Assembly: GCF_947259345.1 (NCBI RefSeq)
Contig: NZ_CAMYLS010000031.1
Location: forward strand, 1 to 33,286
Length of the DNA stretch: 33,286 nt
Source: an uncultured Maricaulis sp.
Lineage (GTDB): Bacteria; Pseudomonadota; Alphaproteobacteria; Caulobacterales; Maricaulaceae
Reading direction: 5' to 3'
Shown here: in pieces, positions 1-33,286 of the stretch
How positions within the stretch are numbered: the first letter of the stretch is position 1
Layout: the number at the start of each line of letters is the position of its first letter
The notes under the pieces: model-generated
The model's input: only the letters and a program-made list of their open reading frames with translations
Databases searched by the model: none
Told to the model about the DNA's origin: nothing
Made by a program: the position numbers and the translations under genes

Positions 1-180
1 CCAAAATCGTCGTAGAAAAACGCTTCAGCGTATCGGTCTCAATTGGTGGTCTGACCCACCGCAGAGCACCGTCGCCTGCGTTTCTCTTTCCATAACAACA
101 ATGTCAAAGAGCCAGGCCCAAACAACCCGAAGGCCGCCGAACCCGAAAACCAAAGCAACACATCAGTGCCGCCCCGGCCA

Positions 181-242
181 AGGAGGGCGGTGTTTAGGCC
201 GCCCCAAGTTTGAAGTCAATCGCGTTTTTCAGGGTTTCTGCA
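181..242. repeat. Imperfect direct repeat, copy 1
   Basis: This stretch opens with AGGAGGGCG, contains GTTTAGG and the exact core TTTGAAGTCAATCG, and closes with GTTTCTGCA. The same blocks recur in the same order and spacing at 376-437. The linking bases differ, so the copies are diverged. Confidence 0.6.
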
Positions 243-375
243 GCGCGTCCTGTCCAGCGATGTTTTCCGAGGAAAATCTCGCCGGCGCCGGAGTTGAAAA
301 GCGCCTGATGAAAGCCTGAAGAGCGAGAGCCCTTCCCTCGCCGCCAGCGCCCCGTTTCCGTGGCCCCCGCTGCGA

Positions 376-437
376 GGAGGGCGAGGTTTAGGGCTGGCGC
401 TTTTTGAAGTCAATCGGCGTTTGCGGGAGTTTCTGCA
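376..437. repeat. Imperfect direct repeat, copy 2
   Basis: This is the second copy of the block at 181-242, with AGGAGGGCG, GTTTAGG, TTTGAAGTCAATCG and GTTTCTGCA in the same order and one small shift in the middle. It lies beyond the 3' end of the minus-strand LytTR gene at 632-1441. Confidence 0.6.
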
Positions 438-631
438 TTCTCATGCAGTCGGCAGGGTCATCGCCTGTTCTGACTGGATAATCGGTCTGCAGATCCAGCA
501 TTGATTCCTTGCGCAGATGGAAGATCTGCCCTGCCCCGGACGGGGTCTCCGTGTGGCCGGCCTACGAATGCGGGCCTTGCGCCATGCCCGCCCCGGAATC
601 AGAGAACCGCGGCGAGCGCTGGGTTGCCGGA

Positions 632-1441
632 TCAGGCAGCGGCATCCTCGGCCCGCGGCCGGGCCTGGGTCTGCTGGATGAGTTCGGACAAGCCATCTCG
701 ATATTTGCGCCCGACGCGGACGCGCGCGCCATTGGTCAGCTCGACCGCATAGAGGCCGTGCCGATCACGCAGGGCCGCAGCGATCTCGTCAACATTGACG
801 ATCGCGGATCGGTGCACCCTAAGGAATCGGTCAGGATCAAGCCGAGCCTCCAATTGCTTCATGGTCATGCGCTCAAGCAGTTTGCGCGAGCGCAAATGGA
901 AGTAGACATAGCCGCGCGCCGCTTCCAGCCATACGATCTCGGACTGGCCGATCCGGACCCTTGCACCATGGCCGGAAACCCAGAAGTCGCGCGCGCAGGC
1001 GGCCGTGCCGACCGAAGCCGCCCGCTCACGCAGATCAGCAAGGGCCTCCTCCAGCAGGGCCGCGCGGGCCTTGGCCTGGCGATTTGCCAGAAGCTGTTGC
1101 AGGCGCTGGATCGATACCGCCAGACGGGTCGCCTCGATCGGTCGCAACAGGAAGTCGCAGGCGCCCCGGTCATAGGCCTCCAGGGCCCGGTCGGGATAAT
1201 CGCCGATCATCACCGAGGCCGGGGCCCGCTCGCCCATCTCGCGCAGGGCCACCAGCGCGATCTCAAGCTCGGAATGGTCGGCATCAAGAAAAATAACATC
1301 GACGGCGTCGGCATCACAGATGGAGAGAAGTGACGAGACCGATTCTGTGTCCATCTCCACTTTTACGGAGGCGTGACGCTGAATTGCACGGGCCAGATGC
1401 GCTCTGGCGAGGGGCCTGCTTTCCAGAATAGCGCACCGCAT
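632..1441 (-). CDS. LytTR-family response regulator
   Basis: A cytoplasmic two-component regulator of 269 residues. Residues 1-105 form a receiver domain with D53 (FLDAD) as the likely phosphoacceptor. Residues about 106-142 look like a charged helical linker. Residues about 158-256 form a LytTR DNA-binding domain, with IVWLEAARGYVYFHLRS and DRFLRVHRSAIVNVDEI as its hallmarks. The ATG has a GGAG about eight bases upstream. One oddity is that the lysine usually conserved near the end of a receiver is an arginine here (R100 in FLLRPIE), and the N-terminal acidic pair is weak (ILES), so phosphorylation may be atypical. No sensor kinase is adjacent. It is divergent from a membrane LytTR gene at 1939. 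The targets cannot be read from sequence. Confidence 0.88.
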   Translation of the reverse strand: MRCAILESRPLARAHLARAIQRHASVKVEMDTESVSSLLSICDADAVDVIFLDADHSELEIALVALREMGERAPASVMIGDYPDRALEAYDRGACDFLLRPIEATRLAVSIQRLQQLLANRQAKARAALLEEALADLRERAASVGTAACARDFWVSGHGARVRIGQSEIVWLEAARGYVYFHLRSRKLLERMTMKQLEARLDPDRFLRVHRSAIVNVDEIAAALRDRHGLYAVELTNGARVRVGRKYRDGLSELIQQTQARPRAEDAAA

Positions 1442-1938
1442 TACAAATTCTCCATCAATAAAATCAAGGATTTACACGATAGATTGCGATCCGGAGCGTG
1501 CGCTAGTGGGCGCGCGGAACAGAATGACCAAAGGCGGTCATCGTGGGGCGAATGCTACCAATTTGGGTTTATCACACGCGCGATTGGGCCGAATGGGGGT
1601 GATTTCGCGTCGGATGCGACAGGCGGTTTGTCGCCGAATGCCTGCCGTTCGCACCGGTCGCCGGCGACTCGTCGCCGCGAGCCGCGCCTTGTCCCAAACA
1701 TCTCGTCCCAACGGGCTCGGAGTGCTTCGCTCCGACGGCGTGTCAGATTGAATTTGTTTGATCCCGGATACGCTCGGGCAGTCACGAGCCCAATCCCTTA
1801 CTCCTTGCGTGCGGCAACCATCCGGCGTGCCGCACGCAAGCTTTTCCGCCCGGACCGCAACGAGATTTCGAGACCGTAACCTGATGGCAAGCCTCAACAC
1901 AGCCGGTCACGATTATCCGGGACATCTGTGAGGGCTAG
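1442..1938. other. 497-base spacer between divergent LytTR genes
   Basis: No frame here looks coding. The spacer must hold both divergent promoters, but I cannot place them with confidence. It is rich in inverted repeats: a perfect 13-bp hairpin at 1804-1840, a CGGAG/CTCCG stem-loop around 1720-1736, and a GTCGCC-rich stretch around 1660-1680. Binding sites for the flanking regulators or a structured RNA are possible and untested. Confidence 0.45.
1804..1840. repeat. Perfect inverted repeat (13-bp arms)
   Basis: CTTGCGTGCGGCA at 1804-1816 is exactly complementary to 1828-1840 across an 11-base loop. No T-run follows on the plus strand, so it is not a standard terminator for that strand. It lies about 100 bases upstream of the membrane LytTR gene. 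It could be an operator, an RNA structure in its leader, or part of a dispersed repeat. Confidence 0.6.
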
Positions 1939-2793
1939 ATGATTCACTCGTGGTGGCAGGACAGCAAGACGACGGCACCGCTGCGCTGGTCGCGCATAAT
2001 AGCGGCCACCACGCTCGGCTGGATCACACTCCTGATCGTTTTCACCACCATCCATTCGCTCGACATGTCACGGCTCGAGATTGCTCACACGATCGCGGAA
2101 GTCGTCCAGGCCCAGGCCGTCATCATGATTCCCTGGCTCGTCATATTTCCCGCAGTCGCCCTGACCCGGGCCCGTCAGCTTCAGGTGCGGACGCCATTAT
2201 GGATCGCCATGGTGGAACTCGTCTTGCTGGGCGCCGGCGCGATCCTGATCATCTATCTACACATCATCCTTGTGTATGCGCCCTTCATCGGCGCCCCGCC
2301 AGAGCAGATTCTCGACCAGATCCCGCTCATCAACTGGGTTTGGGACCCGGTCATGATCGCCCTCACCGCACTCATCAGCGACCAGTATACCCGCGCGATC
2401 CTGCGTGCCGATAACGCTCCGGCCCCCGACGAGGAACGGATCGTGCTCCGCAATGGGCGGCAGGAAGACATTCTCGAAATCGCCGACATCATCGCCGTCA
2501 GCGCCCAGGGCAATTATGTGGTCTTCGTCTCGGCCGAGCGCGAATGGCTGCAGCGGGCGACGCTTGCCGAACTGGTTGTGCAACTGACGGAACGTGATTT
2601 CATCCACATTCACCGCTCACATCTGGTGCGATCTTCCCAGATCAAATCCTGTGCCCGGGCCCGTGGTCGCATTGTCCGCGTCACGCTGGCCTCCGGTCAC
2701 GAATTCCCGGTCAGCGCTCGCGGCGCCGAGGCGTTGCAATCCCATATCACCAGCACGACCCTGACCAGCCTGCCAGCCCGCGCACTCGGCTAA
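1939..2793 (+). CDS. Membrane-anchored LytTR DNA-binding protein
   Basis: A 284-residue protein with four hydrophobic segments at about 19-38, 57-76, 89-113 and 134-147, followed by a cytoplasmic LytTR domain at about 166-268. The LytTR hallmarks are ADIIAVSAQGNYVVFVS and DFIHIHRSHLVRSSQI. There is no receiver domain, so the signal is probably sensed in or through the membrane, and the tethered domain would bind DNA directly. The start directly precedes the charged and tryptophan-containing N-terminus. It is divergent from the soluble LytTR regulator and sits 406 bases upstream of a TonB-dependent receptor on the same strand, a possible target. That link is inferred from position only. Confidence 0.85.
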   Translation: MIHSWWQDSKTTAPLRWSRIIAATTLGWITLLIVFTTIHSLDMSRLEIAHTIAEVVQAQAVIMIPWLVIFPAVALTRARQLQVRTPLWIAMVELVLLGAGAILIIYLHIILVYAPFIGAPPEQILDQIPLINWVWDPVMIALTALISDQYTRAILRADNAPAPDEERIVLRNGRQEDILEIADIIAVSAQGNYVVFVSAEREWLQRATLAELVVQLTERDFIHIHRSHLVRSSQIKSCARARGRIVRVTLASGHEFPVSARGAEALQSHITSTTLTSLPARALG

Positions 2794-3199
2794 GCCCGCT
2801 ATGGACATCTTGCAGCGCCGGAGACGGAAAACTCCGAGCGCGCGCACCATGCCCGGCCGGTCTCTCCACAACCTGTCCATTTTCTGACAATGCGCAGAGC
2901 CGAACGCGGCAGTGACGAGTTGAGACAGGTCGGGTTCAACACTGGCCGAGGCGAACGCGCCATAGGCTGGATCCCGGTCACCATTCGGCGCGGATTTCAC
3001 ACATTTGGTAAGGCCGCCCGCCATTCGCGACACCGCGCCGTGACTGGCAACTTTCGCCTGTCAGTGTGTTCAACCCATTCGGCTCTATCCGTCCCATGCG
3101 CCCGTTTGTGGCGTTGTCCGCCGCCGCGCCGACCCGCCGGCACAGGACCCAGTTACAAGGCACCGCTTGAACCGGCGCCATCACTCCTGAGGGGATAAT
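2794..3199. other. 406-base leader upstream of the TonB-dependent receptor
   Basis: No credible gene is seen in this spacer. It probably carries the promoter and 5' leader of the receptor gene. A GAGGGG ribosome binding site lies just before its ATG. I found no clear -35/-10 pair, and no inverted repeat strong enough to call. Confidence 0.5.
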
Positions 3200-6100
3200 A
3201 TGAGAGACGAAGACTTCAAATCGCGCATCCTGCGATCCACGATCCTGGCCGGCCTCACGGCCGCGGGTCTGGCGATTTCACCGGCCTACGCCCAGCAACC
3301 CGTGACGCTCGACGACGCCGAAGAGGAGACGGACGAAACCGAAGATCGCATCGTCGTCACCGGCTCACGCGTGCGCCGCGACAGCTTCACCTCGACCTCA
3401 CCGCTGCAGGTGATCAGTGAGGAGACCATCCAGGAAGCGGGCCTGGTTGATGTTGGCGAGATCCTGCGCTCGACCTCCGTGGTCCAGGGCGCCCAGCTCG
3501 ACCTTCAGACCAACTCGCAATTCGTCAGCAATGCCGGACCGGGGGGCCAGGCTGTGTCCCTGCGCGGCCTCGCCGCCGACCGCACGCTGGTCCTCATCAA
3601 TGGCCGCCGTTTCGCACCGGCCGGTGTGGAAGGCGCCCCGTCCTTCCCCGACGTGTCCCTGATCCCGTCTTCGATAATCCAGCGGGTCGACATTCTTCTG
3701 GATGGCGCATCGTCGGTCTACGGCTCCGACGCCGTTGCGGGCGTGACCAATATCGTTCTGCGCACCGAATTTGATGGCCTCCAGGTGGAAGGCTTCACGA
3801 CTGTGCCGGAAGACAGCGGTGGCTCCCAGTCGAGCGCAAACTTCCTGGTGGGCGGCAGCGAAGGGCGCCTCAACTTCGTGTTCGCGGCAGAAGTGGTTCG
3901 CAGTGAAGAACTGACCGGATCCCAACGCGACTGGATGGGACGCGACGGCCAGTTCTGCTCGATCGACATTATCGATAATGGCGACGGCACGACGTCCGAA
4001 GTCTGCGGTACCGGCCACACATCACAGTCAGGCCTCGGAATTACGCTTCCCAACCGCATCATCTATTATGGTGCCCCGGGCGTGACAGCCGCGGATTCCG
4101 ATCTGGGCATTGCCGGTTTCGTGAATGGTCGCGGTCCCAACGCCGGCGCCTTCACCGATCAGTTCGCGAACAATCAGCGCGTCGCGGATGCCTACGAAAT
4201 TCCCGAGTTCGAGCGTTCGGTCTTCTTCCTCTACGCGGACTATGATTTGAGCGACTGGATCGCCGGGACGAATTTCTTCACCGAGACGTCCTTCTCCAAC
4301 CGCCAGACCTTCTTCAACGGCGGCCCGACCCAGTTCACGGTCGACTATGACACCACCAACCCGTTCAACCCCTTCCCGGGCCAGAGCGGCTCGGTGCTCC
4401 TGATGTCCCCATGGGACCTCGTGGCTTCGGTCGAGCTGGAGCAGTGGCGGACCTATAACGGCCTGCAGGGAGATCTCGGCTTCATTGGCGCACCGGATTG
4501 GGATTATGAAGTCTTCGCCGGTTACACGCGCTCGATGGGATACTCCTCTCGGACCATCACACTGGAAGAAAACCTGAACCTGTCAGCCAGTGCGACGACC
4601 GATCCGACGACCGGCCTGCCGGTTTGTGGCATCCCGACGCCCGACGGCTTCTTCCAGTCGCGCACGCCGGAAACCTGCGTACCGATCAACTTCTTTGCGG
4701 AAAGCCTCTTCGGTACCGATCCCAGCTTCGCCGAGGGCGACGCCGCCACGGATTGGCTGCGCGGCCAACGCGAGATCACGACCTTTGTCGACGAGCGCAT
4801 CCTCGGCGGCTTTGTCACCGGCCCGCTCTTCGAATTACTCGATGGCGACGTGTCGGTCGTGCTCGGTACGGAATGGCGCGAGCAATCACTCGATTCGCGC
4901 TCCGGCGAAGTTGCCGCGCGCGGCCTGGGACTGAATTTCTTCAAGGACCGCTCATCTGCCGGCTCCGTGGAGTTGTTCGAGGTCTACGGCGAAGTTGTGG
5001 CGCCCATTATCCAGGACCGCCCGCTGGCCCGTGAAGTGACCTTCGAAGCCGCTGCGCGACTCGTAGATCACGAATTCTACGGCCAGAACTCCACTTGGAG
5101 CACACGCATGCGCTGGGTTCCGGTCGACTTCCTGACCCTGCGTGCCACAGCCGGCACCTCCTTCCGCGCACCAAACCTGCGGGAGCTCTTTCTGGGTGGC
5201 CAGTCCGGCTTCGTGAACTTCTCGAATGACCCGTGCGGCGTGCCGGCGACTGCTGTTGCGGCAGACCCGGTCACGGGCGATCCGATCTACGCGCCCGGTG
5301 CCGATACCAATGGCGACGGGATTGGTGATCTGGACGGCCGTCCGCAAATTGTCCTCGACAATTGTCGGGCCGAGGGCGTTGATCCGCTGACGCTCGGTGT
5401 CACCGGCACATCGGGCTTCGAAGCGTTCCGGGCCGGCAATCCGGGTCTTGACCCTGAGACGTCTGAAGCCATCTCGATCGGCTTTGTCCTGGAGCAACCC
5501 TTCACCGACGCCTTCGACCTGACCTTCGGCGTCAACTATTTCGAGATCGAAGTGTCGGACTCGATCCTGGTTCCCAGCGCGGGCCAGATCCTGTCGAATT
5601 GCTATCGTTCAGCCAATTTCCCGGCGGACCCATTCTGTACGCGCAGGGTTCGGGATCCGAACACGCTGTATCTCAACGAGGTGGACACGACACCGTTCAA
5701 CGTGTCGTCCAACACGTCCGAGGGCCTGGACTATAATGCCCGCTTCCACGCGGACTTCACGGCGTTTGGGCGTAACTATGCCTTCACGTCCAACGCGGCA
5801 CTGACCCAGTCCACCGACATCACGACGACCATCACCTTGGCCGGTGTGACCAATGTCAACGAAGCCCTGAACACCTTGGGCAACCCGGAATGGCGCGGGA
5901 CTTTCTCCAACCGTCTCTTCACGTCGACGAGTTGGGGTGACCTCAGCATCTTCCACCGCGCCCGCTGGATCGGCGAAGTCAATGTGACCGAGAATCCGGC
6001 CTTCACCGGCACGGGCATCTCGGCTCAGTTTGATGTCCCGTCGGCTCAGTATCATGACATCTCCGTGTCACTCACGCAGGAAGACTGGCGTGTGACGATG

Positions 6101-6262
6101 GGCGTGCAGAACGTGGCCAATGAAGCGCCGCCCCAGATCGATGAGGACCTGGCGACCCAGGGCGTCAGCTTGGGCAGCCTGTCGACCCGCAGCGTGCCGT
6201 CCGGCGGCGGGTATGACCAGATTGGTCGCCGCTTCTTCATCAATGTGTCGAAGCGCTTCTAG
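3200..6262 (+). CDS. TonB-dependent outer-membrane receptor
   Basis: A 1020-residue receptor for TonB/ExbBD-driven uptake across the outer membrane. It has a signal peptide with likely cleavage after AYA at residue 31, then an acidic linker and a TonB-box-like DRIVVTGSR around residues 50-58. The plug follows at roughly 60-190, with PLQVISEETI, SLRGLAADRTLVLINGRR and DGASSVYGSDAVAGVTNIV. The rest is a large beta-barrel ending in FFINVSKRF with the expected terminal phenylalanine. The length and plug resemble the Caulobacter/Sphingomonas-type receptors used for large substrates such as oligosaccharides or peptides; the actual substrate is unknown. The ATG follows a good GAGGGG site and the gene is closed by a terminator at 6286. 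Confidence 0.95.
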   Translation: MRDEDFKSRILRSTILAGLTAAGLAISPAYAQQPVTLDDAEEETDETEDRIVVTGSRVRRDSFTSTSPLQVISEETIQEAGLVDVGEILRSTSVVQGAQLDLQTNSQFVSNAGPGGQAVSLRGLAADRTLVLINGRRFAPAGVEGAPSFPDVSLIPSSIIQRVDILLDGASSVYGSDAVAGVTNIVLRTEFDGLQVEGFTTVPEDSGGSQSSANFLVGGSEGRLNFVFAAEVVRSEELTGSQRDWMGRDGQFCSIDIIDNGDGTTSEVCGTGHTSQSGLGITLPNRIIYYGAPGVTAADSDLGIAGFVNGRGPNAGAFTDQFANNQRVADAYEIPEFERSVFFLYADYDLSDWIAGTNFFTETSFSNRQTFFNGGPTQFTVDYDTTNPFNPFPGQSGSVLLMSPWDLVASVELEQWRTYNGLQGDLGFIGAPDWDYEVFAGYTRSMGYSSRTITLEENLNLSASATTDPTTGLPVCGIPTPDGFFQSRTPETCVPINFFAESLFGTDPSFAEGDAATDWLRGQREITTFVDERILGGFVTGPLFELLDGDVSVVLGTEWREQSLDSRSGEVAARGLGLNFFKDRSSAGSVELFEVYGEVVAPIIQDRPLAREVTFEAAARLVDHEFYGQNSTWSTRMRWVPVDFLTLRATAGTSFRAPNLRELFLGGQSGFVNFSNDPCGVPATAVAADPVTGDPIYAPGADTNGDGIGDLDGRPQIVLDNCRAEGVDPLTLGVTGTSGFEAFRAGNPGLDPETSEAISIGFVLEQPFTDAFDLTFGVNYFEIEVSDSILVPSAGQILSNCYRSANFPADPFCTRRVRDPNTLYLNEVDTTPFNVSSNTSEGLDYNARFHADFTAFGRNYAFTSNAALTQSTDITTTITLAGVTNVNEALNTLGNPEWRGTFSNRLFTSTSWGDLSIFHRARWIGEVNVTENPAFTGTGISAQFDVPSAQYHDISVSLTQEDWRVTMGVQNVANEAPPQIDEDLATQGVSLGSLSTRSVPSGGGYDQIGRRFFINVSKRF

Positions 6263-6285
6263 GCACTGACTGACCGTGAACGGAG

Positions 6286-6315
6286 ACGGCCCGTGCCCCA
6301 GGCACGGGCCGTTTT
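6286..6315 (+). terminator. Rho-independent terminator after the receptor gene
   Basis: ACGGCCCGTGCC at 6286-6297 pairs perfectly with 6301-6312 across a 3-base loop, followed by TTTT at 6312-6315. It lies 24 bases past the receptor stop and separates it from the convergent ABC transporter gene. Confidence 0.9.
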
Positions 6316-8141
6316 CATGTCCGGTAGGCGTCGGCTTGCAATTCGAACATCGCTGCGTAACTGCCACCCTGCGCCATCAGCGACTCATGGTCGCCGGCTT
6401 CGGCGACCTGGCCCGCTTCCAGCAGGATGATCTGGTCCGCCGAGCGCAGATTGGACAGGCGATGGCTGATCAGGATGAGCGAGCGACCGGGCGCAAGCGG
6501 GCGCGCCATGAAGGCGGCTTCCGCTTCTGCATCCAGTGCCGCCGTCGGCTCATCAAGAATCAGAATGTCCGCGGCCTCATTGGCGTGCGCGCGGGCCATG
6601 GCCAGGCGTTGCCATTGACCACCCGACAGCTCGACGCCTTCCGCGAAGCGCTTGGAGAGCCGTGTATCAATCCCGGCGGGCAGGTCCGAGACGAGGTCCT
6701 GCGCCAGGCCGGCGGCCAGGGCGCGGTCCATGGCATCCGGCGAAAGCGTCTCCAGGCCGAGGCCCGCCTCGACATTGTCACGCACCGAGAGCTTGTAGTT
6801 CACATGAGGCTGGAACATCACGCCGATGCGGTTCGCCAGCGCCGCTGGCTCCCATTCGCCCAGATCCAGCCCGTCCAGCAGGACACGGCCCGTATCCGGC
6901 CGGTAGAGCCCGGCCGCCAGCTTCACGAGCGTCGTCTTGCCCGACCCGTTAATCCCGACCAGGCCGAGACGGGTGCCGGGCGGCAAATGAAAACTGACAT
7001 CGCGCAAGGCCGGTGAAGGTGCGCCGGGATAGACAAAGCCGACCTGTTCAAAACGAAGCCCGTCTCCCGGTATCGGGCCGACGATCTGCCGACCCTGCGT
7101 GCGCCCCTCTTCAAGGTCCAGCAGGGCGAAGAGGCGCGTGACATAGAGCACATCCTCATAGCTGCCCGTGAAAGCCCCCAACAGGCCGTTGACGGCATTC
7201 TGCCCCTGTTTGAGCAAACCGATCAGCATGGTCATCTGACCGAGGCTGAAACGGCCGGCAATGGTCACGGCGACGATCCAAACCTTGCCGCCAAGGAAGA
7301 TGGCCGAACCCAATACTCCGAGCGCGGATCCGATGATGGCCTGGCGCCCTTGCAGCCGGCGGTCCCCGGCGTGCATGCCGTCGAACAAGTCGGTGAAACG
7401 CTCCATGAGCGGCTTGCCGAGCCCGTAATGCAGCCGCTCACGCGCCGCGGCCTCGTTGGTCACCAGGCTTTCCAGGTAATTGCGCTCGCGCATTTGCGGC
7501 GAACGCGCCGTGTAAAAGCGATAGGCATCGCCGGAGAACCGCAGATTGCCGATGAAGGCGGGCAGCCCCGCCACCAGCATCACGGCGATCAACCAGGGCG
7601 CGCTCGCCGCCAGAAGGGCCGTAATGGAGATCAGGGTGACCAATGCCTGGAGTGTGTCGAAGCCACGCATGATAAGGCCATAGGGTCGCGCTGCGGCAAA
7701 CTGTTTGGCGTGAATGAGCATTTCCTGGACCCGCGGCAACTCGATCTTCGCCAGCGAAAACCGGTTGGCCTTGTCGAGGATAAGTCGCGCGACCGCGAAG
7801 CCGAGCTCGGCATGAAGCCGGGCTTTCTGGAAGGCCAGCCATCGCCGGATGATCAGAAGGACCGCCAGGATGATGGCTTCAATGACCACCCAGCGCATGG
7901 CAGCCGCCCTGTCGGCCTCCAGGCCGCTCTCGATCGCCGCCAAAACACCGTCAATGAGGAGTTTCGAGACATAGAGCGCCGCCGGCGGCAATAGTGCCGC
8001 GATCACGGTCAGAACAGCGATGCCTGTGGTCAGACCCGGTCTCGTCCGCCCGATAATGGCCAGTGTGCGCACAGCCGCCGAAATCCGTTCCTGCCAGGAC
8101 GGAACCGGCTCACCTTGGCTGTCCGTATCAGACGCGGGCAT
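6315..8141 (-). CDS. ABC exporter half-transporter (membrane domain fused to ATPase)
   Basis: A 608-residue type IV ABC exporter subunit, expected to act as a homodimer in the inner membrane. Hydrophobic helices lie at about 37-58, 84-99, 160-180, 182-198 and 268-295. The ATPase follows: Walker A GINGSGKTT at 396-404, Q-loop Q444, signature LSGGQWQRLAMAR at 505-517, Walker B ILILDEPTAALD at 526-537 and switch histidine H560. All catalytic motifs are intact. The best comparison is the MsbA/multidrug/lipid exporter group. It is the last gene of a minus-strand operon: its ATG is six bases after the stop of the fusion sulfotransferase and has only a weak binding site, suggesting translational coupling. 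By context it could export a sulfated glycan or lipid; the cargo is unproven. Confidence 0.93.
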   Translation of the reverse strand: MPASDTDSQGEPVPSWQERISAAVRTLAIIGRTRPGLTTGIAVLTVIAALLPPAALYVSKLLIDGVLAAIESGLEADRAAAMRWVVIEAIILAVLLIIRRWLAFQKARLHAELGFAVARLILDKANRFSLAKIELPRVQEMLIHAKQFAAARPYGLIMRGFDTLQALVTLISITALLAASAPWLIAVMLVAGLPAFIGNLRFSGDAYRFYTARSPQMRERNYLESLVTNEAAARERLHYGLGKPLMERFTDLFDGMHAGDRRLQGRQAIIGSALGVLGSAIFLGGKVWIVAVTIAGRFSLGQMTMLIGLLKQGQNAVNGLLGAFTGSYEDVLYVTRLFALLDLEEGRTQGRQIVGPIPGDGLRFEQVGFVYPGAPSPALRDVSFHLPPGTRLGLVGINGSGKTTLVKLAAGLYRPDTGRVLLDGLDLGEWEPAALANRIGVMFQPHVNYKLSVRDNVEAGLGLETLSPDAMDRALAAGLAQDLVSDLPAGIDTRLSKRFAEGVELSGGQWQRLAMARAHANEAADILILDEPTAALDAEAEAAFMARPLAPGRSLILISHRLSNLRSADQIILLEAGQVAEAGDHESLMAQGGSYAAMFELQADAYRT

Positions 8142-8147
8142 GGCGGG

Positions 8148-9578
8148 TCAGGCGACTCTCGCCTTCCGGGCCTGGGCTTCCTCCGCCATCTTGCGCGACA
8201 GGACGGCGCCTTTGTGCGGAAACGCTTCGGCGGGGATCGGGCGATCGAGGAAGGGGCCGAGTTTCTCGAATCCCTCACCCGAGCAAATGTCGATGACCAG
8301 CAGGTCCTCCGGTCGGTCCTTGAAGTAAGTCATCACATCACGGACATGCTGGTCGTAGACCCAGGAGAAGCGGTCCGGACAGTAGTTATAGCAACCATAG
8401 ACCGCGGCCCGCAGGAACTGGCGCATGCGCAGATGCACTTCCTCATCGGGATCCTCGACATCCTTGAAGGCCGGGCGATTGTAGTAGTGCCGCGACACCG
8501 AGCCGAGCCAACTTTCCTTGTCCCGTACGGTCAGAATAAATTTCGAACCCGGATACTGCTTGTCGAGCTGCTGATAGATCGGAATGGTGGTGATGTCGGT
8601 CAGGCCATCATAATAGCGCAGCAGAGTGAGGTCGTATTGAGCATTGGCGATCTCGATATAGGTGTCTTCGTCAATCGGATAATGGCTGCAATCGAAACCG
8701 AGCATTTGTAGTCCGGATGTCAGGCTGCGCGTGCCGGTACGCGACAGACCCAAACCGAAGACCTTGGGCTTGTCAGCCTTTCGGCCATAGGCGACACGGT
8801 CCGCATTCGCGGACAGCCAGGCGTCGAGATCGGCCCGCGTGAAGGGCGTTTCCGAGCTCATTCCCAGCGCCTTGAGTTCCGCTTCCGCATGCTCCGGCAG
8901 AGCGGCGATGAAGTCGTGAACTTCATCGGGCGTCGCCGAAAGCGGGACGAGGCGGCGCGCATATTCAACCGCGTGTCGGGCCATGCTGAGGTCGCAGACA
9001 TTGCCGTCCGCCGTGACCCATTTCTTCATCGAGCGTGTCAGGCGTTCGCGCTGCACCTTGGTGCGGCTGCGAAGCTCGCGAAGCGCGTATTTCATGAAGA
9101 TGTGGTGATAGGACTGGAAGTGGTCGTGCAGGATATCGAAATTGCGGAATTGTTTGGCCGACCCCATGGGCTTCATGGCCAGATTGCGCAGGCGCGACTC
9201 CGGTCGCAGCACATATTTCATGTCGTCGTCCGGCACATCGACCGCCGCCATGGCCCGCACCAGATCGATCCGGGTGATGTGAACCCCGCAATGCAGACGC
9301 CCGCGGAACCGGTCTGACACGTAGGAGTCGACATAGGGCGCATCGCAGCTGTCGATGAAAGGCCGCATGTTTTCAAGGATCAGACAGTCGGCATCGACAT
9401 AAACGACATAATCGCAATCATGCTCGATCCGTAGCATCTGCGAGACGCATTCGGTGAAGGGTCGCACATTATCGATCACATGCACCGCGTCCGGCTGAAT
9501 GTTCTCGATGGCCAGCTCCAGCGCGACATCGCGAGTGCGTTCATCAATCTGGCGGAAAACCAGGTCTACTTTCGCCAT
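8148..9578 (-). CDS. Fusion of glycosyltransferase-like and sulfotransferase domains
   Basis: A 476-residue two-domain protein. Residues 1 to about 115 look like a GT-A-type glycosyltransferase fragment: an N-terminal VDLVFRQIDERT strand, a DXD motif in YVVYVDADCLILENMRPF (D62 and D64) and GRLHCGVHITRID. Residues from about 270 form a PAPS-dependent sulfotransferase: the 5'-phosphosulfate loop FGLGLSRTGTRSL at 274-286, the 3'-phosphate-binding stretch KFILTVRDKESWLGS at 346-360, and LLVIDICSGEGFEKLGPFLD near 426-445. A middle alpha-helical segment joins them. I chose the ATG at 9578 because it lies two bases after the upstream stop with GGGGGG just before it; a GTG at 9593 is possible. The acceptor is unknown, probably a glycan or lipid. 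The GT part is short and may be incomplete as an enzyme. Confidence 0.85.
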   Translation of the reverse strand: MAKVDLVFRQIDERTRDVALELAIENIQPDAVHVIDNVRPFTECVSQMLRIEHDCDYVVYVDADCLILENMRPFIDSCDAPYVDSYVSDRFRGRLHCGVHITRIDLVRAMAAVDVPDDDMKYVLRPESRLRNLAMKPMGSAKQFRNFDILHDHFQSYHHIFMKYALRELRSRTKVQRERLTRSMKKWVTADGNVCDLSMARHAVEYARRLVPLSATPDEVHDFIAALPEHAEAELKALGMSSETPFTRADLDAWLSANADRVAYGRKADKPKVFGLGLSRTGTRSLTSGLQMLGFDCSHYPIDEDTYIEIANAQYDLTLLRYYDGLTDITTIPIYQQLDKQYPGSKFILTVRDKESWLGSVSRHYYNRPAFKDVEDPDEEVHLRMRQFLRAAVYGCYNYCPDRFSWVYDQHVRDVMTYFKDRPEDLLVIDICSGEGFEKLGPFLDRPIPAEAFPHKGAVLSRKMAEEAQARKARVA

Positions 9579-9580
9579 CC

Positions 9581-10423
9581 TTATTCCCCCCACTGAAACG
9601 GCGCATTGGCCGTCGCAGCCATCTGCTCGAACAGGGCGAGGTGTTCGGGCTTCATTTCCGTCTTCCAGCGCAAATCGAGCTCGATCCGGCCAGAGTGATT
9701 TTCGTAGTAATCCCGCGTTCGTGAACCGAGGCTGACAAAGGCTTCGTCAGGATCGTCGAAACGCGAACGCGCGGCGATGAACTGGGTTCCGCTGTTTCCC
9801 CCGAGAACATGGTGCTCGACAGCGGCGAAATTCGCCATGCCCGCCTGATAGTCGACGCCGATCAGTCGGCACAGGACCTCGATCGTCGTGGCACTATTCT
9901 CAGCGAGGTCTTCATACCGGACGCGCATCTTCGGGCCTTCAAAGGCCTCGAACAAGGCGTCGGCGGCGGCCATCTTGTCGACCCAGGCCTGGATTTGCCC
10001 AACCGGATCACGATCCGGGTATTTGCGCAGGCGGGAATTGACAACGGCGCGGCCATCGCGGCTCAGCATCAAAAGCACCGGCGTTCCGCCACTTGAGCGG
10101 ACCTCGGCGGCCCGCGCCTCGATCCAGCCTTCATCCTTGGTCGAGTCGATAATGACCGGCTTGCCCACATGCGCCGCCACCTGGGCGTAAAGCGGTGTCT
10201 CTCCATCCCATTCAAAGCCCGCCCAGACCGGGCAGTCCTCGCCGCAAATCTTGCAGACACGCTTGCGCAGGGGCTTCTTCTCGTCACCGAGATAACGCGC
10301 CTTGCCGCCTTCGCCCATGTAGAATGCGTCTGAATGGCTGCCGAGGATCATCCCCAGCAAGGTCGAACCGGAATGACCGGCTCCACACATCATGACGGCC
10401 GTCAGCCGTGATCCGTCATACAT
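9581..10423 (-). CDS. PAPS-dependent sulfotransferase family protein
   Basis: A 280-residue sulfotransferase that would move sulfate from PAPS to an unknown acceptor. The 5'-phosphosulfate loop is GAGHSGSTLL at 14-23, near the N-terminus as usual. LSRDGRAVVNSRL at 120-132 is the 3'-phosphate site, and VIIDSTKDEGWI and RVRYEDLAE are further family signatures. Three cysteines, CKIC-x3-CPVW (C57, C60, C64), sit in a loop that is often present in this bacterial family and may bind metal or form a disulfide. It is the first gene of the operon; the ATG has a GGGA about five bases upstream. It is soluble with no signal peptide. The substrate cannot be inferred beyond the partner genes. Confidence 0.88.
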   Translation of the reverse strand: MYDGSRLTAVMMCGAGHSGSTLLGMILGSHSDAFYMGEGGKARYLGDEKKPLRKRVCKICGEDCPVWAGFEWDGETPLYAQVAAHVGKPVIIDSTKDEGWIEARAAEVRSSGGTPVLLMLSRDGRAVVNSRLRKYPDRDPVGQIQAWVDKMAAADALFEAFEGPKMRVRYEDLAENSATTIEVLCRLIGVDYQAGMANFAAVEHHVLGGNSGTQFIAARSRFDDPDEAFVSLGSRTRDYYENHSGRIELDLRWKTEMKPEHLALFEQMAATANAPFQWGE

Positions 10424-10621
10424 TCTGTCCCGCTGCCTCTAAAAGGTCCCCCGTGGATACTTCTTCGCGATTGCAGGACGGTAGACAAGCGAAAAAGCGC
10501 GGACACCACGCGGAAGGCAGCGCCTGCACACTGACTTTGCACGCTGGTGTCATCGTGCCGCATGTTGGTGCAAACTGCGCAGGTTATAAGAGAGGCCTGC
10601 TATGCTTTCGGGGAATGCCGC

Positions 10622-11164
10622 ATGAAACCAGTCCTTCTTGTCCTTCTGCCTGCGTTCGCGCTCGCTGCTTGTGGCGGCGATGAAGCCGCTTCGCCCGCCA
10701 GCCGGACCGAGACCGGCGACTCAACCAGCGCCGCGCCAGCCCCAGCAGACACGGCAGGCCCAATCGATACGGCAAGCAATGAGCAAGGCGCCGAAACGGG
10801 TCCCGACGCCAATGCCGTTCTGGCCAGTCTTGGCGGGGATTATGCGAATGCCGATCTCGCCAACGGAGCGCGCCAGTTCCGGCGTTGCCAGTCCTGCCAT
10901 ACGCTTGCCGAGGGCGGTCGCCACACGGTGGGGCCAAATCTGCATGGTGTGGTTGGGCGCGCAGCCGCCAGCGCCGACCGCTTCAACTTTTCGAGCCAGC
11001 TCAGCGAGTCCGGTTTGACCTGGGACCTGGCGACGCTGGATGCCTGGGTCGAGAATCCGCGGGCGCTGGTGCCTGGCAATCGCATGAGTTTCGTCGGCCT
11101 GCGCGATGCCGAGGACCGGCGCGATGTCATTGCCTATCTCGCCGTGGAAACCGCCACCGAGTAA
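10622..11164 (+). CDS. Lipoprotein class I cytochrome c
   Basis: A 180-residue c-type cytochrome on the periplasmic side of a membrane. The start at 10622 is preceded by GGGGAA and gives a lipoprotein signal ending LAAC with C17 as the lipidated residue. An unstructured Ala/Thr/Pro/Glu-rich linker follows to about residue 65. The haem domain has CQSCH (C89, C92, H93), VGPNLHGVVGR after it, and M155 in GNRMSFVGL as the likely axial ligand, close to mitochondrial-type cytochromes c. It probably shuttles electrons to a terminal oxidase or reductase, but no partner gene is nearby. An in-frame upstream start at 10547 would spoil the signal peptide and is rejected. Confidence 0.9.
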   Translation: MKPVLLVLLPAFALAACGGDEAASPASRTETGDSTSAAPAPADTAGPIDTASNEQGAETGPDANAVLASLGGDYANADLANGARQFRRCQSCHTLAEGGRHTVGPNLHGVVGRAAASADRFNFSSQLSESGLTWDLATLDAWVENPRALVPGNRMSFVGLRDAEDRRDVIAYLAVETATE

Positions 11165-11178
11165 GCAGGTGTCCCTGG

Positions 11179-11961
11179 TCAAAAGCGCCGCCAGACCGAC
11201 AGAAAAACAGCCTCCTGGTCGATGGCATTGCGACCGACAGGTGTGATTGACGCGCCGATCTGGACGGTCTGGCGACCGAAATCCCGACCGACCGAGACCT
11301 GAAGCTTATGCTGTTCGAAGTCGGGCGCGCCCGGCCGGGCCGGCTCTGCGCTCCAGACCGAGAAGCTCTGGGCCAGAACCTGCCAGCGCTCGGAAACCCG
11401 CCAGCCAGCCGTCAGGTCGAGTCGGGCTTCGTCCAGATAGTTTCCATCGCGCCAGCGCCACGCCGCCTGGGTCTCGAGAAAGCCGCGCTCGCCTATACTG
11501 CGCCCCACCAGGGCGCGGACTTCCGCTGCCATCTCGCCCGTCCCGAAGGCCTGGTTGGAGACATTCTCGCCCTGGCCGGGAATCAGGGCTGTCAGTTGCA
11601 CCGAGACGACTGCCCGCCTCTCATGCCAGACCTCGCGGCGCCAGCCGATCTCGCTCGCTGACAAACCCTGGGCCGCGTCGAAGGAGGGTCCCCGCAAGCG
11701 GCGAACATCCTGCCAGGCCAAGCGGGCAACCAGCGTGTCCCGGCCCGTCACCCCGTATTCGAGATAGGCCGCGGTTTCATCCTTGTGGAAATAGCCGTCA
11801 TCAACCGTCTGACCGGTAGCATCGAAACTGGTTTCGGCCCGATCAATCAGCGTGGTGAGAATCAAGAGCCCTTCACCGCGCTCCTGCGGCCAGGCCCCGG
11901 CCTGGGCCGGTGCCGAGAGACCAGGTCCCGCCGCACCGGCCAGACAGGCCGCGACTGTCAG
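11179..11961 (-). CDS. Predicted outer-membrane beta-barrel protein, start uncertain
   Basis: I do not recognise the family. The mature part has alternating hydrophobic and polar strands, many aromatic residues at strand ends (GYFHKDETAAYLEYG, TLVARLAWQDV, QVLAQSFSVWS) and a C-terminal VFLSVWRRF typical of barrel proteins recognised by the BAM complex. A signal-like segment LTVAACLAGAAGPGLSAPAQA leads in. There is no ATG, GTG or TTG close to it: the nearest in-frame candidate is CTG at 11961, overlapping the aldolase stop as CTGA, and the next is an ATG at 12090 deep inside the aldolase gene. I give the CTG version (260 residues). It is the last gene of the EgtB-aldolase unit and converges on the cytochrome gene with 14 bases between. 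Confidence 0.6.
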   Translation of the reverse strand: MTVAACLAGAAGPGLSAPAQAGAWPQERGEGLLILTTLIDRAETSFDATGQTVDDGYFHKDETAAYLEYGVTGRDTLVARLAWQDVRRLRGPSFDAAQGLSASEIGWRREVWHERRAVVSVQLTALIPGQGENVSNQAFGTGEMAAEVRALVGRSIGERGFLETQAAWRWRDGNYLDEARLDLTAGWRVSERWQVLAQSFSVWSAEPARPGAPDFEQHKLQVSVGRDFGRQTVQIGASITPVGRNAIDQEAVFLSVWRRF

Positions 11962-12725
11962 GTATCGAAGCCGGGGCTTTCGCGGCGGACGCGATCCAGA
12001 ACAGCGGCCCAGGCAATTTCCTTGAAGAACTCGTTCGACGAGATCTCCCCGGATTGCCCGAAGACGCGGTCCTGCATCTTCTCGTCCCATTCGATCAGCT
12101 CTCCACCGGCCTGGGCCATGACCTGAATCTTGCAGGCACGCTCCAGTAGATAGATACGAACATACGCGCTAAACGGGTGATCGCCAACCGACAACGTCCC
12201 GTGGTTGCGCAGGATCATGAGATTCTTCTCACCCAGATCCGCGACCAGACGCTCTTTTTCCTCGGATTCCAGCGCGATGCCTTCATAGTCGTGATAGCTC
12301 ACATCATTGAAGACATTCATCGCCAGTTGCGAGATTGGACGCAGGCCACCCTTTTGGGCCGCGACCGCGACGCCGGCATCGGAATGCAGGTGCAGCGCAA
12401 CAGCGACATCCGGGCGCGCATGGTGGATCGCCGAGTGAATGACAAAGCCGGCCGGATTGATTCCATATTGCGAGGGCGGCAGGACATTCCCGTCCAGATC
12501 GACCTTTACCAGATTGGACGCGGTGACATCCTCGTAAAGCAGGCCGAACGGATTGAGCAGAAAGTGCTCGTCCGGTCCCGGCACGCGCATGGAAATGTGG
12601 GTGAAGAAAAGGTCGTCCCAGCCGTGCATGCGCACGAGCCGATAGAGCGCCGCCAGGTCACAACGCGCCTTCCATTCCTCGGCCGAGACCTGGTCCTTGA
12701 CCGAGAGGTTTGCCTGATCATCCAT
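11958..12725 (-). CDS. Class II aldolase/adducin-family protein
   Basis: A 255-residue zinc-dependent aldolase-fold protein of the fuculose-phosphate aldolase/ribulose-phosphate epimerase/adducin superfamily. The fold signatures are LAALYRLVRMHGWDDLFFTHISMRVP near 25-49, LLNPFGLLYEDVTASNLVKVD, the metal site HLHSD (H112, H114) and RNHGTLSVG (H175). The ATG at 12725 has GGGGAGAA six bases upstream; longer N-terminal extensions lack similarity to the family. It lies 68 bases downstream of the EgtB-like gene on the same strand, so co-transcription is likely. The substrate is not readable; close relatives are usually annotated only as class II aldolase/adducin proteins. Confidence 0.88.
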   Translation of the reverse strand: MDDQANLSVKDQVSAEEWKARCDLAALYRLVRMHGWDDLFFTHISMRVPGPDEHFLLNPFGLLYEDVTASNLVKVDLDGNVLPPSQYGINPAGFVIHSAIHHARPDVAVALHLHSDAGVAVAAQKGGLRPISQLAMNVFNDVSYHDYEGIALESEEKERLVADLGEKNLMILRNHGTLSVGDHPFSAYVRIYLLERACKIQVMAQAGGELIEWDEKMQDRVFGQSGEISSNEFFKEIAWAAVLDRVRRESPGFDT

Positions 12726-12793
12726 GATGTTCTCCCCATGGCTTGTATCTTTATCGCCAACAGCGTTCAGGATCGTGCCTGTTGCCCTCCCCG

Positions 12794-14074
12794 TCAAACA
12801 TCCCGTGCCAGGCGAACCCCGGAAAACTGCCATCGGGCCTCCGGCGGGAAGAAATTCCGATAGGTCGGACGAATATGATCCGGCGCCGTGGCACAGGAAC
12901 CGCCGCGCAGAACAAACTGGCCACACATGAATTTGCCATTGTATTCCCCCACTGCGCCGGCCGCGGGACGATAGCGCGGGTAAGGTGAATAGGCGGACCG
13001 CGTCCATTCCCAGGCATCACCGAACATCTGCCGCAACCCGCCTGCTCCCGCCTGCACCTCCGGCGTTACACCCGGATGCGCCGACCGGCCCGGCTCGGCA
13101 AACCGCCCGTCGCGCGTGCGAGATACCGTCATCGCCGCGTGCTCCCACTCGCGTTCATCAGGCAGCCGCGCACCGCTCCACTCCGCGAAGGCACTGGCCT
13201 CGTAATAACTCAAATGGATGACCGGTGCGTCGGGCTCGAGAGGGTATTGCCCGTGCAGCGTGAATTCCTCCCAGCCGGTTTCTCCCTCGCGCCAGTAGAG
13301 CGGCGCGCGCCATCCCTCGGCCAGCACGCGGGCCCAGCCATCGGACAGCCAGAGCGCCGCCGTGTCATACCCGCCATCGGCGATGAAAGCCGCGTAGTCG
13401 CGATTGGTCGCCAGTCGGTCAGCAAGGGCGAAAGGCGTGAGAATGGTCTGATGGCGCGGCCCCTCATTGTCAAAATGGAAGCCCTCCTCGCGCGCTCCGA
13501 TCTCGACCACACCGCCGTCAAAACCGACCCAGCCGGGTGCTCCCGCCCGGGTTCCGGCGCCGGATGTCGGTGCCGGAAAGGCCGCCGGCGCGAAGGGGTG
13601 GCGCGACAGAACATGCTTGATATCGGTCAGGATCAGCTCCTGATGCTGCTCCTCATGCGCCAGGCCCAGCTGAATGAGTGGTGCCAGGGCCGCATTTTCG
13701 ATGTCTTGGTCAATACTGAGTAAACGCGTCATCGCCGCGTCGACATGCGCGCGGTAAGACAGCACGTCTTCATGTGGTGGGCGGCTGAGGAAGCCACGCT
13801 CCGGCCGAGCGTGACGATCCCCGATCCCGTCATAATACGAATTGAACAGATAATTGTATTCGCTTGAGAATTCCACATAGCCCGGAAGGTGCTCCCGCAG
13901 CAGGAAGGTCTCCCAGAACCAGGTCGTGTGGGCCAGATGCCACTTTGTTGGGCTGACATCGGCCATGGTCTGGACCAGCATGTCCTCGGCACTCAACCCG
14001 GCGACCAGTGATTGCGTACGATCCCGGACACCCGAATAGAGTGATGACAATGATACCGGTCGCATGTCTTCCAT
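12794..14074 (-). CDS. egtB: EgtB-like iron-dependent sulfoxide synthase
   Basis: A 426-residue protein with an N-terminal DinB-like helical domain and a C-terminal formylglycine-generating-enzyme fold, the layout of EgtB. EgtB joins trimethylhistidine (hercynine) to a cysteine thiol with oxygen in ergothioneine synthesis. The three-histidine iron site is visible: H49 in WHLAHTTWFWE, and H140 and H144 in HEEQHQE. FGE-type signatures are GARLPDEREWEHAAM, MFGDAWEWTRSAYSPYP and FVLRGGSCATAPDHIRPTYRNFF. The ATG follows GGGGAG. The usual partner egtD, a histidine methyltransferase, is not adjacent; an aldolase gene follows instead. An ovothiol-type (OvoA-like) role is less likely because there is no fused methyltransferase. 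Confidence 0.87.
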   Translation of the reverse strand: MEDMRPVSLSSLYSGVRDRTQSLVAGLSAEDMLVQTMADVSPTKWHLAHTTWFWETFLLREHLPGYVEFSSEYNYLFNSYYDGIGDRHARPERGFLSRPPHEDVLSYRAHVDAAMTRLLSIDQDIENAALAPLIQLGLAHEEQHQELILTDIKHVLSRHPFAPAAFPAPTSGAGTRAGAPGWVGFDGGVVEIGAREEGFHFDNEGPRHQTILTPFALADRLATNRDYAAFIADGGYDTAALWLSDGWARVLAEGWRAPLYWREGETGWEEFTLHGQYPLEPDAPVIHLSYYEASAFAEWSGARLPDEREWEHAAMTVSRTRDGRFAEPGRSAHPGVTPEVQAGAGGLRQMFGDAWEWTRSAYSPYPRYRPAAGAVGEYNGKFMCGQFVLRGGSCATAPDHIRPTYRNFFPPEARWQFSGVRLARDV

Positions 14075-14104
14075 GCTTGTAACTCCCCGTGTCGACAGCC
14101 CGAA

Positions 14105-14119
14105 TTAAGAAGTTTTCAA
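14105..14119. promoter_or_regulatory. CtrA-like box upstream of the first DUF2336 gene
   Basis: TTAA-N7-TCAA lies 53 bases before the ATG at 14172. It matches the Caulobacter CtrA consensus TTAA-N7-TTAA at seven of eight positions. Sites with one mismatch occur by chance about once per window of this size, so this alone is weak. Confidence 0.4.
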
Positions 14120-14171
14120 GGCGTTCCTGCCATCGATAAAGGTCAATACAACCGATCGCAAATCAAGAACC

Positions 14172-15230
14172 ATGGCCGCAAAACCCGCCGACGCCCTCCA
14201 TCTGCTCGCGACCGTACGCGACCCCGACAAACGCCAGCAGCTTGCGCTGAGCGTGACCGAGATGTGTGTCGCCCAGCCGCTTTCCCCGTCGGCTGAGCCA
14301 ATTGCCGGCGATCTGCTGATCACCCTGTCGACCAAGTCCGATCTCGACACCAAGGTGGCGATGGCCAAGAAGCTCGCCAGTTGCGACTGGGCCCCCCACT
14401 CCGCGGTCCGCCATTTCGCCTTTGACGAGATCGAGATCTCGGCGATCATTATCGAGAAAAGCGACAAGCTGACCCAGAAGGACATGATCGAGCTGGCCGA
14501 GACGGGCTCGATCGAGCACCGTCGCCATCTGGCCATGCGCGCCAATCTCTGCCTGCCGGTCACAGACCGGCTGGCCCAGCCGGGCGAACCAATCGTTCTG
14601 CGCGCACTGGCGAATAATGACACGGCCGAGATCTCCGAGGACACGCTGGAAGTTTGCCTGCATGTCGCGCGCGAGCACCCCAAGCTGCGCGAAGCCCTCG
14701 CCCGTCGCCACGACCTGTCGACGGACTACGCCACACAGCTCTGCATCATGCTGCCCGAAAACTGGCGCGAGGAATTGTACCGCCGCTTCGGCCTCGACAA
14801 GGCCAAGGTCGAGACCCTCGCGGTTGAAGCGGCGCTGGGCGCGACGCCGGAGGACGTCGACAAGGCGGCGGCGCGCGAAGTCCAGGACGCCAAGACCGCC
14901 GGCAAGTTGTCCGGCCGGTTCGCCATGGACGCACTGAAAGCGGGCAAGGAAGCGGTATTTGACCATGCGATTGCCGCCCTGTGCGAGATCAAGGCGTCGC
15001 AATGGCGCGTTGCCCTCGCAATGAGCGGCGTGCGCGCGGCCGCGATGGCCTGCCAGGCCGCACAATTGGATCGGACAGCTTACCCGATCATCCACAAGAC
15101 GCTGCAGCGCTCCGGCCGCATTCACCAGGCCCTCGAGGGCGACGCGATGGCGGCGGCCGCAAATGTCTTCCGCATGTATGGTCCGGAAAAAGCGGCGAAG
15201 GTCTTGCGCCAGATGGGCACGAGGGCTTGA
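14172..15230 (+). CDS. DUF2336-family protein
   Basis: A 352-residue, largely alpha-helical soluble protein of the DUF2336 type, a HEAT-like family common in Caulobacterales and related alphaproteobacteria and without a settled function. Visible hallmarks are LLITLSTKSDLDTKVAMAKK, repeated short helices with PHSAVRHFAFDEIEIS, and VLRALANNDTAEISEDTLEV. No catalytic motif, signal peptide or membrane helix is seen. The ATG has only a weak binding site (CAAGAA). Downstream come NAD kinase, a receiver protein and an Hpt protein on the same strand, and a second DUF2336 gene faces this group at 17159. The context hints at a signalling role, but this is inference. Confidence 0.8.
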   Translation: MAAKPADALHLLATVRDPDKRQQLALSVTEMCVAQPLSPSAEPIAGDLLITLSTKSDLDTKVAMAKKLASCDWAPHSAVRHFAFDEIEISAIIIEKSDKLTQKDMIELAETGSIEHRRHLAMRANLCLPVTDRLAQPGEPIVLRALANNDTAEISEDTLEVCLHVAREHPKLREALARRHDLSTDYATQLCIMLPENWREELYRRFGLDKAKVETLAVEAALGATPEDVDKAAAREVQDAKTAGKLSGRFAMDALKAGKEAVFDHAIAALCEIKASQWRVALAMSGVRAAAMACQAAQLDRTAYPIIHKTLQRSGRIHQALEGDAMAAAANVFRMYGPEKAAKVLRQMGTRA

Positions 15231-15232
15231 AT

Positions 15233-15256
15233 AAGAACCTGTTTCATCAGGTTTTC
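15233..15256 (+). other. Hairpin between DUF2336 and NAD kinase genes
   Basis: AACCTG at 15236-15241 pairs with CAGGTT at 15248-15253 across a 6-base loop, extendable by one wobble and one A-T pair, and is followed by a pyrimidine-rich TTCCTTC. It lies 14-17 bases before the presumed NAD kinase start. It may attenuate transcription or hide the initiation region; it is too weak for a sure terminator. Confidence 0.35.
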
Positions 15257-15269
15257 CTTCGAGCCCGCC

Positions 15270-16034
15270 ATCACCGCTTCCCTCGCCTTCCTTGCCAGCC
15301 CCCGTCCTGAGGCCAAGGCCGCCAAGTCGCGCCTTGAACAGGTCTATGGTTATGTTCCGATCGATGAGGCGGAAATCATCGTCGCCCTGGGCGGTGACGG
15401 GCTGATGCTCGACGCCCTGCACCTGTCCATCAAGACGGGCGCGCGGGTTTACGGCATGAATTTCGGCTCGGTCGGATTCCTCATGAATGAATTCCGCGAG
15501 GACGGCCTCACCGAACGCCTCGCCAGGGCCGAGCGCGCCCGCATTCATCCGCTGCGCGCCTTCGGCGAGGACATTCACTGCAAACCCTTCGAAGCGCTCG
15601 CGATCAACGAAGTCTCCCTTTTGCGGGAGACTCGGCAGACGGCGAAAATCAAGATCACGATCGACGGCACAAGCCGGATGTCCGAATTGCAGGCCGACGG
15701 GGTCCTTGTCGCGACACCGGCTGGCTCCACCGCTTATAATCTCTCGGCCCATGGCCCGATCCTGCCGCTTGATTCCACCGTGCTGGCCCTGACACCGATC
15801 AGCGCCTTTCGCCCCCGCCGCTGGCGCGGCGCGCTTCTGCCGCGCAATGCCCGGGTCGGCTTCGAGATCGTTGAACCGTCCCTGCGGCCGGTCTCGGCGG
15901 TGGCCGATAATCAGGAATTCCGTGAAGTGGCCCGCGTCGATGTGGTAGAAGCGCATGACGTGACCCTGACCATGCTGTTCGACCCGGGCCGGGATCTGGC
16001 GGAACGCATACTGGTCGAACAGTTCGAAAACTGA
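15270..16034 (+). CDS. nadK: NAD kinase, with no conventional start codon
   Basis: This enzyme makes NADP+ from NAD+ and ATP or polyphosphate. The catalytic GGDG is at 41-44 ([12 protein letters not shown]), the NE motif at 113-114 (AINEVSLLR), and [22 protein letters not shown] at about 142-162 is the conserved nucleotide site. Family comparison says the protein begins at [10 protein letters not shown], about 40 residues before GGDG. Between the preceding gene's stop (TGA, 15228-15230, same frame) and the ATG at 15405 there is no ATG, GTG or TTG in frame; that ATG lies just after GGDG and would delete the active site. The best candidate is ATC at 15270, giving 254 residues, the usual length. 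ATA at 15231 or ATC at 15246 are alternatives, and a sequence error is possible. Confidence 0.85.
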
Positions 16035-16040
16035 TCCGAT

Positions 16041-16055
16041 TTAGGCTGGCGTTAA
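16041..16055. promoter_or_regulatory. CtrA-like box upstream of the receiver-Hpt pair
   Basis: TTAG-N7-TTAA lies 48 bases before the ATG of the receiver gene, right after the NAD kinase stop. It matches the CtrA consensus TTAA-N7-TTAA at seven of eight positions and is at a sensible promoter distance, suggesting the receiver and Hpt genes have their own cell-cycle-controlled promoter. Confidence 0.5.
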
Positions 16056-16102
16056 GCAAGCCGTGCCAGTGTGCCCGCACGATCGGATCGAACGGACCTG
16101 CA

Positions 16103-16561
16103 ATGAGCGACTTCGCGCTGGACAAGACTGTATCGCGCCTCACCATTCTTCTGGTGGATGACAGCGCCGCCCTGCGTGGGGCGCTGAAAGTCTCCCTGAC
16201 GGCGTTCGGCTGCGACGAGGTTCTCGAGGCCGACACGGTTGAACGCGCGCTTGACGTGGTCCGTTCCAGACATGTCGATCTCATTGTCACTGACTGGAAA
16301 ATGAGGCCCCGCGACGGTATCGATCTGGTCCGCACCCTGCGCGACCGTCGGCACAGCCCGGCGCCCGGAATCCCCGTGATCATGCTCTCGGCCTACAATG
16401 CTGAAGCGCGCATCCAAGAAGCGCGGAACGCCGGCGTTGACGCCTTTCTGACCAAACCTTTCACCGCGGCCAATCTCGCCCAGACCCTGCGCGAGACCCT
16501 CGGTGCCCTCACCCACAACCGGGCTGGCGCTGATGACGCCGCGCTCGCGACTGCCAGCTAA
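16103..16561 (+). CDS. Single-domain response regulator (CheY-like)
   Basis: A 152-residue receiver domain without an output domain. The acidic pair D19-D20 (ILLVDDS), phosphoacceptor D64 (LIVTDWKM), switch residue S96 (MLSAYN) and lysine K118 (FLTKPF) are all present, so it should be phosphorylated normally. A short Ala-rich tail follows. It would act as a phosphate shuttle or by binding a partner. The next gene, 11 bases downstream, encodes an Hpt-like protein, and the two very likely form one operon and one phosphorelay arm. A CtrA-like box lies 48 bases upstream. No histidine kinase is in the window. Confidence 0.92.
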   Translation: MSDFALDKTVSRLTILLVDDSAALRGALKVSLTAFGCDEVLEADTVERALDVVRSRHVDLIVTDWKMRPRDGIDLVRTLRDRRHSPAPGIPVIMLSAYNAEARIQEARNAGVDAFLTKPFTAANLAQTLRETLGALTHNRAGADDAALATAS

Positions 16562-16572
16562 GAGGACGTCTC

Positions 16573-17070
16573 ATGGCCCAGAACAAGGATGTGGAGGTCA
16601 TCTCCGCCCCGAACATGCTGCAAATCAAGGTCGGCGGTCCGATCAGCCAGGGCGATCTGCACATGATCGAGAAGGCCGAGGAAGCCCTCAAGGACATGCG
16701 CGGCGAGTTTGGCCAGTGGCTTGAAGAAGAAGTGGTGAAGCTGGAAGCCGCCGCCAAGATCGTGCGCGCGACAGGTCTCAAGGGCAGTGAGGGCGAAGAT
16801 CTCTTTGTCCGCGCCCATGACCTGCGCGGCCTTGGGACCACCTATGAATTCCCGATCGTCACCCGTCTGGCCAAGTCGCTGACCAAGATGATCGACATGC
16901 CGGAGAAGCGCCAGCAGGCCTCGACCGCCCTTGCCCTGGCTCATGTAGGCGCCATCCGCGCGGCCCTGTCGCAGAATATCCGGGACGATAATGACCCGGT
17001 CGCCGCCGCGCTGGCCGGCGAGTTGGAAACCCAGACCGCGGCCTTTGCCGAACCCTGGAAAGACGACTGA
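16573..17070 (+). CDS. Histidine phosphotransfer (Hpt) domain protein
   Basis: A 165-residue helical protein whose segment LFVRAHDLRGLGTTYEFPIVTRLAKSL (about 77-103) has the Hpt arrangement: H82 as the phosphorylated histidine, followed by a basic residue and glycines, then a helix with small residues. Hpt proteins carry phosphate between receiver domains. The first 60 residues are another helical stretch with many Glu and Lys. AGAGGA precedes the ATG at good spacing. It is paired with the receiver protein just upstream, making a soluble receiver-Hpt unit. A strong terminator follows at 17104. The partner kinase and the final regulator are unknown. Confidence 0.8.
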   Translation: MAQNKDVEVISAPNMLQIKVGGPISQGDLHMIEKAEEALKDMRGEFGQWLEEEVVKLEAAAKIVRATGLKGSEGEDLFVRAHDLRGLGTTYEFPIVTRLAKSLTKMIDMPEKRQQASTALALAHVGAIRAALSQNIRDDNDPVAAALAGELETQTAAFAEPWKDD

Positions 17071-17103
17071 TCAAGGCGCGCCTCGCGCTTCGATCCAGAT
17101 ACG

Positions 17104-17134
17104 AAAAAGCCGGTGCGCAAGCCCCGGCTTTTTT
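17104..17134. terminator. Bidirectional rho-independent terminator
   Basis: AAAAAGCCGG at 17104-17113 pairs with CCGGCTTTTT at 17124-17133 across a 10-base loop, with a T-run on either strand. It sits between the convergent Hpt gene and the second DUF2336 gene and can serve both. Confidence 0.9.
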
Positions 17135-17158
17135 CATGCGTGCGGTTGGAGACCGGTG

Positions 17159-18295
17159 TCAGCCCGTCGCCTTGAGGGCATCCATGTCGTCGTCAAAGCG
17201 GCTCATGACATAGTCCAGATCATCTTCCGGAATACCCTGAAAGCGCGTGATTGCGCGCTCGGCCAGCACGCGCCGGAAATGGGCCCGGCCGGCGTCGTCC
17301 TGGGGAATTTCCATGCCGTGATAGACATCCAGCGCTGCGCGGACCGCGGGATAGAGACGGGACGGCATGCCGGTGCGGTCATAGACGGCCCGCAAGCCGA
17401 GAGGTCCGGCATCATGGACCAGCAACCAGGCCCGTGAATGGGTCACCCCGGCCAGTTCGGCAAAGGCATGCTCGACAAAGGCGATATGCCCGCGCAGCAG
17501 GGCCCGCAGGATGAGGGAGGGTGTCAGCCGGCTGTTGAGCCGCAATTGCTGGACGAAATGCTTGGGATCATGGGCCAGGCCGGCCTGATCAACCAGGTCG
17601 AGCGTTGCCCGCTCGCGCGCACCTTCCGACAATTCCACCGCCAGCTGCGGCGGAAGGGCATGGGTCTTCACCAGCCGGTTCAGCGCAATATCGGACACAT
17701 GGGCGATCAGGCGCTCAGTGACGCTGAGCGGCAAGTGAGATCGCGCCACAAAGGAATCCATCACACCGCTGTTTTCGCAAAACTCGGAAAACGCGCGCTG
17801 ATAGGCAGCCTCATCAAACTCGGCACCGTCATTCGATGCGGCGACAGAGACAGCGCCTTCATCGCCGCTGTCGAGGATTTCATGCACGATGATCGGTGCC
17901 ACATGACTGCGGCCGGCGATCGCGCAACGCTTGCCCGTCTCGGCCGATTGCAGGACAGCGAGCAAATCCTCATCGGTCAGGACCGGCGATTGCTCCAGTA
18001 CCGGTATCGCGACACTGTCGACGTCCTCTGCCAGCTTGCGGGCGATTTCGCGCGGCAGATTGGGCGATTGGCGAAGGGTGATGGCCATCGCCCGGCGAAC
18101 CAGTTCAGCCGCATCGCGAGCGATCAGATCAAGGATATCCCGGGCAGCCGTTCGCTCGGCCTCGGTCAGGGAGGCGGCATCCATGCGCCGACAAATCTTG
18201 CGTGCGGCCATGGCGCGCGCTTCGTCATTCTCGCCTTTCACCAGGCGGCGAATATCATCGTTTGTCAGGCGGTTTCGAAGGGCGACTACACTCAT
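17159..18295 (-). CDS. DUF2336-family protein
   Basis: A 378-residue helical protein of the DUF2336 type, related in style but not closely to the one at 14172. Hallmarks are AARDILDLIARDAAELVRRA and the segment AITLRQSPNLPREIARKLAEDVDSVAIPVLEQS with LTDEDLLAVL after it (roughly 50-115), typical of the N-terminal repeats in this family. No signal peptide, membrane helix or catalytic motif is evident. The ATG at 18295 is the first in frame. It converges on the receiver-Hpt operon and shares a terminator with it. Two DUF2336 genes around one receiver-Hpt pair suggest that they work in the same pathway; this is inference. Confidence 0.82.
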   Translation of the reverse strand: MSVVALRNRLTNDDIRRLVKGENDEARAMAARKICRRMDAASLTEAERTAARDILDLIARDAAELVRRAMAITLRQSPNLPREIARKLAEDVDSVAIPVLEQSPVLTDEDLLAVLQSAETGKRCAIAGRSHVAPIIVHEILDSGDEGAVSVAASNDGAEFDEAAYQRAFSEFCENSGVMDSFVARSHLPLSVTERLIAHVSDIALNRLVKTHALPPQLAVELSEGARERATLDLVDQAGLAHDPKHFVQQLRLNSRLTPSLILRALLRGHIAFVEHAFAELAGVTHSRAWLLVHDAGPLGLRAVYDRTGMPSRLYPAVRAALDVYHGMEIPQDDAGRAHFRRVLAERAITRFQGIPEDDLDYVMSRFDDDMDALKATG

Positions 18296-18381
18296 GGGAC
18301 GTCCGTTTCAAACGAAATAAGACTGGCGCTGAATCTAGCCGCGACATGCTTAATGAAAGCTTGCCGCCACTGGCGTCGTGT

Positions 18382-19236
18382 TTACGAATCACGAACCCGG
18401 CCGGCGCGCGGCGCATCAAGCGAGGCGAGAATTTCCACCAGGGCCGGCGACAATTCGCCATTGCCGACCTGCAGATTGGAGCGCATCGACGCGACCGATT
18501 GCATGACCGGGGTGGGGGCCGAGACGCTGGTCGCCCCCGCCGGGCTACCCGGTGTCGCCAACATATTGCCGACCTCCTGCAGCGCCGCGGCCTGGGCCAT
18601 TTGGCGGGAATTCACGCGCGAGGAATGGCCATTGCCTTCATGGGTCAGCACGGCGAGCACTTCAGAGGTCGAGCGCGGCCGTCCGCCTTCGAAGAAAATC
18701 GGACGATTGGCCCGGGCGGCGGCCGGAAACAGGGTGTCCGCGCGCTGGTCAGGACGGTTTTCCGCCGCCGAGATCAGTTCAGCCGCCCCGCCCGCGCCGA
18801 GAAAATGCGCGGCATAGAGCTCACCGCCCGAGGCCGGACGACCGATGCGGGCTTCGATGACACTGTTATTCTCTGCCGCCAGCTCGCCAGCCATGCGGGC
18901 AGAGGCGACCGCGTCAAAGCGCAGATCGAGGATTTCCTGGCGCCGCGCCGGATCGGTGACGGTGAAGCGGCCATTGGCGTCCTGGGTGATGGCGTCAGCC
19001 TCGGCGGCATAGCCGTGCTCGGCCCCGCGACGCGACAACACACCCAGCCAGGTCTGCTCGATGAACTGGAACATGCCGGCGGCGCTGGAGGTGCGCGCTT
19101 CGGCGCGCACATCGAAATTGCTCTCCCGGGCGGCAGTATCCACCAGAAAGTTGAAATCCGTGCCGGTTTCCTGCGCCGCCTGGCGAATGGCGCGCATGGT
19201 GAAGTCCTGGCTGTGGGTCTCGACGGGGCTGACCAA
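18382..19236 (-). CDS. PleA-like lytic transglycosylase
   Basis: A 284-residue peptidoglycan lytic transglycosylase with an SLT fold: DFNFLVDTAARESNFDVRA carries the catalytic glutamate (E38), and SSAAGMFQFIEQTWLGVLSRRG and LYAAHFLGAGGAAELI are further SLT signatures. A low-complexity Ala/Ser/Pro tail follows about residue 200. It cleaves glycan strands to make room for envelope machines; the Caulobacter relative PleA is needed for polar flagellum and pilus functions. I chose TTG at 19236 because GGAGAG lies seven bases before it; ATG at 19197, with AGGA upstream, is the alternative. No signal peptide is apparent, so the export route is unclear. A CtrA-like box lies about 90 bases upstream. 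Confidence 0.82.
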   Translation of the reverse strand: MVSPVETHSQDFTMRAIRQAAQETGTDFNFLVDTAARESNFDVRAEARTSSAAGMFQFIEQTWLGVLSRRGAEHGYAAEADAITQDANGRFTVTDPARRQEILDLRFDAVASARMAGELAAENNSVIEARIGRPASGGELYAAHFLGAGGAAELISAAENRPDQRADTLFPAAARANRPIFFEGGRPRSTSEVLAVLTHEGNGHSSRVNSRQMAQAAALQEVGNMLATPGSPAGATSVSAPTPVMQSVASMRSNLQVGNGELSPALVEILASLDAPRAGRVRDS

Positions 19237-19326
19237 GTCTGTCTCTCCGCGGGCGTGGCTGCCAATGGGGTGATCGCAAAGGGCCGAATCGCCCCGAATC
19301 GCATGCCCAGACTCACGCAAACGTGG

Positions 19327-19341
19327 CTAACCCCGCGTTAA
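19327..19341. promoter_or_regulatory. CtrA-like box between the transglycosylase gene and a divergent gene
   Basis: Read on the minus strand this is TTAA-N7-TTAG, seven of eight matches to the CtrA consensus. It lies 90 bases upstream of the transglycosylase start and 118 bases upstream of the divergent gene at 19459, and could control either. Confidence 0.5.
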
Positions 19342-19458
19342 CGGCGCCCCCGGATCGGCTTGCACAGCCCTGCGGATGGGCCAATAATATATGCGAGGGA
19401 CGTCCGACCCGTTGCCTGGCATCACGCGATGCCCGGGCCAATCGCCAGGAGACGACGC

Positions 19459-19929
19459 ATGACACGCCTGATCAGAACGACATTGACGACCAGCATGATC
19501 GCCGCACTCGGCGCGCTGGGCCTTGCCGCCAGCGCCGCCGCGCTGACCGCGCAGGACGAAACTGCGTCGCCTGCGGCCACAGAGACCGAAACCGAAACCC
19601 GGAACGGTCCGATCCGGATCCGCAATATCAATGGCTATGCCGTGCTCGACCGCCAGCACCTGGTGCTGCGCGCGGGTGCCAGTCGCCGCTATCTGGTGAC
19701 CCTCAAGCGCCGCTGCATGGGTCTGCGCGGCAGTACCGGTGTCGGCCTCAGCCTCGACAATTTCGCCACGATCCACAACCCCCATTTCGAATACGTCCAG
19801 ACCCGCCAGGACCGCTGCTATTTCGACACGATCGAACAGGTCGATAGCAATGACGAAGCCCGCGCCCTGATTGCCGCACGGGCGCAAGCCGCGGCTGAGG
19901 CAGAAGCCGATGCCGAGAGCATGCGGTGA
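19459..19929 (+). CDS. Small secreted protein, DUF6491-like
   Basis: A 156-residue exported protein. The ATG at 19459 has AGGAG seven bases upstream, and the N-terminus is a signal peptide (TLTTSMIAALGALGLAASAAA) with cleavage likely near residue 28-32. The core RIRNINGYAVLDRQHLVLRA, RRYLVTLKRRCMGLRG and DRCYFDTIEQV matches my memory of the DUF6491 pattern, with two cysteines that could pair. The C-terminal 25 residues are Ala/Glu-rich and probably helical. The function is unknown. It is monocistronic, with its own terminator at 19952. The family assignment is less certain than the secretion prediction. Confidence 0.7.
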   Translation: MTRLIRTTLTTSMIAALGALGLAASAAALTAQDETASPAATETETETRNGPIRIRNINGYAVLDRQHLVLRAGASRRYLVTLKRRCMGLRGSTGVGLSLDNFATIHNPHFEYVQTRQDRCYFDTIEQVDSNDEARALIAARAQAAAEAEADAESMR

Positions 19930-19951
19930 GTGTGGCGACAGGCAAACACAG

Positions 19952-19980
19952 AAAAGCCGGCCTCACAGGGCCGGCTTTTT
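19952..19980 (+). terminator. Rho-independent terminator after the small secreted protein
   Basis: AAAAGCCGGCC at 19952-19962 pairs exactly with 19969-19979 across a 6-base loop, with a T-run within and after the second arm. The minus strand also gets a T-run, so it may back up the tRNA gene on that strand. Confidence 0.9.
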
Positions 19981-20007
19981 CTTGGGAGCTGGGCGGGAAA
20001 GAAAAAA

Positions 20008-20084
20008 TGGTACCGCCTCCCTGGTTTGAACAGGGGACCTCTAGATCCACAATCTAGCGCTCTAACCAACTGAGCTAAGGCGGC
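20008..20084 (-). tRNA. tRNA-His (anticodon GTG)
   Basis: All arms fold: a 7-bp acceptor stem starting with a G1-U72 wobble, D stem GCTC/GAGC, anticodon stem CTAGA/TCTAG around TTGTGGA, T stem CCCTG/CAGGG with TTCAAAC, and CCA encoded. The discriminator base is A73 and the base before G1 is T, so the usual G-1 opposite C73 of histidine tRNAs is not encoded. This variant is known from Caulobacter-type alphaproteobacteria, whose histidyl-tRNA synthetase is adapted to it. A T-rich stretch lies directly 3' on the minus strand. Confidence 0.96.
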
Positions 20085-20178
20085 ACACCTTGTCACGGCT
20101 TGTGGTCGGCAGCGGGGCTGCGAACCTTGGCGTGAGGCGCGGGAAACTAGCCTCCCCGCCCCGCGCTGGCAAGCACCC

Positions 20179-20218
20179 CGTCAAGGCTTTTGCAGAGGGC
20201 TCTGCAGCACCCCTGACG
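20179..20218. other. Two-part hairpin downstream of the M48 protease gene
   Basis: Outer arms CGTCAAGG (20179-20186) and CCCTGACG (20211-20218) pair with one mismatch, and inner arms TGCAGA/TCTGCA (20191-20196, 20201-20206) pair perfectly. It lies 8 bases past the end of the minus-strand protease gene. No T-run follows on that strand, so it may be an mRNA 3' end structure rather than an intrinsic terminator. Confidence 0.4.
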
Positions 20219-20225
20219 GCGATGA

Positions 20226-21029
20226 TCAGGACGCGTAGCCGCGGGCCTGGATATGGGCCCGCATGGCGGCGACGCGGTTGTCGTCGGACGGGTGGGTCGA
20301 GGCGAACTCTGCCACATTGTGATCATTCATGGCCGACATGCCGACCCAGAAGTCCACGGCCTGGCGCGGGTCATAGCCCGAGCCGACCATGTAATCGACG
20401 CCGAGCCGGTCGGCCTCGTATTCATGCTCACGCGAGTAAGGCAGGATGACGCCATAGGTCACGCCCATGCCGAGGGCCGCACCGATATCATCACTGTATT
20501 GGGCGTAGTCCGTCCCCGAAGAGCCGATGGCGCTGGCCAGGAGCGAGACGCCCATCTGGGCCGCCATTTGCTGGCTGGCGCGTTCGGCGGAGTGACGTCC
20601 GGCGACATGGCCGACCTCATGCCCCATCACGGTGGCGATGTGGTCGTCCGTATCCATGATGTCGAGAATGCCCTTGTAGAAGCCGACCTTGCCATTGGGC
20701 AGGACCCAGGCATTCACCGTGTCGCTGTCAAAGACCACGAATTCCCAGTCCAGATGGCTCTGACCGGAAGCGGCGACGACCCGGTCGCCGACGCGCTGGA
20801 GGCGGCGCTGATAGGACGGATCGCGCAAAACGCGCTCGCGCTGCAGGCTGTCTTGCCAGGCTTGCTGGGACAGCTGGGCCAATTGCCCGTCGGAGACCAG
20901 CATGAGCTGGCTGCGACCGAGCGCGGCATTGTCGGCACAACCCGCCACGAAAGGCAGGACGGTCCCGGCGGCGAGCCCCATGATCATTTCGCGTCTGCGG
21001 ACCAGATCGACCGGTGGTTTCGTTGACAT
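20226..21029 (-). CDS. M48-family metalloprotease lipoprotein
   Basis: A 267-residue zinc protease on the periplasmic side. The ATG at 21029 follows GGGGGGAAA and gives a twin-arginine-like N-terminus (RRREMIMGLAAGTVLPFVAGC) with a lipobox ending at C31. The catalytic HEVGH is at 137-141 (VMGHEVGHVAGRHSAER), and the third zinc ligand is a glutamate in REHEYEADRLG near 203. DTVNAWVLPNGKVGFYKGIL is a further family signature. It resembles LoiP and the M48 quality-control proteases of the outer membrane, without the TPR domain of BepA. It is divergent from the AsmA-family gene, fitting an envelope-maintenance role. Longer N-termini are rejected because they bury the signal. Confidence 0.92.
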   Translation of the reverse strand: MSTKPPVDLVRRREMIMGLAAGTVLPFVAGCADNAALGRSQLMLVSDGQLAQLSQQAWQDSLQRERVLRDPSYQRRLQRVGDRVVAASGQSHLDWEFVVFDSDTVNAWVLPNGKVGFYKGILDIMDTDDHIATVMGHEVGHVAGRHSAERASQQMAAQMGVSLLASAIGSSGTDYAQYSDDIGAALGMGVTYGVILPYSREHEYEADRLGVDYMVGSGYDPRQAVDFWVGMSAMNDHNVAEFASTHPSDDNRVAAMRAHIQARGYAS

Positions 21030-21158
21030 CGCATTTCCCCCCTTTGGTGAAGTTCCAATCAGCGATAACCTAGCGCAGAGAGATTTTAACGTCTCGCCAA
21101 GAAAGCGACAAACACCGCTGCTAGCGTGATTTTTCAGCCAACCCGGAGTTCCCCCGCC

Positions 21159-23279
21159 ATGAAACGCCTCGGTCTTGCCCTCGGCTTCATCGTCGTTCTG
21201 CTGGTCGCAGCGGTCTTTATCCTGCCGGCCATCATCCCCGCCTCGACCTATCGCGAGCCGGTGGAAACGGCGGCGCGGGATGCGCTCCATCGCGAGGTAA
21301 GCCTGGGCGGGGAGATTTCGCTGCAGGTCTTCCCGCAATTGCAAATCCGCGCCAGCGAAGTGTCGATTGCCAATGCCGAGGGCTTTGGCGAGGAGGCCTT
21401 TGCCGAGATGCGCGAAATGCGGGTCGGCGTACGCCTCATCCCGCTTTTGAGCCGGCGCGTGGAGATCACCGAATTCGTCCTCGTCGACCCCACCATCCGG
21501 CTGGAGCAGAACCGCTCCGGCAATAATTGGAGCTTCACCGATCCCGACAGCGCGGCCGCACCGGCGCCGGCTGCGTCGGGCGGGGGTTTTGTCCGTCGCG
21601 AAGGCGCGCTGCCCCTGGAAGCCAGCTTCGGTGATGTGCGGATCGAGAACGGCGCCCTTTACTTCTCCGATGGCAGCCAGAGCCGGGCCATTACCGGGCT
21701 CGACCTCTCCGTCGCCCTGCCCTCGCTGGATACGGAAACCCGGCTCACCGGCGCGCTCAATGCCGATGGTGAGAGCCTCGACTTCACCGCCACGATCGGC
21801 TCGATCCGCGATTTCTTTGAAGGTCGCGAAACGCCGGTCACGCTTGGCCTGGGTGGCAATCTGGCGGATCTGAGCTTTGACGGGCGTTTCCTCGCCGGCG
21901 AGGCGATCGCCTACGACGGCACGCTGGATGCCACCATCCCCTCTATCCGCGCTCTCGCCGCCTTTGCCGGCGCGCCGCTTCCGCCGGGCGAGAATCTCGA
22001 ACGCTTCCGGGCTGTGGGCACGCTGGCGGGAACACCTGGCGAGATCAGTCTCAATGCCTCGCGACTGGAATTCGACGCCATTGCCGGGTCTGCCGGTCTG
22101 ACCGCCGACATGACCGGTTCGAAGCCGCGCCTGACCGGGTCGCTGACCCTGGCCGAGCTGGATGTGAACCCCTATCTGCCAGCCCCCGTCGACCAGCCGG
22201 CGCCGAGCTCCGGCGGCGGCGTTCCGCCCTGGAGCGACGCCCCGATCGATCTGGCTGGTCTCGGCGTGGTCGATGCCGACCTGCGGCTCGAAATTGGCCG
22301 TCTGCTAGTCCAGAACATGGAAATCTCCGATGCCCGCCTGCGGGCGCAATTGACCAATAGCCGGCTGGAAGTGATTCTAGAGAATATCGCCCTCTATGCC
22401 GGCCAGGGCCGGGCGACCGTGGTGGCCAATGCCCGCGGTAACCGCCCCAGCTTCTCGCTGTATGCAGAGCTGGACGGACTCGATGCCGGTCCCTTCCTCG
22501 AGGCCGCCGCCGGCTTCGACAAGCTGCGCGGCACCGGTGCCCTGTCGCTCGACCTGACCGCTGCCGGCGGGTCCCAGGCCGCCATCATGAGCTCGCTCGA
22601 TGGCAGCGGCAATTTCAGCTTCGCCGACGGGGCGATTGTCGGCATCAATGTCGCCGAGACCATCCGCAATGTGAGCCGCCTGGTCGGTGGCGGCAACAAC
22701 GAGGGTGACGCCGAGGATGAGAGCGCAGCCAGTACCGGGGAGCAGCAGACCACCGACTTCTCCTCGCTGACCGGCTCCTTTTCCATCACAGATGGCCAGG
22801 TCGCCCAGCGTGACCTGCTCATGCTCTCCCCGCTTCTGCGGATCGAAGGCGCCGGCGCGGTGAACCTGCCCGAACAAACCGTCGATTATCGCCTGCGCCC
22901 GCGCGCGGTTGCCTCAATCGAAGGCCAGGGCGGGCAGCGTGATCTGCGTGGCATCACCGTCCCGATCCGCCTGCGTGGCGGCTTCAACTCCGTCTCTGTC
23001 GGCGTCGATACCGAAGCGGTCGGCCAGGCCCTGCTCCAGGGCGCACTGAACAGCGCGCTCGGAGGTGATGGATCCGGCTCACCGGAAGACGCCTTGCGCG
23101 ATGGCCTCCTCAATGCCATCGGCCTTGGCGAGGGTGATGACGGCCAGGATGATGGCAATGATGAAGGTGAAGAAGAAAGCCGCCCCGATCCGGCCGAGCA
23201 ATTGCTGCGCGGGCTGCTCAACCAGCGCCGCGATCGCAATGAGAATACCGAGGAAGAATCGCCGGACGATCCGCAATAG
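21159..23279 (+). CDS. AsmA-family protein
   Basis: A 706-residue AsmA-like protein anchored by one N-terminal helix (LGLALGFIVVLLVAAVFILPAII) with the rest in the periplasm. The N-terminal AsmA pattern AARDALHREVSLGGEISLQVFP and NNWSF, and the C-terminal GSGNFSFADGAIVGINVAETIRNV are visible. The family is linked to lipid transport between membranes and outer-membrane assembly. The last about 55 residues are strongly acidic (GEGDDGQDDGNDEGEEES), which is unusual. The start at 21159 has GGAG upstream and puts the helix directly at the N-terminus; GTG at 21126 is an alternative. It is divergent from an M48 protease, with about 130 bases between holding both promoters. Confidence 0.9.
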   Translation: MKRLGLALGFIVVLLVAAVFILPAIIPASTYREPVETAARDALHREVSLGGEISLQVFPQLQIRASEVSIANAEGFGEEAFAEMREMRVGVRLIPLLSRRVEITEFVLVDPTIRLEQNRSGNNWSFTDPDSAAAPAPAASGGGFVRREGALPLEASFGDVRIENGALYFSDGSQSRAITGLDLSVALPSLDTETRLTGALNADGESLDFTATIGSIRDFFEGRETPVTLGLGGNLADLSFDGRFLAGEAIAYDGTLDATIPSIRALAAFAGAPLPPGENLERFRAVGTLAGTPGEISLNASRLEFDAIAGSAGLTADMTGSKPRLTGSLTLAELDVNPYLPAPVDQPAPSSGGGVPPWSDAPIDLAGLGVVDADLRLEIGRLLVQNMEISDARLRAQLTNSRLEVILENIALYAGQGRATVVANARGNRPSFSLYAELDGLDAGPFLEAAAGFDKLRGTGALSLDLTAAGGSQAAIMSSLDGSGNFSFADGAIVGINVAETIRNVSRLVGGGNNEGDAEDESAASTGEQQTTDFSSLTGSFSITDGQVAQRDLLMLSPLLRIEGAGAVNLPEQTVDYRLRPRAVASIEGQGGQRDLRGITVPIRLRGGFNSVSVGVDTEAVGQALLQGALNSALGGDGSGSPEDALRDGLLNAIGLGEGDDGQDDGNDEGEEESRPDPAEQLLRGLLNQRRDRNENTEEESPDDPQ

Positions 23280-23382
23280 GATCGCGATGAACGTCAGATG
23301 ACCCACCCGCCCGGATCGGGTTCATCTCAGCTGTGACAGGGTCTGCGCCTATGATGCCAGACCCGATAGAGGGGAGAGACAG

Positions 23383-24600
23383 ATGACCATGAAACGCTTG
23401 GGACAGGCCGCGATCGGCCTCCTTCTCACCAGCCTGGCCGGCCAGGCCGCAGCCCAGTCCATCATCCTTTATGAGGACTCCAATTATCGTGGCCGCGAAG
23501 TCCGGGTCACCGGCGATGTCCGCAATCTCGACTCGGTCCGCTTCAATGACCGCGCCTCCTCTTTCCGCATCGTGTCCGGGCAGTGGGAATTGTGCCAGCA
23601 TGACGATTATAACGGCACCTGCGAAATTCATGGCTCGGACCAGGCCTCCATGGGCCGGATGAACGACCAGCTGACATCGCTGCGTCCGGTGGCTGCCGGT
23701 CGTCCCGGGCGTCCGGGCGGCGGGCGTGGCAGCCCCTCCCTCACCTTTTATTCCGGTCCCAACTATACCGGTCGTTCGGTTGTCGTGACCACGAGCACGC
23801 CTGATTTCTCGCGGATCGGCTTCAACGACCAGGCGCGCTCGGTCCGCCATAGCGGTCGCGGTGACTGGGTTGCCTGCCAACACGCCAATTTTGACGGCGC
23901 CTGCATGGTTATCGACGGCGACATCGCCAATATAGGCGGCGGCATGGCTGGCGAGATCAGTTCGGCAGAACCGGATTATGCCGGTCGCCCCAGACGTCCA
24001 GGTCGCCCCGGTGGTGGTGGTGAATGGCCGCGCTCCGGCGTCTTCCTCTATGACGGCGTCAATTTCGAAGGCCAGCGCGTCGCGGTCGATGCCGACATCT
24101 CCAACCTGTCCCGCATGGGCTTCAATGACCGGGCCGACAGCCTGATCGTGGCGCGCGGCGAGAGCTGGATCATCTGTGATGATGAAGGGTTCACCGACAG
24201 TTGCCAGCGCGTCGAGGGCGAAGTGCGGGATCTGACCAGTCTGGGCCTGCGCAATCGCCTGACCTCACTGCGTCGTGTCGATGACAGCTGGGGTGGCCCT
24301 GGTGGCGGCTATCCCGGTGGACCGCGCGCCGATATCCGCGGCGGGGTCCGCGGCGTCGACAGCCTCTTCTTCCCGCGCCCGGAGATCAATGGCTATGCCG
24401 TTGACCGCTGCCTCGGCGGATACGGCGCGCGCTGCGACCAGCAAGCGGCCGACCGCATGTGCCAGGCTGCCGGCCTGCGCCGGGCCGAACATTTCAGCGT
24501 GGACCGCTATAATCGCGCCCGAACCTGGTATCTGGAACAGAACCGGGCCTGCACCTCCGGGCAATGCGGCGCCCTCGTCGACGTGCTCTGCACGGACTGA
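23383..24600 (+). CDS. Secreted protein with three beta-gamma-crystallin domains
   Basis: A 405-residue exported protein with a signal peptide cleaved near AAAQ (residues 24-25). Three beta-gamma-crystallin domains lie at about 27-102, 118-197 and 219-299, joined by flexible GRPGRPGGG-type linkers. Each has the calcium-site motif N/D-D-x-x-S/T-S or a near match: NDRASS (55-60), NDQARS (148-153) and NDRADS (248-253). The C-terminal 70 residues hold six cysteines (343, 351, 360, 390, 395, 403), do not match a domain I know, and may form disulfides. The ATG follows GGGGAGAG. It likely binds calcium and is stabilised by it; the biological role is unknown. A strong terminator follows, so it is monocistronic. 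Confidence 0.9.
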   Translation: MTMKRLGQAAIGLLLTSLAGQAAAQSIILYEDSNYRGREVRVTGDVRNLDSVRFNDRASSFRIVSGQWELCQHDDYNGTCEIHGSDQASMGRMNDQLTSLRPVAAGRPGRPGGGRGSPSLTFYSGPNYTGRSVVVTTSTPDFSRIGFNDQARSVRHSGRGDWVACQHANFDGACMVIDGDIANIGGGMAGEISSAEPDYAGRPRRPGRPGGGGEWPRSGVFLYDGVNFEGQRVAVDADISNLSRMGFNDRADSLIVARGESWIICDDEGFTDSCQRVEGEVRDLTSLGLRNRLTSLRRVDDSWGGPGGGYPGGPRADIRGGVRGVDSLFFPRPEINGYAVDRCLGGYGARCDQQAADRMCQAAGLRRAEHFSVDRYNRARTWYLEQNRACTSGQCGALVDVLCTD

Positions 24601-24623
24601 TCCGGCGCAAGCCTGAACGAATG

Positions 24624-24653
24624 CGCCGCCCCGGCCTACGGGGCGGCGTTTTT
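24624..24653 (+). terminator. Rho-independent terminator after the crystallin-domain gene
   Basis: CGCCGCCCCG at 24624-24633 pairs perfectly with 24639-24648 across a 5-base loop, followed by TTTTT at 24649-24653. Confidence 0.93.
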
Positions 24654-24688
24654 CGTGCCGGATTTTGCGGTTTCGCGGCATGTGGCTG

Positions 24689-24717
24689 TTGGGTCAGACG
24701 TCGATTTGCCCTATATT
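24689..24717 (+). promoter_or_regulatory. Sigma-70-type promoter of phhA
   Basis: TTGGGT at 24689-24694 and TATATT at 24712-24717 are separated by exactly 17 bases, a good housekeeping promoter for a GC-rich genome. Transcription should start near 24724, about 42 bases before the phhA ATG. The -10 runs into the palindrome at 24716. Confidence 0.7.
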
Positions 24718-24735
24718 AGTTTCATATGAAACTAA
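24716..24735. promoter_or_regulatory. 20-bp perfect palindrome, probable operator of phhA
   Basis: TTAGTTTCAT at 24716-24725 is followed immediately by its exact complement ATGAAACTAA at 24726-24735. The AT-rich palindrome stands out in GC-rich DNA. It overlaps the end of the -10 element and the likely transcription start, where a bound repressor would block RNA polymerase. Its form suits a dimeric winged-helix repressor such as a MarR-family protein; the regulator is not in the window. Confidence 0.75.
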
Positions 24736-24765
24736 CTCGGACCCTCATCTGACCGGAGCCCATCC

Positions 24766-25647
24766 ATGCCTGTGAATGATCCCGTCGTTGCAGAACAGGA
24801 CCCAGCGGCCGATTTTACCATCGACCAGAAGTGGGACCGCTATTCATCCGAGGAGCACGCCATCTGGACCACGCTCTACGAGCGCCAGATGAAAGTCCTC
24901 AAGGGCCGCGCGGCCCCGGAGCATTTCGCCGGACTGGAAATGCTCAATCTGAATGAGGGTGGCATCCCCGATTTCCGGCGCGTCAATGAGAAGCTGGAAA
25001 AACTGACCGGGTGGACGGTCGTGACCGTTCCCGGCCTCATCCCCGAACGGGATTTCTACGAACACCTCGCCAATCGCCGCTTCGTTTCCGGTCGTTTCAT
25101 CCGCGATGGTGAAAAGCTCGACTATCTGCCCGAGCCCGACATCTTTCATGATGTCTTCGGCCATGTCCCCCTGCTCACCCAACCGGTCTTTGCCGATTAT
25201 ATGCAGGCCTACGGACAGGGCGGTTTGCGCTCGCTGGAGTTTGACGCCATCAAGCACATGGCGCGGCTGTACTGGTATACGGTGGAATTCGGCCTGATCA
25301 ACACGCCGGAGGGACGCCGCATCTACGGCGCCGGCATCGTCTCCTCGCGCGCAGAATCCATCTTCAGCCTGGAGGCTCGGTCACCCAACCGGATCCATTT
25401 CGACCTCGAGCGGATCATGCGGACGGATTATCGCTATGATGATTTCCAGCAGAGCTATTTCGTCATTGACAGCTATGACGAGCTGATGGAAGCGACATAC
25501 GCCGATTTCGCGCCCATCTATGAACGCCTGCCTGACCAGCCGGAATACAAACCATCCGATGTCGCCGAAGGCGACAAGGTCTATACACGCGGAAGCCAGG
25601 AATATGCGATGGCGGGCGGACTGACCGGCAAGGCCGAAGCGGTCTGA
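24766..25647 (+). CDS. phhA: Phenylalanine 4-monooxygenase
   Basis: A 293-residue iron- and pterin-dependent aromatic amino acid hydroxylase that turns phenylalanine into tyrosine, the entry to tyrosine catabolism. The iron site is clear: H128 and H133 in EPDIFHDVFGHVPLL, and E174 in YTVEFGL. IPDFRRVNEKLEKLTGWTVVTVPGLIP (about 67-93) and LANRRFVSGRFIR are the conserved N-terminal part, and RIYGAGIVSSRAES is a family motif. The length and single-domain form match bacterial PhhA; there is no ACT regulatory domain. The ATG at 24766 is the first in frame after the promoter. Upstream lie a good promoter and a palindromic operator. No homogentisate-pathway or pterin-recycling gene is adjacent. Confidence 0.95.
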   Translation: MPVNDPVVAEQDPAADFTIDQKWDRYSSEEHAIWTTLYERQMKVLKGRAAPEHFAGLEMLNLNEGGIPDFRRVNEKLEKLTGWTVVTVPGLIPERDFYEHLANRRFVSGRFIRDGEKLDYLPEPDIFHDVFGHVPLLTQPVFADYMQAYGQGGLRSLEFDAIKHMARLYWYTVEFGLINTPEGRRIYGAGIVSSRAESIFSLEARSPNRIHFDLERIMRTDYRYDDFQQSYFVIDSYDELMEATYADFAPIYERLPDQPEYKPSDVAEGDKVYTRGSQEYAMAGGLTGKAEAV

Positions 25648-25660
25648 GGACGCGGTCTGC

Positions 25661-26092
25661 TCAGGCCAAGCTCGGGCTGACCCGCCCGTCCCCGGTCTCG
25701 GCCAGAATTATCGTTCCGGTCTTGGCGAGCGCCTCGACCAGCTTGTCGCGAGACACCGGTTTGACGATATAAAAGGTCGCACCCGCAGCACGGCATTTTT
25801 CTTCCATCTCGGGATTGCGCGCGCCGGAATAGACGCCGATCGCTCCACCACCGAGGACGGGCTGGGTGTCGCCGATGAAGGCGAGTGCATCGCCACCGGC
25901 CAGGCTCAGGTCACACAGGACAAGCACGGGACCGGCGTCGCGGGACCGCAAATGCTCGATCGCGTCTTCTGGGCGCGTGAAGCCGTTGAACTCGAAGTCA
26001 ACGCCAGCATCTTCGAGATCCGCCTTGAACAGAAAATGCTCGTCCGGATCATCATCAACCAGAATGACCGGCACAGGCCTGACGTGCGACAA
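25661..26092 (-). CDS. Single-domain response regulator
   Basis: A 143-residue receiver domain. VPVILVDDDPDEHFLFKADLE at the N-terminus, LVLCDLSLAGGDALAF with the phosphoacceptor aspartate, and YIVKPVSRDKLVEAL with the conserved lysine are all visible. There is no output domain. I prefer TTG at 26092, since GGGAGGGAA lies a few bases upstream, giving SHVRPVPVILVDDD; GTG at 26095 or ATG at 26131 are other options. It lies 99 bases after the end of astB on the same strand and converges on phhA with 13 bases between the stops. It may be read through from the AST operon or use its own promoter. No kinase is near. Confidence 0.85.
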   Translation of the reverse strand: MSHVRPVPVILVDDDPDEHFLFKADLEDAGVDFEFNGFTRPEDAIEHLRSRDAGPVLVLCDLSLAGGDALAFIGDTQPVLGGGAIGVYSGARNPEMEEKCRAAGATFYIVKPVSRDKLVEALAKTGTIILAETGDGRVSPSLA

Positions 26093-26158
26093 CACTTCCC
26101 TCCCCCGAGTTCGAAGGCGGCAAACTATCACGAAAAACCCGTTTGGATAGGGCGTTGG

Positions 26159-26174
26159 AGAATAGGATTATTCT
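26159..26174. repeat. Short AT-rich inverted repeat upstream of the receiver gene
   Basis: AGAATA and TATTCT flank a 4-base spacer. It lies between astB and the receiver gene, where that gene's promoter would be. It may be an operator or chance. Confidence 0.25.
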
Positions 26175-26191
26175 GAACGCAGACGGGTGGG

Positions 26192-27532
26192 TCAGGCCCG
26201 CTGGAACGGGTAGAAATCCCCGCCCAGCCCCAGAATTCCGGTCAGCCCATCCAGGGCTGCGCGCGATTCTGTCATCAGAGCCGGATCACCCAGGTCATCA
26301 GGCGCGAGGCGATCCCGATAATGCTTGTTCGCCCAAGCGGTCAGCTCGCTGAAGAGCGCATCCGTCATCAGCGCCGCTGGTGTCACGGCGGCGAGTTCAT
26401 CATCGGTCAGCGCGACCCGCAAGCGCAAGCAGGCCGGCCCGCCGCCGTTTCGCATGGATTGGCGGACATCGACATATTCAACCCGGCCGATCGGTCCATT
26501 GCCGTCGACCATCGAGGCACAATAGGCACGGGTGGTCTCGGTCTCTTCGGTCTCCTTCGGCGCGATCAGTGCCAGGCGGCCCTCGCCCGGCCATTCTAGG
26601 AGTTGTGAGTTGAAGAGATAACTGGTGATGGCATCGCCGATCGGGACCTCGGCTTCGGGAACTTCCACGAAAACAGGCTCGAACAGGCCATCCGCGGCGC
26701 GGCGAATAGCGTCCAGAGCGCCGGCCCGATCCTCGAAGGCGAGCTCGTGGAAGAAGAGGGTGGTCCGGGTACCGACGCACACCACATCATTGTGAAAAGC
26801 CCCGGCATCAATCGCGTCCTGCGATTGGCGCAGGAAGACACAGCGGGCCGGGTCCAGCCCGTGTGACCGCGCAACGGCCTGACAGGCTTCCAGTGTCTGG
26901 CGTGCCGGAAAAGCGCCCGACCAGTTCTCACCGGCCGTCCGGCCATAGACGAAGATCTCGACACCCTCACCGCCCTGCTCCGCACAGAGACGAACGTGAT
27001 TGGCGGCGCCCTCATCGGCAAAATCAGCCTGCATGGGGAGTGGATCATGGACCGCAAAACGGTCCGTGTCGGCGAACGCCCAGGACAGGCTGCGCTGGGT
27101 CTGGCGTCCCTCGATGGAGCGGTGCAACGTGGTCAGGAGGTTGGCCGGCGTGAAATGCAGACGCGCATCGGCCGTATCGGCAGACGGCGACACCGTCGCG
27201 GCATTGGCCGCCCACATCGGCGAGGCCGAGCTGGCCTTCCGGACCAGACCCGGCGCCTGCTTCCAGGCCGCCTCCAGGACAGCGGAATCGCTGCCGGAGA
27301 AACCGGCGCGGCGAAGCATGGGCAGGAAGGGACGCTCATGCGGTGGCAGGAGCCCCTGTACCAGACCGGCATCCGCAAGGCGCTTCATCTTGGTCAGGCC
27401 TTCCAGCACGCCTTCGCGCGGCGAGGAAACAAGCCCCTGATTGCGGGCACTGGCCAGATTGCCGTCCGACAGACCGCCATAATTGTGGGTCGGCCCGATC
27501 AGTCCGTCGAAATTCGCCTCGCGCGCCACCAT
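26192..27532 (-). CDS. astB: N-succinylarginine dihydrolase
   Basis: Second enzyme of the arginine succinyltransferase (AST) pathway: it hydrolyses N2-succinylarginine to N2-succinylornithine, CO2 and two ammonia. The 446-residue length fits the family. The amidinotransferase-type triad is readable: E174 in DEGAANH, H247 in GAFHNDV and C368 in RNGGGPACLRLRV. The N-terminus NFDGLIGPTHNYGGLSDGN is diagnostic. The ATG at 27532 is two bases after the astD stop, so translation is probably coupled. Longer starts inside astD are rejected. It is the last AST gene of the run; a receiver gene follows 99 bases later. Confidence 0.96.
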   Translation of the reverse strand: MVAREANFDGLIGPTHNYGGLSDGNLASARNQGLVSSPREGVLEGLTKMKRLADAGLVQGLLPPHERPFLPMLRRAGFSGSDSAVLEAAWKQAPGLVRKASSASPMWAANAATVSPSADTADARLHFTPANLLTTLHRSIEGRQTQRSLSWAFADTDRFAVHDPLPMQADFADEGAANHVRLCAEQGGEGVEIFVYGRTAGENWSGAFPARQTLEACQAVARSHGLDPARCVFLRQSQDAIDAGAFHNDVVCVGTRTTLFFHELAFEDRAGALDAIRRAADGLFEPVFVEVPEAEVPIGDAITSYLFNSQLLEWPGEGRLALIAPKETEETETTRAYCASMVDGNGPIGRVEYVDVRQSMRNGGGPACLRLRVALTDDELAAVTPAALMTDALFSELTAWANKHYRDRLAPDDLGDPALMTESRAALDGLTGILGLGGDFYPFQRA

Positions 27533-27534
27533 GA

Positions 27535-28983
27535 TCAATCCACCCCTTTGACAGCCATCCGCTCCGGCGTCCGGGCGGCCTGTGTGGCCACCGGATAGGC
27601 GCAATAGTCCGCAGCATAATAGGCACTCGGGCGCAGATTTCCGGACTGGCCGGGGCCGCCGAACGGCATGTTCGAGGCGGCGCCGCAGGTCGGCCGGTTC
27701 CAGTTCACGATGCCGGCGCGGCTTTCCACCCAGAAGCGCTCCCACAGCTCTTCACTGTCCGACACGAGGCCGGACGACAGGCCATAAGCCGTGTCATTGG
27801 CCGCCGCGACCGCGGCTTCGAAACTGCCCACACGCGTGACCTGGATCAGCGGGCCGAAGACTTCCTCATCGGGCACGTCCACGCCGGTGACATCAAGCAG
27901 GCCGGGACGCAGGAAGGCGTCGCCGAGTTCCGGGACGCGTGAGATTTCCAGCAAAGGCTTGGCCCCACGTCCCACCAGATCGGCCTGGGCATCGAGCACG
28001 CCCTGGGCAGCGCGCGCCGAGACGAGCGGGCCGATAAAGGGTTCTTCCTCGGCATCCCAGCGACCAACTGAAAGCTGGCCGGCAATCCGGATGATGGCTT
28101 CGATCACGGCCTCGCCGAACGCGCCTTCGGGAAGGATTAGGCGACGGGCGCAGGAGCAGCGCTGACCGGCTGTCACATAGGCCGATTGGACGGCGATGCG
28201 GGCAGCCGCTTCGGCATCCTCGGCATCCCAGACCACAAGTGGGTTATTGCCGCCCATTTCCAGCGCCAGCTGGATGCCGGGTCGGCCGGCGAATTTCTCG
28301 TGAATGAATTTGCCCGTGCCCCAGGACCCGGTGAAGAGAACACCGTCCAACTCGGTATTGTCCAAAGCCGCTGCGCCGGTTTCCCGCGCGCCCTGCACCA
28401 GGTTGAGCACGCCGGCCGGGAGACCGGCATCCTCCCAGGCCTTGGCCATGAACGCACCCACAGCAGGCGTCAGCTCGGAGGGCTTGAACACGATCGTATT
28501 GCCGGCCAGCAGGGCCGGAACGATATGACCGTTGGGCAGGTGTCCGGGGAAGTTATAGGGACCCAACACGAACATCACGCCCAAGGGTTTGTGCGCCAGC
28601 GCGGCATAGCCAAAGGCGGTGTCGGTCGATTGCTCACCGGTGCGCTCGGCATAGGCCGCCTTGGAAATCGCGACCTTGCCGATCATCGCACCAGCCTCCG
28701 CCAGACCTTCCCAGCGCGGCTTGCCGGTTTCGCGGGAAATCAGCTCGCCAAGCTCGGCCTTGTGCGTCTCGAGATAAGCCTGGTAGGCCTCAACAATGGC
28801 GACACGTTCCGGATAAAGACTTCGCCCCCATGCCGGAAATGCCGCCCGCGCTGCCTTGAACGCGGCATCGACTTCGCCCGGCGTCGCAGCCTTGCCCGAC
28901 CACACGACGCTGTCATCGGCCGGATTGTGTGAGACAAGGTCCGCGCCGCTGCCGTCGCGCCATTCGCCGTTGATGAAAGTCAT
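27535..28983 (-). CDS. astD: Succinylglutamate-semialdehyde dehydrogenase
   Basis: The NAD-dependent aldehyde dehydrogenase of the AST pathway, oxidising N-succinylglutamate semialdehyde to N-succinylglutamate. Key features in 482 residues: N144 in GPYNFPGHLPNGH, the cofactor-binding region with LFTGSWGTGKFIHEKFAGRPG, E242 in LALEMGGNNP and catalytic C276 in AGQRCSCARRL. GQSGNLRPSAYYAADYCAYPVA at the C-terminus is typical of AstD. The ATG at 28983 follows AAGGGA and lies four bases after the astA stop. The order astA-astD-astB equals that of the Enterobacteria core operon. Confidence 0.96.
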   Translation of the reverse strand: MTFINGEWRDGSGADLVSHNPADDSVVWSGKAATPGEVDAAFKAARAAFPAWGRSLYPERVAIVEAYQAYLETHKAELGELISRETGKPRWEGLAEAGAMIGKVAISKAAYAERTGEQSTDTAFGYAALAHKPLGVMFVLGPYNFPGHLPNGHIVPALLAGNTIVFKPSELTPAVGAFMAKAWEDAGLPAGVLNLVQGARETGAAALDNTELDGVLFTGSWGTGKFIHEKFAGRPGIQLALEMGGNNPLVVWDAEDAEAAARIAVQSAYVTAGQRCSCARRLILPEGAFGEAVIEAIIRIAGQLSVGRWDAEEEPFIGPLVSARAAQGVLDAQADLVGRGAKPLLEISRVPELGDAFLRPGLLDVTGVDVPDEEVFGPLIQVTRVGSFEAAVAAANDTAYGLSSGLVSDSEELWERFWVESRAGIVNWNRPTCGAASNMPFGGPGQSGNLRPSAYYAADYCAYPVATQAARTPERMAVKGVD

Positions 28984-28987
28984 GATG

Positions 28988-30004
28988 CTATCCCTTGCGT
29001 CGCCAGAAGCGGGCGCGATCACCTTCGCGCAGGTCGAGTGCCTGCATCGTGTCGTAGGACACGCCCACAATGTCACCATCATCCACAACCTGCGCCAGGC
29101 AGGTCCGGAAATCCTCGAAACGGTCGGTCGAGAGGATGCCCTCGGCACCGCCGCTCGTTGTCGCGGCCCGCACTGTCACTTCGCGGCTTTCGCGCAGGGT
29201 GCGGATATTCTCGGTCCAGTTCGACACCAGCGGGCCACCGTCGAAAATATCGACATAGCGGTCATAGTGGAAACCTTCCCATTTGAGCAGGTTGAGGGCG
29301 CCCTGCCCGTCCTTGTGCGTCTTGCCGATCACGGCCCGGGCGGCTTCCGGCAGGAGGTCGACATAAATGAGGTGCTGCGGCCCCAGGTCGAGAATGAACT
29401 GGTTGTCAGTGGCCGCCGAGAGGCGGTCCGCATCATCGAAATCCATGCGGAAGAACGGGCGCGAGACATGATCGAAAAAGGGCGAAGACCCGTCATCGTG
29501 AACGACGCCCCGCAGCTCGGCGAGGACTTTTTCGCCAAAGCGCTGTGGCCCGGCCGCGATCAGCAAATAGCGAGACTGGGCGACCAGACGCCCGGCGCCG
29601 GTGCCACGCCCGGCCTCGGACACGAAGAGGGTCCCGACTTCCGACGCGCCGGCGAAATCATTGACCAGCAACATGGCATCCATGTCGAAGCGGCGATCCG
29701 CTTCCGTGGAATGCTGGGCCAGCGTCATGATCTTGAAATCCCAATAGGGCTTTGAGACACCGACCATCGCCTTCACCGCCGAGCAGCCGACAATGCGCCC
29801 CGTCCCGGTGTCTTCCAGCATCAACTGGTAGGTATCTTCGGTCTGCCGGTCACCGGGCCCGGAAAAGGCGCTCTCGGATTTGGCGAGGCGCGCCTCGAGC
29901 ACTTCGGGGGGCACAGCCAGGGAGGTAAAGCCGGTCCCGGCCTCCTCGGCGAGACGCACCAAAGCGTCAAGGTCCGACCGTTTGGCCGCACGTACGATCA
30001 GCAT
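28988..30004 (-). CDS. astA: Arginine N-succinyltransferase
   Basis: First enzyme of the AST pathway: it moves succinyl from succinyl-CoA to arginine. The protein is 338 residues, the usual length, with a GNAT-like fold: MLIVRAAKRSDLDALVRLAEEAG at the start, GTLFVSEAGRGTGAGRLVAQSR (about 143-164) as the acyl-CoA loop, and ELRGVVHDDGSSPFFDHVSRPFFRMDF as the family signature. The ATG at 30004 follows GGGAGGG. It lies 19 bases downstream of the M20 peptidase gene and is followed four bases after its stop by astD. AST converts arginine to glutamate and succinate as a nitrogen and carbon source. Confidence 0.96.
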   Translation of the reverse strand: MLIVRAAKRSDLDALVRLAEEAGTGFTSLAVPPEVLEARLAKSESAFSGPGDRQTEDTYQLMLEDTGTGRIVGCSAVKAMVGVSKPYWDFKIMTLAQHSTEADRRFDMDAMLLVNDFAGASEVGTLFVSEAGRGTGAGRLVAQSRYLLIAAGPQRFGEKVLAELRGVVHDDGSSPFFDHVSRPFFRMDFDDADRLSAATDNQFILDLGPQHLIYVDLLPEAARAVIGKTHKDGQGALNLLKWEGFHYDRYVDIFDGGPLVSNWTENIRTLRESREVTVRAATTSGGAEGILSTDRFEDFRTCLAQVVDDGDIVGVSYDTMQALDLREGDRARFWRRKG

Positions 30005-30023
30005 GATCCCTCCCGATCCGTCT

Positions 30024-31289
30024 TCAGTCCTGGCGCTTTGCCAAGGCTCGCGCTTCGCGCGCATCAAATTGACCCTGCGCGAACTTCATCAGCATGATGG
30101 CCGACAATTTGGCGCGCTCGGCAAAGCTGGACAGTTTGACGATCTCGCGGTCGGAATGAATGTCCGCCCCGCGCACGCCCAGCGTATCAACATTGGGGCA
30201 ACCGGCGGCCCACAGATTATTGCCCTCGCAGACACCACCCGTGTCCTGCCAGCGAATGTCGAGACCGAGCGCGGAACCGGCCGCCTTCGTCCATTCGAAC
30301 ATTTTTGCGTTCGCCGGCGACATCGGCTTGGGCGGACGGGTAAATCCGCCATGCAATTCGGCCTCAATCCCGTCGCGGACCCGGATCTCGTCGACCAGGC
30401 GTTCCAGCTCGGCCTCGACCCAGATGCGGTCATTTTCGGTTTTGACCCGCACATTGAAGCGGGCAACCGCATTGTCGGGGACCACATTGGGCGGGCCACC
30501 GCCATCGATGCGGGCCAGGTTGAAAGTGACATCCTCGCGCTTGCCGTTGAGCGCATCCAGACCGAGCCCGAACTGGCAGGCCGCCGCCAGGGCATTGCGA
30601 CCGAGATGATGCTCACGCCCGGCATGGGCGGCGCGGCCGGAGACTTTCAAGGACCAATTGCCAGACCCCTTGCGAGCACCGGCCAGCGAGCCATCGGCCA
30701 GCGCCGGCTCATAGGTCATGCCGATATCGGCACCCGCGCCGAGTTCGGCGATAATCGACCCGGAGCCGAGCGAGCCGATCTCCTCGTCCGGACTGATCAG
30801 GACATCAATGCCGATCTCGTCTTTCCAGGGCGAGCGCTCCAGGCCGAGAATTCCGTGCAGCATGACCAGGATGCCGCCCTTCATGTCCGCAACCCCGGGA
30901 CCGTTCAGCGTGTCGGCATCCCAGAGTTCAGTGGACTGGAAATGGCTGCCGGCCGGAAACACCGTGTCGTGGTGACCGGTCATGACGATGCGGATCGGCG
31001 CTTGGGGGCGGATCCGGCAATGGAAGGATGGTGTAAAAGCCTGTTCACGGACCGTGCCGTCCGGATCGACCACCGTGGTTGGCGGCAACTCGATCGCGCT
31101 GATCTCGCCACCGGTCTCGGCAAAGGCTTTTTCCAGCTCCGCGCGCATGGCTTCAAGGCCATCGGCATTTCGGCTGCCGGAATTGATCGCTGACCAGGCC
31201 TTGACCGTTTCGATCATGCCCTCGGCCCGCGTATCGATCCAGTCGAGTACGGCGCGTTCGTCCGGATTGAGGTCCAGTTTGTCGTGCAT
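30024..31289 (-). CDS. M20-family metallohydrolase in the AST operon
   Basis: A 421-residue M20 peptidase/deacylase. The metal-site pattern is present: H106 and D108 in TGHHDTVFP, D135 in GPGVADMKGG, E169-E170 in SPDEEIGS, and a C-terminal histidine in GADIHSDREIV. The inserted dimerisation domain has VSGRAAHAG. M20 enzymes include ArgE and DapE, which remove acyl groups, including succinyl, from amino-group nitrogen. No AstE (M14-type succinylglutamate desuccinylase) is in the window, so this enzyme could do the last AST step. The ATG at 31289 gives the standard N-terminus; its binding site is poor. It is the first gene of the M20-astA-astD-astB run, and its function there is inference. Confidence 0.9.
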   Translation of the reverse strand: MHDKLDLNPDERAVLDWIDTRAEGMIETVKAWSAINSGSRNADGLEAMRAELEKAFAETGGEISAIELPPTTVVDPDGTVREQAFTPSFHCRIRPQAPIRIVMTGHHDTVFPAGSHFQSTELWDADTLNGPGVADMKGGILVMLHGILGLERSPWKDEIGIDVLISPDEEIGSLGSGSIIAELGAGADIGMTYEPALADGSLAGARKGSGNWSLKVSGRAAHAGREHHLGRNALAAACQFGLGLDALNGKREDVTFNLARIDGGGPPNVVPDNAVARFNVRVKTENDRIWVEAELERLVDEIRVRDGIEAELHGGFTRPPKPMSPANAKMFEWTKAAGSALGLDIRWQDTGGVCEGNNLWAAGCPNVDTLGVRGADIHSDREIVKLSSFAERAKLSAIMLMKFAQGQFDAREARALAKRQD

Positions 31290-31324
31290 GAGCCAGTGAT
31301 AGCCGTTTAAACGGAAGCGTCCAC

Positions 31325-31353
31325 CCCCGGCCGACAGGTTGTGTCGGCCGGGG
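31325..31353. other. Strong hairpin upstream of the AST operon
   Basis: CCCCGGCCGACA at 31325-31336 pairs exactly with 31342-31353 across a 5-base loop. It lies 16 bases downstream of the minus-strand PLP gene and 36 bases upstream of the M20 start. No T-run follows, so it could be a processing or RNA-stability element, a weak terminator or a leader structure. Confidence 0.55.
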
Positions 31354-31368
31354 TACATGGTCGCGTTA

Positions 31369-32658
31369 TCAGGCGTGCTGCAGCGCCTGTTCGAGATCGG
31401 CAATCAGGTCGTCCGGGTTCTCGATACCCACCGAGATCCGCACCAGACCGTCCGAGAAACCCTGGCGCTTGCGCAGCTCCGGATCGACACCGCGGTGCGT
31501 GGTCGAGCCCGGGTGGCAGATCAGGGTTTCCGTACCGCCCAGGCTGACGGCCAGCTTCATGACCTGAAGGGCATTGAGCATGCGGAAGGCCGCCTTTTCA
31601 TCGGCCAGATCGAAGGCGAAGGTCGAGCCCGCCATCGATGACTGGGCGTGGAAGACATCGCCGTCGCGGGTGCCCTTTTCGAGGAAACCGAGATAACGGA
31701 CCCGGCTGACCTTGGGATGGTCGCGGAGATATTCAGCCACCTTGCGGGCGCCCAGCGCTGCCGCTTCCATGCGGATCTTCACGGTCTCCAGCGAACGCAG
31801 CAGCATCCAGCAGGTATGCGGGTCGAGATTCGTCCCGAGATAACCACGCAGACCGCGAATCTGGGCCATGGCTTCAGACGTCCCCGATGCCGAGCCGGCA
31901 ATCAGATCGGAATGGCCCCCGATATATTTGGTCAGCGAGTAGACAACGACATCGGCACCCAGAGCCAACGGTGCCTGGCCGACCGGGCCGAGGAAGGTGT
32001 TGTCGACGACGATCCAGGGACGCTTGCCCTGTTTTTCGGCGATCATGTCGGCGATCCGGCGGCACGCCTGCAGATCGACGAGGTCATTGGTCGGGTTGGT
32101 CGGTGTTTCGGTATAGATGACCGAGACTTCGCCTTCGGCCATCGCGGCGGTCGCCGCATCGCGAAGCTCGTCTTCACGGGCTCCCGCGAAGAAGTCGACC
32201 GACTTAATGCCGTAATGCGGCAGGAATTTTCGGATCAGGCTCTCCGTGCCGCCATAGAGCGGCGTCGACTGTAGGATGACCGAACCGCTATGAGCCAGGC
32301 CCATCAGGGTCGTCGAGATGGCGGCCATGCCGGAGGAGAAGACGGCGGCCTCATCGGCGCCGTCATAAAGGGCGAGACGGTCCTCGAGGACTTCCATGTT
32401 CGGATTGTTGAAGCGGGAATACATCAGCCCCGCCTGTTCCGGATCACCCTCTTCGGCCTGGCCCAGCGAGACACGGAAGAAGGCCGCGCCATCCTCGGCC
32501 GTGGCGAAGGCAAATGTCGAGGTCAGGAATACCGGCGGCTTGATCGACATTTCCGAGAGCTTGGGATCATAGCCATAGCTCATCATCTGGGTTTCAGGGC
32601 TCAGCTTGTGCCCGGCGACTTCGCGCTTGCGATAGGATTTGTCCGGCTTGCTCATCAT
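31369..32658 (-). CDS. Cystathionine gamma-synthase/methionine gamma-lyase family enzyme
   Basis: A 429-residue PLP enzyme of the Cys/Met metabolism family. Readable elements: YSRFNNPN near 80-87 (phosphate-binding Tyr and Arg), SSGMAAIST, IYTETPTNPTND, D219 stacking in VVDNTFLGP, and K244 (YSLTKYIGGHSDLIAG), which forms the Schiff base. LGGTETLICHPGSTTH near the C-terminus is a family motif. Which reaction it runs (gamma-synthase, gamma-lyase or O-acyl-homoserine sulfhydrylase) cannot be settled by eye. An N-terminal extension of about 35 residues before the core and the GQAEEGDPEQAGL insertion distinguish it from the short E. coli MetB form. The first ATG at 32658 follows GGGAGAA. It lies upstream of the AST genes but with a strong hairpin in between. 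Confidence 0.9.
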   Translation of the reverse strand: MMSKPDKSYRKREVAGHKLSPETQMMSYGYDPKLSEMSIKPPVFLTSTFAFATAEDGAAFFRVSLGQAEEGDPEQAGLMYSRFNNPNMEVLEDRLALYDGADEAAVFSSGMAAISTTLMGLAHSGSVILQSTPLYGGTESLIRKFLPHYGIKSVDFFAGAREDELRDAATAAMAEGEVSVIYTETPTNPTNDLVDLQACRRIADMIAEKQGKRPWIVVDNTFLGPVGQAPLALGADVVVYSLTKYIGGHSDLIAGSASGTSEAMAQIRGLRGYLGTNLDPHTCWMLLRSLETVKIRMEAAALGARKVAEYLRDHPKVSRVRYLGFLEKGTRDGDVFHAQSSMAGSTFAFDLADEKAAFRMLNALQVMKLAVSLGGTETLICHPGSTTHRGVDPELRKRQGFSDGLVRISVGIENPDDLIADLEQALQHA

Positions 32659-32823
32659 GGTTCTCCCGACGCTTGACGGCCTGTTTGCCGCAAAGGGTTT
32701 CCGCCGGTTTGAACCGGCCAATCGGGCGGGTCAAGCCTGCCCTCAGCAGAGCGGAAAAACCGCCCAATCATGCCCCGAAACAGATAGATTGGCGCACTAA
32801 TCTTCCAAACGGAGCCACAGCAC

Positions 32824-32860
32824 AAAAAAATGCGGCCCGGTGACAAACACCGGGCCGCAT
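32824..32860 (-). terminator. Rho-independent terminator of the OmpA-like gene
   Basis: ATGCGGCCCGGTG at 32830-32842 pairs perfectly with 32848-32860 across a 5-base loop. On the minus strand it ends in a run of seven T (32824-32830), 25 bases past the stop of the OmpA-like gene. Confidence 0.94.
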
Positions 32861-32884
32861 CTTGTTCAGCAATCACATCGACGC

Positions 32885-33286
32885 TTAGTCGAGAATGATG
32901 ACCACTTCCGTACGACGGTTCAGCGGCTCGCGGACACCGTCAGCGGTTGCGACGGCATTGCGGGTCTCACCGAAGGCTTCCATCGAGATGGAGCTCGCCG
33001 GAACGCCAAGGCGAACCAGTTCCTCACGGACAACGCGGGCACGGCGCTCGGACAGACCCACATTGTAGGAGGCTGCACCGGAACGGTCCGTAAAGCCGGC
33101 GACCGTCACGCGAGTGACGTCACAGGAACCACGCTGGTTGGCTGCCTGAGCGATAACCGCACGTGCCTGGTCTGTGAGCGAAGAGCTGTCCCACTCGAAA
33201 TAGACCGGGAAGCTGACATCGTCACACGCCGGCGGAGGCGGAGGCGGAGGCGGCGGAGGCGGAGGCGGCGGAGGCGGCGGCGGGGG
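32885..33286 (-). CDS. OmpA-family outer-membrane protein, C-terminal part
   Basis: Only the last 133 residues are in the window; the gene continues past the right edge. They begin with 19 consecutive prolines (33230-33286), then ACDDVSFPVYFEWDSSSL, then an OmpA peptidoglycan-binding domain: VTVAGFTDRSGAASYNVGLS with the conserved aspartate, ERRARVVREELVRLGVPASS, and NRRTEVVIIL at the end. This domain binds diaminopimelate in the wall and ties the outer membrane to it. The proline stretch would be a stiff linker between a barrel (outside the window) and this domain. A strong terminator follows. The exact length of the proline run cannot be known from this window. Confidence 0.93.
   Translation of the reverse strand, partial: PPPPPPPPPPPPPPPPPPPACDDVSFPVYFEWDSSSLTDQARAVIAQAANQRGSCDVTRVTVAGFTDRSGAASYNVGLSERRARVVREELVRLGVPASSISMEAFGETRNAVATADGVREPLNRRTEVVIILD

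Follow-up and report, generated by a model that had tools for sequence, protein, structure and literature searches.

A conserved three-gene cassette in Maricaulis encoding two sulfotransferase-family proteins, one fused to a GT-A-like domain, and an ABC exporter

Genes and domains of the cassette

The window, the whole 33,286-nt stretch of an uncultured Maricaulis sp. contig that we analysed, carries three genes lying almost end to end on one strand (Table 1). A sequence-only reading had described them as a near-touching set of a sulfotransferase, a glycosyltransferase (GT)-like/sulfotransferase fusion and an ABC exporter. Verification of the three open reading frames, the gaps between them and the Pfam matches confirmed this layout. 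The start of the fusion was taken as the ATG at 9578, not the listed GTG at 9593; the alignment with relatives begins at the corresponding Met. On sequence comparison, the cassette genes show purifying selection (dN/dS 0.04–0.12, versus three relatives). Because of these values, and because order and spacing are kept in relatives with readable frames, the frames are more than chance. One promoter-like site was found (0.8 expected), along with five terminator-like sites (3.4 expected).

Table 1. Features of the cassette, with coordinates given as window positions.
Feature	Position	Strand	Remarks
Sulfotransferase A, Sulfotransfer_3	9581..10423	-	280 aa, gene 1
Gap gene 1/gene 2	9579..9580	-	2 nt
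Fusion protein, GT-A-like + Sulfotransfer_4 domain	8148..9578	-	476 aa, gene 2
Fusion residues 1-257, GT-A-like domain	8808..9578	-	Model and PDB fold list
DAD, DxD-type motif, fusion residues 62-64	9387..9395	-	Invariant in 27/27 loci
Fusion residues 272-456, Sulfotransfer_4 (PF17784) domain	8211..8765	-	Pfam 113.6 bits
Gap gene 2/gene 3	8142..8147	-	6 nt
ABC exporter, membrane half + ATPase, single chain	6315..8141	-	608 aa, gene 3; PF00005

Sulfotransferase A matched Sulfotransfer_3 (PF13469; 37.5 bits, cut-off 27; Pfam). It had no match in NCBIfam, and nothing at E ≤ 1 among PDB sequences. The protein has CGAGHSGSTLL at residue 13, which we take to be the 5' phosphosulfate loop, RDGRAVVNS, presumably the 3'-phosphate motif (Arg...Ser) of Sulfotransfer_3 proteins, and a Cys cluster, CKICGEDCPVW. 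Across 27/27 loci we observed no change in GAGHSGSTLL, in the three Cys of the cluster, or in R, D, N and S of RDGRAVVNS. In the fusion, the Sulfotransfer_4 match scored well above its cut-off of 22.8 bits and covered profile positions 1-209 of 215. Its loop LGLSRTGTRSL was nearly invariant, with small changes, and R352 and S360 were invariant (27 loci). Both enzymes are probably cytosolic, because a simple hydropathy scan found no membrane-like stretch in either (maxima 1.31 and 1.01, limit 1.4).

PDB relatives of the fused Sulfotransfer_4 domain include SgdX2, which we take to be an unusual member of this group; a literature search on SgdX2 found nothing relevant. Such a relative is consistent with sulfotransferase domains that no longer sulfate and have turned to another group transfer, to elimination or to a structural role, with the exporter as a self-protection pump. 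However, both enzymes keep PAPS-type motifs, and we regard this explanation as very improbable. Sulfation is predicted for both, a sulfotransferase fold alone being no proof of it.

The N-terminal ~260 residues of the window's fusion protein matched no Pfam model, and the fusion gave a single, chance-level match in NCBIfam. Comparison of 16 fusion members with Pfam at E ≤ 10 listed no glycosyltransferase family, in a search whose filters drop most weak matches. An N-terminal profile run against PDB sequences returned ten chance-level ribosomal matches and one glycosyltransferase (6mw5, spanning the DxD region at E 0.96). Two structure models were built, on alignments of 11 and 15 rows. The initial one, which spanned the entire fusion, was too poor to use (pLDDT 48.8); its fold list pointed at glycosyltransferases, none at E ≤ 0.001. 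A second model, of residues 1-257, reached pLDDT 78 and pTM 0.77. GT-A structures head its PDB fold list, in a Foldseek comparison where no match passed E 0.001 and TM-scores by query length were ~0.25–0.42 among the matches shown. The VIA list for this model held glycosyltransferases mixed with nucleotidyltransferases of the same fold. Among the closest viral structure models, four were at E ≤ 0.001, and many more entries were named glycosyltransferases.

The model suggests that the N-terminal domain has a GT-A-like fold, which adds fold evidence to the earlier description of a GT-like domain fused to a sulfotransferase. D62, A63 and D64 did not vary between loci and lie at the end of strand 57-62 in the model. 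We presume that this DAD is a DxD-type motif with a metal and donor role. A GT domain lacking the sulfotransferase partner was never found in a search of 137 family genomes. If active, this single protein would link the transfer of a sugar to sulfation.

The exporter matched ABC_tran at 98.3 bits (cut-off 25; Pfam). Its Walker A, LSGGQWQR signature and Walker B were conserved with small changes (27 loci). No Pfam model scored over its cut-off in the membrane half, and PF00664 was not matched there. Hydrophobic regions were observed at residues 33-70, 77-107, 160-203 and 267-307, the last two each long enough for two helices. The best NCBIfam match was MsbA, which at 212.3 bits falls short of an equivalog cut-off of 602 bits, and none of the 25 best matches shown reached its own cut-off. 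Defence-system profiles gave only four matches, all within the ATPase half of the exporter, and the only match to phage profiles was weak and of unknown function.

Conservation, gain and loss of the cassette

The three genes are a strict, inseparable unit in Maricaulis and some relatives. The sequence-only reading had proposed a search for the same neighbourhood in other genomes, and we observed it in 11 of the 12 loci returned by a scan of named genomes and in family genomes, where 29/137 have the fusion; the two collections overlap and their counts are not additive. The named relatives agree with that reading's placement of the DNA near Maricaulis. Gene order is identical in the 11 loci, which carry the full set, intact in ten and with broken frames in one (L012); the twelfth, in Colwellia, has a Sulfotransfer_4 relative only. 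M. maris DSM 4734, a culturable laboratory strain, carries the cassette (locus L003). The fusion alignment was matched at E ≤ 1e-10 in 34 family genomes, 5 of them through the sulfotransferase part alone, which leaves the fusion in 29. The exporter (E ≤ 1e-90, nine best candidates scored in each genome) and sulfotransferase A (E ≤ 1e-30) were each detected in 28/137 family genomes, all of them within the 29 with the fusion and adjacent to it by coordinates. Where the exporter is missing (G064), its frame matches over 178 residues and then runs into masked sequence. Where sulfotransferase A is missing (G074), the contig ends and the fusion begins at base 45.

With start codons chosen by script and L012 excluded, genes 1 and 2 in relatives are separated by -4 to 7 nt, or 15 nt in L091 (split frames), and genes 2 and 3 by 0 to 33 nt. 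Both the fusion and the exporter are broken into two frames in L091 (genome G071). The three proteins have correlated pairwise distances (r 0.89, 0.89 and 0.91; 27 loci), a correlation to which common ancestry alone contributes.

All-against-all clustering of frames from 33 loci returned the cassette genes as the largest groups (28, 25 and 24 loci); members absent from these groups were lost to shadow frames or to cut or broken genes, and were seen by tblastn. The next group, of 13 loci, consists of antisense frames by our own reading, and the next real neighbour occurs in 11 loci. Besides the three genes, none recurred beside the cassette in all genera in this clustering. Cytochrome c-side neighbours are common to most Maricaulis loci, and differ in other genera and in the same-genus loci L078 and L079. 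The window neighbours include a TonB receptor, a cytochrome c, a LytTR protein, a class II aldolase and a DinB/FGE-sulfatase-domain protein, together with two proteins that had no Pfam match. Genes for trigger factor, ClpX and an alcohol-dehydrogenase-type protein adjoin the cassette in Glycocaulis (L011), and a Peptidase S58 gene lies near it in L084.

Within the genus, the fusion was present in 15/19 genomes. Three of the four fusion-free genomes matched a flanking gene; the fourth is 69% complete. These three keep the upstream neighbours (window 10622-15956), 4/5 in one and 5/5 in two, and no trace of any cassette gene was seen. Gain or loss of the cassette thus involves all three genes at once.

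Sulfate supply, exporter relatives and possible products

PAPS must be supplied from outside the cassette. Nearby PAPS-synthesis genes, which the sequence-only reading had suggested looking for, were absent: the genome's sole APS-kinase match lies on another contig (C5), as a CysNC-type gene beside a CysD-type gene (PF01507). The APS-kinase family is present in most genomes of the bacterial family (120/137) and in most controls (11/14); its presence is therefore uninformative on the cassette, and we rejected PAPS genes as a clue. What stands of that reading is one conserved unit of two PAPS-type enzymes, a GT-like domain and an exporter, without a PAPS-synthesis gene nearby; the sulfated glycan or lipid at the cell surface that it proposed is a putative product.

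The C5 region also contains two profile-confirmed Sulfotransfer_3 genes and, by eye, GT-like and GDP-mannose dehydratase-like genes. Many other Sulfotransfer_3 matches occur in the source genome, and this glycan-like region is separate from the cassette, which for these reasons need not provide the chief sulfation route. The presence in one genome of the C5 glycan-like region, with its CysD- and CysNC-type and two further Sulfotransfer_3 genes, fits a cassette acting on LPS or a surface polysaccharide whose synthesis lies elsewhere. Here the GT would add a side-branch sugar, the sulfotransferases would sulfate, and the ABC protein would flip the lipid-linked unit. We consider this unlikely. 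In its favour, the Synechan cluster shows that two sulfotransferases can occur in one sulfated polysaccharide cluster (PMC8205485). Two distant exporter relatives lie beside a DegT/DnrJ/EryC1 gene in G352 and, in Bernardetia, near a gene set with a DegT/DnrJ/EryC1 gene and a UDP-glucuronate decarboxylase. A polysaccharide cluster of Roseobacter litoralis has a Sulfotransfer_4 gene 18 nt after an ABC gene, but the encoded ABC protein aligns with the exporter in the ATPase half only. Moreover, the cassette sits among differing, seemingly unrelated genes across the genera read, and in the flanks profiled (7 window proteins and 4 from two other loci) there is no recurring gene for a polymerase or for outer-membrane export.

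We also examined the relatives of the exporter. Within the family, relatives at ≥ 47% identity always occur together with the fusion, and all relatives at E ≤ 1e-90 adjoin it (28/137 genomes). Close relatives that all stand without sulfotransferases, which would have spoken against the earlier link between exporter and sulfation, were thus not observed. At class level (289 genomes searched, four best candidates scored per genome), nine genomes besides the source had relatives at E ≤ 1e-75, with 32–39% identity. The stretches around these relatives had no relative of the cassette sulfotransferases at E ≤ 0.01 among the neighbours listed, in a test that is blind to unrelated sulfotransferases and in which one stretch (L122) has only 3,954 bases. 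Plasmids gave 32 records at E ≤ 1e-60, and 7 neighbourhoods were examined: two were Streptomyces class I lanthipeptide clusters also carrying a sulfotransferase, and five were without such a cluster. As far as read, full-length relatives outside the family mostly appear not to lie beside sulfotransferases.

By homology, the lanthipeptide-cluster relatives lean towards a peptide substrate. The cassette would then decorate and export a peptide or specialised metabolite encoded elsewhere, with the ABC protein as a LanT-like exporter, an explanation we find quite unlikely. Over 593 residues, the exporter is 35% identical to the annotated exporter of an S. goshikiensis class I lanthipeptide cluster that has a sulfotransferase gene, and a second such cluster with a sulfotransferase (S. 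globosus) was found among the exporter relatives. In G151, a 32% relative lies by an asparagine-synthetase-like gene and others that by eye resemble a lasso-peptide set. Patchy presence, in 29/137 family genomes, suits an accessory metabolite. However, lanthipeptide clusters make up only two of the seven neighbourhoods examined from the 32 plasmid records, and the S. goshikiensis sulfotransferase belongs to a different Pfam family (PF00685) and barely aligns with those of the cassette.

A precursor gene was sought by clustering 982 frames, 20–130 aa long and no more than 1.5 kb from the cassette, from 29 of 33 loci. In the 14 largest clusters, each inspected through up to four members, there was no convincing conserved small frame; the members resembled antisense or shifted frames belonging to genes in the flanks. 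This weighs against a peptide product, while leaving room for a distant precursor. A six-locus cluster just upstream of gene 1 had conserved DNA and a frame that was not conserved (30, 53, 112 and 40 aa in four loci). It was dropped as a peptide because its length and start vary and it is absent in L076. Given the mixed neighbourhoods and alignments of the exporter relatives, the predicted transporter class is undecisive between lipid, glycan and peptide.

Gene order, tight spacing, co-occurrence, catalytic motifs and the GT-A-like fold lead us to prefer, at just under an even chance, a self-contained system that sulfo-glycosylates a molecule and exports it. From these features we infer the following chemistry. 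In the cytosol, the GT-A domain would move one sugar from a nucleotide-sugar onto a small acceptor already made by the cell; a lipid carrier or a membrane lipid is the most likely candidate. Its fused Sulfotransfer_4 partner would add PAPS-derived sulfate to the glycosylated product, and the separate Sulfotransfer_3 enzyme would add a second sulfate or sulfate the acceptor first. The ABC exporter, acting as a putative homodimer, would carry the sulfated product outward over the inner membrane, towards a presumed surface location.

For this sulfo-glycosylation and export system, a small product is favoured over a long polysaccharide because the cassette has one GT domain and neither a further gene that recurs beside it nor a conserved small frame nearby. 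Our preferred product is a sulfated glycolipid or lipid-linked glycoside formed from a common cell component, which may equally well prove right or wrong. A broader proposal, which we hold as doubtful, is that the cassette is a minimal, mobile-looking system secreting a doubly sulfated glycoside, either a lipid or a small signal or antibiotic, of an as yet unknown product class; its GT-A domain has been seen only in fusion with a sulfotransferase, and almost solely in this family.

Relation to known systems

According to a 2021 paper, sulfated polysaccharide was unreported in bacteria outside cyanobacteria, although many sulfotransferases were registered; the same paper names rhizobial Nod factors and mycobacterial molecules as known sulfated ones (PMC8205485). 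The accessible parts of two others (PMC3368421, PMC7179689) contain nothing on sulfated products of Maricaulis. No paper describing the cassette was found in a literature search that drew on titles and the openings of abstracts, and within this literature a sulfation-and-export route by the cassette seems to be undescribed. Few sulfated bacterial products are understood so far. A compact unit that is present in some strains of one genus and cleanly missing in others is open to direct genetic test.

The Synechan xss cluster of Synechocystis likewise combines two sulfotransferases, glycosyltransferases and export in one set. Unlike the cassette, it is a large Wzx/Wzy cluster with eight GT genes, and has neither a GT-sulfotransferase fusion nor a single-chain ABC exporter in the portion of its description available (PMC8205485). 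The Streptomyces lanthipeptide clusters (S. globosus, S. goshikiensis) share with the cassette a sulfotransferase and a full-length homologous ABC exporter in an operon-like run, but contain precursor, LanB and LanC genes and have no annotated GT-sulfotransferase fusion. On Roseobacter litoralis pRLO149_63, an ABC exporter gene also adjoins a Sulfotransfer_4 gene, with glycosyltransferases near; there, in contrast, the sulfotransferase is unfused, the setting is a polysaccharide cluster, and the likeness of the ABC protein is confined to the ATPase half. The lipid A flippase MsbA is a single-chain ABC exporter too, although the cassette exporter reaches 212.3 of the 602 bits needed for that assignment. 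RaxST and RaxB of Xanthomonas resemble the cassette in that a sulfotransferase and an ABC exporter act on one product; theirs is a tyrosine-sulfated peptide, handled by a peptidase-type exporter with an adaptor and without a GT domain.

Intergenic DNA and a neighbouring gene

We observed a short block upstream of gene 1 that was almost identical in six loci, namely the window and five cassette loci from relatives (L002, L003, L004, L075 and L076). Much of the DNA around the block was not near-identical in these loci. Comparison of the six loci did not reveal a conserved frame at the block, so that it is perhaps a regulatory site. At the other end of the cassette, a palindrome separates the exporter stop codon from a convergent TonB-receptor gene (3200-6262, plus strand). 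The palindrome is a candidate terminator, perhaps, as judged from its sequence; it was absent from the list of the computed promoter/terminator scan. In several Maricaulis loci, a gene for a DinB_2/FGE-sulfatase protein lies close to the cassette. This architecture is known from ergothioneine-type sulfoxide synthases.

Features bordering the cassette and elsewhere in the same genome
Feature	Position	Location	Basis
Conserved block, ~25 nt	10546-10570	Between divergent cytochrome c gene and gene 1	
GC-rich palindrome with four T at its end	6288-6318		Sequence read by eye
Protein with DinB_2 and FGE-sulfatase domains	12794-14074		Domain profiles
Separate sulfation and glycan-like region (L146, L147)	G000:C5:258000-294596	Outside the window	

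The cassette in a Henriciella-labelled MAG

In L005, a contig labelled as a Henriciella MAG, the entire cassette grouped within Maricaulis (three of three protein trees), although its flanks differ. This placement may reflect either horizontal transfer or a mislabelled MAG.

A second sulfation region

The separate region of the same genome contains CysD-type and CysNC-type genes and two Sulfotransfer_3 genes. By eye, we also noted GT-like and GDP-mannose dehydratase/fucose synthase-like genes there. Across the whole genome, 13 Sulfotransfer_3 matches were listed, a number that includes the cassette's own and one frame entered twice.

Relatives in other gene clusters

A lasso-peptide-like gene set adjoins a distant relative of the cassette exporter in L121 (G151:C6), where asparagine-synthetase-like, protease-like (185 aa) and PqqD-like proteins were recognized by eye. 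On Roseobacter litoralis pRLO149_63 (L131), a Sulfotransfer_4 gene follows an ABC exporter gene by 18 nt, and the pair sits within a polysaccharide cluster. Plasmids of Streptomyces globosus (L124) and S. goshikiensis (L127) carry class I lanthipeptide clusters with an exporter homologous to that of the cassette and a sulfotransferase gene immediately 3' of the precursor gene. The products of these clusters could possibly be sulfated lanthipeptides.
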